The notes beneath the pieces were generated by a model. That model did no database searches. It saw only the letters and a program-made list of their open reading frames with translations, and was not told the DNA's origin. The position numbers were made by a program, and so were the translations under genes. From an uncultured Alphaproteobacteria bacterium (GTDB taxonomy: Bacteria; Pseudomonadota; Alphaproteobacteria; HIMB59), in NCBI GenBank assembly GCA_902521795.1, contig CABYSX010000002.1:62001-126000 (forward strand): a DNA stretch of 64,000 nucleotides, in the 5' to 3' direction. Shown in pieces: positions 1-64,000 of this stretch (position 1 is its first letter; every line of letters starts with the position of its first letter).

Positions 1-627
1 ACCTGGCTGTGTAATTAAATCAGTTAATCCTTTTACTCCATCAAAAAGTACATTATCTGCTTTTTTAAAAGCTTCTGCAAAAGAAGTCTGTTCATTAGAT
101 ACTTTAAATAAATTTTGATTTGGTATTATAAGTAATGTATCTACATTATTTTTAACTTCATCGAGTCCTTGTAATGCTAGGTTCATTCTTTTTGTACCTT
201 CAAAGTTAAATGGGGTTGAAACTATTGCGACAGTTACAATACCTAATTTTTTTGCAATACTTGCAATAACTGGTAGAGCACCTGTTCCTGTTCCTCCACC
301 TAAACCAGCCGTTAAAAATAACATATTTGTATTTCTTAATTCTTCTGAAATTAAATCAATACTTTCTTCAGCTGCATCTTTTCCAATAATTGGATCTGCA
401 CCTGCACCTAAACCTTTAGTTTTTTCTAATCCTAGTTGGATACGATTATAACAAAGAGAATTTTCAAGTGCTTGAGCGTCAGTGTTTGCAACAATGAAGT
501 CAACATTATTTAAATTAGATTGAATCATGTTATTTACAGCATTGCTTCCTGCGCCGCCAATACCCATGACCGTTAAAGATGGTTTTAAGTTTTTTTGATC
601 AACTACTGGTTCTATATCTAGTGTCAT
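1..627 (-). CDS. ftsZ: Cell division protein FtsZ (N-terminal part; 3' end beyond window)
   Basis: Tubulin-like GTPase that polymerises into the cytokinetic Z-ring at midcell. The gene is missing from the ORF track because it runs off the left edge. Reading the minus strand from the ATG at 625-627 gives MTLDIEPVVDQKNLKPSLTV, then the nucleotide-binding GIGGAGSNAV segment (about residues 22-31) and the tubulin signature GGGTGTG (about 109-115). About 209 residues of the GTPase domain are present. The rest of that domain and the C-terminal tail that binds FtsA are not. It is the last gene of a minus-strand run murG-murC-murB-ddl-ftsQ-ftsA-ftsZ, 20 bases after the ftsA stop, and is probably co-transcribed with it. 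Confidence 0.97.
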   Translation of the reverse strand, partial: MTLDIEPVVDQKNLKPSLTVMGIGGAGSNAVNNMIQSNLNNVDFIVANTDAQALENSLCYNRIQLGLEKTKGLGAGADPIIGKDAAEESIDLISEELRNTNMLFLTAGLGGGTGTGALPVIASIAKKLGIVTVAIVSTPFNFEGTKRMNLALQGLDEVKNNVDTLLIIPNQNLFKVSNEQTSFAEAFKKADNVLFDGVKGLTDLITQPG

Positions 628-647
628 TTTTTTCCCCGCAAATCAAC

Positions 648-1838
648 CTATAGTAGGTCTACGAATCTTTTGTACCATATTTTGCTTGAAAAAGAATCAA
701 TTTTTTGAATAAAATCATTATTTTTAAAGCTTTTATTTGTTAAAAGCCAAAAACTTGAGTAAAGAGACATTATACTAGCATCATTTAAAACCTTAGGAAT
801 ACCACAAGACTTTGGCGGCTCCAAAAACTGAATGTCATAACCATGTTTTGTTCTAAAGTAATTGTAAAAATTTTTAATCTTTGAACCCCCTCCTGTAAAT
901 ACATACGAATAAAAACTCTTATCTTTTGGTAAAGATTTTAAAACCAATTCAAAAGTCTCATCTAAACGATCTAAAGTAATCTCTTTTAAATTATCGTGTC
1001 CAACATTTTTTTTCTTATTATCACCAAATTCTTCCCAAATAGGAATTTCAACAATTGAATTTCTAGTATCAGATAAATCAATTGTAGAAATTTTAAGTTT
1101 TTCGGCAAAATCAAAACTAATATTATGGATATTCACTAAATCATCAGAAATTTTTTTACAACCTTGTGGTATTTTTTTTATAAAATGTAAAACTTTATTT
1201 TTAATTACAATAATATTAATGTTGTTAAAACCATAATCTATGAGTACAACATTAGTTTTGGTTTTGGGTTTATTTTTTAGATAAAAATAATATGAAGTCG
1301 TAGAGTCTAAATAATTTAAGATTTTTATTTGTAGTTTTTGAAATATATTATCTAAAAGATTAATTTGCTTAATATCAATCATTGAAACTAATGAAATTAT
1401 AGATAGTTTATTGCAGTTTAATCCAACAGGATTATCTGTAATTAATTTATCATCAATCTTATAATGTGAAGTATATATATTATAAAGATATTTCTCATCT
1501 TTAGGAATTTTGATTTTAGAAATTTTTCTTAAATCATTTTTTTCAACAATTGCACCATTAAGATTAAGATCTTTTTGTGTTTTCTTAATTTGAACACTTT
1601 GATTTGTAACAAGAATAAAGGCATCCTTAATAATATAATTAGCTTGTTTTTCAGCTTGCACTATCGAATTTTTAATACAATCGATAAAATCATCAAAATT
1701 TTCTATCTCTTCTCCATTGTAGCCTTTTGATCTAGTCTTACCTGTTCCAATAATAGAAAATTCATGATTTAGTTCGGAGTATATAATGGTCTTTATAGAA
1801 AAAGACCCAATTTCTATTAATGTTTTGTAACTGTCCAA
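648..1838 (-). CDS. ftsA: Cell division protein FtsA
   Basis: Actin-like ATPase that tethers FtsZ filaments to the inner membrane and recruits late division proteins. The actin-fold phosphate loops are visible as IEIGSFSIKT (residues 8-17) and LIDYGFNNINI (about 199-209), with the adenosine-binding FTGGGSKIKNF at about 317. The C-terminal KIWYKRFVDLL has the amphipathic character of the FtsA membrane-targeting helix. At 396 residues it is slightly shorter than most homologues. The ATG directly follows the ftsQ stop, so the two are translationally adjacent, and ftsZ follows after 20 bases. Confidence 0.93.
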   Translation of the reverse strand: MDSYKTLIEIGSFSIKTIIYSELNHEFSIIGTGKTRSKGYNGEEIENFDDFIDCIKNSIVQAEKQANYIIKDAFILVTNQSVQIKKTQKDLNLNGAIVEKNDLRKISKIKIPKDEKYLYNIYTSHYKIDDKLITDNPVGLNCNKLSIISLVSMIDIKQINLLDNIFQKLQIKILNYLDSTTSYYFYLKNKPKTKTNVVLIDYGFNNINIIVIKNKVLHFIKKIPQGCKKISDDLVNIHNISFDFAEKLKISTIDLSDTRNSIVEIPIWEEFGDNKKKNVGHDNLKEITLDRLDETFELVLKSLPKDKSFYSYVFTGGGSKIKNFYNYFRTKHGYDIQFLEPPKSCGIPKVLNDASIMSLYSSFWLLTNKSFKNNDFIQKIDSFSSKIWYKRFVDLL

Positions 1839-2486
1839 TTATTTTAATCTTATAGTTTTATTATGAAAATTTCTTAAATCTAGAAACTGCTGATAATTAG
1901 TGCTTTTATCAATTAGATTAATGTTATTTTTAATAAAATTTAACAATTTGGAATCAATTACTTTAGGAAGCATAACTATTCTACCATTACTTAAAACTAA
2001 ATTGTATCTCCTATCGTCGATATATTCTATTTGGTTAATATTAAACAAAGAGAATAGGATTTGAGAATTTTCATTTAGATAATTATTAATATGAAGACTG
2101 TTTTTAGAAATATCAATGAGATTTATTTTATCTAAATAATTTTGTTTGAAATAAGATGATGAAGCTGTGGTGTTATCATAAAATATTACATCATTTGTTA
2201 AATTGTTTAGTGCAAAAGGTTTTTTAAGATTTATTTGAATATTAATTTCGTTATTGTTACGTTTTATCAAATGACTATCAATAAATAAATATTCTTTTAA
2301 ATAATTATTTATGTCGTTTAAATTATTTGTTATTTCTATTTCAAAATCTTCGTGTATGTCTGATTGAATGAAATTAATTATTTCTAATGGTTTTTTAGTT
2401 ATATAATTGACAGAAAAATTAATAAATAATATTAAAACTAAGATTGATGAAAAGTATATTGCAACTTCACTATATCTTAATTTCAT
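1839..2486 (-). CDS. ftsQ: Cell division protein FtsQ
   Basis: Bitopic inner-membrane divisome protein that links cytoplasmic and periplasmic division proteins. A single transmembrane helix lies at about residues 9-29. A POTRA-like segment follows (about 33-95, from KPLEIINFI to KKPFALNN), then a beta-rich periplasmic domain. At 215 residues it is short for FtsQ, and sequence identity alone is weak. The assignment rests on topology plus its place between ddl and ftsA, the usual ddl-ftsQ-ftsA-ftsZ order. Its start overlaps the ddl stop by four bases. Confidence 0.85.
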   Translation of the reverse strand: MKLRYSEVAIYFSSILVLILFINFSVNYITKKPLEIINFIQSDIHEDFEIEITNNLNDINNYLKEYLFIDSHLIKRNNNEINIQINLKKPFALNNLTNDVIFYDNTTASSSYFKQNYLDKINLIDISKNSLHINNYLNENSQILFSLFNINQIEYIDDRRYNLVLSNGRIVMLPKVIDSKLLNFIKNNINLIDKSTNYQQFLDLRNFHNKTIRLK

Positions 2487-3376
2487 AGAGATGAACGTAA
2501 TATTTTTTTTAATAAATTTAAATAGGATAATCCTTGGTAATTAGCTTGTTCAGGAGCTAGAGATAATTTTGTTAATCCTGGATGTGTATTTATTTCTAAA
2601 AAATATATTTTTCCATTTTTTTGGCTCATTATAAAATCTAATCTTGCTATTCCTTTACAACCACAAACACGAAATATATTTTTTGATATTTTCATCAAAA
2701 AATCATATTGCAATTTAGATATTCGGGCTGGTAGAAAATGAAAGCTCTTATTTTTTGTATATTTAGCTATATAATCATAGTGCTGATTTTTGAACTCTAT
2801 TTCTGTAACGCCAAGTGACATAATTTTATTATTATTTTCAATGACTGTTACGGTTAATTCTTTTCCATAAATTATTTCTTCAATTAAATTTTGATCATTA
2901 TTAATTGTCTTTCTAAGCTCTTTCATATTATTTAAAAACTTAATACCTTTAGAGGATCCTCCCCAATTTGGCTTGGAAATTAATGGAAATTTAATTTTGT
3001 TTTTATATGCAATCTCTTTTGGTGATAAAATATTAAGTTCTTTTTTAAGAAAATATTTTAAAAGTCTTTTGTTAAAGCACAGAGCTGATGAAATGGCCCC
3101 AGAATGTGTAATTAATAAATTATTTTTTTGGGCATATGAATTTATTCCCCCATCTTCTCCAAACTCACCATGAAGAGAATTGAATATTATATCTGGCTTA
3201 AATATTAAAATTTGTTCAATATTATTTTTTTTAATATCTAAAAATATTACATTGAATTTATCTCTTTTGAGAGTAGAAAAAACATTTCTTCCTGACATAA
3301 GAGAAACCTCTCTTTCATCTGACCATCCACCTGCTACTACAAGTATTTTCAGTAATTTAATATTTTTATCTATCAA
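2483..3376 (-). CDS. ddl: D-alanine--D-alanine ligase
   Basis: ATP-grasp enzyme that makes D-Ala-D-Ala for the peptidoglycan precursor in the cytoplasm. The N-terminal VAGGWSDEREVSLMSG (residues 14-29) is the Ddl fingerprint. HGEFGEDGG occurs at about 69-77, ISKPNWGGSSKG is the ATP-grasp lysine/glycine loop, and the C-terminal FLEINTHPGLT carries the metal-binding Glu/Asn. The 297 residues are within the usual DdlB range. It overlaps murB and ftsQ by four bases each, as in translationally coupled dcw genes. Confidence 0.95.
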   Translation of the reverse strand: MIDKNIKLLKILVVAGGWSDEREVSLMSGRNVFSTLKRDKFNVIFLDIKKNNIEQILIFKPDIIFNSLHGEFGEDGGINSYAQKNNLLITHSGAISSALCFNKRLLKYFLKKELNILSPKEIAYKNKIKFPLISKPNWGGSSKGIKFLNNMKELRKTINNDQNLIEEIIYGKELTVTVIENNNKIMSLGVTEIEFKNQHYDYIAKYTKNKSFHFLPARISKLQYDFLMKISKNIFRVCGCKGIARLDFIMSQKNGKIYFLEINTHPGLTKLSLAPEQANYQGLSYLNLLKKILRSSL

Positions 3377-4248
3377 TCTATGATTCTTAATTCTTTTTCG
3401 AGCACAATTTTGTATTTATCTTTGACTCTTTTTTGAATTTTGGAAATAAATAAATCTATGCTGTTAGCACTTATATTGGGTTCATTTTCAAAAAAATTTG
3501 AGTGTATTTTTGATAATTTTATTGGACCATTATAAAAGCTATCGTCTATAGACGACTTGATTAGTTTCCAAGCACTATGATTTCTAGGATTCTTAAAAAT
3601 ACTACCGCAACAATTTACTTTTTGAGGCTGAGATTGGTTTCTAATTCTTTCATATTCCTGCATTAAATCTTTTATATTACTCTGATCACTATGAATAATC
3701 TTGAATTTTCCATATAAAATTATTGTATTTTTTTTTTGAAACCCCTTTCGGTATTCGAACTTTAATTTACTAATTGTTTTTTCATAAATCTTGTTTTCGT
3801 TGATATCAAAATAAATGACACTTATTAATTTATCTTTTATTTCCTGATTATAACAACCAGCATTCATGAATATATTTCCTCCAATTGAACCCGGAATTGT
3901 GTATAGGAACTCGTAACCTGAAATAGCATTTTGGTAGCAAAATTTTGATAGGTAATTGTCTAAAACTGCTGCTCCAACTAACATATGATCAGAATTTATT
4001 TTAATATTAGTAAAATCACCTAAAAGTTTTATACCTATTCCTTTGAAACCTTCATCTTTGATTAATGTATTTGAAAGATTTCCTACAACTAATAATGATT
4101 TAGCTTTGATATCATTATTATTGAATAAGTTACTTAAGTCGATTTGGTTATAAATTTTATATAGATTGCTAATGTTTCCGCCAGATTTTAACCAAGAATA
4201 TTTAGCAGATGAATAGTTAGTAACTAAATTTTTATTTTCTTGAGTCAT
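3373..4248 (-). CDS. murB: UDP-N-acetylenolpyruvoylglucosamine reductase MurB
   Basis: FAD- and NADPH-dependent reductase forming UDP-MurNAc, the second committed step of peptidoglycan synthesis. Visible family marks are the N-terminal SWLKSGGNI, the FAD-domain YEFLYTIPGSIGGNIFMNAG (about 107-126), FEYRKGF with the Tyr-Arg pair of the active site, and CGSIFKNP with the proton-donor serine. The product is 291 residues, of the compact bacterial type. The start overlaps the end of murC by 17 bases. The upstream gene is murC and the downstream one ddl. Confidence 0.95.
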   Translation of the reverse strand: MTQENKNLVTNYSSAKYSWLKSGGNISNLYKIYNQIDLSNLFNNNDIKAKSLLVVGNLSNTLIKDEGFKGIGIKLLGDFTNIKINSDHMLVGAAVLDNYLSKFCYQNAISGYEFLYTIPGSIGGNIFMNAGCYNQEIKDKLISVIYFDINENKIYEKTISKLKFEYRKGFQKKNTIILYGKFKIIHSDQSNIKDLMQEYERIRNQSQPQKVNCCGSIFKNPRNHSAWKLIKSSIDDSFYNGPIKLSKIHSNFFENEPNISANSIDLFISKIQKRVKDKYKIVLEKELRIID

Positions 4249-5611
4249 AAAAAAAACGAATTTGATTTGAAATATCTCCCGCCCCTGCAGTGATAACTAT
4301 ACTTTCACTTTTATTTAATACAAATTGGTCTAATAAGTTAAATAAATCAATATAATTATCAATGTATCTAGTTTTTTGATTATTTGAAACATTCAAATCA
4401 TTCACCAAGTTTTTGGAATTTTTCATACCTTGTTTATAACTCTCGCCTGCTTCATAGGTTTTTAAAATAATCAAGTTATTGGTATTCCTTAATACATGCA
4501 AATATTCTTTATATAAATCATTTAATCTAGAGTATCTATGAGGTTCAATTATTAAAATAACAATTTTTTTTTTATACAATGAAATAATATTGATTAATTT
4601 ATCTATTTCTGTTGGATGATGTGCATAATCATCGATAAAAGTAGTTTTTTTTAATTTACCAAGAATATTCATTCTCCTTTTAGTCCCTTTAAAATCAAGG
4701 ATATGAGATTTTTTTATTTCATATCCTAAGTCATCTATAATGGATAAAACAGCAGTTAGATTTTGTACATTGTGTTCACCTAATAAATTTGTAGTTAAAC
4801 TATTTGATATGATTTTTTTACCTTTATAAATTTGAAATGAAGATTTTTTATCAGATAACTCTATTAATTTATAACTATAGTTTGCTTTTGTATTTGAGCC
4901 AAATGTTTTTAAATTTTTAGAATATTTTTTTAATGAAATAAGAAAATTATCATCATTGTTAATGAAAATTTTAACATCTTTTTTAATTTGACTTAGTATA
5001 TAGTTTTTAATTTTAGATTTAAAGTTAGAGTAGGATTTATAAAAATCAATATGCTCTCTATCAACGTTTAAAAATAATAAATATCTTGGACTTAATTTAA
5101 ATACTGTCCCATCACTCTCATCGGCTTCTACAACTACATAATTACTGTCAGTAAGATATATATTTTGTCCAAAATTCTGCATAATACCACCGGATATAAT
5201 AGTAGGGTTTAGACCTGCACGAACTAACAAATGTCCTAAAATAGAAGTAGTTGAAGTTTTTCCATGTGAACCAGATACAACAATCGTGAATTTATCTTTG
5301 CATATTAGCTGAAGAAGTTTAGATCTGTTGTAACAGGGAATTTTATTTTTTTTTGCTTCTTTAATTTCAGGATTATTTTTAATTGCTGAAGAATAAAATA
5401 TTATATCTCTATCTTTAATATTTGAAGATTTGTGACCTATAAATACTGGTATTTTATATTTTTCTAAAATTATAGTATTAGCATTGTGTGCAATATCACT
5501 TCCAGTAACATTTATGCTATTTTTTTTAAGATAAATAGCCAAAGCACTCATACCAATACCGTTAATTCCAATAATATGAACTTTATTTGATGCTAACTCT
5601 GAAAATTTCAT
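4232..5611 (-). CDS. murC: UDP-N-acetylmuramate--L-alanine ligase MurC
   Basis: ATP-dependent Mur ligase that adds L-Ala to UDP-MurNAc. The N-terminal HIIGINGIGMSALA (about 12-25) is the UDP-binding Rossmann loop, SGSHGKTSTTSI (about 112-123) is the ATP P-loop, and VVEADESDGT follows with the catalytic Glu. DDYAHHPTEI is the typical MurC segment of the C-terminal domain. At 459 residues it is full length. The start overlaps the murG stop as ATGA, so expression is likely coupled along murG-murC-murB-ddl. Confidence 0.96.
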   Translation of the reverse strand: MKFSELASNKVHIIGINGIGMSALAIYLKKNSINVTGSDIAHNANTIILEKYKIPVFIGHKSSNIKDRDIIFYSSAIKNNPEIKEAKKNKIPCYNRSKLLQLICKDKFTIVVSGSHGKTSTTSILGHLLVRAGLNPTIISGGIMQNFGQNIYLTDSNYVVVEADESDGTVFKLSPRYLLFLNVDREHIDFYKSYSNFKSKIKNYILSQIKKDVKIFINNDDNFLISLKKYSKNLKTFGSNTKANYSYKLIELSDKKSSFQIYKGKKIISNSLTTNLLGEHNVQNLTAVLSIIDDLGYEIKKSHILDFKGTKRRMNILGKLKKTTFIDDYAHHPTEIDKLINIISLYKKKIVILIIEPHRYSRLNDLYKEYLHVLRNTNNLIILKTYEAGESYKQGMKNSKNLVNDLNVSNNQKTRYIDNYIDLFNLLDQFVLNKSESIVITAGAGDISNQIRFFYDSRK

Positions 5612-6609
5612 CTAGTAGTGTAACAAATAATTTTTTCAATCGAATAAGGGTTAATAAGTGAATTGAAATAAAACTGGCTTATAATGTTTTTTTTATCAGG
5701 TATCTGCAATTTTTTTAAACTCATGTTTTTAGAAAAGAAATAACTTAAATTAAATTTTTGGTGTTGATCTCTAGATATTAAGTGAGGAATAAAGTAGACA
5801 TTATTAGTATGATATAAAATTTCATTAATGGAACCTGAACCTGATCTAGAAAGTATAAGATCATATTTTTTAAAATTAAGATTATTTTTAAAGATAAAAA
5901 ATGAGCAATTATCATTATTTAAGAGATCTTCATATTTTTTTTTATAAGTATTTATATGAGAGTCTGGTATTTGAATAAAAAATTTAATTTTTTCTAAATA
6001 TTTCCTATCTAAAAGCTTTATTTCCTCTAATAATTTATTATTTAATTCTAATGAACCTGCGCTACCTCCCATTAATAAAACATTTACAAACTTACCATCA
6101 AGTTTTTCTCTTGGTTCATTTGTATCTAAGAAATAATTACCAACAAATATTTCTTTACTACGCATATTAACTTTTGGGAAGGAAATGAATGCATTTTTAG
6201 CAATTAAATAATTTATTTTATTAGCTAAACCATATATAAAATTTTGCTCATGAATATAAATTTTATTAGAAGAAAAGAGAATAATATTAAATAATTTTGA
6301 AATTAACAATATAGGTGTTGTAATAAAGCCACCAAAACCTATCAAGATTAACTTTCTATTGAATAGAAATAATAATGATACATTTAAAAATATCTTTAAA
6401 ATAAAAGAGAATTTATTTTTAGAGCTTACTGTAAGTTTATTTACTTTATCGTTTTTAATTTTTTCTAAATAATTTATTCCTATTTCGTTTGTTATAAAAA
6501 GTATTTCATTTGGTGCTTTTATATCACTTAAGTTATTAATATATTTTATTGCGGGTAGAATATGACCTGCGGAAGACCCCGCTATTATGATAAATTTAAT
6601 TTTTTTCAA
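5608..6609 (-). CDS. murG: MurG, lipid II-forming N-acetylglucosamine transferase
   Basis: GT28 glycosyltransferase that transfers GlcNAc to lipid I on the inner face of the membrane, giving lipid II. GFGGFITTPILL (about 92-103), GGSAGSLELN (about 180) and SRSGSGSINEIL (about 255) match the donor and acceptor site loops. The first glycine-rich loop reads AGSSAGHILPA (residues 10-20) where the family normally has GGTGGH, so this copy is divergent. At 333 residues it is slightly short. Position directly before murC supports the call. ftsW and murD, which often precede murG, are not here. Confidence 0.88.
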   Translation of the reverse strand: MKKIKFIIIAGSSAGHILPAIKYINNLSDIKAPNEILFITNEIGINYLEKIKNDKVNKLTVSSKNKFSFILKIFLNVSLLFLFNRKLILIGFGGFITTPILLISKLFNIILFSSNKIYIHEQNFIYGLANKINYLIAKNAFISFPKVNMRSKEIFVGNYFLDTNEPREKLDGKFVNVLLMGGSAGSLELNNKLLEEIKLLDRKYLEKIKFFIQIPDSHINTYKKKYEDLLNNDNCSFFIFKNNLNFKKYDLILSRSGSGSINEILYHTNNVYFIPHLISRDQHQKFNLSYFFSKNMSLKKLQIPDKKNIISQFYFNSLINPYSIEKIICYTTR

Positions 6610-6871
6610 TAACTATTTCTTTCAGAATTTTATTTGTTTCAATGTCTTTAATTTGAAAAATTGCTTTGTTATCATGTATAAATTTTTGCTGATATTGATT
6701 TTCATTAATTAGGTAAAGATCATTTAAATCAATATTTTTATTGGTTATAATTGTAGAATTATTGCTATTGCTCATTTTATAGAAAACACCAAAAATAATT
6801 GCTATTATTCCTGCAATTATTAATAAACCTTGAATAATTACTAGACTTAATAAAAATTTTTTTTTTAACAT
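6596..6871 (-). CDS. Single-pass membrane protein of unknown function (possibly DUF6476-like)
   Basis: A 91-residue protein if started at MLKKKF. The track's start five codons upstream (MFIGYM) would overlap the divergent rlu gene, whereas this start leaves a seven-base gap. There is one strong transmembrane helix at about residues 6-29, then a polar C-terminal domain of about 60 residues ending ETNKILKEIVIE. The architecture, one helix plus a short domain ending in a D/E-x-x-T-x-x-x-L-x-x-I pattern, recalls alphaproteobacterial DUF6476 proteins. I cannot confirm that family by eye. It overlaps murG by 14 bases and may be co-transcribed with it. Confidence 0.6.
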   Translation of the reverse strand: MLKKKFLLSLVIIQGLLIIAGIIAIIFGVFYKMSNSNNSTIITNKNIDLNDLYLINENQYQQKFIHDNKAIFQIKDIETNKILKEIVIEKN

Positions 6872-6878
6872 ATACCCT

Positions 6879-7628
6879 ATGAACAAATCATATAACTATA
6901 AAGATTTTAGAATAGAAATATTATACGAGGATAGTTATATAGCAATATTAAATAAACCCTCTGGTCTTCTTACACACAAAAAAAATGAATTTGATGAGAG
7001 CCCAAGCTTGCAAGATAGTCTGAAAGATCAATTTACAATAGATGATGGTGAAAACTTCAAAGAAGGAATTGTTCATCGTCTAGATAAAGATACAAGTGGA
7101 ATTATAGTTATTACAAAAAATCTTATTTCTAAAAATAAATTTAGAGAAATGTTTAAAAACAGAAATATAAAAAAAAATTACCTAGCTTTTGCATATGGTG
7201 TTCTTAACCAAAATAACATTGAGATAAATAGAAATATTACAAGAAATAAAGTTCAGAGAACCAAATTCAACATTTCTGATAATCTAGGAAAAAATGCAAT
7301 TACTAAAGTCACAAATATTAAGACATTTCACGGTTCAATAAGTCTTTTAGATTGTGAAATTATTACAGGTAGAACCCATCAAATTAGAGTTCATCTTTTA
7401 AGCTTAGGTCTTCCTATTATTGGGGATAAAGATTACAGCTTTAATAAAGAGCAAAAATTTCGTTTGAATAATATGACTGATAATCTTAGAAATTTAGTTT
7501 CATTATTTCCAAGGCAAGCGTTACACTCACACAAGATAGAATTTGATCATCCAATTTTAGAAAAACACATTATAATTACTTGTGATTTACCTAATGACAT
7601 GAAAGATTTAAACAATAATTTGCAATGA
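6879..7628 (+). CDS. RluA-family 23S rRNA pseudouridine synthase
   Basis: Isomerises specific uridines of large-subunit rRNA to pseudouridine. The catalytic motif HRLDKDTSG (about residues 67-75, with the active-site Asp) and the later GRTHQIRVHL (about 166-175) are diagnostic of RluA/RluC/RluD. The protein is 249 residues and begins at about the catalytic-domain boundary. There is no S4 RNA-binding domain, unlike RluC and RluD, so the target site cannot be named. It starts seven bases from the divergent small membrane gene and overlaps rpoH by four bases; an rlu-rpoH pairing is common in Alphaproteobacteria. Confidence 0.92.
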   Translation: MNKSYNYKDFRIEILYEDSYIAILNKPSGLLTHKKNEFDESPSLQDSLKDQFTIDDGENFKEGIVHRLDKDTSGIIVITKNLISKNKFREMFKNRNIKKNYLAFAYGVLNQNNIEINRNITRNKVQRTKFNISDNLGKNAITKVTNIKTFHGSISLLDCEIITGRTHQIRVHLLSLGLPIIGDKDYSFNKEQKFRLNNMTDNLRNLVSLFPRQALHSHKIEFDHPILEKHIIITCDLPNDMKDLNNNLQ

Positions 7629-8518
7629 ATATAGAAAATAAAAATTTACTGCCTGTCATTACCTCTGAAAATGATGTTTATCCTTATTTAAAAAAAATAA
7701 ATCAGTTTCCTATTTTGACAGATGAAGAAGAAAAAAGACTTGCTATAGATTGGCTCAAAAATGGGGATACAAAAGCTGCTCAAAAACTTGTGACCAGCCA
7801 TTTGCGACTAGTTGCAAAAATAGCCATGGGTTACAAAGGATATGGTTTACCTTTATTTGATTTAATTTCAGAGGGTAATTTGGGTCTTATTCAAGCTATA
7901 AGAAAATTTGATCCTGAAAAGGGGTTTAGACTAGCAACATATGCTATATGGTGGATTAGAGCCTCTATTCAAGAGTATGTTTTACACAGTTGGTCTCTTG
8001 TTAAAATTGGAACCACTGCGGCTCAAAAAAAGCTTTTTTTTAATCTTCGACGTCTTAGAAATCAACTTAAAAAATATGAAGAAGGCTACTTAACTAATGA
8101 TCAAATTAAATCTATATCGGATGATCTTGGGGTAACGCAAGAAGAGGTAAAGCAAATGGAAGGTAGGGTCTTTAATCAAGATTTTTCATTAAACACTCCT
8201 CTTAATGACGAAAATGAATCTGAGTGGATAGATCAAGTAGAAGATGAAACAATAGACACTGTATCAAAAGTTGAACAAGGTGACGAATTAAAAAAAAGGA
8301 AAGCACTTTATAAACAAGCGGTTACAAAACTCGAACCTAGAGAAATAGAGATATTAACTGCAAGACGTTTGGATGAAGAGCCAAAGACTTTAGAGGACTT
8401 GAGCCAGAAATACTCAATCAGTAGAGAAAGAGTCAGGCAAATAGAAAATAAGGCTATAAAAAAACTGCAAGATGAGATTAAAATAATCTCTGATCAAAAA
8501 CTTTTACCAAAAACTTGA
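7625..8518 (+). CDS. rpoH: RNA polymerase heat-shock sigma factor RpoH (sigma-32)
   Basis: Alternative sigma-70-family factor that directs polymerase to heat-shock promoters. Region 2 carries the core-binding FDLISEGNLGLIQAIRKFDP and the DNA-melting YAIWWIRASIQEYVL (about 115-130). The RpoH box appears as QKKLFFNLRRLR (about 137-148), which separates RpoH from housekeeping sigmas. Region 4 ends with a helix-turn-helix, YSISRERVRQIENKA. At 297 residues it is full length. It is translationally coupled to the pseudouridine synthase. Its stop codon is one base from the stop of the convergent purA. Confidence 0.96.
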   Translation: MNIENKNLLPVITSENDVYPYLKKINQFPILTDEEEKRLAIDWLKNGDTKAAQKLVTSHLRLVAKIAMGYKGYGLPLFDLISEGNLGLIQAIRKFDPEKGFRLATYAIWWIRASIQEYVLHSWSLVKIGTTAAQKKLFFNLRRLRNQLKKYEEGYLTNDQIKSISDDLGVTQEEVKQMEGRVFNQDFSLNTPLNDENESEWIDQVEDETIDTVSKVEQGDELKKRKALYKQAVTKLEPREIEILTARRLDEEPKTLEDLSQKYSISRERVRQIENKAIKKLQDEIKIISDQKLLPKT

Positions 8519-8519
8519 T

Positions 8520-9773
8520 TTATCTGACAATTGTTTGATTTCTTTCAGGTCCCAGTGAAATAATTTTAATGGGGATGTTCAAATAATTCTCAATATACGA
8601 GATATATTTTTTTAGATTGTCAGGGAGTGTTTCAAAGTTACTTAAATCTTCAATCTCACCCCAAGTTGAGAATACTTCAAAATCACTACTTTCTATGGAC
8701 AATGACTCCAAAATATCACTTTCACTAAAATTTACATCTTCATATTTTTTTGAATTGTAGCTTTTGCATACTTTAATTTCTGAAAGATTATTTAAAACAT
8801 CAGCTTTAGTCATGCAAAGTTCATTTACACGGTTTATTTCACAGCTATATTTTAAAGATACTAGGTCAAGCCAACCGCACCTTCTTTTTCTTTTTGTTAC
8901 TGTTCCAATCTCAACTCCTTTTTCAGCTATATAATCACCAATATCATCAAATAATTCAGATGGAAATGGACCATTTCCAACTCTGGTAGCATAGGCTTTA
9001 AATATTCCAACTGTATGATAATCAACTTGTAATGCTGAACCAATGACAATATTTGATGAAACAGTATTTGATGAAGTCACAAAAGGATATGATCCATGGT
9101 CTAAGTCAAGTAATGCACCTTGAGCACCCTCAAATAAAATTTTTTTATTTTTAAATTCTTTTTTTATTTGAGAATTATCAACTATTAGCTCATTGACTAC
9201 ATCATAAAAACTAAGTAAATCTAATATTGTTTGTTCAATATTGATTTTACTCTCATTAAAACTTTCTAAGATAGGGTCATAAAACTTCTTTATCGATTGC
9301 AATTTTTCTTCAATAATTTTTTTAGATTTTAAGTCATAAAGTTTGATACTTTTTCTTCCAACTTTATCTTGATATGCAGGGCCAATACCCTTTGAAGTAG
9401 TACCAATTTTTTTTTTAGTATTTAAAATTGACTCGTTTATTTTATCAAGTTGTTTGTGATAATCTAAAATTAAAGAAATATTTGATGAAAGGTATATCTT
9501 GGGATTATTAATTTTTTTTTTAATTTGATCATACTCACTAGAAAAATGATTAGGATCAAGTACAACACCTTGACCTAAAAAACAGATTTTACCTCGAATA
9601 ACACCTGATGGTATAAGATTTAATTTATATGTTGTATCATCAACTATAACTGTATGTCCGGCATTGTTACCACCTTGATATCTTACTACTAAATCGAAAT
9701 CTTCAGAGAGATAGTCAACTATTTTACCCTTACCTTCATCACCCCACTGAAGTCCAATAACTGCTTTATTCAT
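8520..9773 (-). CDS. purA: Adenylosuccinate synthetase
   Basis: GTP-dependent enzyme that converts IMP and aspartate to adenylosuccinate, the first AMP-specific step of purine synthesis. The N-terminal GLQWGDEGKGKIVDYLS (residues 7-23) contains the catalytic Asp and the phosphate loop. GGNNAGHTV (about 35) has the catalytic His, TTSKGIGPAY is the IMP site, and the C-terminal SLGPERNQTI is the guanine-binding end. At 417 residues it is close to the usual 430. It is the last gene of the 14 kb minus-strand run and follows hisZ through a TAATG junction. Confidence 0.97.
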   Translation of the reverse strand: MNKAVIGLQWGDEGKGKIVDYLSEDFDLVVRYQGGNNAGHTVIVDDTTYKLNLIPSGVIRGKICFLGQGVVLDPNHFSSEYDQIKKKINNPKIYLSSNISLILDYHKQLDKINESILNTKKKIGTTSKGIGPAYQDKVGRKSIKLYDLKSKKIIEEKLQSIKKFYDPILESFNESKINIEQTILDLLSFYDVVNELIVDNSQIKKEFKNKKILFEGAQGALLDLDHGSYPFVTSSNTVSSNIVIGSALQVDYHTVGIFKAYATRVGNGPFPSELFDDIGDYIAEKGVEIGTVTKRKRRCGWLDLVSLKYSCEINRVNELCMTKADVLNNLSEIKVCKSYNSKKYEDVNFSESDILESLSIESSDFEVFSTWGEIEDLSNFETLPDNLKKYISYIENYLNIPIKIISLGPERNQTIVR

Positions 9774-10477
9774 TAAATTAATTCAGCAATGTAATCGACA
9801 TTACATGAGAAACCAAATCCCTCTACTTTTTTTATATTTTTTTTATATTGATATCCTCCGCCTTGGGCTATTATTTTTTTTGAAATATTTGAATAAACAT
9901 AAAAAAATATATCTTGATGATAATCCTGAGAAAAAAAATCTTTTTCTAAATTTAGTTCAAAGGGAGCTTTAATATTTTTTTTGAAAATATTTAAAAATTT
10001 TGAAATATTATTTTTTCGACTATTATTATCTAAAATATAACTTATATTCTTGCTAATTCTTGGGTCAGTAAATACATAAGTATAGTTTTTTTTAAGTATA
10101 TTTTTCAAAAAACTATCTAAAATCTCTAAAACTTCTTTGAAGGATTTATTTTTAGGTAAGTTTATAATTTCAACACCATGTTGTCTAAATTGTTTAATAT
10201 TATTATTCATTTTATTTTTTTTAAAAACATCTCCCATATAATAAAGGTAGTGCTTAGAATTTGAGCCATGTGTCAAAATTGTATTTATTACTTGACCGGT
10301 AATATCTGATCGAAGGGTAGCCTCAGAGAGAGATTTTAAAGATTTATTTTCAATTACAGATGTAAAAATTCTTGAAAATTTATTATTAGAGCTAAGAATT
10401 TTAGTAAAAGAGTTATCTAGACTCTCATATTTTAAAGCTGTTTTAGCATATTTTGTGTCAAAAGAGTTAACAAGCAT
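9773..10477 (-). CDS. hisZ: HisZ-like ATP phosphoribosyltransferase regulatory subunit (short form)
   Basis: HisZ is a histidyl-tRNA-synthetase-like subunit that allosterically regulates short-form HisG at the start of histidine synthesis. LRSDITGQV (about 56-64) matches class II synthetase motif 2, RQHGVEIINL (about 98-107) continues the same fold, and the C-terminal IIAQGGGYQYKK...GFGFS is typical of HisZ. At 234 residues it is well below the usual 330-390, with the middle of the domain reduced. It sits between glmM (11-base overlap) and purA; hisZ next to purA is a common alphaproteobacterial arrangement. hisG is not in the window. An unrelated synthetase paralogue is the alternative. Confidence 0.75.
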   Translation of the reverse strand: MLVNSFDTKYAKTALKYESLDNSFTKILSSNNKFSRIFTSVIENKSLKSLSEATLRSDITGQVINTILTHGSNSKHYLYYMGDVFKKNKMNNNIKQFRQHGVEIINLPKNKSFKEVLEILDSFLKNILKKNYTYVFTDPRISKNISYILDNNSRKNNISKFLNIFKKNIKAPFELNLEKDFFSQDYHQDIFFYVYSNISKKIIAQGGGYQYKKNIKKVEGFGFSCNVDYIAELI

Positions 10478-11819
10478 CCGAGATAACTTTAATTATTTGT
10501 GTTTTTAATTTATTCAGAATACTTACTTTTATATTTCTTTTGTCATATTGCAAGTTCACTCTTAAGAGTGGTTCAGTCCCTGAAGGACGAATATTGTAAT
10601 AAATATCCAAGTTTTTGCATAATTTATTTAGTTTTTGATAAATACTTTCTTGAGATAAATAAAATTTTTCTCGATCTATTTTTTGATTTATATTCATCAC
10701 TTCAAGTAAATCAATACCTTTTCTTAGCACTGATAACTTTTTGTTTATTTTAAGCATTAGAGTTAATAGTCTAATAGCTGTCGTCATACCATCACCTATT
10801 AGTATGTCATCTTTAAATATAAAATGTCCAGATGGTTCACCGCCAAAAAAGTATTTATGATTGATTATTTGTTTAAGAATATTTTTATCACCTACTTTTA
10901 CTCTTTTTAATTTAATACCTAATTTTCTAAGAGAGATATCAAGACCATGATTTGCAATTTCATTTGTTACAACTATTGATCCTTTTTTAATTTTATTTTC
11001 AGATAAATAATATTTCGCAAGGATATAAATTAATTCTTCTCCACTTAATACCTTACCCTTTTCATCGATAATTACGACTCGATCACCATCTCCATCTAAA
11101 CAGATTCCAATATCACATTTTTTTTTCTTTACTAAAACTGATGCTTTTAGTGGAAATAATGAGCCGCAGTTTTGATTGATATTTATGCCAGAGGGATTAT
11201 TTCCAATAGTGTGAAGGTCTAAACCTAGTTCAAATAAAACTTCTGGTGCTACTTTATATGAAGCTCCATTTGCACAATCTAAAGTTACCTTCAATTTACT
11301 GTAATTTAGATTTCTATCAGTACTCTGTTTAAGAGCTTCAGAATATCTTCCTAAAGCATTTTTGAGTCTTATTGCTTTACCATAATTTGACGGTTTTATT
11401 TTAAAATTATCAAAGTCATAATTAAAAAATAAATCTTCTATTTTATTTTCATCTTCATGAGAAATTTTAAGACCTTGGCCTGTAAAGAATTTCAATCCGT
11501 TATCTTTATATGGATTATGAGAAGCCGTAATCATTACAGAAAAGTCTGCTCTTAGTGACTTACCAAGTACTGTTAAAGCAGGTGTAGGTAAAGGTCCTAC
11601 TAAAATTACATCTATCCCCATTGATATAAAGCCTGATGCTAAAGCTGGTTCGAATATGTAACCAGACAATCTTGTATCTTTGTTAATAACTACTCTTGAT
11701 ACTGAATTTTTTTTACTTAAAACAAGCGATGATGCTTTAGCTAGTTTAAGCACGTTTTCAGCAGTTAAAGGGTATTTTCCTACCTCACCTCTTATTCCAT
11801 CAGTACCAAATAATCTCAT
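10467..11819 (-). CDS. glmM: Phosphoglucosamine mutase
   Basis: Interconverts glucosamine-6-phosphate and glucosamine-1-phosphate on the way to UDP-GlcNAc, which feeds peptidoglycan and LPS. FGTDGIRGEVG (residues 4-14) is the family N-terminus. The phosphoserine loop is MITASHNPYKDNGLK (about 96-110), the metal loop is CLDGDGDRVVI (about 240-250), and the phosphate-binding loop near the end is IRPSGTEPLLRV. At 450 residues it is full length. It lies downstream of ftsH after a 27-base gap and overlaps hisZ. Confidence 0.97.
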   Translation of the reverse strand: MRLFGTDGIRGEVGKYPLTAENVLKLAKASSLVLSKKNSVSRVVINKDTRLSGYIFEPALASGFISMGIDVILVGPLPTPALTVLGKSLRADFSVMITASHNPYKDNGLKFFTGQGLKISHEDENKIEDLFFNYDFDNFKIKPSNYGKAIRLKNALGRYSEALKQSTDRNLNYSKLKVTLDCANGASYKVAPEVLFELGLDLHTIGNNPSGININQNCGSLFPLKASVLVKKKKCDIGICLDGDGDRVVIIDEKGKVLSGEELIYILAKYYLSENKIKKGSIVVTNEIANHGLDISLRKLGIKLKRVKVGDKNILKQIINHKYFFGGEPSGHFIFKDDILIGDGMTTAIRLLTLMLKINKKLSVLRKGIDLLEVMNINQKIDREKFYLSQESIYQKLNKLCKNLDIYYNIRPSGTEPLLRVNLQYDKRNIKVSILNKLKTQIIKVISDAC

Positions 11820-11846
11820 AAGGAATATTAAATATTGGAATAAGTG

Positions 11847-13778
11847 TTAATTTGGAAGAGGAAAATTTTGATCTTTTGTAAAAGAAGGTAAAGGGCCCTT
11901 GCTTTGAGTTTCTTTTTTATTGTCGGTATTATCATCAGAACTATCAGATGATAAATCGTCATCTCTTTTAGGCTTAATACCCTTAATTAAGTTTTGTATC
12001 TCCTCACCAGTTAAAGTTTCATATTCTAAAAGTCCTTTAGCAATTGTGTGAAGATCCTTGATATTTTCGTTTAATATTTTTCTTGCCTTTGTTTCAGCCT
12101 CTTCAACAAGACGAATAACTTCTTGGTCAATAATTCTTGCTGTTTCTTCTGAAATATTTTTAGATTGTGTTACAGAGTGTCCTAAAAAAACTTCTTCTTG
12201 GTTGCCTGTGTATCTAACCCTTCCAAGTTTATCGCTATAGCCCATTTGAGTTACCATAGCTCTAGCTAGGTTTGTTACTTGTTGAATATCTCCGGCAGCT
12301 CCAGAACCTATTTTTTCGGGTCCAAAAATTAACTCTTCAGCTATTCTTGCAGCAACTGTAACGACTAATTTGTCTAGATATTCATCTTTCCGATGAATTA
12401 CTTTATCTTGCTCTGGAACACTCATCACAAAACCCAGTGCTCTACCTGTAGGAATAATTGATGATTTGTATATTGGATCTGCGTGCTTACAATGCAAATT
12501 AGCTAAGGCATGGCCCGCTTCATGATAAGCAATTACCTCTTTCTCACCATCAGATATAATTTTTGATTTATTTTGGGTGCCAAGCATAACTTTATCTTTA
12601 GCGTCTTCAAAATCATCCATTGTTACAATTTTTTTATTCTTTCTGGCAGCTATAAGAGCAGCTTCATTTACTATGTTAGCCAAATCAGCACCTGAAAAAC
12701 CTGGGGTTGACCTTGCAATAGCTATAGTCTTTACAGATTTATCCATCTTAATTTTTCTTGTATGAACTTTTAAAATTTTGTCTCTACCAATGATATCTGG
12801 AGCTGGAACCACAACTTGTCTATCAAATCTTCCAGGTCTTAGTAAAGCTGGATCGAGAACGTCAGGTCTATTTGTTGCTGCAACTATTATTACACCTTCA
12901 TTGGCCTCAAAGCCATCCATTTCAACAAGAAGCTGATTTAAAGTTTGTTCTCTTTCGTCATTGCCACCACCTAATCCAGCACCTCTGTGCCTTCCAACTG
13001 CATCTATTTCATCGATAAATATAATACAAGGTGCATTTTTCTTTCCTTGTTCAAACATATCTCTAACTCTACTAGCTCCGACACCAACAAACATCTCTAC
13101 AAAATCTGAGCCAGATATTGAGAAAAAAGGTACACCTGCTTCACCGGCGATTGCTCTTGCAAGAAGAGTCTTACCAGTGCCTGGAGGTCCAACTAACAGA
13201 GCACCTTTAGGAATTTTGGCGCCTAACCTCTGAAATTTATGAGGGTCTTTTAAAAATGAGACAACCTCCTCTAATTCTTGTTTAGCTTCGTCAATACCAG
13301 CCACATCGTTGAATGTAACTTTTTGTTTATTTTCGTTTAGAAGTTTGGCTTTTGATCTTCCAAATCCAAGAGCACCCCCTCCTTTTCCAGATTGCATTTG
13401 GCGCATAAAAAATATCCATACACCAATTAAAAGTAGCATAGGAAACCAAGAAACAAATATGCTAAGTAATGGGTGCATGCCGGATTGCTCGGGTTTTGCA
13501 TTTATAGCAACTTCATTGTCACTAAGTGTTTCAATTAGATTTGGATCTCTTGGAGCATAAGTAGAAAACTCAACACCATCCATAGTTTGACCAAAAATAT
13601 TATTTCCTTGGATTTCTACTGATTTTATTTCTCCATTTTGAGCTTTATCTAATAATGTAGAATAAGTATAAGTAATTGAGGAGTAATCTCTCTGGGAATT
13701 CTTAAATACGTTAAATAAGCCTAGTAAAATAAGGCTAATAATGATCCATACAAATATATTTTTAGAAAAGTTTTTCAT
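11847..13778 (-). CDS. ftsH: ATP-dependent zinc metalloprotease FtsH
   Basis: Membrane-anchored AAA+ protease that degrades unneeded membrane proteins and regulators; in other bacteria one of its substrates is RpoH, which is encoded 3.3 kb away. It has two transmembrane segments (about 8-25 and 104-126) around a periplasmic domain. Walker A is [13 protein letters not shown] (about 196-208), Walker B is [12 protein letters not shown], an SRH region contains RPGRFDRQ, and the zinc motif [11 protein letters not shown] comes at about 420. The tail after residue 600 is acidic and Ser-rich. At 643 residues it is typical. It follows tilS and precedes glmM in the same operon. Confidence 0.97.
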
Positions 13779-13815
13779 ATTATTAATATAGTTAATGATA
13801 CATACGTTTAAAGTA

Positions 13816-14772
13816 CTAAGTAAGATTTATATAGATTTTTTTATTTAAGACACCTATTTTTCCTGAAAAGATTGATCTTTCTTTACCATTTTGAATGTTG
13901 CTATTTAATATTTTGATAAAGTTTCCAATATTTTCATCGCGAATTTGTTTTTTAAACAAAAAAAATCTATTTTCATAATAAAAAGACTGTATTACCAAAA
14001 ATTTGAGATTTTTATTTAAATTATTGAATTTTTCAATTTCAATTTCAAAAATTTTATTTTTTTTGTACTTGAAAAAATTCTGATAAAGAGACCTTATATA
14101 GAATGCTTTTGAATAAATTAATCTTTCTTGATTAATTTTAAAAAGATGTTTGTCTGAATAAAGAAAGTGTCTTATTTTGTTTCTGGTAAATTCTAACTCT
14201 AAATTACTTCTATCTTCAAACCAAATTAGTTTATTTCTATTTGCATATCTTTTGATTTGTTTTTTTGTGTATTTACTTAATGGGCGATGTAATTTAAGAT
14301 TTTTGTAATTTTCTGAAAAGATATTAGATAAACCAACTGTACCAGATTGTTGAATTTTCCTCATAAAGAAAGTTTCATTAAGATCGTCAAGATGATGACC
14401 TAAGAATATATTTTCAATATTTCTTTTTTTTGAAAATTTGTATAGAAAATTGTATCTAAAAGATCTGGATTTTTCCTGAAATCCTTTTATTTTTTTTTTA
14501 AGAGAAACTCTCTTCAAAAAAAGATTTTTATTTGAAAGATTATAAAACTTTATGAATTGTTTAATTTCATATTTTCCCTCAGATCTTTTTTGATGATCAA
14601 AAATCAAATAATATATATTTTTATTTTTTAAATATTTTGATTTTGTAATTAAATCAAAGAGGACAGTACTATCTAAGCCACAAGAAATTGAAATTAATAT
14701 TTTTTCGTTAGTTGATATATTATTTTTGAGGTAATTCTTGACGCCAAGAGAGAGTGGTGTTCCATTAATCAA
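13816..14772 (-). CDS. tilS: tRNA(Ile)-lysidine synthase TilS
   Basis: Modifies C34 of the CAU-anticodon isoleucine tRNA to lysidine, allowing AUA decoding; AUA is frequent in this AT-rich genome. The N-type ATP pyrophosphatase P-loop is SCGLDSTVL (residues 30-38), where SGGxDS is the rule. [29 protein letters not shown] and NKIRHFL are TilS family motifs. At 318 residues it has the core domain plus a short C-terminal region. It lies between cpoB (8-base overlap) and ftsH, a common alphaproteobacterial order. Confidence 0.9.
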
Positions 14773-15793
14773 TAATCAAACCACAGTCTTTTTCGGTTTG
14801 AAGAGATTTTGCTGATTCAATTACTTCTTTGCTTTCAATGTAAGTATTAGAAAATATTAGATCCTCCATAATTAAACAGCCGTTTTCTTGATCACCAATA
14901 CTAAATAATGACTTTCCCAGCCAAAAATAGTTTTCAGATTTAAATTTTGGAAATGAAGAGAAATCTCTATGTCTAATACCAAAATATTTTACAGCTTCAA
15001 TTATCTCATTCTCCATAAAATAAGTTCTACCAAGAAGATAATAAGTTTCAGCCAAATATTCTTTTTGATCTGTGTTTGAATTGACTATTAGTAGCAGGCT
15101 CTCAATAGCAGACTTGTTGTTAAGACTTGCAAAACTTGTTTTTGCATTTTTCAACTCTTCTTCAACGTTAATTATTGGCTTATTTAATTCTATTTCTCGA
15201 TCTTTTATTAATTGATCCAAATCATTAAGCATAGAAACATTGACTTCTGGTATAGATTTTATCTCGATTATATCTAATTCCTCTTTTTCAATATCTAGAG
15301 AAGATGTTTTTTCTTTGGTCTCAACATCAGAGCTATCAAGAGTTTTTACTTTATCTTCCTCAAGTTCAGAAAGACTAATTTGACCTAATAACTGATCATC
15401 TTCAGAGTTTTCTACGATATTTGAGGAACTTTCCTCTATGTTTAGTTGATCAGATGTACTGATTATTTTTTTTTCATCAAAATCAGATGATGTGTATAAA
15501 GAATACAAATTACTGACATCATCTTTAATATTCAAAATTTGTTTCTCCAATGATGTTATACTTTTTGAAATATCGTTAATAAGTATTTTTAATTCATCTA
15601 ATCCAATGTTGTCATTTGATTCATTAGTATTATTTAATGATGACTCATTTTTGTAAACAAACTTTTGAAGATCAACAATATCATTTTTAATTCTGTCTAA
15701 TTCTACTGATACTTGATTGTGATTTTCAGATTGTGCCTTATAACTAAAAAAGAAAAGAAAAAAAATAACCAATATTTTGTTTATTTTTTTCAT
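14765..15793 (-). CDS. cpoB: CpoB/YbgF-like periplasmic Tol-Pal coordinator
   Basis: Periplasmic protein that coordinates the Tol-Pal system with septal peptidoglycan synthesis in other proteobacteria. A signal peptide is visible (KINKILVIFFLFFFSYKAQS, about 3-22). An N-terminal coiled coil (about 28-95) is followed by a long acidic linker and C-terminal TPR-like repeats containing YLAETYYLLGRTYF and SENYFWLGKSLF. The 342 residues and the domain order match YbgF/CpoB. It is separated from pal by 49 bases that hold a stable hairpin, and it overlaps tilS. Confidence 0.85.
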   Translation of the reverse strand: MKKINKILVIFFLFFFSYKAQSENHNQVSVELDRIKNDIVDLQKFVYKNESSLNNTNESNDNIGLDELKILINDISKSITSLEKQILNIKDDVSNLYSLYTSSDFDEKKIISTSDQLNIEESSSNIVENSEDDQLLGQISLSELEEDKVKTLDSSDVETKEKTSSLDIEKEELDIIEIKSIPEVNVSMLNDLDQLIKDREIELNKPIINVEEELKNAKTSFASLNNKSAIESLLLIVNSNTDQKEYLAETYYLLGRTYFMENEIIEAVKYFGIRHRDFSSFPKFKSENYFWLGKSLFSIGDQENGCLIMEDLIFSNTYIESKEVIESAKSLQTEKDCGLIID

Positions 15794-15802
15794 AAAGCTT
15801 TT

Positions 15803-15828
15803 AGGTGCTCTTTAAAAAAAGAACACCT
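15803..15828 (-). terminator. Intercistronic hairpin between pal and cpoB
   Basis: On the minus strand AGGTGTTCTTT and AAAGAGCACCT pair over 11 positions (one G-U) around a short T-rich loop. The hairpin lies in the only sizeable gap between pal and cpoB. The run of Ts after the stem is short, so it is more likely a partial terminator or mRNA-stabilising end than a full stop. Either role could make pal message more abundant than cpoB-tilS-ftsH message. Confidence 0.5.
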
Positions 15829-15842
15829 TAATGAAATTTTAA

Positions 15843-16337
15843 TTAATTACTTACTAATGTAACGCCGCGTCTATTTTGGCTATAAGCAGTTTCATCAGAC
15901 CCAATAACTTCTGGTCTTTCTTTCCCCCAACTTACATATTCCATCCTGTTGGTGTCAATACCTGCCTGAGCAAGATAAGAGTAAACAGAAAATGCTCTTT
16001 TATCTCCTAAAGCCAAGTTGTACTCACGGGTGCCTCTTTCATCAGCATGACCTTCAACAGTTATGTTAGTGTCAGGGTACTGCATTAACCAAGCTGCTTG
16101 AGCATCAAGCGTTGCTTGAGCATCAACAGTGAGTTCTGAGCTATCAAATTCAAAAAACACTCTATCGCCTACATTGACAATCAAGTCTTCTTGGGTCCCA
16201 GCTGTAATTTCACCTCCTGAGGATGAACTTGCGCTAGTTGAAGCTGCATCAACATTTCCACCTTCTTCTGTCTTAGTGGCAGCACATGAAGCAAGGAAAA
16301 AACCCGCAACAATAAGCATAAACAATTTTTTTAACAT
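15843..16337 (-). CDS. pal: Peptidoglycan-associated lipoprotein Pal
   Basis: Outer-membrane lipoprotein that binds peptidoglycan and TolB. The start is taken at MLKKLFMLIV rather than 18 codons upstream, because a GGAG ribosome-binding site (CGCGGAGATTT) precedes it and it begins a proper lipoprotein signal peptide. The lipobox is FLASC (Cys at about residue 18). The OmpA-like domain shows FFEFDSSELT, ITVEGHADERGTREYN with the diaminopimelate-binding Asp and Arg, and ALGDKRAFSVYSYL. The mature protein has a Ser/Ala-rich linker. It lies between tolB and cpoB; the 123-base gap after tolB probably contains its own promoter. Confidence 0.96.
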   Translation of the reverse strand: MLKKLFMLIVAGFFLASCAATKTEEGGNVDAASTSASSSSGGEITAGTQEDLIVNVGDRVFFEFDSSELTVDAQATLDAQAAWLMQYPDTNITVEGHADERGTREYNLALGDKRAFSVYSYLAQAGIDTNRMEYVSWGKERPEVIGSDETAYSQNRRGVTLVSN

Positions 16338-16460
16338 TATTATAAATCTCCGCGTAAATATATTCTTACTATAGTTTAGGTAAATAAACACTGAATTTTT
16401 TGGAAATCAAGACAATTTTTATTTAATTTTTATTAAAATTTGTTGATTTTTAATGAATTT

Positions 16461-17780
16461 TTATAACAAAGGTGACCAAGCTGGGTCACTTCCATCTCTT
16501 GGAGTGGGAATAACCCTCTCGTTGTATCCAGTTATATCGATAAAATGTATTGTTACTTCTCCTCCTGTTCCATCAAGATTTGACCTTTTTTGTCTGTGAA
16601 ATATTAAATACCTGCCATTTGGAGACCACGCTGGAGACTCCAAAGAAAAATCCCTGACTATTACTCTTTCATTATTTCCATTTGTGTCCATGACTCCTAT
16701 GTGGAAGTTACCCTGAGTTAACTTAGTAAAAGCTATCAAGTCCCCCCTAGGAGACCATACTGGATTACCATAAACACCTCTACCTTTTGAAATTCTTTTA
16801 ATATTATCTCCGTTCTTATCCATAATAAATAATTGGGGACTCCCTCCACGATCAGAGTTAAAAACAATTTTTTCTCCATTGGGAGAAAAAGAGGGAGATG
16901 TGTCAATTCCAGAGTCATTTGTCAATCTTAAGCGAGATCGAGTGTTTAAATCCATTAAATAGATCTCAGAATTTGCTGCATTATTAGGATCTGAAAAAGA
17001 CATCACTACACTTTGACTATCTGGTGAAAATCTTGGTGCGAAAGTCATCCCAGGAAAGTCTCCAACAATTTCCCTCTCACCAGTTTTAAGATTGTAAATA
17101 TAAACTCTTGGAAGATTATTTTTGTACTCCATGTAAGTTATTATTTGATTATTTGGTGCAAAACGAGGAGTTAAAACTAAATTTTTTCCATCTGTTAAAA
17201 ATTGATGACTATCCAAATGTCCATCTTGATCCATAATTGCTAATCTTTTTACTCTTTGATCTAGTGGACCAATTTCTGAAACATAAACAATTCTTGTATC
17301 AAAATAACCAGTCTCGCCTGTTATTCTTTCGTAGACAATGTCACTTACAGTATGACCAACTCTTCTTATTAAATTTTCATCAGGTATTGTGAGTTGTAAT
17401 TTTTCTATCTCTTTTCCGTTAAATACATCATAAAGTCTCATGCGCAATCTAATCCCTTTATCTGTTTTACTGACATCTGCACTTAATAAGAACTGTGCTT
17501 TGATTAGCTTCCAATCTTCAAAACGTGGGACTTTTTCAACTAAATTATCGGATTGAATATAAAGATCTTCATTTACTGTATAAAAAAGACCTGAATTTGT
17601 GAGATTATTGTTAATAATTTGCCTTAGTGTATTCCCATATCTAGCAGTGTCTGAGTCTGCACCAAATATCTGAGTTATAGCTATGGGAGTGGGTTCAACT
17701 TTTCCTTGTGCAATTGTTACCTCTAGAGCAGCGTTTGCGTTAAGTGAAAAAAACAAAATTAATAGGATTTTTTTAATCAT
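16461..17780 (-). CDS. tolB: Tol-Pal system protein TolB
   Basis: Periplasmic beta-propeller protein that binds Pal and transmits energised TolA action to the outer membrane. The N-terminal signal peptide is IKKILLILFFSLNANA. An N-terminal alpha/beta domain runs to about residue 160. At least five WD40-like PD40 blades follow, each with a variant of FSPDSQSVVMSF, WSPRGDLIAFT or WSPNGRYLIFH. The end, SDPAWSPLL, is the conserved TolB C-terminus. At 439 residues it is full length. Order tolQ-tolR-tolA-tolB-pal is standard. Confidence 0.97.
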   Translation of the reverse strand: MIKKILLILFFSLNANAALEVTIAQGKVEPTPIAITQIFGADSDTARYGNTLRQIINNNLTNSGLFYTVNEDLYIQSDNLVEKVPRFEDWKLIKAQFLLSADVSKTDKGIRLRMRLYDVFNGKEIEKLQLTIPDENLIRRVGHTVSDIVYERITGETGYFDTRIVYVSEIGPLDQRVKRLAIMDQDGHLDSHQFLTDGKNLVLTPRFAPNNQIITYMEYKNNLPRVYIYNLKTGEREIVGDFPGMTFAPRFSPDSQSVVMSFSDPNNAANSEIYLMDLNTRSRLRLTNDSGIDTSPSFSPNGEKIVFNSDRGGSPQLFIMDKNGDNIKRISKGRGVYGNPVWSPRGDLIAFTKLTQGNFHIGVMDTNGNNERVIVRDFSLESPAWSPNGRYLIFHRQKRSNLDGTGGEVTIHFIDITGYNERVIPTPRDGSDPAWSPLL

Positions 17781-17825
17781 AAGAATATTTCTGATCGATT
17801 ATGCAATTTATATCTTAAATTTTTA

Positions 17826-18830
17826 TTAATCAAACATCCAGCTGAAATCAAAAGTAAAATTAATTTCTTTCCACTGTTCATATTTATCTTCAGGTAATAA
17901 AAGAGGGCTACAATCTGGATTATTCACTGCTCTCATAGCAGCTTCAGCAGCAGTTCTAAATGATGGATCATTCAATTTTTCTTTATTTACTACTTTAGAA
18001 CTTTTTACTGTTCGATCAGAGTTAACTTCAATGTAAATGACAGGTTTTATTTCTTTTAAATTAGCAACACCAACATTAAGATTTAAACAGCCATGTAATT
18101 GCTGCCTTAATAAATCAATTTCTGAAATAGTCATCGTTGGTCCAACTTTTTCTGTGAAAACTTCCTCTTGTTTGGCATCAGATGCTTCTTGTTCTTTTTT
18201 GAATTCTTTGTTCTGATTTTCTAAGTCTTTAAGAACAGTACTAACATTGAAAGTTTTCTTTACAGGCTTTTTCTTTACAACAATCTCAATATCTTTTTTG
18301 GGTTCTAGTATTTCTTGAGGTTCAGGTTTTTGTTTTAATTTAATCTCAAAATCATTTTCAATTGGCGGTGGTGTCTCCTCTTCTGGTTTTTTAATTTCAG
18401 GTTTTACTTTCTCATCAATTATAAATTCATTTGTTTTGTCTGCAGAGTTATCAATCAATACTTCTTCATTAGTATCCTGAATTATTTGATCAATTGGTTC
18501 TTGTGATTTTATCTCTTTTAATTCTGGTTCAATAGCCTTAGTTTCATTCTGCTTTGGAGCTTCTTCTTGAAATGTTGGGACAATTTCATTTATCTCCTCA
18601 ACAAATTCGGGTGCGGCTGTCTCTTCTTCAATAATGAACATTTCGATAGGTAAAATCATTGGAATATCGCTGATTTTTTTTTCAAAAGTAAAATTTATCA
18701 TCGGTATCAAAATTAAAAGATGTAATAGAAAAGAAAATATTTGGAAATAAAAATCACTTTTTTTATAACTAAAATTTTCAATGAATAGGATTAAATTTCT
18801 GAAAGGATTAAATAGTGTAATTGTAGACAA
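17826..18830 (-). CDS. tolA: TolA-like energy-transducing envelope protein
   Basis: Inner-membrane protein that spans the periplasm and couples TolQR proton flow to TolB-Pal. The single transmembrane helix (about residues 32-52) follows a positively charged start. The middle (about 70-225) is low complexity, rich in Glu, Pro and Lys, forming the extended arm. The last 100 residues form a TonB/TolA C-terminal domain with IYIEVNSDRTVKSSKVV and a Phe/Trp-rich end, FDFSWMFD. At 334 residues it is compact. Assignment rests on topology and on the adjacent tolR, whose stop directly precedes this gene. Confidence 0.88.
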   Translation of the reverse strand: MSTITLFNPFRNLILFIENFSYKKSDFYFQIFSFLLHLLILIPMINFTFEKKISDIPMILPIEMFIIEEETAAPEFVEEINEIVPTFQEEAPKQNETKAIEPELKEIKSQEPIDQIIQDTNEEVLIDNSADKTNEFIIDEKVKPEIKKPEEETPPPIENDFEIKLKQKPEPQEILEPKKDIEIVVKKKPVKKTFNVSTVLKDLENQNKEFKKEQEASDAKQEEVFTEKVGPTMTISEIDLLRQQLHGCLNLNVGVANLKEIKPVIYIEVNSDRTVKSSKVVNKEKLNDPSFRTAAEAAMRAVNNPDCSPLLLPEDKYEQWKEINFTFDFSWMFD

Positions 18831-19226
18831 CTAACTTGGTTTTTTCGTAACGAGAGCAATTTTTAAAAAACCTGATGTGTTCAGAGCACCAAGAACCTTC
18901 ATCACTTCTCCATAATTAATTGTGGTATCAGCTCTTAAAAAAATTCTTATATCAGTGTTAGAGCCAGCGATAGTTTTTACTTTTAGTATTAATTCTTCAA
19001 AAGGTATTAGTTCCTCACCTAAATAAATATCATTATTTTCATTAATTGAAATTTCTAGAGGCTCCTTTTGTGCATCTAAAGAATTAGCCTCAACTTTTGG
19101 TAAGTTTACAGGAACCCCCACTGTAAGAAGAGGGGCGGTAACCATAAATACAATTAATAAAACCAACATCACATCAACCATAGGGGTGACATTTATACTT
19201 GAAACAGGTCGATGTTTTTTTCTCAT
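18831..19226 (-). CDS. tolR: TolR (ExbD family)
   Basis: Inner-membrane stator protein that forms the proton-conducting complex with TolQ. INVTPMVDVMLVLLIVFMVTAPLL (about 11-34) is the single transmembrane helix with the essential membrane Asp (MVDVML). The periplasmic domain ends FLKIALVTKKPS, where LKIALVT matches the ExbD/TolR C-terminal strand. 131 residues, typical. The gene ends immediately before tolA and begins five bases after tolQ. Confidence 0.95.
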   Translation of the reverse strand: MRKKHRPVSSINVTPMVDVMLVLLIVFMVTAPLLTVGVPVNLPKVEANSLDAQKEPLEISINENNDIYLGEELIPFEELILKVKTIAGSNTDIRIFLRADTTINYGEVMKVLGALNTSGFLKIALVTKKPS

Positions 19227-19230
19227 ATCC

Positions 19231-19929
19231 TTATTTGACTTGGCGTGAAATTATATTTACTAAATCCTTTCCAAAACTTTCAGCTTCTGACAAATAGTTA
19301 TCAATTTTTGACGTTATAAGGTTGTAGTAGGCGGTTGAAGGAATAGCCACAAAAAGACCTAAGGCAGTCACAAATAAAGCTTCTGCAATACCTGGTGCTA
19401 CTACTGCAAGGTTAGTATTTTGAGCAATTGCTATTGCTTGAAAACTATTCATGATTCCCCAAACTGTTCCAAATAAACCTATAAACGGTGCGACAGATCC
19501 AGAAGAAGCCAAAAATGAAAGCCCCTTATTTAAATTTGTATCCTCAATAGCAATACTTAAATCAAGAGATGTGTAAAGTCTTTGAATAAAAGCAGAGTCG
19601 ATTTTTTTTTTTTGCATTCGAGATTTTTCATACTCATTCATAATATTTCTAAAAATATTTGAAAAGCTTTCTTGATCGAAATCATCAATTTGTTGGTAAA
19701 GCTCATCCAAAGAGACACCGGACCAAAAATGATTTTCAAATTTTTTGGATATTTTCTTAATTTTATTTATTAGGAGAATTTTTTGAATAATCGTCTTCCA
19801 AGATTGAATTGAAAAAATCACTAACAATATGATTACAAATTTTACGACCCAATCAGATTTGAGAAACATTCCCATCATTGAGAAATCTACAGAACCCTCA
19901 AGGGTGGCTAAGTTAACTACTTCTTCCAT
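19231..19929 (-). CDS. tolQ: TolQ (MotA/TolQ/ExbB proton channel)
   Basis: Proton-channel subunit that powers TolA. It has three transmembrane helices, at about residues 27-46, 133-155 and 165-190. The family signature is visible as SVAPFIGLFGTVWGIMNSF with VAPGIAEALFVTALGLFVAIPS, which includes the conserved channel-facing Thr and Ala-rich helix. 232 residues, standard. It starts the tol operon. The gene immediately upstream is a small nuclease-like protein instead of ybgC. Confidence 0.95.
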   Translation of the reverse strand: MEEVVNLATLEGSVDFSMMGMFLKSDWVVKFVIILLVIFSIQSWKTIIQKILLINKIKKISKKFENHFWSGVSLDELYQQIDDFDQESFSNIFRNIMNEYEKSRMQKKKIDSAFIQRLYTSLDLSIAIEDTNLNKGLSFLASSGSVAPFIGLFGTVWGIMNSFQAIAIAQNTNLAVVAPGIAEALFVTALGLFVAIPSTAYYNLITSKIDNYLSEAESFGKDLVNIISRQVK

Positions 19930-19932
19930 AAA

Positions 19933-20259
19933 TTATTCTTCTTCAATTATTTTTTTGTTTTTCAGCTCTTTAGAAACCTTATCAAAATCATCTGAATGTA
20001 CCATTATCCAAAAACCAGGTCTATTTTTTTCACATAATGCAATGACTGGGGTTTTTTTTTCCTTATCAGCAAAAGATTTTGTATCATCCCATAATTTAAT
20101 TGCCGAATGCTTGGCTCTTAACTTACACTCTATAAATAAATTATCATGAATTACGTCTGCATGAGTAACTTTTGAATTAATCCCGCTTAGAGCGTTTCTC
20201 AAACCCCCAAAAAACTTTGCAACAAGTCTCTCTCTATTCTTCCATGCTTTATCAGGCAT
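19933..20259 (-). CDS. Small PD-(D/E)XK nuclease-like protein (candidate Holliday-junction resolvase)
   Basis: A 108-residue basic protein with the layout of an Hjc-type PD-(D/E)XK nuclease: an N-terminal helix with Glu (ERLVAKFFGG, about 9-18), then THADV with the motif II Asp (about 32-36) and FIECKLR with the E-x-K catalytic pair (about 42-48), then TPVIALCEKNRPGFWIMVHSDD. Similar small nucleases occur in phages and are annotated as putative resolvases. Here it lies between yebC (8-base overlap) and tolQ, exactly where ruvC-ruvA-ruvB-ybgC are found in many proteobacteria. The role as a RuvC substitute is inference; the nuclease fold is likely. Confidence 0.7.
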   Translation of the reverse strand: MPDKAWKNRERLVAKFFGGLRNALSGINSKVTHADVIHDNLFIECKLRAKHSAIKLWDDTKSFADKEKKTPVIALCEKNRPGFWIMVHSDDFDKVSKELKNKKIIEEE

Positions 20260-20992
20260 TAGTAACCTCTAACAAACTAGAGTCAAAATCTAGATTTGAA
20301 AAGCAATTTTGAACATCATCATTATCCTCTAATTCGTCATTTAATTTGACTAGTTTTGTTAGCTCTTCTTCTTTTTCAATATTTACAGTCAAATTTGGCT
20401 TCCAAATAATATTGGCACTTTCGATTTCAAATTTTTTTTCTCGCATTATTTTCTCCAATGATGCTAGTGTCTGATAAGAACAATAAATATATGTTGTATC
20501 ATCCTCTGTGTTGTAGTCCTCTAATCCATGGTCAAGTAACTCTTCTAATGCACCGTCATCAATTTCTTTTTTTACTTGTATTTCTCCGACTTTATTAAAA
20601 TTAAAACTTACACTTCCTGTCTCGCCTAAATTTCCTCCATTTTTAGAAAAAATAGATCTTATCTCAGAGGCTGTTCTATTTTTATTATCTGTTAAAGCCT
20701 CAACTATAAAAGCTGTTCCAAAAGGACCATACCCTTCGTAGCGTACTTCTGAGTAATCCGCAGTATCAGTATTATTTTTATTAATTGCTCTATCTACATT
20801 GTCCTTAGGCATGTTCACACTTCGAGCATTAGTCATAGCTAGTCTTAATCTTGGATTAGACTCTGGGTCTGTTCCTCCTATTTTGACAGCTATTTGAATT
20901 TCTCTTCCTATTTTTGCAAATTGTTTTGCTCTTTTTTTATCCTGAGCACCCTTACGATATTGGATATTTTTAAATTTGGAATGCCCTGCCAT
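20252..20992 (-). CDS. yebC: YebC/PmpR-family protein
   Basis: Member of the widespread YebC family, described as a transcriptional regulator in some bacteria and, for YebC2-type members, as a translation factor that helps ribosomes through proline-rich stretches. The N-terminus MAGHSKFKNIQYRKGAQDKKR is invariant in the family. RLRLAMTNARSVNMPKDNVDRAI (about 47-69) and RYEGYGPFGTAFIVEALTDN follow. At 246 residues it is full length. It follows the phosphoesterase gene after three bases and overlaps the small nuclease gene. Confidence 0.95.
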   Translation of the reverse strand: MAGHSKFKNIQYRKGAQDKKRAKQFAKIGREIQIAVKIGGTDPESNPRLRLAMTNARSVNMPKDNVDRAINKNNTDTADYSEVRYEGYGPFGTAFIVEALTDNKNRTASEIRSIFSKNGGNLGETGSVSFNFNKVGEIQVKKEIDDGALEELLDHGLEDYNTEDDTTYIYCSYQTLASLEKIMREKKFEIESANIIWKPNLTVNIEKEEELTKLVKLNDELEDNDDVQNCFSNLDFDSSLLEVTNA

Positions 20993-20995
20993 GAT

Positions 20996-21811
20996 CTAAG
21001 ATAATAAATTACTATCCAAAACACCACCTATTTGAATAGATTGAATGGAATTTTTCTTTTCTTCATCAGTAGTTATTACTGCTCCTGAAATAGTTGCAAT
21101 TCCTTCAGCTGGTTCAAGCCTATGCGTATTAGATCCAGTTCTCATTCTTTTAATTGCATTTTCTTTTTTCATACCAATAACAGAATTATAATCACCTGTC
21201 ATGCCAATATCAGTTTGAAAACAAGTACCCTTTTCCAATACTCTTGCGTCTGAAGTTGGGATATGAACATGCGTTCCATATATAGCAGTAAATTTTCCAT
21301 CATAATTTTGAGCGATACCATTTTTTTCAGAAGTAACCTCCGCGTGGACCTCTAAAAATGAAAAGTCAATATTGTGGTCATTAATTATAGATAAGAGCTG
21401 CGTGTCAATAGAATTAAATGGATTATCTAAAGGAAGGTCGATAAATGTTTGACCATGAATTTGGCTTACTAATATTCTATTACCATTTTCATGAGTAAAA
21501 ATTTTATATCCTTTACCTGGTGAGCCAGCTTCAAAATTCAAAGGTCTTATAATACTATGATTTGGATTACTCTCCATATAGTCAATGATCTCTTTTTGTT
21601 TCCAAGCATGATTTCCTAGAGTAATAGCATCAGCTCCCCAGCTTATAAGATCCTCATATATTTTTCCTGTAAGCCCGTAACCACCTGCTGAATTTTCAGC
21701 ATTCACAATTGTAAAATCAATGTTAAATTGTTTTTGTATTTTTTTTAAATTTTCTTTAAGAGCTTTTCTTCCTGATCTTCCAACAACATCTCCTATAACT
21801 AAAAAATTCAT
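20996..21811 (-). CDS. YmdB-like (TIGR00282) metallophosphoesterase
   Basis: Calcineurin-like phosphoesterase of the family whose Bacillus member YmdB hydrolyses 2',3'-cyclic nucleotides. The start is placed at MNFLVIGDVV; that ATG overlaps the fthC stop as ATGA, and the nine extra codons in the track have no family support. Metal-binding segments are IGDVVGRSGRK (about 5-15), VNAENSAGGYGLT (about 37), TLGNHAWKQKE (about 64) and YGTHVHIPTSD (about 175). About 271 residues, full length. The physiological role here is unknown. Confidence 0.9.
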   Translation of the reverse strand: MNFLVIGDVVGRSGRKALKENLKKIQKQFNIDFTIVNAENSAGGYGLTGKIYEDLISWGADAITLGNHAWKQKEIIDYMESNPNHSIIRPLNFEAGSPGKGYKIFTHENGNRILVSQIHGQTFIDLPLDNPFNSIDTQLLSIINDHNIDFSFLEVHAEVTSEKNGIAQNYDGKFTAIYGTHVHIPTSDARVLEKGTCFQTDIGMTGDYNSVIGMKKENAIKRMRTGSNTHRLEPAEGIATISGAVITTDEEKKNSIQSIQIGGVLDSNLLS

Positions 21812-22374
21812 AAGGAATAGACTCTCTGCTCTGAACAAATGTAATCAACTTTTTGGTCAAAACTTTCTTGAAAATTAAAGTTAGTTTTTTGAATTTCAAA
21901 GGCAGCTAAAATAGTTTTTAAATTTCCTTTTTTTTTTAATTCTTCAATTGTTCTGTCAAAAAAACCTCCACCATAACCTACTCTATAACCTAGTTCGTTG
22001 AATGCGGAACAAGATGCAATAATTATATCAGGATTTAAAGCCACTTCACCGGTAGGTTCCATTATTCCACCAAAACCTTTTTCTAAACTTGGATTGTGAG
22101 GGTTATATTCAAAGTACTTTAAAGCAGTTCCTTTTGATATTACTCGTGGAAGCAAGCATGTGATATTTTTATTTATTAAATCATTTGATATCCTCAATAC
22201 ATCTACTTCATTTTTATATGGATAAAACAAACCAACAGATTTTTGTGGATTAATTTTTTCTATTATTTCTAAAATTTTTGAATTTATCATACTAGAATAA
22301 GTGTCTAAGTCCGAAATACTAAGTTTCATTCTTAGGTCAAGGTGATAATTACGTATTTGTTTTTTATTCAACAA
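21808..22374 (-). CDS. fthC: 5-formyltetrahydrofolate cyclo-ligase
   Basis: Converts 5-formyl-THF to 5,10-methenyl-THF with ATP, recycling a dead-end folate. The substrate and ATP loops are visible as the N-terminal basic helix (KKQIRNYHLDLRMKL), VGLFYPYKNEVDV (about 46) and GYRVGYGGGFFDRTIEEL (about 131-148). At 188 residues it is typical. The fthC-after-zapA arrangement is shared with many proteobacteria. In gammaproteobacteria the 6S RNA gene sits in this gap, but here zapA and fthC overlap by 11 bases, leaving no room. Confidence 0.92.
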   Translation of the reverse strand: MLNKKQIRNYHLDLRMKLSISDLDTYSSMINSKILEIIEKINPQKSVGLFYPYKNEVDVLRISNDLINKNITCLLPRVISKGTALKYFEYNPHNPSLEKGFGGIMEPTGEVALNPDIIIASCSAFNELGYRVGYGGGFFDRTIEELKKKGNLKTILAAFEIQKTNFNFQESFDQKVDYICSEQRVYSL

Positions 22375-22696
22375 TTAGATTGTCATTTAATTTTTTAAAA
22401 ATTTGTTCAATGTCAGATTTTAAATTATGATTTTCATTTTGTAACTCTTGAATCCGGCTCTCATAAAATAATTTCTTATTCAAAGAGTCTTGTAATATTT
22501 TTTCTTTTTTTAATACGTCCTCCATAGATTTTAAATAAGCAATAAGAGTAGAGGTTAAAAAGGGAACATTTTCTTTTTTTTCATCTTCTATTAATTTACT
22601 AATAGTAGAAGCGATCTCTTTAACTGTTTCAACATTGTTATCTGAGCACTGAATTTTTAGTGGCCTTCCTCCAATTGTTAGAGTTAAATTAGCCAT
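22364..22696 (-). CDS. zapA: Cell division protein ZapA
   Basis: Small coiled-coil protein that cross-links FtsZ filaments. The N-terminal beta strands NLTLTIGGRPLKIQCSD (residues 3-19) and the following helix VKEIASTISKLIEDEK match ZapA. The C-terminal two-thirds is a long coiled coil. 110 residues, typical. It overlaps the upstream coiled-coil gene by 8 bases and fthC by 11. Confidence 0.85.
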   Translation of the reverse strand: MANLTLTIGGRPLKIQCSDNNVETVKEIASTISKLIEDEKKENVPFLTSTLIAYLKSMEDVLKKEKILQDSLNKKLFYESRIQELQNENHNLKSDIEQIFKKLNDNLIVE

Positions 22697-22949
22697 CTAT
22701 ATCAATTGAACCTAAAAGTTCCTCAATTTTATTTGTTGCTTGATCTATAAGTTGAGATTTTTCTGATAACTCAAGTTTATTATTTTCTAGTTCAGAGACT
22801 AATTCTGACTCCCTTCTTTCGAAATATTCTACTTTGGCTTTTAATTTTTGTTTCTCGTTCATCAATTCTTGATTGCTAGTTTTGTAATTTTGAAGTTTTG
22901 ATGCAATTTGCTCTATTTTTTGAAGTATTTGTTGTTGAAATTCATTCAT
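22689..22949 (-). CDS. Coiled-coil protein paired with ZapA (ZauP-like)
   Basis: An 86-residue protein that is helical almost throughout, with heptad-like spacing of Leu, Ile and Lys/Glu from residue 4 to 78 and a short acidic end, SIDIDG. It is encoded immediately upstream of zapA with an 8-base overlap. In Caulobacter the coiled-coil partner ZauP is co-encoded with ZapA and focuses the Z-ring; gammaproteobacteria have a comparable small coiled-coil gene beside zapA. Sequence alone is not diagnostic, so the ZauP-like role rests on shape and neighbourhood. Confidence 0.6.
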   Translation of the reverse strand: MNEFQQQILQKIEQIASKLQNYKTSNQELMNEKQKLKAKVEYFERRESELVSELENNKLELSEKSQLIDQATNKIEELLGSIDIDG

Positions 22950-22984
22950 ACTTTAATTATTAGTTATTAAGTAAAGTTATTCCA

Positions 22985-24916
22985 TTGAAAAATTACAACG
23001 AATTAGCAAATTGTATCAGATTTTTATCAATCGATGCGGTAGAAAAAGCAAAATCTGGTCATCCTGGTATGCCAATGGGAATGGCAGACATAGCTACAGT
23101 TCTTTTTCATAACTTTCTGGTACATAACCCAGATGATCCGAGTTGGTTGCTTAGAGATCGATTCGTTTTATCTAACGGACATGGCTCTATGTTACTTTAT
23201 TCACTTTTATATCTCACGGGTTATAAAAAAATGACTTTGTCTCAAATTAGAAATTTCAGACAATTAGACTCCATCACTGCGGGGCATCCAGAATATGAAC
23301 CACATGCAGGTATTGAAATCACAACTGGTCCTCTTGGACAAGGGATTTCAAACGCAGTTGGAATGGCTATAGCACTTAAAAAATTATCAAAAGAAAAAAA
23401 ATTATCAAAATCACCAAAAGTATATGTCTTTTGTGGTGATGGTTGTTTGATGGAGGGAATTAGCCAAGAGGCAATAAGTCTAGCTGGACACCTGAAGTTA
23501 AATAATTTGATTTTAATATACGATAACAACAATATTAGTATCGACGGGTCCACTGACTTAGCTTTTAGTGATAATACAAACCTAAGGTTCAAATCAGTTA
23601 ATTGGGAGGTGTATAGTGGTAAGGGTCATGACCATCAAAATATTTATGACTTATTTAAAAAAGCGCAAATATCAAACGCTCCATGTTTGCTAAATTTTAA
23701 AACCACTATTGGTTTTGGTTCACCTAACAAGTCTGCCAAAGCATCATCACATGGTTCACCTTTAGGTTCAGATGAAGTTAATTTAACTAGAAGTAAATTA
23801 TCTTGGAGCGGAAAACCATTTCAAATACCCAAAAAACTCTTAAAGATTTGGAGAGGATCTGCTGATAAGAATAAAAAGTTATACAAAAAGTCGAAATCAA
23901 CATTTCATTCAAATTTATCTAAAAAAGATATAGATAAGTTATTTAACAAGATAGAATTAGATTTGAAAAATTTTAATTCTGATCAAGCTACTAGAAAATC
24001 CTCTGAAGCAATCTTAAATTATATCGAAGGAGATCATCCAATCATTGGGGGCTCTGCAGATTTAACTGGTTCTAATAATACAAAAGGTAAAGAGATGTCT
24101 GTCATGAATAGTAAAAATATTGCAGGTCAATATATTCATTATGGAGTAAGAGAACACGGAATGGCTGCTATAATGAATGGAATTGCAGCTACTAAAATTT
24201 ATAAAACCTATTCAGGGACTTTTTTAAGTTTTGCTGATTACATGAAGCCAAGTCTTCGTCTTGCTGCTTTAATGAAAATTGATCCTATTCAAGTTTTCAC
24301 GCACGACTCCATTGGTTTAGGTGAAGATGGACCTACTCATCAACCCATAGAGCAAATTAATATGTTAAGACTAATACCAAATAGTTATGTTTTTAGACCT
24401 TGTGATCTTAAAGAAACAATAGTGTGTTGGAAAGAGGCCTTAAAGATTGATAATGCTCCATCATTTATATGTCTTTCAAGGCAAAATTTACCGCAAATTT
24501 CCAATAAAAAATTAGTTTCAAAAAACTTCAAGGGAGCTTATGTGATAAGCGGGCCAAAAAAAAATAATGATATTACAATTATAGCGACTGGTTCAGAAGT
24601 ATCCTTAGCTATAAATATTGCTGAAATTTTGAAAAATAACAGGATTATCTCAAAAGTAATATCTATGCCATCTACATCAATTTTTGAAAAGCAATCAAAA
24701 TCTTTTAAAATTACTTTGTTGGACTCTAAATTAGATGAAACTTTTATAATTGAAGCTGGCTCAACCATGTATTGGAATAAATTTACAAATTCAGAAAATA
24801 TTTTTGGATTAGATGTTTTTGGTGCAAGTGCTCCTGGGAGTGAAGTATTTAAAAAATTTGGGTTAACAACAAAAACTATATCAACTAAAATATTAAGGAA
24901 AATTAAAACAAAATGA
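22985..24916 (+). CDS. tkt: Transketolase
   Basis: Thiamine-diphosphate enzyme that moves two-carbon units in the pentose phosphate pathway. Start is a TTG at 22985; no ATG gives the conserved N-terminus (NELANCIRFLSIDAVEKAKSGHPG). The ThDP site appears as GDGCLMEGISQEAISLAGH (about 150-168) and later YDNNNISIDG. The pyrimidine domain has TYSGTFLSFADYMKP and HDSIGLGEDGPTHQPIEQ (about 440). At 643 residues it is full length. It is divergent from zauP-zapA across only 35 bases and overlaps gap by four. Confidence 0.96.
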   Translation: MKNYNELANCIRFLSIDAVEKAKSGHPGMPMGMADIATVLFHNFLVHNPDDPSWLLRDRFVLSNGHGSMLLYSLLYLTGYKKMTLSQIRNFRQLDSITAGHPEYEPHAGIEITTGPLGQGISNAVGMAIALKKLSKEKKLSKSPKVYVFCGDGCLMEGISQEAISLAGHLKLNNLILIYDNNNISIDGSTDLAFSDNTNLRFKSVNWEVYSGKGHDHQNIYDLFKKAQISNAPCLLNFKTTIGFGSPNKSAKASSHGSPLGSDEVNLTRSKLSWSGKPFQIPKKLLKIWRGSADKNKKLYKKSKSTFHSNLSKKDIDKLFNKIELDLKNFNSDQATRKSSEAILNYIEGDHPIIGGSADLTGSNNTKGKEMSVMNSKNIAGQYIHYGVREHGMAAIMNGIAATKIYKTYSGTFLSFADYMKPSLRLAALMKIDPIQVFTHDSIGLGEDGPTHQPIEQINMLRLIPNSYVFRPCDLKETIVCWKEALKIDNAPSFICLSRQNLPQISNKKLVSKNFKGAYVISGPKKNNDITIIATGSEVSLAINIAEILKNNRIISKVISMPSTSIFEKQSKSFKITLLDSKLDETFIIEAGSTMYWNKFTNSENIFGLDVFGASAPGSEVFKKFGLTTKTISTKILRKIKTK

Positions 24917-25929
24917 AAAAAAAAGTAGCAATTAATGGATTTGGTAGAATTGGTAGACTCGTTTATCGAGCGTTTTTAGAAAGGTCAAATGAATTTAGTG
25001 ATCAATATGAAATTGCTTATATTAATGATTTAGCTGATATTGATACAAATATTCACTTACTAAAATATGACAGTATTCACGGACCTCTTTCTAAGGAGAT
25101 TAATAAAATTTCAAACGAGCAGTTTTCAATAGAAGAAAACAAAGTAACTGTTACATCTGAGAGAAACCCAATTGATCTAAAGTGGAGTGACAAGAATGTA
25201 GATATTATTTTAGAGTGCACAGGGGTTTTCGCATCTAAAGATAAAGCTATGTCACATGTCGAAAGTGGTGCTAGTAAGGTCATCGTTTCAGCCCCCTGTT
25301 CAGGTGCAGATATTACAGTTGTTCAAGGTGTAAATAACAAAAATATTAATTTAGATCACCAAGTCATATCAAATGCTTCGTGTACAACTAATTGTTTAGC
25401 CCCTGTGGCTTTCGTAATAGATCAAGAGTTTGGAATTGAAAATGGATACATGACAACAATTCATTCTTATACAGGAGATCAAAATACAGTTGATACATTT
25501 CACAAAGATCTTAGACGTGCTAGAGCAGCAGCTAACAATATTATTCCTACGAGCACAGGTGCAGCAAAAGCTGTTGGCCTTGTTCTTCCTCATTTAAAAG
25601 GAAAATTAGATGGAACCGCAATAAGAGTTCCAACACCAAATGTCTCTCTTGTAGATTTTAAATTTAATACAAAAAAAAATATTTCAATTGAGTCTTTGAA
25701 TAATAAATTTCAAGAATATGCCAATAATTCTCTTAAAAATATTTTAGGAGTGGACAGAGATCAAAAAGTATCAAGTGATTATAATCATGACTCTAGAAGT
25801 TCAATTTTAGACTTGAGTGAAACGACTACAGTATCTGATAATTTTGGTAGAATACTCACTTGGTATGATAATGAATGGGGATTTTCAAATAGAATGCTTG
25901 AGACAACCGCTCAAGTATGTAATTTATAG
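24913..25929 (+). CDS. gap: Glyceraldehyde-3-phosphate dehydrogenase (type I)
   Basis: Oxidises glyceraldehyde-3-phosphate to 1,3-bisphosphoglycerate using NAD(P). INGFGRIGRLVYRA (about 6-19) is the nucleotide-binding loop and SNASCTTNCLAPV (about 154-166) contains the catalytic Cys. NEWGFSNRMLETT closes the catalytic domain. 338 residues, typical of type I. It is coupled to tkt (ATGA) and followed eight bases later by aldolase; no phosphoglycerate kinase gene separates them. Confidence 0.97.
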   Translation: MKKKVAINGFGRIGRLVYRAFLERSNEFSDQYEIAYINDLADIDTNIHLLKYDSIHGPLSKEINKISNEQFSIEENKVTVTSERNPIDLKWSDKNVDIILECTGVFASKDKAMSHVESGASKVIVSAPCSGADITVVQGVNNKNINLDHQVISNASCTTNCLAPVAFVIDQEFGIENGYMTTIHSYTGDQNTVDTFHKDLRRARAAANNIIPTSTGAAKAVGLVLPHLKGKLDGTAIRVPTPNVSLVDFKFNTKKNISIESLNNKFQEYANNSLKNILGVDRDQKVSSDYNHDSRSSILDLSETTTVSDNFGRILTWYDNEWGFSNRMLETTAQVCNL

Positions 25930-25937
25930 GAGCAATT

Positions 25938-26855
25938 ATGAAAGTAACAAATACCACCAAAAAAATCATTTCAAATTACATGCATGAAAATGTAGGTGTG
26001 AGATCAAATCTTATGAAAATTTTAGGACAAGGAAAGCTTGGAGGAACTGGGAGAATGATCATTTTACCAGTCGATCAAGGCTTTGAACATGGTCCAGATA
26101 GAAGTTTTGCTGTTAATCCTCCCGCATACGATCCAAACTATCATCATCAACTTGCAATAGATGCTGGTTTGTCAGCTTATGCAGCACCTCTTGGGTTACT
26201 TCAAACAAGTTCTGGAAACTTTAATGGTCAAATTCCAACAATATTAAAAATTAATAGTTCAAATACTCTTGCAACCTCTTTAGATCAAGCTGTTACTGGG
26301 AGTGTAGATGATGCATTAAAACTAGGATGTGCAGCGATAGGCTTTACTATTTATCCTGGATCTGAACATAATTTTGATTTGATGGAAGAGTTTAAAAAAC
26401 TAAGTTTTGAGGCTAAAGAAAAAGGTCTTGCAGTAGTATTATGGGCTTATGCCAGAGGGTCAAACATTTCTAAAAAAGGTGAGACTGCAATGAATATAAT
26501 TTCATATGCTGCACACATTTCTGCTTTATTGGGAGCTAATATAATTAAAGTTAAGTTGCCAAGTGACTTTTTAGAAGATGATCCAACTAAAAAAGCATTT
26601 GAAGATAATAATATAAATATAAACACTTTAAAAGATCGCGTAGCCCACATTAAAAAAGTTGCTTTTGATGGAAAGCGCTTAGTTGTTTTTTCTGGTGGAG
26701 ATGCAAAAGATGATCAAGCTTTAATGGATGAAGTTCTCGCAATTCATAAAGGAGATGGTAATGGGTCCATAATTGGAAGAAATTGTTTTCAAAGATCTAG
26801 AGCTGATGCATTGGCTTTATTAGAGCAAATGATACAGATCTATAAATCTAAATGA
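25938..26855 (+). CDS. fbaB: Class I fructose-bisphosphate aldolase (DhnA/FbaB type)
   Basis: Schiff-base aldolase that cleaves or forms fructose-1,6-bisphosphate. LPVDQGFEHGPDRSF (about 43-57) is the DhnA-type signature, and NIIKVKLPSDF (about 200) contains a lysine in the expected Schiff-base region. FSGGDAKDDQALMDEV and SIIGRNCFQRSRADAL are the phosphate-binding ends. 305 residues. Preceded by gap, overlapping efp by four bases, with a GGAG ribosome-binding site (TAGGAGCAATT). Confidence 0.92.
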   Translation: MKVTNTTKKIISNYMHENVGVRSNLMKILGQGKLGGTGRMIILPVDQGFEHGPDRSFAVNPPAYDPNYHHQLAIDAGLSAYAAPLGLLQTSSGNFNGQIPTILKINSSNTLATSLDQAVTGSVDDALKLGCAAIGFTIYPGSEHNFDLMEEFKKLSFEAKEKGLAVVLWAYARGSNISKKGETAMNIISYAAHISALLGANIIKVKLPSDFLEDDPTKKAFEDNNININTLKDRVAHIKKVAFDGKRLVVFSGGDAKDDQALMDEVLAIHKGDGNGSIIGRNCFQRSRADALALLEQMIQIYKSK

Positions 26856-27418
26856 AAATCAATGCTAACGATTTAAAGATTGGAAATATAATCCAGCATA
26901 ATAACTCTCTGTGGAAGGTTGCTAAACTCTCCCATACACAACCTGGTAAAGGTGGTGCGTATATTCAGGCAGAACTTAAAAATATATCAAATCAGTCAAA
27001 ATTAAATGAGAGATTTAGAAGTTCAGAGTCTCTAGAAAAAATTCGAGCTGAAGAAATAAATCACCAATTTTTATTTCGCAGTGGAGAAGATTTTACATTT
27101 ATGAACAACCAGACTTACGAACAGATAATTATGAATATTACTCAAGTTAATAAGAACACGGCTAAATTTCTTGAAGATGGAATGGAAGTCTCTATTGAGT
27201 TTTATGATGAAAAACCAATGAATGTTAATCCCCCTGAAAGTCTTGTGGTGCAAATTGCTGAAACAGAAGCTGTTGTTAAAGGACAAACTGCGTCTTCATC
27301 TTATAAACCTGCTTTGCTAACTAACGGTGTAAGAGTTACTGTCCCTCCCCACGTCGAAACAGGTGATAAAGTCAGAATAAATACAAGTGAATTAACTTAT
27401 ATAGAAAAAGCAAAATAA
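26852..27418 (+). CDS. efp: Elongation factor P
   Basis: Translation factor that relieves ribosome stalling at consecutive prolines. Three beta-barrel domains over 188 residues. The loop that reaches the peptidyl-transferase centre is QPGKGGAYIQAELKN (about 32-46), with the modifiable Lys at about 35. VVPPHVETGDKVRINTSE-like sequence near the end is the domain III mark. It overlaps the aldolase stop as ATGA. No modification enzymes (epmA, epmB or earP) are visible in the window. Confidence 0.96.
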   Translation: MKINANDLKIGNIIQHNNSLWKVAKLSHTQPGKGGAYIQAELKNISNQSKLNERFRSSESLEKIRAEEINHQFLFRSGEDFTFMNNQTYEQIIMNITQVNKNTAKFLEDGMEVSIEFYDEKPMNVNPPESLVVQIAETEAVVKGQTASSSYKPALLTNGVRVTVPPHVETGDKVRINTSELTYIEKAK

Positions 27419-27425
27419 ATTTTCT

Positions 27426-28220
27426 ATGTCTATTGTCCCTCCAGTAATTGTTGTTATGGAAAAAGCATGCAGAAGTGCTGCCAAGTCTTTGATTAGAGAT
27501 TTTGGTGAACTTGAAAAACTTCAAATTTCTAAAAAAGATAAAAATGACTTTGTATCCTCAGCAGATATTAGGGCTTCTGAAACAATTAGTTATAATTTGG
27601 GAAAAGATAGACCTGATTTTCTTCAAATAGATGAAGAAACTTTTAGTTCTGAGGATTTTGAAAAACTTAAAGGTGATACTCCGATATTTATCACAGACCC
27701 ACTTGATGGTACAAAAAACTTTATTCACGGCAATGGATACTTTGCAGTGACTATTGGTTTAATGCAAAAAGGAGAAATTATTGCTGGTGTTACATACAAC
27801 CCAATATTAAATGAATTATATTGGGCTCATAAGGGTTCTGGATCTTGGATTAATAATCAAAGACTGAGAGTTTCTCAAAGAGATAAGTTAGATGGATGTA
27901 TGTTTACATCTGGTGTTCAAATTAAGCACCAAGACATTCTCGAAAAAGGTATTGCGCAAATTGGATCCCTTCAAAGAAAAACAAGTGTTAGATTACTAGG
28001 ATCATCAGCACTTGATTTAGCTAATGTCGCATCAGGAAAATTTGATGGTTTTTGGTCATTAAGACTAAATATCTGGGATATAGCAGCAGGTATTGTTTTA
28101 GTAAGAGAGGCCGGTGGGATATGCTTAAATGAAAAAGGAAATGATTTTGATCCTTTAAAAGATGAGAGTTTAATAGCCTCAAGTGCTGCTATCAGTAGCG
28201 AATTACTGAAAAATCTATAA
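27426..28220 (+). CDS. suhB: Inositol-monophosphatase family protein (SuhB-like)
   Basis: Mg-dependent sugar/inositol phosphatase family; SuhB members also act in rRNA transcription antitermination. DEETF with the metal Glu (about 72) and [14 protein letters not shown] (about 88-101) is the metal-binding motif. [16 protein letters not shown] (about 216-231) is the second family motif. 264 residues, full length. It follows efp after seven bases, as in several alphaproteobacteria. The true substrate cannot be read from sequence; PAP phosphatase (CysQ) is a less likely alternative. Confidence 0.88.
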
Positions 28221-28228
28221 ATATTTAC

Positions 28229-28257
28229 TTGATTTTTTAATCTTTGGTCTCTATTTT
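28229..28257 (+). promoter_or_regulatory. Candidate promoter directly before rpmE
   Basis: TTGATT and TATTTT are separated by 17 bases. The -10-like box ends nine bases before the rpmE ATG, and no Shine-Dalgarno-like sequence lies between them. If used, the mRNA would start at or within a few bases of the start codon, that is, be leaderless or nearly so. Confidence 0.4.
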
Positions 28258-28266
28258 CTGATAACC

Positions 28267-28488
28267 ATGAAACAAAAAATTCATCCTGATTATCATGAGA
28301 TAACTGTGGAGCGCACTGATGGTTCTACTTATAAGACCAGATCCACGTGGGGGAAAGCTGGCGATACTATGAAGCTTGAAATTGATCCTCTATCTCACCC
28401 AGCATGGAATCAAGGATCTGGTAAAATGGTCGACTCTGGTGGAAGAGTTGCACGTTTTAAAAACAAATATAAGTCATTTAATATTTAA
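28267..28488 (+). CDS. rpmE: 50S ribosomal protein bL31
   Basis: Large-subunit ribosomal protein bL31. [19 protein letters not shown] and the C-terminal [11 protein letters not shown] are the family ends. At 73 residues it lacks the CxxC zinc motif, so it is the zinc-independent (C-minus) form common in Alphaproteobacteria. The gene follows suhB after 46 bases that hold a candidate promoter and is followed 12 bases later by the DUF1013 gene. Confidence 0.95.
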
Positions 28489-28500
28489 ATTTAAAAAATT

Positions 28501-29088
28501 ATGTCTGACAATAAACCTTTGATGCCCCTTGCAACAGCCGTTTGGTTAGTTGACAACACAGCTTTAAGTTTCCCTCAAATATCTCAGTTTTGTCAGCTCC
28601 ACGAACTAGAAGTACAAAGTATTGCAGATGGTGAAGATGCATACCGTATGCAAGGATTAAATCCTATTGCAAGTGGTCAACTTACTATGGATGAAATTAA
28701 ACGATGTGAGGTCGATCACTCACAAGAGTTACAATTGCAAAATAAAAAATCTGAGTCAATTCAATTTAGCGTCAAAACAAAAAAATATCTTCCATTATCA
28801 GTGAGACAAGAAAGGCCAAAGGCTATTGCTTGGCTAATTCGAGAGTATGGTAAAATATTAGCCGATACCCAAATTGCTAAACTTACAAGCTCCACTAAAC
28901 CCACAGTTGCTAATATAAGAGCTGGTAACCAATCTCAACCAATTACAGAATTCAGAAACCCTACTGATCTTGGTCTATGTACCTACGAAGAGCTAGAAGC
29001 GTTAGTTGAGAAAGGTCAGCGTAAAGCTGAGCGAGAAAGAAAAGCGAAAGAAAAAGCTGAAAAATTACAGTCTACTACTACTTCGTAA
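28501..29088 (+). CDS. DUF1013 protein (TrcR-type cell-cycle regulator family)
   Basis: Member of the alphaproteobacterial DUF1013 family that automated annotation calls the cell-cycle transcriptional regulator TrcR. The N-terminus, PLMPLATAVWLVDNTALSFPQI (about 5-26), is characteristic, followed by FCQLHELEVQSIADGE and RPKAIAWLIREY. The C-terminal third is a basic helix rich in Lys, Arg and Glu. 195 residues. It lies just downstream of rpmE and ends tail to tail with the DUF3833 gene with an 11-base overlap. Its molecular function in this organism is unknown. Confidence 0.85.
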   Translation: MSDNKPLMPLATAVWLVDNTALSFPQISQFCQLHELEVQSIADGEDAYRMQGLNPIASGQLTMDEIKRCEVDHSQELQLQNKKSESIQFSVKTKKYLPLSVRQERPKAIAWLIREYGKILADTQIAKLTSSTKPTVANIRAGNQSQPITEFRNPTDLGLCTYEELEALVEKGQRKAERERKAKEKAEKLQSTTTS

Positions 29089-29605
29089 AAAATAAATAAA
29101 CGTCTCCTAATCTAATCCCAAACTTTTTCATTGTAGCTTTATTAAAAACGTTTTTATCATCTTGCATAATTAACCAATCATCAAACTTAACGTTCATTAT
29201 GCCGTCCCCATACTTAAGCTTAAGAGTATAGTGCCAGTTTATTGCATTACCAGATCTCTCACCCAGAGCTATACCTTTGATATCCTCAGAGGTGCCCTCA
29301 TAGGTTTTTTCACCAGTCTTTTTAATTTCCCATCTTCTAAACTCTTCTTCACCATCGTCATAAAGAAAAGTCTCATTAAGAATAAAGTTATCCCCTTGTT
29401 GAATACCCTCCATTTCAACATTAAATTGTCGTCTTACCTTTCCAAGCCTATCAATGAAAAGGCCACTGGCTGTTGTTTTACCTAAAAAGTACTCTTCTAT
29501 TTTGAGTGTGGGTTGCTTATCGGCAAAATTTTCAAGTTTCATATTATTACATCCGCTTAGAAATATTAATAAAATACCGGCTATTAATACATTTCTCATA
29601 CACAC
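29078..29605 (-). CDS. DUF3833 lipoprotein
   Basis: Lipoprotein with a short signal peptide and lipobox FLSGC (Cys at about residue 19). The start could equally be the second Met, MRNVLIAG. The mature part matches DUF3833: EYFLGKTTASGLFIDRLGKVRRQF (split here between about residues 42-65), NFILNETFLYDDGEEEFRRW and the C-terminal RLGDVYLFFTK. DUF3833 proteins are typically encoded with cyclopropane-synthase, DUF1365 and FAD-oxidoreductase genes, as here. The biochemical function is unknown; a lipid-related envelope role is inferred from the neighbours. Confidence 0.8.
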   Translation of the reverse strand: MCMRNVLIAGILLIFLSGCNNMKLENFADKQPTLKIEEYFLGKTTASGLFIDRLGKVRRQFNVEMEGIQQGDNFILNETFLYDDGEEEFRRWEIKKTGEKTYEGTSEDIKGIALGERSGNAINWHYTLKLKYGDGIMNVKFDDWLIMQDDKNVFNKATMKKFGIRLGDVYLFFTK

Positions 29606-29650
29606 AATCAGTACGGTCTTTTATAAAAGTAGATGTTAATCATAAGTATT

Positions 29651-30820
29651 TTACTTATTGGTAAAATCTATTTGATAGACATCAATTGTTTTTGCCTTAA
29701 AACCTCCTGAACAGTATGATAAGTAAAAATTCCACATTCTTTTAAAATCTTCAGAGTAACCTAAATTTTTTATTTTATCCCATTTTTTATTAAAGTTATT
29801 TCTCCACATTTCAAGTGTTTGATAATAACTGTCAGCCATTTGATTTTTTATTTGAAAATTAAATTTTTTTTGAGTAGCTATTTTCTCAAGAGCTTTCACT
29901 GAGGGCAACATTCCACCAGGAAATATATATTTCTGAATAAAATCAATTTTTTTAGTGTATCTATCAAAAAAATCTTCAAAAATTACAATGGTTTGCATTG
30001 AAAAAACACCTGATGGTTTTAATAAATCTTTTATTTTTTCAAAATAGGTTTGCCAATATTGAATTCCAACTGCCTCAAACATTTCGATGGAGTATATTCT
30101 AGAATATTTCCCTCTATGCTCCCTGTAATCTTTATAAATGACATTTAACTTATCATGTAAATGGTATTCTTTAATTTTTGAATTCACAAATTCGTATTGT
30201 TCTTTTGAAATAGTTAGAGTATCAATTTTTATATCTGGATATTTTGAAATAAGATAAAAAGCAAAACTTCCCCACCCAGATCCTATTTCTAAAACATGAT
30301 CACCAGGTTTGGGCTCATTACCTTTAATAAGACTTTCAAATTTATTTTTTTGTGCCTCAGATAATGTTTCAGATCCTGTTTTAAAAAAACCTGAGGAATA
30401 TGTTAAGGTATCGTCAAGCCACTCCAAGTAAAAATCATTGCCAAGGTCATAATGCGCGTGAATATTCTTTTTACTTTGAAATAAAGAATTTTTTGTTTGA
30501 TTCATATATTTTTTAGATAAGAGTCTATAAAATTTAGATCCACTCATTTCACCACCAAAAGCTTTTTCATTTAAAGCTCCAAATTCCAAAAATTTACTTA
30601 AATCATCTGCTTCAAATTTCTTTTTTATATAAGCCTCTCCTAATCCAACTGATCCACGAAAATATAAATCCCATATCATGGAAAGTTTATTAATTGTTAA
30701 ATGCACTGATGGACCCTCTAAATCACCATGAAATTCATAAGGTTTTCCCTTTACGTCTAAGCTCAAGGATCCATGCCTTATTTTAGAGCAAACTTTATGT
30801 ATATATTTATCAATAAACAA
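29651..30820 (-). CDS. cfa: Cyclopropane-fatty-acid synthase-like SAM methyltransferase
   Basis: Transfers a methyl or methylene group from S-adenosylmethionine to the double bond of membrane unsaturated fatty acids. The SAM motif is VLEIGSGWGSFAFYL (about 165-179). NIHAHYDLGNDFYLEWLDDTLTYSSGFF (split) is the family entry to the active site, and SIEMFEAVG and YIFPGGMLPS follow. At 389 residues it is full length. It lies 17 bases after DUF1365. Related enzymes in ChrR-type stress cassettes methylate rather than cyclopropanate, making furan fatty acids in Rhodobacter, so the exact product is open. Confidence 0.85.
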   Translation of the reverse strand: MFIDKYIHKVCSKIRHGSLSLDVKGKPYEFHGDLEGPSVHLTINKLSMIWDLYFRGSVGLGEAYIKKKFEADDLSKFLEFGALNEKAFGGEMSGSKFYRLLSKKYMNQTKNSLFQSKKNIHAHYDLGNDFYLEWLDDTLTYSSGFFKTGSETLSEAQKNKFESLIKGNEPKPGDHVLEIGSGWGSFAFYLISKYPDIKIDTLTISKEQYEFVNSKIKEYHLHDKLNVIYKDYREHRGKYSRIYSIEMFEAVGIQYWQTYFEKIKDLLKPSGVFSMQTIVIFEDFFDRYTKKIDFIQKYIFPGGMLPSVKALEKIATQKKFNFQIKNQMADSYYQTLEMWRNNFNKKWDKIKNLGYSEDFKRMWNFYLSYCSGGFKAKTIDVYQIDFTNK

Positions 30821-30837
30821 TTTTTTAATAATCTTTT

Positions 30838-31590
30838 CTAATCTAAGTATAGATTATCTTTTATTCTATTGGAATATTTAAAGAATTTACTTTTTTTTAG
30901 TAAAAGCTTGATAGCTTGATAATGAATTAAGGTGATCGTTTTTATACTCCCAAAAATATTTAAAATAAAAAATAAAATACAATTTAAGAACGTTATTTCT
31001 TTTAAATTTAGATCAATTGAAGCATAGAATATTTGCTCATTTTTAAGATTAAATTGGTTAATATTACAAAAAAAATGGTTTTTAGATTTATTTTTTGATG
31101 AAATTTTATAAATACAGTCCATCTCAATAAAAGGTGACACATACATGTTTTTTTTAAACTCTTTATCTCTAAATTTATCTATAGATAAGTAGTGGACTTG
31201 ATCTCCAAAGGTATTTTTTACTTCATAAATAATTGATTTCACTTTGTTTTGATCATCAAGATATAAATAAAAGCTAATTGGATTAAAAGAATAGCCAACT
31301 ATTGAGGGAATACATATAAACTGAACATTATTAAAAATAATATTGTGCTTGTCTGCAATATTTTTTGCAAAATCGTACAAATTCTTTTTTTTATCTCTGA
31401 AACCATGTTGTTTGTAAAATATAGAAAAAAAATTTAATTTATTGAGCGATATAAAAGGATGTATCTTTGAGGTATTGCTAAGACTAATACTTAAGTAGGG
31501 TGCATTATATTGAAAAAAGTTTTTAGTATCTCTTGTTCTTTTATGAACAATTTTACCAGTTCCAAGACTATGAGAAGAAACTAATTCCAC
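30838..31590 (-). CDS. DUF1365 protein
   Basis: Member of DUF1365, a family of unknown biochemistry. Recognisable pieces are HKRTRDTKNFFQYNAPYL (about 17-34), PSIVGYSFNPISFYLYLDD (about 98-116) and YEVKNTFGDQVHYL (about 124-137), then KKNMYVSPFIEMDCIY. 250 residues, normal for the family. It overlaps the FAD-oxidoreductase by 10 bases and precedes cfa; the trio FAD-oxidoreductase/DUF1365/cfa is conserved in many proteobacteria. A role in fatty-acid modification is likely but inferred. Confidence 0.85.
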   Translation of the reverse strand: MELVSSHSLGTGKIVHKRTRDTKNFFQYNAPYLSISLSNTSKIHPFISLNKLNFFSIFYKQHGFRDKKKNLYDFAKNIADKHNIIFNNVQFICIPSIVGYSFNPISFYLYLDDQNKVKSIIYEVKNTFGDQVHYLSIDKFRDKEFKKNMYVSPFIEMDCIYKISSKNKSKNHFFCNINQFNLKNEQIFYASIDLNLKEITFLNCILFFILNIFGSIKTITLIHYQAIKLLLKKSKFFKYSNRIKDNLYLD

Positions 31591-32876
31591 TGTACTCTTG
31601 ATGTATCCGCATTATTAAACCCCTTTAGATCAATACCTAACTTATTACAAACTTTTATAGCTGATTGAATACCATCTTCATGAAACCCATAACCTAGATA
31701 ACTGCCTACATAGTATGATTTATCATGGCCTTGTATGTATGAAATATTTTTTTGGGCATTTAAAGTTTTTTGTGAAAATATTGGATGTTCATAAAGTGTC
31801 TGATAATGGTTATCTTTTTGTTCCTGATTTAATGAAACAAAAAAATTATCTCCTGTATTAAGAGGTTGTAGTTTATTCATCCAATAACTGAGTGTGCATT
31901 TATTATTCATATTGGTATGAAAATTCCAACTTGACCAAGCTTTTAAGTGAGCAGGCATTAAAGAGGTATTTTGATGTAATTGAGCTAAATTTTTTTGGAA
32001 ATTAAATTCTTTCAAAATCTCATACTCTTTTTGATGAATTTTGTCTAAAAGAGGAAAAAAATGGTTTGGGGGACAAGCAAATATTACAATATCAAAAATA
32101 GATTTTTTTCCTTCAAAAAAAATTTCAACATTATTTGTCCTTGAGATTTTTTGAATCCTACAAGATTTTTTTATAGTAAATTTTGAAGATCTGATAAGAG
32201 ATTTAATATATTGCTTAGATCCATTTTTTATAGTCTTCCATTGTGGTCTATTAATAAAATTAAATAGTTTATGATTTTGAAAAAAATTAATAATACTTTT
32301 TAATGGTTGATTAAGAGAGTCCTGATCAGGAGTTGACCAAATACTTGAAATTAAAGGAAGTAAATGGAAATTAATAAATTCATCAGAGTAATTTTTTGTT
32401 TTAAGAAAATTTCTAATAGAAATATCTGAAACTATATTTTTCTTTTGAAAAGTTTTATAGAAAATAATTATGTCTTTTAGCATTTTATAAAATTTTAAAT
32501 TATAAAAATTTTTACTATCTGCAAACAATGCACTTAAGCTTCCCCCTCCATATTCAAAATTGCTTTCCTCATTAAAGAAACTAAAAGACATATTGCTATT
32601 TACTGTTTCAACATTTAGACAATCAAAAAATTTAGTTAGATTTGGATATGTTAACTCATTATAAACAATAAAACCTGTATCTATAGAGATAGTATTTCCA
32701 GAATTATCTTTAACTTCTCTTGTATTAGCATGACCCCCTAAATAATCATTTTTTTCAAAAAGTGTGACGTCAAATTTATCTTGTAAAAAATATGCTGATG
32801 ATAGCCCTGCTATACCCGATCCAATTATAGCTACTTTTTGTTTCAAATTATGATTTAGTTTGTTGGTAAGCCTCAA
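31581..32876 (-). CDS. FAD-dependent amine-oxidase-type oxidoreductase
   Basis: Flavoprotein of the amine oxidase/phytoene desaturase fold. The dinucleotide-binding VAIIGSGIAGLSSAYFL (about 15-31) is followed by LGGHANTREV with the second FAD contact, DTGFIVYNELTYPNL, and a C-terminal SYLGYGFHEDGIQSAI that closes the FAD site. 431 residues. It overlaps the photolyase end by 29 bases and DUF1365 by 10. Family members in this neighbourhood are thought to act on modified membrane fatty acids; the substrate is not established from the sequence. Confidence 0.82.
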   Translation of the reverse strand: MRLTNKLNHNLKQKVAIIGSGIAGLSSAYFLQDKFDVTLFEKNDYLGGHANTREVKDNSGNTISIDTGFIVYNELTYPNLTKFFDCLNVETVNSNMSFSFFNEESNFEYGGGSLSALFADSKNFYNLKFYKMLKDIIIFYKTFQKKNIVSDISIRNFLKTKNYSDEFINFHLLPLISSIWSTPDQDSLNQPLKSIINFFQNHKLFNFINRPQWKTIKNGSKQYIKSLIRSSKFTIKKSCRIQKISRTNNVEIFFEGKKSIFDIVIFACPPNHFFPLLDKIHQKEYEILKEFNFQKNLAQLHQNTSLMPAHLKAWSSWNFHTNMNNKCTLSYWMNKLQPLNTGDNFFVSLNQEQKDNHYQTLYEHPIFSQKTLNAQKNISYIQGHDKSYYVGSYLGYGFHEDGIQSAIKVCNKLGIDLKGFNNADTSRVQWN

Positions 32877-34254
32877 GAGCTCTGTTTCGAGAGTCTTTTA
32901 GATCTACAATAGGGTTAAAATATTTTTTATCTTTGATTAAATTTCTTAATAAATTTTTGTCTAAATACGGCTCAAATATTGTCTTTGTAGAATTAAAAAT
33001 TTTTAATTGAGGAATATATTTGAGAATAAACTGAGCCTGAGGGTCAAACTTTTCAGATTGAAGCACTGGGTTAAAGACTCGAAAATATGGCGAAGCATCT
33101 GCCCCACAACCTGCGATCCATTGCCATCCAGCAGCATTACTAGCCTCATCATAATCTAATAAACTTTTATGAAAGTAATTTTCACCCAATGTCCAGTTTA
33201 ACAATAAATTTTTAACTAAAAAACTTCCTACTACCATTCTTAGTCTATTGTGCATCCAACCTTCTTCATAGATTTGTTTCATCGCAGCGTCGACTAGTGG
33301 AATACCTGTTTCTCCCTTAGTCCAACTAGTAAAATCCTTTTTACTGTTTCTCCATGGAAATTTTTTAAATTTTGGATTTATGGGTTTATTGGATAAATCT
33401 TCCGAGTAATACAATAAAGAATAAGAGAACTCTCTCCAACCAATCTCTGAAAGATATGTATTAATTGAATTATTCATTTTTTTTGAGTCTTGGATCTTTT
33501 CTATTATTATACGTGGAGAGATTTCTCCAAATCTTAAATGAGGTGATATTCTCGAAGTTTGATCTAAGTCTGGTCTATTTCTATTAACCTCATATTTATC
33601 AATATCAGATGAGATGTAAGTATTAATTTTTTTTAGAGCCGCGTCTTCTCCTGGACTCCAGTGCTTATCAAACTTCTCGTACCAATTTTTGTTGTCAAAA
33701 AAGCTAAGATCAGTTTTTTGATTGTGTTTTAAAGGTTTTATAAATATTTTTTTTTTATAACTAAATTTCTTATTTAAATAAACTTTATAAGCTGCTCTCC
33801 AGAAAGGTGTGAAGACTTTAAAATATTGCCCTGAATTGTTTTGTACTTCCCAAGGCTCATTTAATAAATGTGAATTAAAAGTGTCGACTTGAATACTGCT
33901 ATCTTTAAAAAATTTTTTAATTTCAGTGTCTCGTCTAATCGATTGTTGAGAATAAAGCCTATTCCAAATTATAGATGTAATTTTATATTTTTTAACTAAA
34001 TCAGAGATATTTTTTTTTGCCTCTCCGTTAAGTATTATTAACTTTATATTGAAGGTCTGATCTAATTTTTTAGCATGTAATCTAAGAGTTTTTTCAAGCC
34101 ACCAGTGCCCAGCATCTCCAGTAGCTTTTTTTTCTATGTCATCATATATATATACTAGAAGAGCTTCAGATTTTTGGTTTGAAATAAATTCAAGGCATGG
34201 ATTATCGGTGATCCTAAAGTCTCTTCTCAGCCAGTATAAAGTTTTATGTTCGAT
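32848..34254 (-). CDS. phrB: Cryptochrome/deoxyribodipyrimidine photolyase without canonical start codon
   Basis: The track lists only the C-terminal 209 residues (from the Met at 33477), but the same frame is open without a stop from 34272 to 32848. The upstream part reads as the photolyase antenna domain: KTLYWLRRDFRITDNP, LVYIYDDIE, GDAGHWWLEKTLRLH, then SPGEDAALKKI, RPDLDQTSRISPHLRFGEISP. The FAD domain follows with WREFSYSLLYY, AAMKQIYEEGWMHNRLRM and DASPYFRVFNP. Total about 469 residues, the usual length. No ATG, GTG or TTG occurs in frame before 33477. An ATC at 34252-34254 or CTG at 34228-34230 is closest to the family start. Light-driven repair of pyrimidine dimers is expected if it is expressed. 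Confidence 0.75.
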   Translation of the reverse strand: MEHKTLYWLRRDFRITDNPCLEFISNQKSEALLVYIYDDIEKKATGDAGHWWLEKTLRLHAKKLDQTFNIKLIILNGEAKKNISDLVKKYKITSIIWNRLYSQQSIRRDTEIKKFFKDSSIQVDTFNSHLLNEPWEVQNNSGQYFKVFTPFWRAAYKVYLNKKFSYKKKIFIKPLKHNQKTDLSFFDNKNWYEKFDKHWSPGEDAALKKINTYISSDIDKYEVNRNRPDLDQTSRISPHLRFGEISPRIIIEKIQDSKKMNNSINTYLSEIGWREFSYSLLYYSEDLSNKPINPKFKKFPWRNSKKDFTSWTKGETGIPLVDAAMKQIYEEGWMHNRLRMVVGSFLVKNLLLNWTLGENYFHKSLLDYDEASNAAGWQWIAGCGADASPYFRVFNPVLQSEKFDPQAQFILKYIPQLKIFNSTKTIFEPYLDKNLLRNLIKDKKYFNPIVDLKDSRNRALEAYQQTKS

Positions 34255-34272
34255 AGTTAGAGAATAACAAAA

Positions 34273-34467
34273 TTATTTACTATGAGGAGGCATTTTCTTT
34301 TCAACAAACCAAACATGTTGTTTCAAGACAGGGTCATACTTTCTTTGACGAAGTTTGTCAGAAACTTTTAAACCCTTTGTGGGCTTACGTACAATATATT
34401 TTGTACCAGTTTCTGGTTTTTCTTCAGGTATCAACTGTTTTAACTGATAAGTGGACTTTTTAGCCAT
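34273..34467 (-). CDS. rpmG: 50S ribosomal protein bL33 (divergent)
   Basis: Small basic protein of 64 residues. MAKKSTYQLK starts like bL33, TGTKYIVRKPTKG corresponds to TGFFYVTKKN of the family, and KLRQRKYDPVLKQHVWFVEKK (split) matches the KYDPVxxKHVxFxE ending. It has about nine more residues than most bL33 proteins and a PPHSK tail. The gene lies just upstream of the photolyase frame on the same strand. A promoter candidate ends six bases before the ATG and there is no visible ribosome-binding site. Confidence 0.8.
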   Translation of the reverse strand: MAKKSTYQLKQLIPEEKPETGTKYIVRKPTKGLKVSDKLRQRKYDPVLKQHVWFVEKKMPPHSK

Positions 34468-34473
34468 TGGCGT

Positions 34474-34501
34474 AAAATAAACTAATTTTAAATTTGGTCA
34501 A
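34474..34501 (-). promoter_or_regulatory. Candidate promoter before rpmG
   Basis: On the minus strand TTGACC and TATTTT are spaced by 16 bases in the gap after trhO. The -10-like box ends six bases before the ATG, which would put the transcription start on or next to the start codon. Together with the missing Shine-Dalgarno sequence this suggests a leaderless message. Confidence 0.45.
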
Positions 34502-34518
34502 GATTGATATTAGAGAAA

Positions 34519-35382
34519 TTAAAAGACTTTTTTCCAATGTTCTCGCTTGTCTTTGAGAGAACGTCTCTTTTTTTCTGTCATATTGTCAAAACAAACAGGG
34601 CAAGTAAATCCTTTTTCATATTTTGGTGATTTTGTTTCTTTAATTGTCAAGGGCGTATTACAGCCATAACAAAGCTTACTTATTCCTTTTGAAAGTTCTT
34701 TGGTCAGTGAAACTCGATAATCAAAAACAAAACATTCTCCATTCCATAATTTTGAATTAGTTTGTTCAAAATATTTTAAAATACCTCCTTTAAGTTGGTA
34801 AGTATCTATTCCGTATCTTTCCATTAAGGGCCCAGCTTTTTCACATCTAATCCCTCCTGTGCAATAGATCGCTACTTTTTTATTTTGAAATTGGTCCTTA
34901 TTTGTTTTTATATATTCATTAAACTCTTTAAATGTGTCGATTTTAGGATTTATGGCATTTTTAAAATGTCCGATTTTATACTCATAATTATTTCTTGTAT
35001 CAATAATTTTTACATCTTTCTTATGAATAAATTTATCCCAATCATTTGGTTGTATGAATTTACTTTGTTTAATCTCAGAAATTTTTAATCCAAAATCAGA
35101 AGTTACAATTTCATTTTTAAGTTTTATCTTAAATTCCTTAAATATTTCCTGGCCGTTATAATTAGATATTTTGATATTTTCATTTAAAACGCCCAATGAG
35201 ATTAAATAATTAATTGTATTTTTTTCTTTTTTTTGAGTAACAGTAATTGTTCCATTAAGGCCTTCTTTGCTAACGAGAATTGATCCTTTTATTTTTTTCA
35301 AAAGAAAGAATAAATTTATTTCTTCTTTTAATTTTTTAGGATTGGAAATATCAAAAAAGCTATAAAATGCAATGACTCGCAT
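34519..35382 (-). CDS. trhO: TrhO-type rhodanese-domain tRNA uridine hydroxylase (UPF0176)
   Basis: Oxygen-dependent enzyme that forms 5-hydroxyuridine at tRNA position 34 in other bacteria. It has an N-terminal acylphosphatase-like domain (about 1-90, containing GSILVSKEGLNGTITV). A rhodanese domain follows with IIDTRNNYEYKIGHF and the active-site CTGGIRCEKAGPLM (about 174-187). A C-terminal Cys-rich tail reads CYGCNTP and CPVCFD. 287 residues, full length. It stands alone between bL33 and hemA. Confidence 0.93.
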   Translation of the reverse strand: MRVIAFYSFFDISNPKKLKEEINLFFLLKKIKGSILVSKEGLNGTITVTQKKEKNTINYLISLGVLNENIKISNYNGQEIFKEFKIKLKNEIVTSDFGLKISEIKQSKFIQPNDWDKFIHKKDVKIIDTRNNYEYKIGHFKNAINPKIDTFKEFNEYIKTNKDQFQNKKVAIYCTGGIRCEKAGPLMERYGIDTYQLKGGILKYFEQTNSKLWNGECFVFDYRVSLTKELSKGISKLCYGCNTPLTIKETKSPKYEKGFTCPVCFDNMTEKKRRSLKDKREHWKKVF

Positions 35383-35426
35383 TATTATGTTTTATAACAT
35401 ATATAGGAGTTGATCAAATATGGTGT

Positions 35427-36698
35427 TTAAACAGCTTTGGTTTTATTAGTAAATTGATTTTCAAATTTGGATAACTGAGGCATAAATTTAAACCAAGCAT
35501 CTTTTAAAGCATCCACAAATTTTTCAGTGGACTCTGGGTCGTGACATGGAGTTGGGGTTATTCGAATTCTTTCAGTTCCTTTTGGAACAGTAGGATAATT
35601 TATTGGTTGAACGTAAACTTGGTGTTCGTTTAAAAGAAAATCACTAATTTCTTTACACAATTTACTATCTCCAATTAAGACAGGTATTATATGAGAACCT
35701 GAGTCTAAAAAAGGTATTCCTGCGGATCGAAGCTCTTTTTTAACGAAATCAACATTCTCAAAAAATGTAGATCGAATTTCATTACTTTTCTTTACTTGTC
35801 TAATGCTTTCTAAACTTCCAGCAGCAACTGCAGGGCACATAGAAGTTGTAAAAATAAATCCTTTTGAGAAGCTTCTGACAAAATCAATTATGGTCTCAGT
35901 TGAAGCTATATATCCGCCTGCTAGCCCGAAAGCCTTTGCTAAAGTACCATTGATTATATCAATATGTTCGGCTAAGCCTCTTTGATCAGCAACACCTGCT
36001 GCATTGGGACCGTATAAGCCCACTGCATGGACCTCATCCAAATAAATTAGTGCTCCATTATCTTGAGCAACTTGAATGATATCTTCTAGTGGTGCAAAAT
36101 CAGCTTCCATGGAGTAGACAGATTCTAAAACAATAATTTTAGGTCGCATAAAATCAACACCTTTCAAAATTTCTTTAAGGTGTTTTACATCGTTATGTCT
36201 ATATATTGCTTTTTCTTTTTTACTAGTTCGAATACCTTCTATAAGTGAAGCGTGATTGAGTTCATCACTTAAAACTAGACAATTATCAAAAGCTGAGATA
36301 ATTGACTTAAGAGCTGATTCATTGGCACTATAGCCAGAGTTAAATGCTAAAGCTCTCTCCTTTTTATGTAAAAGTGCAATTTCTTTTTCTAACTGTATAT
36401 GAAAATTTGTTGTGCCTGATATATTTCTTGTCCCGCCACTGCCTGCACCCAGCTTTTCTGCAGCAGACTGCATTGCGGAGATAACATTTTTATTTTGACT
36501 CATACCCAAATAATCATTTGAGCACCAAACATCTATTTCTTCTGTTTGGCCATTGCCACTATGTCTTGTAGCTTTAGGAAACTGTCCAGCTTTTCTCTCA
36601 ATATTATTAAATACTCTGTAATGACCTTCGTCTTTAATTTTATCAATTTCAGATTGAAGGGTGCTTAAATAATTAGACTTCCAATTATGGTTTTTCAC
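35427..36698 (-). CDS. hemA: 5-aminolevulinate synthase
   Basis: PLP enzyme that condenses glycine and succinyl-CoA to 5-aminolevulinate, the first step of the C4 (alphaproteobacterial) heme pathway. WCSNDYLGMSQ (about 53-63), GAGSGGTRNISGT (about 85-97), YLDEVHAVGLYG and the PLP-lysine segment GTLAKAFGLAGG (about 250-261) are diagnostic. The C-terminal YVQPINYPTVPKGTERIRITPTP also matches. 423 residues. The remaining heme genes lie 1.9 kb away on the opposite strand. Confidence 0.96.
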   Translation of the reverse strand: MKNHNWKSNYLSTLQSEIDKIKDEGHYRVFNNIERKAGQFPKATRHSGNGQTEEIDVWCSNDYLGMSQNKNVISAMQSAAEKLGAGSGGTRNISGTTNFHIQLEKEIALLHKKERALAFNSGYSANESALKSIISAFDNCLVLSDELNHASLIEGIRTSKKEKAIYRHNDVKHLKEILKGVDFMRPKIIVLESVYSMEADFAPLEDIIQVAQDNGALIYLDEVHAVGLYGPNAAGVADQRGLAEHIDIINGTLAKAFGLAGGYIASTETIIDFVRSFSKGFIFTTSMCPAVAAGSLESIRQVKKSNEIRSTFFENVDFVKKELRSAGIPFLDSGSHIIPVLIGDSKLCKEISDFLLNEHQVYVQPINYPTVPKGTERIRITPTPCHDPESTEKFVDALKDAWFKFMPQLSKFENQFTNKTKAV

Positions 36699-36761
36699 AA
36701 ATATTAATGTATTTTTTACTATTCTAAAAGATACTGCAATAAAGACGCATAAAGCTTATAT

Positions 36762-37781
36762 TTAGGGGCTTTTTGTCCTATTTATCTTAGGAATTACCTC
36801 TTTGCCAATAAGTTCAATGGATTTAATTAAATTTTCATGAGTAATATCAGCAATATCCATTTGAAATTGGAATCTATCAATTCCTCCAAGAGCTTCGCTA
36901 TGTCTAATAATTTTTTTCGCTACTTGATCAGGATCTCCTAAGACTATTGCACCTAATGGACCTATCTGATTATCAAATTGATCTCTAGTGACAGGGCCCC
37001 AGCCTCTTTCTTTTCCAATTTTTGTAAACATTTTATAGTAACCCTCATAATACAAATTAATTGCCTCATCCATACTATTTGCAACATAGCCTAATGAATG
37101 AAGTCCCACAGAAAGTTTTTCAGGAGGATGTCCAGCTTCTTTACCAGCTTGCCTATAAATATCTACCAAAGGTTTGAAACGGTGGGTATTACCCCCGATA
37201 ATTGCAATCATTAAAGGCAAGCCCATTGATCCGGCTCTTGCAAAAGATTGAGGGGTCCCACCAACACCTAACCAGATTGGTACTGGATTTTGAATAGGTC
37301 TTGGGTAAACAGGTAAATTATTTATTGGGGGTCTAAATTTACCAGACCAACTAACAAATTCGTTTTCTCTTATATTCAGAAGCAAATTAAGTTTTTCAAT
37401 AAATAAATCGTCATAATCTTTAAAATCTAAACCAAATAGAGGAAATGCTTCAGAAAATGACCCTCTACCTGCAACCATTTCTGCTCTACCACCAGATATT
37501 AAGTCAAGAGTAGATAAATTTTGAAATACACGAACAGGATCTGCTGCACTTAGTACAGTTACTGCGCTTATCAACTTTATTTTTTTTGTTTTTGCAGCAG
37601 CTGCAGATAAAATCATGAATGGAGCAGAGTCTAAAAATTCTTTTCGGTGGTGCTCGCCTATTCCAAATGAATTTAAACCAACCTCATCAGCAAAAATAAT
37701 TCTATCAATGACATTATTTATCGCTTTGACACTATCTGATCCTTCTCTTTTATCAGCAAAACTGTCTATACCTATTTCCAA
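36762..37781 (-). CDS. LLM-class (luciferase-like) flavin-dependent oxidoreductase
   Basis: Member of the bacterial-luciferase-like TIM-barrel family that uses FMN or F420. Visible marks are FADEVGLNSFGIGEHHRKEF (split, about 31-50), GRAEMVAGRGSFSEAFPLFG (split) and PIWLGVGGTPQSFARA (about 167-182). 339 residues, typical. It precedes hemA by 63 bases on the same strand and follows the SDR gene by nine. The substrate is unknown; alkane- or sulfonate-type monooxygenase activity cannot be claimed from the sequence. Confidence 0.82.
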   Translation of the reverse strand: MEIGIDSFADKREGSDSVKAINNVIDRIIFADEVGLNSFGIGEHHRKEFLDSAPFMILSAAAAKTKKIKLISAVTVLSAADPVRVFQNLSTLDLISGGRAEMVAGRGSFSEAFPLFGLDFKDYDDLFIEKLNLLLNIRENEFVSWSGKFRPPINNLPVYPRPIQNPVPIWLGVGGTPQSFARAGSMGLPLMIAIIGGNTHRFKPLVDIYRQAGKEAGHPPEKLSVGLHSLGYVANSMDEAINLYYEGYYKMFTKIGKERGWGPVTRDQFDNQIGPLGAIVLGDPDQVAKKIIRHSEALGGIDRFQFQMDIADITHENLIKSIELIGKEVIPKINRTKSP

Positions 37782-37790
37782 AGTATTCTT

Positions 37791-38468
37791 CTAAAATTTT
37801 TCAGTATTAGTTCTAATTTCAATTTCCCAAGACCAGGCTTTTTTATCTTGTTGGTAAAAGTTAAAGTATTGTTTTGCAATTTCATCAGGGTGTATCATTT
37901 GATAATTTCCAATTGGTTCTCTGCCAATTCCTCCATCAATCACAAAATGACCAATATGTATATTATGTGGGTGTAATTCCCTAGCCAATGATTGAGCTAA
38001 GCCTCTTAATCCAAACTTGCCAATTGCAAAAGATGCAGATTTAGCAAATCCTTTAATGCTTGCAGACGAGCCTGTAAAAAAAATATTTCCTTGTCCTGAT
38101 TTAATCATTCTTTTTGCTGATTCATGCGCTACTAAGAATGCCCCGTAGCTATTTACTTTTATTGATTGAAGCATCTCTTCTGGGTCATATTCTACAAAAG
38201 GTTTAACTATTCTAAGAGATGGATTGTATATAACGATTTCTGGGGTACCAATAGTTGAGTCAGTTTGTGAGAATAAATCATGAACACTTTTATTTTCAGT
38301 TGAGTCACACTTAAAAACCAAAGCATCAGTCTCTTGTTTTAAAGAGCTAAGTTTTTCAATATTTCTTGCAGCTAGAGCAATTTTCATACCTTTTGAATGA
38401 AAGATTCTAGCTAATGAGGCACTTAGACCTGATCCTGCACCAACAATTAAAACTGATTTCTGGCTCAT
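37791..38468 (-). CDS. Short-chain dehydrogenase/reductase
   Basis: NAD(P)-dependent Rossmann oxidoreductase. VLIVGAGSGLSASLARIF (about 6-23) is a variant cofactor loop. IYNPSLR replaces the usual NNAG stretch, and the catalytic Ser lies in FFTGSSASIKGF (about 131). The usual catalytic YxxxK is not intact: FAIGKFGLRG (about 148) has Phe where Tyr is expected, so activity may be altered. 225 residues. It overlaps no neighbour and is divergent from the heme operon. Substrate unknown. Confidence 0.8.
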   Translation of the reverse strand: MSQKSVLIVGAGSGLSASLARIFHSKGMKIALAARNIEKLSSLKQETDALVFKCDSTENKSVHDLFSQTDSTIGTPEIVIYNPSLRIVKPFVEYDPEEMLQSIKVNSYGAFLVAHESAKRMIKSGQGNIFFTGSSASIKGFAKSASFAIGKFGLRGLAQSLARELHPHNIHIGHFVIDGGIGREPIGNYQMIHPDEIAKQYFNFYQQDKKAWSWEIEIRTNTEKF

Positions 38469-38514
38469 CTTTTGAATAATGACTAGCTATAACATATTTT
38501 TACTTAAGTACATA

Positions 38515-38544
38515 TTGACCATTAAGTCTCGCTTAAATTGTATT
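38515..38544 (+). promoter_or_regulatory. Candidate promoter of the heme operon
   Basis: TTGACC and TGTATT are spaced by 18 bases in the 116-base gap between the divergent SDR gene and hemC. It is the best sigma-70-like pair in the gap and points at hemC. The -10 match is modest. Confidence 0.35.
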
Positions 38545-38584
38545 AAGGTTGATTATTTGTTATTTCTTAATGTCATCATATGAT

Positions 38585-40063
38585 ATGAAAAAAATAGTTC
38601 TATTATCAAGAAAAAGTTTTCTAGCTAAAATTCAAACACATATAGCAAAAATAGAAATTAATAAGATTAAAAAAAAATTAATCGATATTCATTACTCATC
38701 TAGTGTAGGTGATAAGGATCTTTCAGCAAAGGCTTGGGAGCAGCATGGTTTTGGAATATTTACAAATTCTCTCTCAAGGAAATTAGTTTTAAAAGAGGCA
38801 GATATTGTAGTTCATTCATACAAAGACCTGCCTGTTAAAAATCTCAATAAAACTTCTTTTGTTTGTCTTAAAAGAGATGATCCAAGAGATATTATTCTAA
38901 TAAAAAGATCATCATTAAATAAAAAAAAATTAATAATAGGAACTTCCTCACCAAGAAGAAAATATTATTTAAAAAAATTAAAGGAATTCCTTCCATATCA
39001 GGAATTAAAATCAATTCAAATAAGAGGTAATGTTCCTTCAAGATTAGAAAAAGTTTTAAATTCCTCTAAGGAGGATGGATTATTTATAGCGAAAGCTGCT
39101 ACAGACAGAATTTTGAAATACGGCCAAAAAATTGACAAGAAAGAATATAAAAATTTTAGATTAAATTTTGAAAAGTTTGAAAAGGTTATTTTACCAATTT
39201 CTGAATTTCCAAGCGCCGCGGCTCAGGGATGTATTGCTTTAGAATTCAGGAATGATGATGAAAAAATTAAAAAAATTTTAGAAAAAATAAATCATATGCC
39301 CACTTCTGAAGATTGTTACAAGGAGAGAAAATATTTATATAAGTGGGGAGGGGGTTGTAATCTAGATATAGGAGTAACAATTGAAAATGTTTTAAATGAA
39401 AAAATTCTATTTGCTCGAGGTAAGGACACTCAAATAAAAAAATATTTTTATGAAAAAAAATATCTCAATAGTAAGCGTGTAAGAAAAGTGAAAAACATAT
39501 TTCCTTCAAATATCTCTAAATATCAGATGTTCAGGAGAGATTTGCATAAATTTAGCAAAACTCTTAAGAATAAAAACATTCTAGCAACTAGAGCAGACTT
39601 TAAAGAATTTGGGACTTTAAAAACTGTATCAAATCTTATTACTTCTGGTGTCACTTCTTGGAAAAAAATTAATAAAAAAGGTATTCTTGTAAATTCATCT
39701 CTGGATGGTTTTGGAGAAAATTACCGTGAAGTTGAAAACGTTTACAAAGGCAATCAGAACTGTACTTACAAACTCACATACAAGGAAAATAATTTAAAAA
39801 GTAAATTTCCTATAATATCTCATTACAGTCTAACCCCTCTTATTAATGACTCTACGATTGATAATTTATTTATTGCTGAGAGCTTTTATTGGATGAGCTT
39901 TTCTGCTTTCAAGATGGCTATACAGCTCAGGCCAGAAATAATGAATAAACGTAATGCATGCGGTCCTGGACAAACTTATATTCAAATTTCTAAATTTATT
40001 CCTAAAAATCAATTAAACATATATCTTACATATGAAGATTTTAAAAAATTTGAACTCAAATGA
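38585..40063 (+). CDS. hemC: Hydroxymethylbilane synthase with C-terminal extension (putative HemC-HemD fusion)
   Basis: Polymerises four porphobilinogens into hydroxymethylbilane. The start is set at MKKIVLLSRKS, which aligns with the family start; the track's TTG at 38549 and an ATG at 38570 add unconserved residues. VVHSYKDLP holds the catalytic Asp (about residue 81), GTSSPRR the substrate arginines, and GGGCNLDIG the cofactor-binding Cys (about 258). HemC normally ends near residue 310, but this protein has about 180 more residues containing SGVTSWKKINKKGILVNSS, ESFYWMSFSAF and ACGPGQTY. The extension resembles the HemD-like tail of bifunctional HemC proteins described in Leptospira. No separate hemD is visible, so it may carry uroporphyrinogen-III synthase activity (inference). 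Confidence 0.85.
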   Translation: MKKIVLLSRKSFLAKIQTHIAKIEINKIKKKLIDIHYSSSVGDKDLSAKAWEQHGFGIFTNSLSRKLVLKEADIVVHSYKDLPVKNLNKTSFVCLKRDDPRDIILIKRSSLNKKKLIIGTSSPRRKYYLKKLKEFLPYQELKSIQIRGNVPSRLEKVLNSSKEDGLFIAKAATDRILKYGQKIDKKEYKNFRLNFEKFEKVILPISEFPSAAAQGCIALEFRNDDEKIKKILEKINHMPTSEDCYKERKYLYKWGGGCNLDIGVTIENVLNEKILFARGKDTQIKKYFYEKKYLNSKRVRKVKNIFPSNISKYQMFRRDLHKFSKTLKNKNILATRADFKEFGTLKTVSNLITSGVTSWKKINKKGILVNSSLDGFGENYREVENVYKGNQNCTYKLTYKENNLKSKFPIISHYSLTPLINDSTIDNLFIAESFYWMSFSAFKMAIQLRPEIMNKRNACGPGQTYIQISKFIPKNQLNIYLTYEDFKKFELK

Positions 40064-40983
40064 TTAAAAATTATTTCCCTATAGATCGATCAAATTCGAT
40101 TAAAAAGAAAATGTTGATACAGCCTTTTTTTGTAGACCAAAAAGTTAATGACTCAAAAAAAATTAAAGGATTAGGTGATAATAGAAGTTGGTCATCTTCT
40201 GCTGTCATTAAGGCAATTGAGAAAGATCTTAAAAGGGGTATAAATAACATTCTTTTGTTTATTGTTCCTCTTCAAAAACAAAAAAATCCTGAAGATTTTA
40301 GCTTTCACTACGAGGTCATTAGAAAAATTAAAAAATATTTTGGCAAAGATATAGTATTGCTCATTGATACGTGCCTGTGTTCAATTACACATGATGGACA
40401 TTGTGGAATTACTCATCAAAAATCTATCGATCTTATTAAAACTCATTACTCCTTAGGATTAGCGGCAAATACATATCTTGAGGCAGGTGCTGATATAATA
40501 GCTCCAAGTGATATGATGAAAAATACAACAAAATACTTGAGAAAGATCTTTGCACAAAATGGATTTTCTAATTCGCAGATTATGAGCTACTCAACAAAAT
40601 TTAAAAGCCATTTTTATGGTCCGTTTAGAGATGTAGCAAAATCATCTCCTAAAGGTTTTGATCGATCATCATACCAGTTGCCGGTTGCAGACAAAAAAAA
40701 AGCAATCAATAGTTCTATTAATAATGCTGCACAAGGAGCAAATTATTTAATGGTTAAACCTGGAATGACATCAATTGATTTAATTAGAGATATAAAAAAA
40801 GAAACACTACTTCCTACCGGGGCGTTCCAAGTAAGTGGTGAATTTGCTAGTTTGCAGATGCTTAGTAAAGCTAATTTTGGCAACTATATTGATTTACTAA
40901 GAGAGTCTTTGGTGGTCTTCAAAAGAGCAAAGTCAGATTTTATTATTACTTATGGAGCAAGAGATATTGCAAAATACTTATAA
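40060..40983 (+). CDS. hemB: Porphobilinogen synthase (zinc-type)
   Basis: Condenses two 5-aminolevulinates into porphobilinogen. LLIDTCLCSITHDGHCGI (about 106-123) has the three cysteines of the zinc-dependent type; many alphaproteobacteria instead carry the Asp-rich Mg type. The two Schiff-base lysines lie in YSTKFKSHFYGPFRD (about 183) and NYLMVKPGM (about 233). QVSGEFASLQML is the C-terminal mark. 307 residues, slightly short. It overlaps hemC as ATGA and hemE by about 30 bases. Confidence 0.95.
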   Translation: MIKNYFPIDRSNSIKKKMLIQPFFVDQKVNDSKKIKGLGDNRSWSSSAVIKAIEKDLKRGINNILLFIVPLQKQKNPEDFSFHYEVIRKIKKYFGKDIVLLIDTCLCSITHDGHCGITHQKSIDLIKTHYSLGLAANTYLEAGADIIAPSDMMKNTTKYLRKIFAQNGFSNSQIMSYSTKFKSHFYGPFRDVAKSSPKGFDRSSYQLPVADKKKAINSSINNAAQGANYLMVKPGMTSIDLIRDIKKETLLPTGAFQVSGEFASLQMLSKANFGNYIDLLRESLVVFKRAKSDFIITYGARDIAKYL

Positions 40984-41977
40984 CAAAAAATTTCACAATG
41001 CTTTAAATAAAGAAGAGCAAAAAGTACCCCCTATTTGGCTGATGAGACAAGCTGGTCGATACCATAAGCATTATAGAACTTTAAAAGAAAAATATTCTTT
41101 TGAGCAATTATGCAAAGAGCCTGAGCTAGCTTGTGAAGTGACTCTAGGACCTATAGCTGAGTTTGACTTTGATGCTGCAATACTATTCAGCGATATACTT
41201 TTTCCTTTAGATTATTTAGGGATGGGCTTGAAATTTAAACCTGGCCCTATTTTTGAAAGAAATTTAAATTCTAAAATGATATCAGAGTTTAATATTGATG
41301 AATTTGAGAGTTTTATGGAATTTCAAAGCAAATCACTCAATCTTATTAGAAATGAATTGCCAAATGATAAGTCCTTAATTGGTTTTACTGGGGGGCCTTT
41401 TACTTTATATCATTTTGCAATCAGAAATAATCCTGTATCAGAAAAATTATTTCAACAAACTCTACCAATCTTAGAAGAGTTAATAAATAAGAATATCCAA
41501 ATTCAGTTTCAAAGTGACATAGATCTATTAATGATTTTTGATACAGAAGCTAATAATCTTAATGACGAAGAATTTGATAAGTTAGTAATTCCGTTTATAA
41601 AAAAGATTGTAGATAGTTATCCCAATAAAATTGGTTATTTCACAAAAGGAATTTCTCAAAGTAAATTAAATAAATTGCAAAGATTAGAAAATTTAAAACT
41701 AACAGTACTTGGATCTAATTTGGAAATATTTAGTGAATTACCAAAAACACATTTATCTTTACAAGGAAATTTTTCTAACAATTTACTGGCTATGGAAGAT
41801 TCAAAAGCTTTTTCTAATATCATCGATGAATATTTAGAAAAGTGTATGCAAATTGATGTGTCTCACAGATCAGGTTGGATAGCTAGCCTAGATCATGGTG
41901 TAAAAAAAACTACACCTGAGGCTAATGTTCACCTATTTATAGAAAAGATAAGAACTAAGTTATCACAAAAATCGTAA
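40952..41977 (+). CDS. hemE: Uroporphyrinogen decarboxylase
   Basis: Decarboxylates the four acetate side chains of uroporphyrinogen III. VPPIWLMRQAGRYHKHYR (about 24-41) is the family signature with the substrate Arg pair. FSDILFPLDYLGMGLKF (about 78) has the catalytic Asp region, FTGGPFTLYHF follows, and GWIASLDHGV lies near the end. 341 residues. The ATG at 40952 overlaps hemB by 32 bases. An in-frame TTG at 40967 has a GGAG nine bases upstream and may be the true start, since residues before it are not conserved. Confidence 0.94.
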   Translation: MEQEILQNTYNKKFHNALNKEEQKVPPIWLMRQAGRYHKHYRTLKEKYSFEQLCKEPELACEVTLGPIAEFDFDAAILFSDILFPLDYLGMGLKFKPGPIFERNLNSKMISEFNIDEFESFMEFQSKSLNLIRNELPNDKSLIGFTGGPFTLYHFAIRNNPVSEKLFQQTLPILEELINKNIQIQFQSDIDLLMIFDTEANNLNDEEFDKLVIPFIKKIVDSYPNKIGYFTKGISQSKLNKLQRLENLKLTVLGSNLEIFSELPKTHLSLQGNFSNNLLAMEDSKAFSNIIDEYLEKCMQIDVSHRSGWIASLDHGVKKTTPEANVHLFIEKIRTKLSQKS

Positions 41978-41986
41978 TGTTTTTCA

Positions 41987-43009
41987 ATGGCTTCTTTTAA
42001 AGGTAATAAACTCTATGTTCATGGATCTGGTTTGAAGACAGGTATTCTGATTACAAATTTGGGAACACCAGATGAACCAACTAAATCCTCTTTAAAAACT
42101 TACCTTAAACAATTTCTTTCAGATCAACGTGTTATAGAAACACCAAAAGCTATTTGGTGGCCTATACTTAACGGTATTGTTTTAAATACTCGACCTGCAA
42201 AGTCTGCAAAAAATTATAAATCTGTTTGGACTGAAAATGGCTCTCCTCTTCTTTATCACACTAAGTCACAGTTAAATAAAATTAAAAATGTAATTAGTAA
42301 GAAATATGAAAATATAGTATTTGATATTGGAATGCGCTACGGTAATCCAAGTATTTCCAAAGGTTTAAATAACTTACGTAATCAAAATTGTGATCGTATA
42401 ATTGTTCTACCTTTATATCCTCAATATTGTGCAGCTACAACAGGATCAACATTTGATGCAGTTGCAGAGGAATTACAAAATTGGCGTTGGGTACCTTCTC
42501 TTCGTTTTATCGGAGGCTATTACGAACATGAACTTTACATTAAAGCACTTAAAAATAGTATTGAAGAGTTCTGGACTAAAAATGATAAACCCAAAAAAAT
42601 CTTATTTAGCTATCATGGTGTACCAAAAAAATATTTAGATAAAGGTGACCCGTATCATTGTTTTTGCAGAAAAACCACTAGATTAGTAGCTGAGGCTATG
42701 GGTTTACGAGAAGAAAATTATATGACAACATTCCAATCTAGATTTGGACCAGCAGAGTGGCTTCAACCATATACAGATAAAACAATTGAGAGCTTGGCAA
42801 AAAATGGCACAGACCATATTCATGTTATTAGTCCTGCTTTTTCCTCAGACTGTCTCGAAACTATAGAAGAGCTTAATGAAGAAAATAGAGAAATATTTAT
42901 GGAAAATGGTGGAAAGGAATTTGGATATATTCCTTGTCTAAATGATCGAGAAGATCATATACTCCTACTCACTTCGTTGTTAGAAAACGAATTACATGGG
43001 TGGGTATGA
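41987..43009 (+). CDS. hemH: Ferrochelatase
   Basis: Inserts ferrous iron into protoporphyrin IX to give heme. GILITNLGTPDEPT (about 19-32) is the family start. LPLYPQYCAATTGS (about 142-155) and LFSYHGVPKKYLDKGDPYHCFC (split, about 205-226) contain the metal-site His. FQSRFGPAEWLQPYT and HVISPAFSSDCLETIEEL with the conserved Glu complete it. 340 residues. It is coupled to hemF through ATGA. Confidence 0.96.
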   Translation: MASFKGNKLYVHGSGLKTGILITNLGTPDEPTKSSLKTYLKQFLSDQRVIETPKAIWWPILNGIVLNTRPAKSAKNYKSVWTENGSPLLYHTKSQLNKIKNVISKKYENIVFDIGMRYGNPSISKGLNNLRNQNCDRIIVLPLYPQYCAATTGSTFDAVAEELQNWRWVPSLRFIGGYYEHELYIKALKNSIEEFWTKNDKPKKILFSYHGVPKKYLDKGDPYHCFCRKTTRLVAEAMGLREENYMTTFQSRFGPAEWLQPYTDKTIESLAKNGTDHIHVISPAFSSDCLETIEELNEENREIFMENGGKEFGYIPCLNDREDHILLLTSLLENELHGWV

Positions 43010-43821
43010 GTGATCAAATAAAAAATCAACAAATTAATGCAGAAAAGTGGTTTCGAGAGCTTCGAAATCAGATGGTTGGGTCAATACAAAAACTTGATGG
43101 GTCTGAATTTGAGGAAAAAGAATGGCAGCGACATGGCGGAGGTGGAGGATTGATGTCATTACTAAAAGGAGAAATATTTGAAAAAGTAGGTGTAAATATA
43201 TCAACAGTACATGGTGAATTTAGTGAGGAATTTAGGGGATCAATGCCGGGAACAGAAGGAGATCCAAGTTTTTGGGCTAGTGGGATCTCAGTGGTTGCTC
43301 ACATGAAGAACCCTAAAATTGCTGCAGCTCATTTTAATACTAGGTATATTACAACAAAAGGAAAACAATGGTTTGGTGGTGGTTGTGATTTAACTCCAGC
43401 GATTCCAGAAAAAATTGAAACCGATAATTTTCATCAAGGTCTTCAAAGAACATGCGCTCAACATAATCCAAATTACTATGAAAAATTCAAAAAACATTGT
43501 GATGAGTACTTTTATTTAAAACATAGAAGTGAAAGTCGAGGAATTGGAGGAATTTTTTTCGATTATATCAATACAGATTTTGAGAAGGATTTATCATTTA
43601 TAAAAGATGTTGGTCAGTTTTTTATAAATTTTGTCATTGAAAACTCTAGTAGAAAGAAGGATTTAGAATTTAATCAAATTGACTTAGATGCTCTCTCAAA
43701 AAAAAGGTCTCGCTACGTTGAATTTAATTTACTTTATGATAGAGGTACCTTATTTGGGCTAAAAACAGGTGGTAATATTGATGCTATATTAATGTCCATG
43801 CCCCCCGAAGCTAAATGGTAA
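43006..43821 (+). CDS. hemF: Oxygen-dependent coproporphyrinogen III oxidase
   Basis: Converts coproporphyrinogen III to protoporphyrinogen IX with molecular oxygen. The start is placed at the ATG overlapping the hemH stop (ATGA), two codons into the track ORF. HGGGGGLMSLLKG (about 46-58), FRGSMPGTEGDPSFWASGIS (about 80), WFGGGCDLTP and SRGIGGIFFDYIN (about 176-188) are family landmarks. About 271 residues, with the C-terminus EAKW at the usual point. No oxygen-independent hemN is seen here, which fits an aerobic lifestyle. Confidence 0.96.
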   Translation: MSDQIKNQQINAEKWFRELRNQMVGSIQKLDGSEFEEKEWQRHGGGGGLMSLLKGEIFEKVGVNISTVHGEFSEEFRGSMPGTEGDPSFWASGISVVAHMKNPKIAAAHFNTRYITTKGKQWFGGGCDLTPAIPEKIETDNFHQGLQRTCAQHNPNYYEKFKKHCDEYFYLKHRSESRGIGGIFFDYINTDFEKDLSFIKDVGQFFINFVIENSSRKKDLEFNQIDLDALSKKRSRYVEFNLLYDRGTLFGLKTGGNIDAILMSMPPEAKW

Positions 43822-43825
43822 TAAA

Positions 43826-44242
43826 ATGTATGAGTTATTAAAAATCTTACACATAATATCTTTTGTTTCATGGTTTGCAGGTTTATTTTATTTACCAAGA
43901 CTTTTTGTTTATCATGTAGAGAATATTACTAATTCTGAAATGAGTAGTGTGTTTCAAAAAATGGAATATAAATTGCTCAAAATTATAATGAACCCAGCGA
44001 TGATATTAACTTGGGTGTTTGGCTTAGCTTTAATTCACTACGTAGGTTTTGAGTTATGGCTTTTCTTAAAAATTATTTTAGTTGTTTTACTCTCTGCCTT
44101 TCATATGTATTTGGGAAAAATAAGAAAGAGCTTAGAGAGTAATTATCGTGAATATACCTCAAAATATCTCAGAATTATTAATGAAGTACCTACAGTTCTT
44201 TTAATTTTAATTGTTATACTAGTAGTTGTAAGACCTTTTTAA
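43826..44242 (+). CDS. hemJ: Protoporphyrinogen IX oxidase HemJ (UPF0093)
   Basis: Four-helix membrane protein that oxidises protoporphyrinogen IX, the step between HemF and HemH, in bacteria without HemG or HemY. LKILHIISFVSWFAGLFYLPRLFVYH (split, about 5-29) contains the conserved His and Arg. MEYKLLKIIMNPAM and the FLKIILVVLLSAFHMYLG helix with the second conserved His and Lys follow. 138 residues, typical. It directly follows hemF, supporting the function. Confidence 0.92.
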   Translation: MYELLKILHIISFVSWFAGLFYLPRLFVYHVENITNSEMSSVFQKMEYKLLKIIMNPAMILTWVFGLALIHYVGFELWLFLKIILVVLLSAFHMYLGKIRKSLESNYREYTSKYLRIINEVPTVLLILIVILVVVRPF

Positions 44243-44246
44243 ATAT

Positions 44247-45602
44247 ATGGATCTTACTCAAGGAGATATTAAGAAACAATTAATTGGCATGGCTGTTCCA
44301 GCTGGGACAGGTCTTTTGTTTTATACGCTCTATAATGTTGTCGATACTTTTTACGCAGGTCTCATAAGCACTGAGGCTATAGCAGGTTTATCAATTTCAT
44401 ATCCATTATATTTCATTTTATTAGCATTTGCTGTGGGTTTTGGACAAGGTGCAACTGCACTCGTTTCAATAGCTATAGGTAAAAAAAAGTTAAATGAAGC
44501 AATGAAAATCCATATTCAAGCACTATTGATAACTTTATTAATATCTATAGCTATGGGATTGGCAACGTATTTATTATCAAAGCCGGTATTTTTATATTTT
44601 GGAGCAGAAGGTATTTTTTTAAATAATGGTCTAAAATATATAAAGGTACTCTCAATTGGTGCCCCTATCTTTATTGTATCTTTTGTGGTCAATTCTCTTT
44701 TATACGCTCAAGGAGATACAAAAAAAAATAGAAATGCATTAATTATCAGTTTTTTTATTAATTTAATATTTAGTCCTTTTTTATCTTTAGGTTATGGACC
44801 TGTCCCTGCTTTAGGAACTCTAGGAATAGCTCTTGCAACTGTCATATCTCAGTTATTTCATTTTTTCTATTTAAGTTATTATGCAATTCGGAGCCCATTA
44901 TTTAAATATTTCAGTTACCAATATATAAGGCTAGAATTTAAATTTGTTATAAGAATTTTAAAACAATCAATTCCATCGAGCTTAAACATGTTAATGATTG
45001 CAATTGGTTTCTTCATAATGCAGAAGTTTGTTACAAGTCATGGTGCATCAGCTAGTGCAGCTTATGGTATAGCTTTAAGAATTGAGCAGATTATATTATT
45101 ACCAGCAATAGGGTTTAGTAGTGCTTTATTGAGCATGGTTGGACAAAATTTTGGTTCTAAAAATTTTGATAGAATTTTTGAAGCTTTTTTAATTTCACTT
45201 AAACTATCATTAACAATCATGATATTTGGGGCAATAATACTTATATTTGCCGGAGAGAGTATTGCTAGTTTTTTTTCAAGAGACAGCGAGGTTGTAATGA
45301 TTGCAGGTAGTTACTTATTTATGGCAGCATTTTTAGCTTTCATATATCAAATTATTGATAGATGTGACTCTGTCCTATCAGGTTTGAAAAAACCCTCAAT
45401 AAACGTTTTTTATACTTTTATTAGATTAGTCTTTTTACCTCCATTTGTAATTTATCTTTTTTCAGAGACTTTAGAGAAAGGTTTAATTGGAATTTGGTGG
45501 GCTATTTTTTTTACAAACTTATTTGGTTCTGTATTTGTATATTTTCATATGAGATATTTATTCAAAAAAAAAGCTACTCTTGCATTGAATGAGTTAACTT
45601 AG
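44247..45602 (+). CDS. MATE-family multidrug/metabolite exporter
   Basis: Twelve-helix cation-coupled exporter. LIGMAVPAGTGLLFYTLYNVVDTFYAG (split, about 12-37) is the MATE N-terminus, and SISYPLYFILLAFAVGFGQGATALVSIAIG (split) the second and third helices. A comparable half begins near residue 235 with LKQSIPSSLNMLMIAIG. 451 residues. It follows hemJ after four bases and ends tail to tail with DUF2721, overlapping by nine. The substrate is unknown; co-location with heme genes could hint at porphyrin or drug export but does not show it. Confidence 0.88.
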   Translation: MDLTQGDIKKQLIGMAVPAGTGLLFYTLYNVVDTFYAGLISTEAIAGLSISYPLYFILLAFAVGFGQGATALVSIAIGKKKLNEAMKIHIQALLITLLISIAMGLATYLLSKPVFLYFGAEGIFLNNGLKYIKVLSIGAPIFIVSFVVNSLLYAQGDTKKNRNALIISFFINLIFSPFLSLGYGPVPALGTLGIALATVISQLFHFFYLSYYAIRSPLFKYFSYQYIRLEFKFVIRILKQSIPSSLNMLMIAIGFFIMQKFVTSHGASASAAYGIALRIEQIILLPAIGFSSALLSMVGQNFGSKNFDRIFEAFLISLKLSLTIMIFGAIILIFAGESIASFFSRDSEVVMIAGSYLFMAAFLAFIYQIIDRCDSVLSGLKKPSINVFYTFIRLVFLPPFVIYLFSETLEKGLIGIWWAIFFTNLFGSVFVYFHMRYLFKKKATLALNELT

Positions 45603-46007
45603 GTCTTTTAAATCTTCTAAATGCTTACTGAGTGCTTTAGTAGATAGTTGAATTTCATAGATAAATAACATTATTGCAATTGAAAATACCAATACACCAA
45701 AACCAAAAAAGTTTAAGGCTAAGTCGTATACCTTTATATAGCTCAGAAAAATAGATAATAAATTCAACAAAAAGCTTATACCAGAAAGGGTTTGAACAGA
45801 TCTAACCAATGTAAGACGTGTTGTAAGCACTTTAATTTGATCCAGGTGATGTTGAACCACTTTACTAGTTGGTCTATTTATTATTATTGAGTCGTGAATC
45901 TTTCTTATTAGTGAAGCAAGAGAAGTGTATCTATTACCAAATGATATCATCATCAAAGGTATGGCTGGAAACAAAAGTGCTGGATAAAGTGTTGTAAAGC
46001 TAGGCAT
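45594..46007 (-). CDS. DUF2721 membrane protein
   Basis: 137-residue protein with helices at about 7-25, 70-92 and 97-122. The pattern LFPAIPLMMISFGNRYTSLASLIRKIHD then LDQIKVLTTRLTLVRSVQTLSGISFLLNL (quoted in parts) matches DUF2721, a family of small membrane proteins of unknown function. The start codon is nine bases after a structured inverted repeat, and no ribosome-binding site is evident between them. It is the only gene downstream of that element. Confidence 0.78.
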   Translation of the reverse strand: MPSFTTLYPALLFPAIPLMMISFGNRYTSLASLIRKIHDSIIINRPTSKVVQHHLDQIKVLTTRLTLVRSVQTLSGISFLLNLLSIFLSYIKVYDLALNFFGFGVLVFSIAIMLFIYEIQLSTKALSKHLEDLKDLS

Positions 46008-46016
46008 TATATTAAT

Positions 46017-46099
46017 GGAGCAGTTCGTTATAACTAGGAGGGAATAACTAAGAATCTATATCAACACGGAGTTGTTTGAAACTTTTAAAGAACTGCTCC
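46017..46099 (-). ncRNA. Candidate structured RNA leader (long inverted repeat) upstream of DUF2721
   Basis: Perfect 10-base arms GGAGCAGTTC and GAACTGCTCC enclose 63 bases. Inside are two more hairpins: GTTAT/ATAAC (46027-46031 with 46044-46048), whose loop holds AGGAGGG on the plus strand and CCCTCC on the minus strand, and CAAC/GTTG (46062-46065 with 46071-46074). The whole folds as a closed stem with two inner arms. The element ends nine bases before the DUF2721 ATG on the minus strand, so a cis-acting leader is the simplest reading. It could equally be a plus-strand small RNA. No known riboswitch class is recognised. Confidence 0.45.
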
Positions 46100-46205
46100 T
46101 ATAAAAAATATATATGATTTCTAGAAAAAAAGCCGTGTTATGATTGCATAACAACTATGCAACTAACAATCGTCTGATAGATAGCTATTTAATAAAAATT
46201 TAAAA

Positions 46206-46817
46206 TTAGATTATTTCCGAAAAAATGATCGATAAGGTTAGTATTAATAAATAAGAAATTATTATCATATTAACTAATTTCCATACTTTTTTGTTCAAGA
46301 AATATGCTCTTAGTGACTGAGCACCATATCCTAAAAAATAAAAGAAAATAAAAGATGCTAGGCTAGCACCTAGTCCAAATAAAACCTTATCAGAAATAGT
46401 TGGGAAATTTTTTGATAAATTCCCTAAAATAAAAACTGTATCTGAATAAACATGAGGATTTAAAAAAGTAAAAGCAAGAGTTTGTATAGTTATTTTTGAC
46501 TTTGATGTTTGTGAGTGAGTTTGTGAAAATTCAATATCATATTTAAATGTTTTTAATTTCAACCATATAAAATTTAAGAGAAAGAGTACTAGGCATATAG
46601 ATAAGAATAGATTGATTAGATCATTGATAAAATTTTTAATAAAATGAAATAAAAAAATCCCAAAAAAAATTAATAAAAAATCACCTAGTATGCAGATCGA
46701 TGTAACTAAAAATATATTATTTTTTTTTATACCCTGCTCTATTACAAATAAATTCTGTGCTCCTATTGCTAGTATTAGACTTAAACCTGTTGAAAAACCA
46801 AAAACAAACTCATTCAT
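46206..46817 (-). CDS. LysE-family amino-acid exporter
   Basis: Six-helix exporter of the LysE/ArgO type. FGFSTGLSLILAIGAQNLFVIEQGI (split, about 5-29) is the LysE start with the conserved GAQN. FTFLNPHVYSDTVFILG (about 117) is the Asn-Pro-His motif of the second half, as in lysine/arginine exporters. 203 residues. It is divergent from a tiny plus-strand ORF. Basic amino-acid export is likely by subfamily but not proved. Confidence 0.85.
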   Translation of the reverse strand: MNEFVFGFSTGLSLILAIGAQNLFVIEQGIKKNNIFLVTSICILGDFLLIFFGIFLFHFIKNFINDLINLFLSICLVLFLLNFIWLKLKTFKYDIEFSQTHSQTSKSKITIQTLAFTFLNPHVYSDTVFILGNLSKNFPTISDKVLFGLGASLASFIFFYFLGYGAQSLRAYFLNKKVWKLVNMIIISYLLILTLSIIFSEII

Positions 46818-46875
46818 GACAATTTTGCACAGTTTATATACTTTACACCTAAAATCTATTTAGTAAGTTTGTTTC

Positions 46876-46965
46876 ATGAAAGTATTTGTCGGAGGAATTT
46901 TTTTCGCCTTAATATTTATTTATGTAGTAACTGACGGTTTTGTTAAGATCAGTCTACCTCTGTAA
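46876..46965 (+). CDS. Possible 29-residue membrane peptide
   Basis: Too short for the ORF track. ATG at 46876 gives MKVFVGGIFFALIFIYVVTD, then GFVKISLPL and stop at 46965: one transmembrane helix (about 3-18) with a short polar tail. It fills the gap between lysE and the TAXI-like gene and overlaps the latter's 3' end by 17 bases on the opposite strand. No clear ribosome-binding site. It may be a real small membrane protein or chance. Confidence 0.35.
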   Translation: MKVFVGGIFFALIFIYVVTDGFVKISLPL

Positions 46966-47530
46966 ACCTTCTTCTTTTTCCATTACTCCACTCATCACTA
47001 AATCTAAGAGTTCCTAAATGTAATGGGATCTTTTGTTTAACAATCAAATTACTCTCTGAAAATTCAAAGAATGAATTGTGTAGATAGCGAAACTCTAACA
47101 AATGATTCATGATCCCAAAGTTAATATCTTTTATTACATTAGGATCCACATTCTGATTTGAAATGAAGACATAGTCATTATCTGCAGGAAAATTTAAAAT
47201 TGAACGAAGAGATAAGTTAGAAGGTCGTTCAAATAAATCTGATTTTTTTATAATTGCATATTGAAATTGATTTTGTTCGATTTTTTTTATGATTTCGTCA
47301 ACACTATCGTCTAGACGTGTATCGCATTCTAAAGTGTTTGACCCTCCATAACTATGGGATATTTCTAGCTCTCTGTCCAAAACTTTACATATGCTTTTAG
47401 CTAGTATGTATTCTGTACCCAGTGTAGATCGAACCATTATTGTTAAAGAGATATCTTGGGAAAGCGCATACAATAAATTTATTTTAAAAAATAATAATAT
47501 GATTAGAGAAAATATTATTTTTAAATACAT
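46949..47530 (-). CDS. Exported protein resembling a shortened TAXI-type solute receptor
   Basis: 193 residues with a clear signal peptide (about 1-23, ending NLLYALS). The mature part begins LTIMVRSTLGTEYILAKSICKVLD and contains GGSNTLECD and a segment ending FQYAIIKKSD. This parallels TAXI TRAP receptors, which read TGGxxxGTYYPxxxAICxLxN, then CxVxxTxGSxxNI and LGIAQSD. Only the first lobe is represented (TAXI proteins are about 320 residues), and no TRAP permease is nearby. The end, NGKRRRFTEVD, is very basic. Function unknown. Confidence 0.55.
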   Translation of the reverse strand: MYLKIIFSLIILLFFKINLLYALSQDISLTIMVRSTLGTEYILAKSICKVLDRELEISHSYGGSNTLECDTRLDDSVDEIIKKIEQNQFQYAIIKKSDLFERPSNLSLRSILNFPADNDYVFISNQNVDPNVIKDINFGIMNHLLEFRYLHNSFFEFSESNLIVKQKIPLHLGTLRFSDEWSNGKRRRFTEVD

Positions 47531-47576
47531 AGATTACTTTTAACACAAAACATTCTAAATTGTTAAATAGATTTAA

Positions 47577-48290
47577 ATGCCAAATTTTTCGATAATTGCA
47601 ATAATAGCATGTTTTGCTTATGCAATTGAGAGTATTTTTGGATTTGGTGGAACTATAATTTTTTTAGGACTTAGTGGATTTTTCTTTGATTTTAACTCCT
47701 TGTTAAAATTAGCTATGATTGTTGGACTATCGTCAGGTTTAGCAGTACTAATTCAATCATACAAATATGTTTCTACAAAACACCTAATCAAAATTTTAAT
47801 CTACACAATGCCCGGGGCTCTTATTGGAACATATTTTATTAATTATTTTGCATCAGATGTTTTAATAAAAATATTTGCCTTAATTTTAATTGTTTATGGG
47901 TGCTTTAACCTATTTTTTCCAGATATGAAATTTCCTCAAATTTTAAGAAAATTTTTTGTAATTTTAGGTGGTTTTATTCAAGGAATTTATACCATTGGAG
48001 GACCTTTTGTATTGATGGGTTACAAGGATAGTTTTTCTTCAAAACAAGAACTGAGATCTACAATGGCTGGATATTTTTTTATTATTAACTCCTTAAGGGC
48101 ATTATTTTTTGTTTTTCTCGGAGGAAGTTATTTAAATATTGTCAAAATATATTATCCAATTGCATTTTTAGTAATGTTGAGTGTTTGGATAGGTTATTAT
48201 GTTCACAAAAAAATACCCGAGGACCTATTTAAAAGGCTTATAATCATTGCTATCACTTTAATTGGCATATTGATTTTTTTTACAAAATGA
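47577..48290 (+). CDS. TauE/SafE-family sulfite/anion exporter
   Basis: Membrane protein with about eight helices over 237 residues. FAYAIESIFGFGGTIIFLGLSG (split, about 12-33) and GGFIQGIYTIGGPFVLMGY (about 138-156) are the two family repeats with paired glycines. It is coupled to the downstream DUF3445 gene by ATGA. TauE/SafE proteins move sulfite, sulfoacetate or related organic anions; the substrate here is unknown. Confidence 0.83.
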   Translation: MPNFSIIAIIACFAYAIESIFGFGGTIIFLGLSGFFFDFNSLLKLAMIVGLSSGLAVLIQSYKYVSTKHLIKILIYTMPGALIGTYFINYFASDVLIKIFALILIVYGCFNLFFPDMKFPQILRKFFVILGGFIQGIYTIGGPFVLMGYKDSFSSKQELRSTMAGYFFIINSLRALFFVFLGGSYLNIVKIYYPIAFLVMLSVWIGYYVHKKIPEDLFKRLIIIAITLIGILIFFTK

Positions 48291-49000
48291 TTGATTGGGA
48301 ACCATATGGACCTATTTATTCTGTAGCCCCTGGAATAAAAAGGATAAAAGATTTGCCAATTATAGAATTTGATGAGCATCAAGATAGATACTTAGATTTA
48401 AAAAAAAAATGTAAGGAAAATATTTTTTTTGATGATTATTATTCAGCAGAAATAGATAAAATTATATGCAATAAATTGAGTAATATTTTAAAAAGTGAAT
48501 ATCCCTCAAAGGTAGTTAATTTTAATAATTTTGTTGAACTTGGCTATGCTATCCAAGAAGATATAGCAATTTTTCATAGATCTAACAAACTTATTGCTTT
48601 GCATGTTTCTTTCCCTTCTGTTTGGGAGCCTAAAGAAAAAATTGGTCTTAGTTTTGCACAAATTCATCAACCTGTACCAGGTATGGAAAATTTTCTTAAA
48701 AATGAAGATAAATATGTGCAAATGATGGTTGAAGCCACAACACCTATTATTAGGTATGTTTGGGGAGAGCACTACGGATATTTTTTATGTGAACATGAAC
48801 CTCTACCAAAAAATATTAAAGTTATGCATACTGAAAGACAAACTTTCATTGGTGTTCCCGAGAGTGATATTGGTATTTTCCTTATTAGAAAAAAAGTTAT
48901 TCTTTACAAGGACACAACAACTGAATTTAAAGTTTGGTATGATAAGCAAGTTAATTCTATGTCTGAGGATCAAAGAAAATATAAGTTAAAGGAAGTCTGA
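48287..49000 (+). CDS. DUF3445 protein (heme-dependent oxidative N-demethylase-like)
   Basis: 237 residues that match the DUF3445 layout: ALHVSFPSVWEPKEKIGLSFAQIHQPVPGM (quoted in part, about 104-133) corresponds to the family's PSxWxPxEKxG and IHxPVP stretch, and HTERQTFIGVPESDIGIFLIR (about 181-201) corresponds to RxERQTLxRLPxSG. Characterised relatives oxidatively demethylate dimethylamine using heme. This copy is shorter than typical members (about 300). It overlaps the TauE-like gene by four bases. Role in methylated-amine or osmolyte use is inference. Confidence 0.6.
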   Translation: MIDWEPYGPIYSVAPGIKRIKDLPIIEFDEHQDRYLDLKKKCKENIFFDDYYSAEIDKIICNKLSNILKSEYPSKVVNFNNFVELGYAIQEDIAIFHRSNKLIALHVSFPSVWEPKEKIGLSFAQIHQPVPGMENFLKNEDKYVQMMVEATTPIIRYVWGEHYGYFLCEHEPLPKNIKVMHTERQTFIGVPESDIGIFLIRKKVILYKDTTTEFKVWYDKQVNSMSEDQRKYKLKEV

Positions 49001-49050
49001 GTCGATACTACAGATCGAAAAAATTCATATAATTGAAGTTAATCAGATTA

Positions 49051-49233
49051 TTATTCCTGATTTCCCTCAGGTGGAGCATTTGGATTTGTAAGACGCTCTA
49101 ATTCAGCTAATTCTTCTGCCTCTTTCTTAGCTTCTCTCTTAGCCTTCTTTGCGGCAAGCTTTTCTTGACGTTTTCGCTCTTTCTCCATAGCTCTTTCACC
49201 AGCTTTTGATTTATAGTCAAAATGTAATCCCAT
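49051..49233 (-). CDS. Small highly charged helical protein
   Basis: 60 residues, MGLHFDYKSKAGERAMEKER then a run of Lys/Arg/Glu/Ala (AAKKAKREAKKEAEELAELE) and a Pro/Asn-rich acidic tail. Almost certainly one long charged helix. It stands alone between the DUF3445 and dipeptidase genes, each about 50-60 bases away. The reading frame and the conserved-looking start suggest a real gene, but I do not recognise a family. A role in nucleic-acid or ribosome binding would be a guess. Confidence 0.55.
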   Translation of the reverse strand: MGLHFDYKSKAGERAMEKERKRQEKLAAKKAKREAKKEAEELAELERLTNPNAPPEGNQE

Positions 49234-49290
49234 ATTAAAATTATATCAGAATTTTTTTGATACTAAAGTTTCACCTCAATAAATTTGATC

Positions 49291-50370
49291 TTAATTTAGT
49301 ACTCTTTTTAAAAGATTTATCCAGTTTTGATGAGTGATTTTCATCATTAGTTTTTCATCAAAGTTTTGCTTCGATAATAATTCAATTAATTTCTGCATTC
49401 CTAATACACTATTAAGATCTTTTGGCATCATAGCTCCATCGAAGTCAGATCCAAAACCTACGTTGTCTTCTCCAAGATAGTCAATGAGGAATTTAAAATG
49501 ATCTACAATTATTTGTAGCTCTGTGTCAGAGACCATTTTTCCATCTCTCCTCAAAAAAGCAGGTGCAAAATTAACCCCAACCATACCCTCCGTTTCTTTG
49601 ATCGCATCTAATTGCTTATTTGTGAGATTTCTAGTATGTGGACATATCTTATGAGCATTGCTATGAGTTGCGACTAAGGGTGATGTTGAGTATTTAGCGA
49701 TATCCCAAAATCCTTTTTCATTTAAATGAGATGTATCAATTAACATTTTTAGAGAATTACAATTTTTTATTAATTCTATTCCGATATCAGTTAAACCCTC
49801 GCCAATATCAGGTGATTGTGGAAATGCGAAGGGAACACCCTCTGCAAATATAGTTGGTCTTGACCAAACTGGTCCGACAGATCTAAGGCCAGCTCGATGT
49901 AGAGTTTCAAGATTGTAAAAGTTTTTATCTATGCACTCAGCACCTTCAATGTGCATCACAACAGATAATTGATGTTTGTCCTCATTGAAAGAAGTCTCTA
50001 AATCCTCACTAGATAAGCAAATTTTAACTTTGTTGCCAGAGTTTCTCTCAATTTTAGAAAGGATTGATATTTGATTTAAAACAATAGGCAGAGCATCATT
50101 TACATCAACAGATCTTGGTAATGGTAATGAATATTCGTCTTGTTCCATATCTTTGTAATTAACTAATTTATCTGAGTCAGAAATAGCATGTTCTGGGGTT
50201 GGGACGTAAATTGCAAACAAACCTCCTTTGAAATTAGCTTGATTCATTCTAGGAAGATCTAAATGGCCCTCATTATCTCCATCTATAAAATCAAGGTGAG
50301 AGTTTGGGTTTTTCTTTAAAAATAGCCTAAATAAAACATCGTTATGACCATCAAAAATTTTATAGTCCAT
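49291..50370 (-). CDS. Peptidase M19 (membrane/renal dipeptidase family)
   Basis: Zinc amidohydrolase-fold dipeptidase that cleaves dipeptides, including D-amino-acid-containing ones. Metal ligands are visible as DGHNDVLFRL (residues 7-16, His-x-Asp), HIEGAECID (about 141, Glu), the His of LIDTSHLNEKG (about 217) and VATHSNAHKICPHTRN (about 235-250). GFGSDFDGA (about 305) has the catalytic-site Asp. 359 residues. It has no signal peptide, so it probably acts in the cytoplasm on imported peptides. Confidence 0.92.
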   Translation of the reverse strand: MDYKIFDGHNDVLFRLFLKKNPNSHLDFIDGDNEGHLDLPRMNQANFKGGLFAIYVPTPEHAISDSDKLVNYKDMEQDEYSLPLPRSVDVNDALPIVLNQISILSKIERNSGNKVKICLSSEDLETSFNEDKHQLSVVMHIEGAECIDKNFYNLETLHRAGLRSVGPVWSRPTIFAEGVPFAFPQSPDIGEGLTDIGIELIKNCNSLKMLIDTSHLNEKGFWDIAKYSTSPLVATHSNAHKICPHTRNLTNKQLDAIKETEGMVGVNFAPAFLRRDGKMVSDTELQIIVDHFKFLIDYLGEDNVGFGSDFDGAMMPKDLNSVLGMQKLIELLSKQNFDEKLMMKITHQNWINLLKRVLN

Positions 50371-50533
50371 ATAGCAAACCTATCATTATTTTTGCAATAT
50401 TGACTACATACAAATTTAAAATACTTAATGAAATTTTTTCGGTAGTCTCAAAAAAAGACATTAGCTGTCTGAATTTAGCAAAAGTAAAATATTTTTTTAG
50501 ACCTATATATATGTTTGAAAGGAAATATACAAA

Positions 50534-50713
50534 ATGAATAAAATTTTTGGATTTACAGAGCGATCTTTGAATTTCTGGTTGTCTTTTTTCAGTAAAAAAG
50601 AAGATAGTATTATTAATTTTTGCAAAGTTGAATACGGCAATGATTGGCAATGGGCTTACTCCCAATATCAAAGAAATCAATCTTTTCCTAATGACATGAA
50701 AGAGGCTGCATAA
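50534..50713 (+). CDS. Small protein of unknown function paired with DUF3563
   Basis: Not in the ORF track. ATG at 50534 gives 59 residues: an aromatic N-terminus (FGFTERSLNFWLSFFSKKED) then FCKVEYGNDWQWAYSQYQ and NQSFPNDMKEAA. A purine-rich GAAAGGAAAT lies upstream. The stop overlaps the next gene's start in a TAATG junction, so the pair is translationally coupled. Rich in Trp, Phe and Tyr for its size. Family not recognised. A minus-strand track ORF at the same place is judged a shadow. Confidence 0.65.
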   Translation: MNKIFGFTERSLNFWLSFFSKKEDSIINFCKVEYGNDWQWAYSQYQRNQSFPNDMKEAA

Positions 50714-50877
50714 TGAGTAATTTATTTAAATCTATCAGAAATATAATTATCAACGAAAAAAATGATCAAAAAACAAAATCTAACAAAGAAGAGGCCTATT
50801 TATCTCAAGCAATTGATATGATTGACCTTGAGAGAAGGCAAAAAGAGTTAGATAGAAGATTTATAAGAAAATTTTAA
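50713..50877 (+). CDS. DUF3563-like small protein
   Basis: Not in the ORF track. 54 residues from the ATG at 50713. The C-terminal part, EEAYLSQAIDMIDLERRQKE followed by LDRRF, matches the DUF3563 pattern EAYLAxAxDxxDLExRxRxLDR seen in small alpha- and betaproteobacterial proteins. The N-terminal part is basic with a weak amphipathic helix. Coupled to the upstream 59-residue gene and followed directly by a terminator hairpin. Function unknown. Confidence 0.75.
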   Translation: MSNLFKSIRNIIINEKNDQKTKSNKEEAYLSQAIDMIDLERRQKELDRRFIRKF

Positions 50878-50898
50878 AAGCCCTATTTAGGGCTTTTT
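50876..50898. terminator. Bidirectional rho-independent terminator
   Basis: AAAAGCCC and GGGCTTTT pair around the loop TATTTA, with an A-run on one side and a T-run on the other. It terminates the DUF3563 pair on the plus strand and, by symmetry, the LysE/RhtB-aap run on the minus strand. Confidence 0.8.
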
Positions 50899-50900
50899 GC

Positions 50901-51527
50901 CTAACTCAATACCCAAATTTCAATTGCAACAAATATAAAAAGACCAGCAAATATTAAATTGGTAATATTTTTAGGTCTATTGAAGTAGTTTGAAAACTTT
51001 TTAATACCAAAAAAATGGCCAATAATTGAATAATTCATGGCAGATATAAAAAAACTCCCTGTAGCAAAAATTAAAGCGATACTAAAAGTTAAATTTTCAC
51101 TAAATTGCAAAGTTGCTAAAGCGGACCAAAACGCAAAAGCTTTAGGATTAGTATAGGCAACGATTACTGCCTTTTTCATGCTGTGAAAAAAATCTCTCTC
51201 ATTTGATAATTTAATAAGTTGATTTTCAGAGCTAAAGTACTGACTACCAATTTGATATGCTAAGTAAATCATATAAAGACTTGCGAGCATTTTTAATAAA
51301 ATAAACCCCCAACCCATCAAATTAGAGATAAGAAAAGATATTCCTGAGGTAGCTAATAAGCACCAAGTAAAAGAGCCAACTGCAGTTCCAACAGCAGCAC
51401 CCCATATTTGTTTTTTCTGACCACTTATTCCAACTGACGCTACAAAAAATGTATTAGGGCCAGGTAAAAAAACAGCAAAATAAAATACAACCCAACCCGA
51501 TATTAGGGCCATTGTAATTTCATTCAT
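50901..51527 (-). CDS. LysE/RhtB-family exporter
   Basis: Six-helix exporter of the RhtB branch. WVVFYFAVFLPGPNTFFVASVG (split, about 12-33) is the family start with PGPN, and AYTNPKAFAFWSAL (about 124-137) has the second conserved NPKA motif. 208 residues. It is the gene after aapP on the same strand, three bases away, so it may be co-transcribed with the amino-acid importer. Amino-acid or amino-acid-derivative export is expected; the substrate is not known. Confidence 0.85.
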   Translation of the reverse strand: MNEITMALISGWVVFYFAVFLPGPNTFFVASVGISGQKKQIWGAAVGTAVGSFTWCLLATSGISFLISNLMGWGFILLKMLASLYMIYLAYQIGSQYFSSENQLIKLSNERDFFHSMKKAVIVAYTNPKAFAFWSALATLQFSENLTFSIALIFATGSFFISAMNYSIIGHFFGIKKFSNYFNRPKNITNLIFAGLFIFVAIEIWVLS

Positions 51528-51530
51528 TTT

Positions 51531-52271
51531 TTAATGATTAAGTATTTGACTTAAAAATAGTTTGGTACGATCACTTTTAGGATTATTAAAGAACTCATCT
51601 GGAGTCGCCTGCTCTACAATTCTTCCTTCGTCCATAAATATCATTTGATCAGCTACGGTTTTTGCAAAACCCATCTCATGTGTTACAACTAGCATTGTCA
51701 TTCCCTCTTCAGCTAGTTGAATCATGACATCTAAAACTTCCTTAATCATTTCGGGATCAAGAGCCGAGGTAGGCTCATCAAACAACATTATATCTGGGTT
51801 CATCGCAAGAGATCTCGCAATAGCCACACGCTGTTGCTGACCACCTGATAATTGCCCAGGAAACTTTTCAGCTTGTTCAGGAATTTTTACCTTTTCCAAG
51901 TATGACATGGCGATTTCTTCAGCTTCTTTTTTAGGCATTTTTTTAACCCAAATTGGAGCCAAAGAAATATTATCCAAAACTGATAAGTGAGGAAAAAGAT
52001 TAAACTGTTGAAAAACCATTCCAACGTTCTTTCTAATTAAATCAATATTTTTGAGGTCATTAGTAAGCTCAGTTCCATGAACTACAATTTTACCTTCTTG
52101 ATGTGCTTCAAGACGATTAATACAACGGATCATAGTTGATTTACCGGAGCCACTGGGACCACAAATCACAATTTTTTGACCTTTATCAACAGATAAATCA
52201 ATATCTTTGAGAACGTGAAAGTCATCATACCACTTATTGACTTTTTCTAGCTGGATTACTTGCTCTGTCAT
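51531..52271 (-). CDS. aapP: Polar/general L-amino-acid ABC transporter, ATP-binding protein AapP
   Basis: ATPase of the AapJQMP importer. Walker A is [13 protein letters not shown] (about 35-47), the Q-loop lies in [11 protein letters not shown], the signature is [16 protein letters not shown] (about 140-155), and Walker B is [15 protein letters not shown]. 246 residues, a classic GlnQ/HisP-type subunit. It follows aapM after one base. The order aapJ-aapQ-aapM-aapP is the standard operon. Confidence 0.94.
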
Positions 52272-52272
52272 T

Positions 52273-53379
52273 TTAACTATTATCCGTCTTCAATTTCTTT
52301 TCTAAATATAAACTATACCTCGACATGCCAAAGCAGAATATAAAGAAAACTAGAGAAATAAAAACATAAACCTCGTAATGTAATTTTGCCCAATCAATGT
52401 CTGCAACTGCCGCTCTTCCCACACCAAGTAAATCAAATAAACCAATAATTAAAACAAGTGAAGTATCTTTAAAAAGACCTATGCATGTATTAACTATAGG
52501 TGGAATTGAAATTTTTAAAGCTTGAGGAAGAATAATTTTTCTAGTGCTTTGCCAATATGTCAATCCTAGAGATTGAGCAGCTTCTAATTGTCCTTTGGGT
52601 ATGGCTTGTAATCCTCCTCTTATTGCCTCTGCCATGTACGCGGATTGAAATAAGGTAACAGCAACCAAAGCCCTCAATAAATTATCAGGACGGACACCTT
52701 CTGGTAAAAAGAGAGGTAACATTACATTAGCTGTAAATAGCAATGTAATTAAAGGAACACCCCTAATAAATTCAATAAAAATTATACAAATAGTTTTTAT
52801 TACTGGCATTTTAGATCTTCGACCTAAAGCCAAAATAATGCTTAAGGGAAATGCTAATAGAATGCCCGTTACTCCTAAAAATAAAGTAACAAGAAGTCCT
52901 CCCCATTTACTAGTTCCAACAACATCTAAACCAGCCCCACCATATAAAAGGAAATACCCAATGAATGGAAATAAAAAAGTAAAATAAAGAAAATACTTTC
53001 TGAAAGGTAAATTATCAAAAAATATTCCAACTAAGGCAAAAGGTAATAAGCCATAAACTAAATTAACTCTCCAAGCTTCCTCAACAGGGTAAAATCCATA
53101 AATAAACTGATGAAATCTTACTATAATAATTGCCCAGCAAGCCCCATGTTGGCCAGGTTCAATATTTTTTGAACAGAAAGTCCTGTCTGTTATTTTTTCA
53201 CCTCTAAAATTATTAACAAAATCAGCCTCGAATATTGTCCAATTTAAAAAGAAAGAAGACACTTCATAGATGAAATAAATAGAAAGTATTGTAATTATTC
53301 CGTTAATCCATGATGAGAAAAGATTATTTCTACACCATGAGTAGTATTTATTATGTGTAAATGAAATAGAACTACTCAT
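52273..53379 (-). CDS. aapM: General L-amino-acid ABC transporter permease AapM
   Basis: Inner-membrane permease of the HisMQ family with several N-terminal helices before the conserved core. The EAA loop is visible as [30 protein letters not shown] (quoted in part, about 262-288). At 368 residues it has the extra N-terminal region seen in AapM and BztC. It overlaps aapQ by four bases. Confidence 0.93.
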
Positions 53380-54545
53380 GCGTTACCTTTAAATTGAACA
53401 GCTTTATTATAAATATTCATAAATAACGAAATTGTTAAGCTTATAGTTAAATATGTGATCATCACCATTGACATAATTTCAATCGCTTTACCGGTTTGAT
53501 TTAGAGATATACCACCAAAACCATGAACTAAATCTGCATAACCAATCGCAATTCCTAAAGATGAGTTCTTAGTAAGATTTAAATATTGTGAGGTCAAAGG
53601 TGGAATAATCACTCGTAAAGCCTGAGGTATGACAATCAATCTTAAAACTAAGTTGTTTTTTAAACCTAAAGCTTGTGATGCTTCTCTTTGCCCTTTAGAA
53701 ACAGCCATTATACCAGATCTAACTGTTTCAGAAATGAATGCTGCAGTATAAATTGAAAGACCTAATAGCATTCCCATGAATTCAGGTCTAACAACCATAC
53801 CTCCTTTGAAGTTAAAACCTTTTAAAATAGGATGATCAAAATCTAATGGCATATCCATGATATAGTAAAAAATTATTGGTGTAAAAATTATTAATGCAGA
53901 GTTAACATAAAATATTGGATATTGCTTTCCTGTCTGCTCTTGTTTTTTCTTAAAATATTTTTTTAGAAAAATTGTGAAAATTATTGCAATAACAAAACTC
54001 CATGCAACTATTGAAAATCCATCTTTAAAAATTGGAGATGGGGAGTATATGCCTCTATTAGTAATATAAAAAGTATCAAAAAGCACTAAAGCCTGTTTAA
54101 TCTTGGGAAGGTAAAGCAGAATTGTGTAATATAATATAATTTGTAAAAGCACCGGTACATTTCTTGTAAACTCTACATATACGTAAGCAATATTTCTAAA
54201 TAACCAGTTGCTTGAAAGTCTGATTATGCCAACAAGAAAACCTAGTATAGTGGCAAGAAAACATCCACATATTGAGATCATAAGAGTATTTATTAAACCT
54301 ACTAAATAGGCCCTAAAGTGAGTACTTTCACTTGTATAAGGAATAAGCCTAATACTAATATCGTATCCAGCTGACATATTTAAAAAACCAAAACCGGTTC
54401 CGATGCCTCTTTTTTCTAAATTATAAGCAGTTTGTTGCGTAATAAGATAAATAATTAAAGCGAATATGCCGATTATGAGAGTTTGAACAACTAATGATCT
54501 AATTTTTTCATCAAAAATTAGTTTTCTTAAAAAACTATTAGACAT
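53376..54545 (-). CDS. aapQ: General L-amino-acid ABC transporter permease AapQ
   Basis: Partner permease of AapM. The N-terminal transmembrane helix (about 19-40) is followed by NLEKRGIGTGFGFLNMSAGYDI (split), typical of AapQ/BztB. The EAA loop is VSKGQREASQALGLKNNLVLRLIVIPQALR (quoted in part). 389 residues with about eight helices. It is separated from aapJ by 66 bases containing a strong hairpin. Confidence 0.93.
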   Translation of the reverse strand: MSNSFLRKLIFDEKIRSLVVQTLIIGIFALIIYLITQQTAYNLEKRGIGTGFGFLNMSAGYDISIRLIPYTSESTHFRAYLVGLINTLMISICGCFLATILGFLVGIIRLSSNWLFRNIAYVYVEFTRNVPVLLQIILYYTILLYLPKIKQALVLFDTFYITNRGIYSPSPIFKDGFSIVAWSFVIAIIFTIFLKKYFKKKQEQTGKQYPIFYVNSALIIFTPIIFYYIMDMPLDFDHPILKGFNFKGGMVVRPEFMGMLLGLSIYTAAFISETVRSGIMAVSKGQREASQALGLKNNLVLRLIVIPQALRVIIPPLTSQYLNLTKNSSLGIAIGYADLVHGFGGISLNQTGKAIEIMSMVMITYLTISLTISLFMNIYNKAVQFKGNA

Positions 54546-54570
54546 ATTTTTAACTTATTATTCTTTGAAA

Positions 54571-54602
54571 TTTTCGGGCTATTATTTTAAATAGCCCGAA
54601 AA
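54571..54602 (-). repeat. Intercistronic hairpin between aapJ and aapQ
   Basis: TTTTCGGGCTATT and AATAGCCCGAAAA form a perfect 13-base stem with a six-base loop, just after the aapJ stop. The poly-T tail expected on the minus strand is weak, so it is better read as an mRNA-stabilising or partial-termination structure that keeps binding-protein message above permease message, a pattern known for ABC operons. Confidence 0.6.
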
Positions 54603-54611
54603 AAGTAGATT

Positions 54612-55655
54612 TTATCTAAATGGAGGTGCGTAAAGAATACCACCATCTTTATAGAGAGCGTTTAAACCTCTGGCTATATTAATAGGTGTGTTTACACCAA
54701 TATGCTTTTCAAAACTCTCTGAGTAGTTACCAACTTGTTTGATGATATTGTAAGCCCAATCATCATCTAAGCCTAACCAAGCTCCATAACCAGCACCAGT
54801 ATCTCCTACTTTTGAAACACCAAGTAATCTTAAAGTTTCTGGATCTTTTGAGTTTTTCATTTCATCAACATTATCTGAAGTAATGCCTTTTTCTTCTGCG
54901 ATAATCATAGCATTCAGTGACCATCTTACGATGTCAGCCCATTCACTATCACCGTGTCTTACTGAAGGGCCAAGAGGCTCTTTAGAAATAATTTCTGGTA
55001 ATACCATATGAGCAGAAGGGTCTGGATATCCAGCTCTACTTGCATACAAACCAGATGCGTCAGTGGTATAGATATCACATCTACCAGCTAAGTAAGCAGC
55101 ATCAGCTTCAGAATTTGTTTCAACAGGAATTGGCTCATAAGACATATCGTTAGCTTTGAAATAATCAGCTAAGTTCATTTCAGTTGTTGTACCAACCTGA
55201 ATACAAACAGATGCACCGTCTAATTCAGTTGCACTTGAAACGCCAAGATCTTTTCTAACCATAAAACCTTGTCCATCATAATAGTTAACACCAACAAATT
55301 CTAAACCAAGCTCAACATCTCTTTGCAGAGTCCATGTTGTGTTTCTAGAAAGCATATCGATTTCACCAGATTGAAGAACAGTAAAACGTACTTTTGATGT
55401 GGTTGGAACGAATTCTACTGCATTAGCATCTCCGAAAACAGCAGCTGCAACAGCACGACATACGTCAACGTCAATACCTTCCCACACACCAGCGTCATTT
55501 GGGTTACCAAAACCAGCAAGACCAGTGTTGGAACCACACATTAGTTTTCCTCTTTCTTTAACAATATCAAGTGTGCTTCCGTGACTTCCAGCTATTGCTG
55601 TCGAAACACCAAGAGTTAAAACTAGAGAAATAAACAACGATTTAATTTTTGTCAT
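54612..55655 (-). CDS. aapJ: General L-amino-acid-binding periplasmic protein AapJ
   Basis: Periplasmic solute-binding protein of the AapJQMP importer. The signal peptide ends near STAIA|GSHG (about residue 22). TLDIVKERGKLMCGSNTGLAGFG (split, about 28-50) is the AapJ/BztA start, and WEGIDVDVCRAVAAAVFG (about 58-75), NTTWTLQRDVELGLEFVGVNYYDGQGFMV (split) and GILYAPPFR at the end fit the family. 347 residues. It is preceded by a strong AAGGAGG five bases before the ATG, consistent with high expression. Confidence 0.95.
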   Translation of the reverse strand: MTKIKSLFISLVLTLGVSTAIAGSHGSTLDIVKERGKLMCGSNTGLAGFGNPNDAGVWEGIDVDVCRAVAAAVFGDANAVEFVPTTSKVRFTVLQSGEIDMLSRNTTWTLQRDVELGLEFVGVNYYDGQGFMVRKDLGVSSATELDGASVCIQVGTTTEMNLADYFKANDMSYEPIPVETNSEADAAYLAGRCDIYTTDASGLYASRAGYPDPSAHMVLPEIISKEPLGPSVRHGDSEWADIVRWSLNAMIIAEEKGITSDNVDEMKNSKDPETLRLLGVSKVGDTGAGYGAWLGLDDDWAYNIIKQVGNYSESFEKHIGVNTPINIARGLNALYKDGGILYAPPFR

Positions 55656-55660
55656 CGTTT

Positions 55661-55678
55661 CCTCCTTATATATATAAG
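55661..55678 (-). promoter_or_regulatory. Strong ribosome-binding site of aapJ joined to a palindrome
   Basis: AAGGAGG (55661-55667) lies five bases before the aapJ ATG, one of the best Shine-Dalgarno matches in the window. It overlaps the first bases of a perfect 14-base palindrome CTTATATATATAAG (55665-55678). The palindrome could be an operator or a weak hairpin that partly covers the ribosome-binding site. A TATACT -10-like box lies just upstream. Confidence 0.5.
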
Positions 55679-55718
55679 CCTCGGCAGTATAGACCTATCT
55701 GGAGTAAAACTAAAATGC

Positions 55719-55746
55719 AAAAATACTATGTATTTCCTGTATTTTT
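55719..55746 (-). repeat. Inverted repeat between ugd and aapJ
   Basis: AAAAATAC and GTATTTTT are perfect 8-base arms 12 bases apart in the 124-base gap between the two minus-strand genes. It may be the weak terminator of the upstream dehydrogenase gene or an operator upstream of the aapJ promoter. The stem is AT-rich, so the evidence is limited. Confidence 0.35.
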
Positions 55747-55779
55747 TGAATAGATTTGTTCAAAATTACAGTCTTTGTC

Positions 55780-56949
55780 TTAATCTTGATTAAATATGTC
55801 TCTAGTAAAAATCTTGTCTTTTACATCATTTAGCTCTGCATGGCTTCTATTGCAAAGAATTAAATCAGCATCTTTTTTGAATAATTCTAAATCTTGATAA
55901 ACCTCTGAATTGAAAAATTGTTTTTCTTTCAACAAAGGTTCATAAACTATCACTTTAATACCTTTTGCTTTAACTCTTTTCATAATTCCTTGCATACTTG
56001 ACTCTCTTATATTGTCTGATCCCTCTTTCATAATTAGTTTATAAACACCAACTGTTTTGGGTTTTAATTTTGCAATCTCTAATCCTATGAAGTCTTTTCG
56101 CATTGAATTTGATTCTATGATTGCCTCCATAATTTTTTGGGGGACTTTATCAAAGTTTGCTAATAATTGTTTTGTATCTTTTGGTAAACAGTATCCCCCG
56201 TATCCAAATGAGGGATTATTGTAGAAATCTCCTATCCTAGGATCTAGGCTTACACCTTGAATTATTTCTTTTGTATTTAAACCTTTTGACATTGCAAATG
56301 AATCTAGTTCATTAAAAAATGTAACTCTCATAGCTAAGTATGCATTAGAAAATAATTTTGAAGACTCTGCTTCTGTAGAATTTGTGTAAATAGTTTGAAC
56401 ATCTTTATTTAGTGATGCATCGATCAATAATTTTGCAAACTCTTTTCCTTTTTCAGAATGTGAGCCTATTACAATTCTTGAAGGATAAAGACTATCCTTT
56501 AAAGCCCTGCCCTCTCTTAAAAATTCAGGTACAAAAATAATTTCTAAATTAGGAAACTTGTTTTGTATTTTTTTAACATATCCAACTGGTACAGTTGATC
56601 GAATAATTACAGTAGGATTAGAATTAGATTTTTGAATATTTTTTAATGATTGTTCGATTGAAGAAGTATCAAATTTATTTGTCTCAATATCATAGTTAGT
56701 TGGAGTAGCTATAATAACAATATCAAAATTATCAATTTCAGAAGGATAATTATTAACTGTTTTTAAATTTAATTTCTTTGATGATAAATATTCTGATACT
56801 TCCTTATCTTCTATTGGTGAAATTCCATTTATAAGGTTCTTTGATTTTGAAGTATCTAAATCGAAGCAGGTTACTTCATTGTGTTGAGATAGAAGTACAG
56901 CGTTTGCTGTTCCTACATATCCCAGCCCTAATACTAATATTTTCAACAT
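55780..56949 (-). CDS. UDP-glucose/GDP-mannose dehydrogenase family protein
   Basis: NAD-dependent oxidation of a nucleotide sugar to its uronic acid for surface polysaccharide. VLGLGYVGTANAVLLS (about 5-20) is the NAD loop, IRSTVPVGYV (about 116) and FVPEFLREGRALKDSLYPSRIVIG (split) lead to the active site, and the catalytic Cys lies in YGGYCLPKDTKQL (about 240-252). 389 residues, the short UDP-glucose-dehydrogenase type. It is divergent from fhs. UDP-glucose is the likely substrate, but GDP-mannose or UDP-GlcNAc cannot be excluded. Confidence 0.88.
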   Translation of the reverse strand: MLKILVLGLGYVGTANAVLLSQHNEVTCFDLDTSKSKNLINGISPIEDKEVSEYLSSKKLNLKTVNNYPSEIDNFDIVIIATPTNYDIETNKFDTSSIEQSLKNIQKSNSNPTVIIRSTVPVGYVKKIQNKFPNLEIIFVPEFLREGRALKDSLYPSRIVIGSHSEKGKEFAKLLIDASLNKDVQTIYTNSTEAESSKLFSNAYLAMRVTFFNELDSFAMSKGLNTKEIIQGVSLDPRIGDFYNNPSFGYGGYCLPKDTKQLLANFDKVPQKIMEAIIESNSMRKDFIGLEIAKLKPKTVGVYKLIMKEGSDNIRESSMQGIMKRVKAKGIKVIVYEPLLKEKQFFNSEVYQDLELFKKDADLILCNRSHAELNDVKDKIFTRDIFNQD

Positions 56950-57086
56950 TTTTAAACTATTATAAATATCATATGTAACAATGACTTTTTTATGAAATTA
57001 AATTTTTCATGCGACACATAGGCTAAAAAATAATGGAGTATTTTGTATTTTTTATACTTAAATAGCTTAAATATTTATGAAGTTAT

Positions 57087-57103
57087 TGGTATATTGTATA
57101 CCA
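57087..57103. promoter_or_regulatory. Perfect palindrome upstream of fhs (GntR-like operator candidate)
   Basis: TGGTATA-TTG-TATACCA is a perfect 17-base dyad with a three-base centre, 29 bases before the fhs ATG. Its TTGTATACCA half matches the TNGTNNACNA-type sites used by FCD-class GntR regulators. It lies between the dehydrogenase gene and fhs, where a promoter and operator are expected. No GntR gene is in the window. Confidence 0.5.
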
Positions 57104-57131
57104 CAATTTTTGGGAAAGGATCCAAAATTCG

Positions 57132-58802
57132 ATGTCAGATATAGAGATTGCAAGAGCTGCTAAAAAAATTCACATAAGAGATGTTGCCGCTAAAGTAAAT
57201 ATTCCAGAGGAAAATTTAATTCCTTATGGTCATGATGCAGCAAAAATAAATTTTGATTTTATTGAAAAAAGTAAATCCAACCCTGATGGAAAATTAATAC
57301 TAGTTACTGCTATTAATCCAACTCCAGCTGGAGAGGGCAAAACTACTACTTCTGTTGGCTTAAATGACGGACTAAATAAAATTGGAAAAAAATCTATAGT
57401 TTGTCTTAGAGAGCCTAGTCTTGGACCTTGTTTTGGAATGAAAGGTGGTGCCGCAGGTGGAGGTTATGCTCAAGTAGTACCTATGGAAGAAATAAATCTT
57501 CATTTCACTGGCGACTTTCATGCAATAACTTCTGCACATAATTTATTGTCTTCATTAATTGATAATCATATTTATTGGGGAAATGAATTACAAATTGATC
57601 AAAGAAGAATTACATGGGGAAGAGTTGTTGATTTAGGTGACAGGTCATTAAGAAAAGTAAATGTCAATCTTGGGGGAGTATCTAACGGATTTCCTAGAGA
57701 AGATAAATTTGATATCACAGTAGCAAGTGAGATAATGGCAATTTTTTGTTTAGCAAATGATATTAACGATCTTCAAAAAAGAATTGGTGGCATAATCATA
57801 GCCTATAAGAGAGATAAATCTCCTATATATGCAAGAGATCTAAAAGCTGATGGGCCAATGACAGTTTTATTAAAAAATGCATTAATGCCTAACTTAGTTC
57901 AAACATTAGAAAATAATCCTGCCATAATTCACGGTGGTCCTTTTGCTAATATTGCACATGGATGTAACACAGTCATAGCAACTAAAGCTGGCTTAAAACT
58001 TGCAGATTATGTTGTAACTGAAGCTGGATTTGGAGCAGATCTAGGAGCTGAAAAATTTTTAGATATTAAATGTCGTAAAGCTGGATTAACCCCAAGTGTT
58101 GTTGTTATTGTTGCTACAGTAAGAGCGTTAAAATCTCATGGTGGTGTTGAAAAAGGTGATCTTAATAATGAAAATGTCTCTGCAGTTGAAAAGGGTTTTG
58201 AGAATTTACAGAGACATATTGAAAATATTCAATCTTTTGGACTTAAACCGATTGTGGCTATTAATAGTTTTACACTTGATACTGAAGCAGAAAGTAAAAT
58301 TATCTCTGATGGTTGTGAAAAATTGGGAATAAAAGCGGTCCTTTGTTCTCATTGGGCTAATGGTAGTGATGGTACTTTAGAATTAGCAGAAGAAGTTGTA
58401 AAAATTAGTGAGTCTAGTGATCCATCAAAATTTAAGTTTATATATGAGGACAACATATCATTAGAGGAAAAAATTCGCTCTGTAGCTCAAAAAATATACA
58501 GGGCAGATGACATTGTAATTGATAAATCTGTAAGTGATCAGCTTAAAGTTTTTGAAGAGAGTGGTTATGGAGAACTTCCAATTTGTATTGCTAAAACGCA
58601 ATATAGTTTTTCAACTAACCCATCTTTAAGGGGTGCTCCAAATGGTTTTACCGTACCTGTTAGGGAGGTAAGGCTTTCTGCAGGTGCTGGATTCATAGTG
58701 GTGGTAACTGGAGCCATAATGACTATGCCAGGATTACCCAGAGTCCCGAGTGCTAATTCTATTATGTTAGATGAATATGGCTTAATTCAAGGATTATTTT
58801 AA
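57132..58802 (+). CDS. fhs: Formate--tetrahydrofolate ligase
   Basis: ATP-dependent formation of 10-formyl-THF from formate, a one-carbon entry step. The P-loop is [14 protein letters not shown] (about 63-76). [41 protein letters not shown] (quoted in part, from about 92) is the hallmark folate/formyl phosphate region, and [13 protein letters not shown] and [19 protein letters not shown] (split) lie near the end. 556 residues, full length. A GGAAAGGA ribosome-binding site precedes the ATG. Marine alphaproteobacteria use Fhs in oxidising methyl groups and formate. Confidence 0.97.
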
Positions 58803-58851
58803 TAAGCCAAAATTTACTCTACATATCCACTAAATGGGATATATTACGCTT

Positions 58852-59244
58852 ATGTACTCAAAAACAACCTTTGGGATTACTGTAACTGTTACCCCATATT
58901 TTTTAGAGGATCAATCATCGCCTAATGAAAGTCATTATGTTTGGGCATACCAAGTCAATATCAGAAATGCTAGTACTGAAACAATGAAACTTAACCACAG
59001 AAATTGGGTTATTATTGATGGTAATGGAAAAATTATAAATGTTCAAGGTGAGGGAGTAGTTGGAGAATTTCCTGTACTGAAACCTGGGCAAAGCTTTGAA
59101 TATACCAGCGGAACACCTCTTAAAACCACCAATGGTATTATGCAAGGATTCTACTTAATGTCTTTAGATGATGGTAAGCAACTTAAAGTTGATATCCCAG
59201 CTTTCTCTCTTGACAGCCCTTATAACAAAAAAAATTTTCACTAA
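58852..59244 (+). CDS. apaG: ApaG/CorD-family protein
   Basis: Immunoglobulin-like (FN3-type) small protein of about 130 residues, function poorly known. The start is taken at MYSKTTFGITVTVTPYFLED, the family N-terminus; the track's ATG six codons upstream adds unconserved residues. YVWAYQVNIRNASTETMKL, LNHRNWVIIDGNGK, VQGEGVVGEFPVLKPGQSFEYTSGTPL (quoted in part) and GFYLMSLDDG are ApaG landmarks. It lies between fhs and trkH on the same strand. Confidence 0.92.
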   Translation: MYSKTTFGITVTVTPYFLEDQSSPNESHYVWAYQVNIRNASTETMKLNHRNWVIIDGNGKIINVQGEGVVGEFPVLKPGQSFEYTSGTPLKTTNGIMQGFYLMSLDDGKQLKVDIPAFSLDSPYNKKNFH

Positions 59245-59255
59245 TATAAAAATCT

Positions 59256-60704
59256 ATGTTAAATCTAAAACCTATAGCTTTTGTTGTTGGATCTGTAGTA
59301 TGTGCTGTTGGTTTTTTACTTTTTTTACCACTTATTACAGAGATAATTTATAAAACTGAGTCATGGCAGTCTTATGTCGTTCCAATACTTTTATATGTTA
59401 TAATTGGAGGGTCTTTAGTTATTACAAATCGAAATGTAGAATTTAATTTGACTATCAGAGATGCATTTGTAATGACAATACTATCATGGTTATTGATGTC
59501 CATCCTGTGCGCTGTTCCATTTATTTATACTCAATCTGATCTGAGCATTATTGATGCTATTTTTGAGTCAATGAGTGGTATTACTACTACTGGTGCTACT
59601 ACTCTTAATAGCCTAGATGAGCTACCGAAAGGAATACTTATTTGGAGAGCTCTATTACAATGGTTAGGAGGAATTGGAATTGTTGTAATTGCTCTTTTTG
59701 TTCTTCCTTTTTTAAAAGTAGGTGGAATGCAACTCTTTCACTTGGAAGGCGATGATCCTTATGAAAAATTTCTTCCAAAAATTTCTTCTGTTGTAAAAAA
59801 AATAATATTCATTTACACAGCTCTTACATTTTTTTTATTTTTTTTATATTCAATTAATGGAATGAGTTTATTTGATGCTCTTGCTCATAGTTTTACTACA
59901 ATTTCAACAGGCGGATTTTCAACTCACAACGAGTCTTTTGGCTATTTTCAAAGTAATTCCATACTTTTAGTAGCAATTATATTTATGATATTGGGAAGTT
60001 TTCCTTTTCTGGTTCTTGCTCAAATTAATTTAAAAAATATTAATACTATTTTTAAAGATCAACAGGTAAAAGTTTTCCTTTTAATTTTATTTTTATCTAT
60101 CGTAATTATTTATTTTCTTGCGGAAAAGTACTTATTTGGGTCTATTTTTGATAAGGTTCTAGTTATTTCATTTAATACAATTTCAATAATTTCAGGCACA
60201 GGCTATATTAGCGAAAATTTTGAAGATTGGGGAAATTATGCTTCAGTTTTATTTCTTTTACTGATGTTTATTGGAGGATGTGCCGGTTCAACAACTGGTG
60301 GATTGAAGATATTTCGTTTTCAAATTTTATTTAAATATTTAAATCTTCATCTAAAAAAAATGCTACAACCTCACGCCGTAAGCGTTAGCCATTTTAATGG
60401 AAAAAAAATACCAGATACTACTTATGACTCAGTCATGAGTTTTTTCTTTTTATATATTTTCACATTTGCTTTATCGGCATTGTTTTTATCTTTTACTGGT
60501 TTAGACTTTATTACCTGTATTTCAGCAGCAGCATCAGCAATATCTAATGTTGGACCTGGCCTAGGCGAGCTTATAGGCCCTGAAGGTAATTATAATGTGC
60601 TCAATGGTTACTCAAAGTTTATTTTAATTTTAACTATGTTTTTAGGAAGATTAGAAATGTTAACTATTTTAATTATTTTTTTTCCAGCTTTTTGGAGAGA
60701 TTAA
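59256..60704 (+). CDS. trkH: TrkH-family potassium transporter
   Basis: Membrane K+ uptake subunit with four pore-loop repeats. SMSGITTTGATTLNSLDELPKGILIWRALLQWLGGIGIVVIA (quoted in part, about 108-148) is the first selectivity loop. FTTISTGGFSTHNESFGYF (split, about 211) and MFIGGCAGSTTGGLKIFR (about 342) are later loops, and SAIGNVGPG-like SAISNVGPGLGELIG the last. 482 residues with about ten helices. The cytoplasmic partner TrkA is not in the window. Its TAA stop shares bases with the stop of the convergent gene. Confidence 0.95.
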   Translation: MLNLKPIAFVVGSVVCAVGFLLFLPLITEIIYKTESWQSYVVPILLYVIIGGSLVITNRNVEFNLTIRDAFVMTILSWLLMSILCAVPFIYTQSDLSIIDAIFESMSGITTTGATTLNSLDELPKGILIWRALLQWLGGIGIVVIALFVLPFLKVGGMQLFHLEGDDPYEKFLPKISSVVKKIIFIYTALTFFLFFLYSINGMSLFDALAHSFTTISTGGFSTHNESFGYFQSNSILLVAIIFMILGSFPFLVLAQINLKNINTIFKDQQVKVFLLILFLSIVIIYFLAEKYLFGSIFDKVLVISFNTISIISGTGYISENFEDWGNYASVLFLLLMFIGGCAGSTTGGLKIFRFQILFKYLNLHLKKMLQPHAVSVSHFNGKKIPDTTYDSVMSFFFLYIFTFALSALFLSFTGLDFITCISAAASAISNVGPGLGELIGPEGNYNVLNGYSKFILILTMFLGRLEMLTILIIFFPAFWRD

Positions 60705-61204
60705 TTTACTGATTTCAATTCTTTACTAAGTCTACTAATTACATCGAATTGAGTGTTTGTAATAATTTCATCAAAGTCTTTAAGGCTAAATGTACCGGTA
60801 ATAGATCCAAAAGAGTTTACTTTTCCTTTAATTTGTTTTTTTTGAGATAAGGTAGGTTTCTCTAAAATTACCCTAAAATTAAATGAGATTTCAACCCTTT
60901 TGCCCTCAGATATATTTGTAATCTTTTGAATATAATTAGAGGTATAAAACATCATATTACCCTCAACACCATTAACTTTGACTCTATTATTAAACCAATA
61001 ATTTAACTTACTTTTAAAATCATCAGGAAAAGTTTCATCAATTATCAATGATTTAGTGACAGTATCAAAATATGAAACTTCCAAGGATAACAATTTTGAT
61101 TTAATTTTTTCAGAATTAGCAAAGCCAATACCCATAAAAAATATTAAGGCAATTAATAGTAAATTTTTATAAAATGTCGTTAAATTAAAAGAAATAGATA
61201 CCAT
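60701..61204 (-). CDS. Exported protein of unknown function
   Basis: 167 residues. An N-terminal hydrophobic segment at about 13-28 (NLLLIALIFFMGIGFANS) looks like a signal peptide; the start may be internal to the listed ATG. The mature part is mostly beta, with alternating hydrophobic residues, e.g. VKVNGVEGNMMFYTSNYIQKI and VEISFNFRVILE, and ends with a helix. I do not recognise a family. It lies after the O-antigen-ligase gene and converges with trkH, with stops overlapping by four bases. Role in envelope or polysaccharide is only suggested by position. Confidence 0.65.
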   Translation of the reverse strand: MVSISFNLTTFYKNLLLIALIFFMGIGFANSEKIKSKLLSLEVSYFDTVTKSLIIDETFPDDFKSKLNYWFNNRVKVNGVEGNMMFYTSNYIQKITNISEGKRVEISFNFRVILEKPTLSQKKQIKGKVNSFGSITGTFSLKDFDEIITNTQFDVISRLSKELKSVN

Positions 61205-61214
61205 TTTTATAAAA

Positions 61215-62522
61215 TCATAATTTAAATAGATTATATTTAAACTTTAAATTATAAAAAATAATAAAAATTACCGAAAAATAATTTAATGAACTCAAATATG
61301 TATTATAAAAACTTACACTAGGAGCAAATGGGAAATATATACAAATTGTTGAAATTATACAAAACTTATATAGGTGATCTGAATAATATTTTTTACTTAA
61401 AACTATTAACTTAAACTCTTTTAAAATAAAAAAGTAAAATAAAAGTAAGATGGTAAAAGCAAAAACACCATTTTCCGAAAAAATTTGAAGATAAAAGTTA
61501 TGTGGATGAGTAGAACAAGAGTTTAAATAAATAATATTATTACTATCCTCATCTATAAAACTATCGTAAGAATAAACAAATTCTTTTGCAGAGCAATTTA
61601 TACTAAAACTATCAGTTCCGACACCAGTAATAAGATTTTTCTCAATCATATTTAATGCAGTTTTATAATGTCCGATATAATGATTAGGGTATATTTGAAA
61701 TTTATTATTTTCAAATAATTGATCTACGGTCTTGCCTATTAATTTTTCACTAATATTTGGAGTTAAAAACAGAATTAAGAAAAATGAAGGTATAAAAATT
61801 AATGAAATTTTAAAAATTTTTTTCCAGTAGTCTCTATAAGCAAATAAGATCAAAAAATTCATAAAAATAAACATAAAAGTAGAAGTTCTGTGAAAGCTTA
61901 AAACTATGAGAATTGCTGAAATAATAAGAATTATTAAAGTTATAATATTTACTCTTTTATATATTGAAAGACTTAATCCGAAAAATAATGGATAAATTTT
62001 AATTAAATAAATACCAAGAATTTTATATATAAATACCCCTTTAAAACCCTCTACATATGGGTCATAAAATCCATGATAGGCTATGTCAGTCGTAGGCATA
62101 GGGCCGGATATAGCTTCGTAAATTACAAATAAAAGTAAAATTATTATTGAAAAACATATAGACCAATATAGAAATACGAAATTTTCATTTCTAAATTTGC
62201 TAAATATAAAAATACCAGCTAGAAAATAAAAATAATAAGGAGCATATAATAAAGTAGCATTAAAAGATAATCTCAAATTAATAGAAAAAAAACTTGTTAA
62301 AAACAATATACAAATGAATAGAAGAAAAATAATCATGTATTTATTTTTAATTAAGAACAAATATTTATTATAAAAAATTAGATAAATTCCGTAAATTGCA
62401 ATAATTACGCTTAATAAATTATTTAAGGCAGGACCAAATAAAAATAAAAAAGGAAAAAAACTAAAAATTAATAAAAAAAAATTTTTATAATTTAAATTTC
62501 TTAATAAAATCTCTAGGGACAT
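61215..62522 (-). CDS. O-antigen ligase/polymerase-like membrane protein (Wzy/WaaL family)
   Basis: 435 residues with about ten to twelve transmembrane helices, most of them within the first 250 residues. A large periplasmic loop (about 265-335) contains LITGVGTDSFSINC and CSTHPHNFYLQIFSENG (split). The sequence H-P-H-N-x-x-L-x-x-x-x-E-x-G is the catalytic-loop signature of the WaaL/Wzy superfamily. It may ligate O-antigen to lipid A-core or polymerise repeat units; the two cannot be separated by eye. Neighbours are an OTC-like gene and a Wzz-like gene, supporting a polysaccharide locus. Confidence 0.82.
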   Translation of the reverse strand: MSLEILLRNLNYKNFFLLIFSFFPFLFLFGPALNNLLSVIIAIYGIYLIFYNKYLFLIKNKYMIIFLLFICILFLTSFFSINLRLSFNATLLYAPYYFYFLAGIFIFSKFRNENFVFLYWSICFSIIILLLFVIYEAISGPMPTTDIAYHGFYDPYVEGFKGVFIYKILGIYLIKIYPLFFGLSLSIYKRVNIITLIILIISAILIVLSFHRTSTFMFIFMNFLILFAYRDYWKKIFKISLIFIPSFFLILFLTPNISEKLIGKTVDQLFENNKFQIYPNHYIGHYKTALNMIEKNLITGVGTDSFSINCSAKEFVYSYDSFIDEDSNNIIYLNSCSTHPHNFYLQIFSENGVFAFTILLLFYFFILKEFKLIVLSKKYYSDHLYKFCIISTICIYFPFAPSVSFYNTYLSSLNYFSVIFIIFYNLKFKYNLFKL

Positions 62523-62528
62523 TTATGT

Positions 62529-63416
62529 TTATATAAATAACCATTTAAGAATGCCTTTTTGGGCAATCATCCTATTTTTAGCTTGATCTAAAACAATAGA
62601 TTTTTCGCTTTCTATGACTTCTTTTGTTACTTCATTACCTATATTGGCAGGTAAACAATGTGCAAAAACACAATTATCTTTTGTTTTATTCATAAGGCCT
62701 TCGTTAACTTGGAACTTATTTAATAAAATTTTTTTGTTATTATTTGCTTTGTCATTCATAGACTCATAAACATCAGTCATGATACAGTTTGAATTACTAA
62801 TTACTCTATCATCTAAATCAAAATAGAAATTAGCTATATCATTTTTTGGAAAAAAACTAATTTTTTCATTATAAATTTCTTTATCAGTAAAAATATTAAA
62901 CTTAATTTCAGGAAAAATTTGGATGAACTCTAAATAACTGAATAAAACATTATTCATGTCTCCAAACCAAGAGATTTCTAAATTATCTAAAGAAATAAAA
63001 TGTTTCCTTAAAGTGTAAATATCAGAGATTATCTGACATGGATGAGACTTTTCGGATAATCCATTAATAATTGGATTTTTAAAATAAGATACAGCTTTTT
63101 CTAATTTTTTGTGACTATCTGTTCTATAAACGATACCGTCTAAATAGATATTAAACATTTTAAAAGTATCTTCGAATGTTTCATTTCTTTTAAAATTTAA
63201 CTTTTCAAAATCTATATCTATGAAATTTCCTCCTAATTGGCTAATACCAACTTGAAAAGAAATTCTTGTTCTAGTTGAATATTTTTCAAATATTAAACCT
63301 ATACATTTGTTATTGAGAATTTTGTCGTTCGAATTATTGACTAAATCATCGGTAAAGGAAAAAATATCTTCAATATCTTTTTTATTGAGGTCTGAAATAT
63401 CTAATAAACTTTTCAT
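62529..63416 (-). CDS. argF: Ornithine carbamoyltransferase-like protein
   Basis: Carbamoyl-phosphate-dependent transferase of the aspartate/ornithine family. The start is set at MKSLLDISDL, five codons inside the track ORF. EKYSTRTRISFQVGISQLGG (about 45-64) contains the carbamoyl-phosphate STRTR motif, INGLSEKSHPCQIISDIYTL (about 117) the HPCQ motif, and FAHCLPANIG (about 252) the ornithine-site HCLP. 295 residues, typical of ArgF. Unusually, it lies in a polysaccharide locus next to a WaaL/Wzy-like gene and divergent from a Wzz-like gene rather than with argD, so a carbamoylated-sugar or amino-acid role is possible. Confidence 0.82.
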   Translation of the reverse strand: MKSLLDISDLNKKDIEDIFSFTDDLVNNSNDKILNNKCIGLIFEKYSTRTRISFQVGISQLGGNFIDIDFEKLNFKRNETFEDTFKMFNIYLDGIVYRTDSHKKLEKAVSYFKNPIINGLSEKSHPCQIISDIYTLRKHFISLDNLEISWFGDMNNVLFSYLEFIQIFPEIKFNIFTDKEIYNEKISFFPKNDIANFYFDLDDRVISNSNCIMTDVYESMNDKANNNKKILLNKFQVNEGLMNKTKDNCVFAHCLPANIGNEVTKEVIESEKSIVLDQAKNRMIAQKGILKWLFI

Positions 63417-63473
63417 GCATAATATATACAATATTATATTAATTTATTAATATAATTATATATAAGTTAAAAA

Positions 63474-64000
63474 ATGTCAAAAAATGTTAAAATCCAAAAA
63501 AAACAAGATTTAAATTTTTTTTATCTTTTATCAATTATTTATAAAAATTTAATTTTATTTCTAATTTTAACTATTATACCTATTTTTATCGCTTTTATAA
63601 CTTTCTATCAATCAAAGGATGAGTATATCTATGAAATTGTTTTTACACAGAATTACGTTGAAATAGAGCACCAAAGTGTCAAATGTTTAATATCTGATAA
63701 AATTCCATGTAGATATGACATATATATAAATAAGTTACTCGAAGATTATAAAAGTTACATAGATTTTAAAATATTTAAAAATAATTTGCAGTTAAAAGGA
63801 GATAATGTAGGAGATCTAAAACTTATAGAACAATTTGTAAGATCATCAAATGAAAAAATATCAAAAAATATTTACGAAAAAAATGTGAATAAATTAAAGA
63901 TGATACAAAATATAATAAATGATCCAAAGTATAATTTTCAAAAAGATGATTTTTTTGTAGGAAATATTTTTTATTTAAATGATTTACTTAATAAATTTGA
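63474..64000 (+). CDS. Wzz-like chain-length determinant (5' part; continues past window)
   Basis: Open from the ATG at 63474 to the window end, about 175 residues. A basic cytoplasmic start is followed by one transmembrane helix (NLILFLILTIIPIFIAFITF, about 25-44). A periplasmic region rich in Lys, Asn and Ile follows, with helical segments. This topology, and the position in a polysaccharide locus opposite an O-antigen-ligase gene, fit a Wzz/GumC-type regulator of polysaccharide length, but the second helix and conserved Pro-rich end lie outside the window. Confidence 0.5.
   Translation, partial: MSKNVKIQKKQDLNFFYLLSIIYKNLILFLILTIIPIFIAFITFYQSKDEYIYEIVFTQNYVEIEHQSVKCLISDKIPCRYDIYINKLLEDYKSYIDFKIFKNNLQLKGDNVGDLKLIEQFVRSSNEKISKNIYEKNVNKLKMIQNIINDPKYNFQKDDFFVGNIFYLNDLLNKF

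Follow-up and report, generated by a model that had tools for sequence, protein, structure and literature searches.

The stretch between yebC and tolQ in the HIMB59 order of Alphaproteobacteria raises the question of how Holliday junctions are resolved when the position of ruvC, ruvA and ruvB is held by another gene. The window analysed here is 64,000 nucleotides of contig CABYSX010000002.1 from a genome of the HIMB59/AEGEAN-169 group (G000; 1.195 Mb in 41 contigs, 84.8% complete). Most of 20 loci from RuvC-positive alphaproteobacteria showed, in whole or in large part, the gene order 5-formyltetrahydrofolate cyclo-ligase (5-FCL), ymdB, yebC, ruvC, ruvA, ruvB, (ybgC), tolQ, tolR and tolB. The arrangement with ruvC-ruvA-ruvB between yebC and tolQ, presumed ancestral, is widespread in RuvC-positive alphaproteobacteria, as the original prediction had held. 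The window retains this context on the minus strand, with 5-FCL (21808-22374), ymdB (20996-21838) and yebC (20252-20992; TIGR01033 in relatives) upstream, and tolQ (19231-19929), tolR (18831-19226), tolA (17826-18830; assigned by its position between tolR and tolB), tolB (16461-17780) and pal downstream. The slot itself contains a single open reading frame for 108 amino acids (19933-20259, minus strand). Its ATG lies within an 8-nt overlap with the 3' end of yebC, its stop codon is 3 nt before the tolQ ATG (19929), and its GC content (32%) is the same as that of both neighbours. The frame is real and placed as earlier described, and both its coordinates and the loci fetched from relatives bear out a 108-residue protein standing alone between yebC and tolQ.

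Profile searches with the window protein identified the phage family phrog_2002 (E 4.8e-8, residues 3-103 aligned to 16-121 of 130), which is labelled 'Holliday junction resolvase', a label that is itself assigned by homology. All 31 aligned homologues matched the same family. Four residues were invariant in 31/31 aligned sequences, namely Glu10 in the ER motif of helix 1 (codon 20230-20232, minus strand, as are the others), Asp35, the presumed metal-binding Asp of the core (20155-20157), and Glu44 and Lys46 of the E-x-K motif (20128-20130 and 20122-20124), which lie on strand 41-47 of the predicted structure. This is the E-D-ExK pattern of a PD-(D/E)XK nuclease. An AlphaFold2 model, built from an alignment of the window and fetched-locus sequences with phage database rows left out, reached a pLDDT of 85.5. 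When this model was compared with solved structures using Foldseek, archaeal Hjc chains (2wiz, 2wj0, 2wcw, 1gef) ranked top with a probability of ~1.0, a TM-score of ~0.5 and a modest best E-value of 6e-3; phage resolvases were among the matches to viral models. The motifs had been read as fitting an Hjc- or phage-type resolvase, and the family match, the invariant residues and the nearest structures all agree with that reading; the matched family is a resolvase family that retains its nuclease residues. No family was assigned to the window protein by Pfam, NCBIfam or PADLOC. The RuvC and RecU profiles of Pfam and NCBIfam gave no match, the Pfam Hjc profile (PF01870) was matched by 1/31 homologues at E 0.13 and not by the window protein, and PDDEXK_15 (PF24608) was approached by only 2/31 homologues (best E 0.021, short of the cut-off). 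Searching PDB sequences, whether with the window protein alone or with a profile of its family, returned nothing meaningful. Because the Hjc profile did not match despite the Hjc-like top structures, we file the protein with the phage family, and the model suggests that it probably works like Hjc.

We also examined how widely the gene is conserved. Orthologues were present in 53 of 60 relatives, covering six genera and two families, and in 17/17 of those at least 90% complete, which shows that the frame is not a chance open reading frame. A profile of the family matched 6 of 387 sampled alphaproteobacteria, every one of them in the HIMB59 order. Among 61 fetched bacterial loci, yebC was directly upstream in all 61 and tolQ directly downstream in 59; of the two exceptions, one has tolQ starting at the nuclease stop codon and was removed only by a distance filter, and the other lies on a single-cell contig that looks chimeric. 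In two further metagenome-assembled genomes (MAGs; L062, and L063 from MarineAlpha6) the slot likewise holds a copy, with 60-62% identity. The dN/dS of the gene against congeneric orthologues was about 0.02-0.09, and the gene is under strong purifying selection. It is a single-copy, order-wide and strongly constrained core gene. The single-cell contig CACKTS010000014.1 (L043 and L057) has the nuclease region close to each of its ends; one of the two copies lacks tolQ and has a longer open reading frame, and the contig is probably an amplification chimera.

Searches for the Ruv proteins supported the prediction that the canonical system had been lost. RuvC gave no match in the window genome or in any of the 60 relatives of the HIMB59 order, and RuvB exceeded its curated cut-off of 299 bits in none of these 60, the highest score being 35 bits. 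Weak RuvB matches were seen in all relatives and were judged, from frame lengths and partial matches, to be other AAA+ ATPases. As a positive comparison, RuvC was detected in 361 of 387 sampled alphaproteobacteria, and the RuvB profile detected its positive controls. A HIMB59-group genome assembled as one contig (G030; 1,410,127 bp) was searched in its entirety using profiles built from alphaproteobacterial RuvA, RuvB, RuvC and YbgC. RuvA, for which the search covered G030 alone, and RuvC were not found in this genome, and RuvB gave only weak ATPase matches. Loss had been proposed for ruvC, ruvA, ruvB and ybgC together; the three ruv genes are gone, but ybgC has moved and is clearly present away from the slot in G030 (254671-255057). 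The same genome encodes RecG, a RecA that is 65% identical to the E. coli protein, and a weak homologue of YqgF; RadA, RusA and both of the other slot-resolvase families described below were not found in it. Taken together, RuvABC is lost in the HIMB59 order and the ruvCAB position is occupied by the stand-alone nuclease. A RuvC match was also absent from eight other alphaproteobacteria (G173, G223, G237, G261, G312, G401, G423 and G282), several of which were also without RuvB over the cut-off.

Relatives of the nuclease are encoded on more than 80 viral contigs, with up to 76% identity. In 55 of 80 fetched phage loci the gene lay directly before terL, and in 38 of 80 it followed the small terminase gene; no terminase was found near the nuclease in the fetched bacterial loci. 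Since these close homologues adjoin terminase genes on marine phage contigs, the gene is of phage type and was probably captured from a phage. Phylogenetic trees placed the bacterial copies among phage copies. A single capture and several captures are both compatible with the trees, since three changes between bacterial and phage labels are needed but the AU test permits one clade for all bacterial copies (P = 0.31); a tree that unites the HIMB59-order copies in a single clade also fits the data. In Bacteroides phage BS162P1 (L088:3323-4315, plus strand), the nuclease domain forms the C-terminal part of a 330-residue open reading frame annotated as an I-HmuI-like DNA endonuclease.

The same slot was then compared in other alphaproteobacteria that lack a RuvC match in the search of 387 genomes. 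In one group (family f84; G141, G232, G307, G371 and G432), the gene after yebC encodes a protein of 164-165 residues (L178:974-1468, minus; L181:2233-2724, plus; L345:2351-2845, plus) and is followed by ybgC and/or tolQ. The three proteins scanned matched the phage Holliday-junction resolvase family phrog_1770 (E about 1e-36), and the family profile of this phage RuvC-like resolvase matched the plant chloroplast resolvase MOC1 (E 6e-19). Weaker relatives occur in five RuvC-positive genomes, presumably as prophage copies. This group appears to be SAR11; a protein of G307 matched PDB 3tfh (E 7e-200), the Pelagibacter DMSP demethylase, and G432 is a single contig of 1,160,202 bp. In a further group (family f40; G097, G202, G349 and G410), the gene after yebC encodes a candidate resolvase of 168-170 residues of the PDDEXK_15/phrog_244 type (two were scanned, giving E-values of about 2e-21 and 1e-13; L183:1745-2248, plus; L182:948-1451, minus; L347:2504-3007, plus; L348:1500-2009, minus). 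It is followed by tilS or ybgC-tilS, was found in no RuvC-positive genome of the sample and gave a poor structure model (pLDDT 66). G349, G371, G410 and G432 count as lacking RuvC because they are not listed among the RuvC positives, and RuvB was below the cut-off in all six genomes of the two groups tested.

The f84 protein proved unrelated to the window protein in the comparison made. When the profiles of the HIMB59 and f40 families were compared, the score was not significant, with the catalytic residues falling in register, and on this comparison the two would share the nuclease core at most. It is likely that the entire RuvABC system was dropped independently in three or more lineages (HIMB59, what appears to be SAR11, and the f40 group), and that each filled the vacated site with its own kind of stand-alone phage resolvase. 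The prediction made for the HIMB59 locus is supported, and the pattern reaches further than was proposed, to f84 and f40; most likely it reflects repeated in-place displacement of RuvABC by stand-alone phage-type resolvases in streamlined alphaproteobacteria.

We consider it highly probable that in the HIMB59 order the whole of RuvABC has given way to the 108-residue protein, acting alone as a Holliday-junction resolvase of the phage PD-(D/E)XK type, with junction cleavage as its predicted activity. In the mechanism we propose, a small, probably dimeric, Hjc-like nuclease would bind the four-way junctions that RecA generates and cleave a pair of opposing strands at its metal-dependent E/D/ExK centre, without a RuvAB motor, and the retained RecG would supply branch migration. 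The gene would have been captured from phages that use the nuclease to debranch DNA before packaging. Since the gene sits where ruvCAB used to be, its co-transcription with yebC and tol-pal has probably been preserved. The RuvC protein of phage bIL67 rescues an E. coli ruvABC deletion (PMC3864405), and a stand-alone phage resolvase can therefore suffice. By analogy with phage enzymes of this sort, which are often less junction-specific, other branched substrates are possible.

The precision of the exchange bears on whether the nuclease might instead serve another purpose. A phage-derived nuclease could have been kept for defence, to debranch or degrade invading DNA, or as a general flap endonuclease, with its place in the ruv slot incidental; the phage homologues adjoin terminase genes and may serve packaging, and resolvases from phages show greater promiscuity than those of cells (PMC3864405). 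Such a role is unlikely for a constrained, order-wide, single-copy core gene that has no PADLOC defence match and exactly replaces ruvCAB, in a slot that holds other resolvase families in two lineages without RuvC or RuvB. Junctions might also be resolved or dissolved without the 108-residue protein, through RecG-driven reversal or a YqgF-type nuclease. Both RecG and the weak YqgF homologue are encoded in G030, and Rocha et al. name YqgF as a possible stand-in whose activity is not shown (PMC1193525). However, YqgF co-occurs with RuvC or RecU in most genomes (PMC1193525) and therefore leaves the loss of RuvABC unexplained; nor does this route account for a resolvase-family protein being so strictly conserved in the slot, and we regard it as quite improbable. 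That RuvABC is present and was missed, through an incomplete window assembly or very divergent Ruv proteins, draws on the incompleteness of G000. This is extremely unlikely, since G030 on its single contig contradicts it within the reach of the profiles, a further 16 nearly complete relatives gave no RuvC match and no RuvB match over the cut-off, and the same profiles recover RuvC in most alphaproteobacteria and RuvB in the positive controls.

Comparison with known systems places the predicted stand-alone resolvase of HIMB59 closest to the phage proteins of PHROG 2002, from marine phage contigs and Bacteroides phage BS162P1, with which it shares the sequence family and the E-D-ExK core (the highest identity being to marine phage). 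Unlike these terminase-adjacent genes, the HIMB59 copy is a fixed chromosomal core gene in the ruvCAB slot. Archaeal Hjc (2wcw, 1gef) provides the closest solved structures, is of the same size class and likewise stands alone without RuvAB; it differs in sequence (about 20% identity, with no match of the window protein to the Pfam Hjc profile), and the TM-score reaches only ~0.5. RuvC shares the genomic slot and the presumed task but has an unrelated, RNase H-like fold, and the window protein is without RuvA or RuvB partners. RecU of Firmicutes is also a PD-(D/E)XK resolvase standing in for RuvC; it works with RuvAB, although its gene rarely adjoins the RuvAB genes (PMC1193525), whereas RuvAB is also lost in HIMB59. 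The MOC1/phage RuvC-like resolvases of the SAR11-type slot occupy the same locus, again with no RuvC and no RuvB, and belong to an unrelated sequence family.

In a survey of 117 bacteria, RuvA and RuvB always co-occurred and were nearly ubiquitous, the only RecA-bearing bacteria without RuvAB were Wigglesworthia and Aquifex, which both have RecG, and prophage proteins were suggested as possible providers of resolution (Rocha et al., PMC1193525). We found no earlier report of RuvABC replacement by a phage-type resolvase in the open-licence literature, and two papers on AEGEAN-169/HIMB59 (PMC10308909, PMC10734472) make no mention of Ruv or Holliday junctions. Here a whole free-living order, and apparently SAR11 too, is without RuvABC and carries phage-type resolvases instead, a case of phage genes supplanting core repair machinery at its own locus. 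If this is true, some of the ocean's most abundant cells perform homologous recombination without RuvABC. They would offer a natural experiment on which parts of RuvABC are dispensable when recombination is kept, and the HIMB59/AEGEAN-169 protein provides an enzyme, from a bacterium abundant in the ocean, that can be tested directly.

Elsewhere in the window, the frame of a photolyase gene (32848-34275, minus strand) is open well upstream of its first ATG, GTG or TTG. The expected N-terminus (KTLYWLRRDF) is preceded by no ordinary start codon, only by codons such as ATC.
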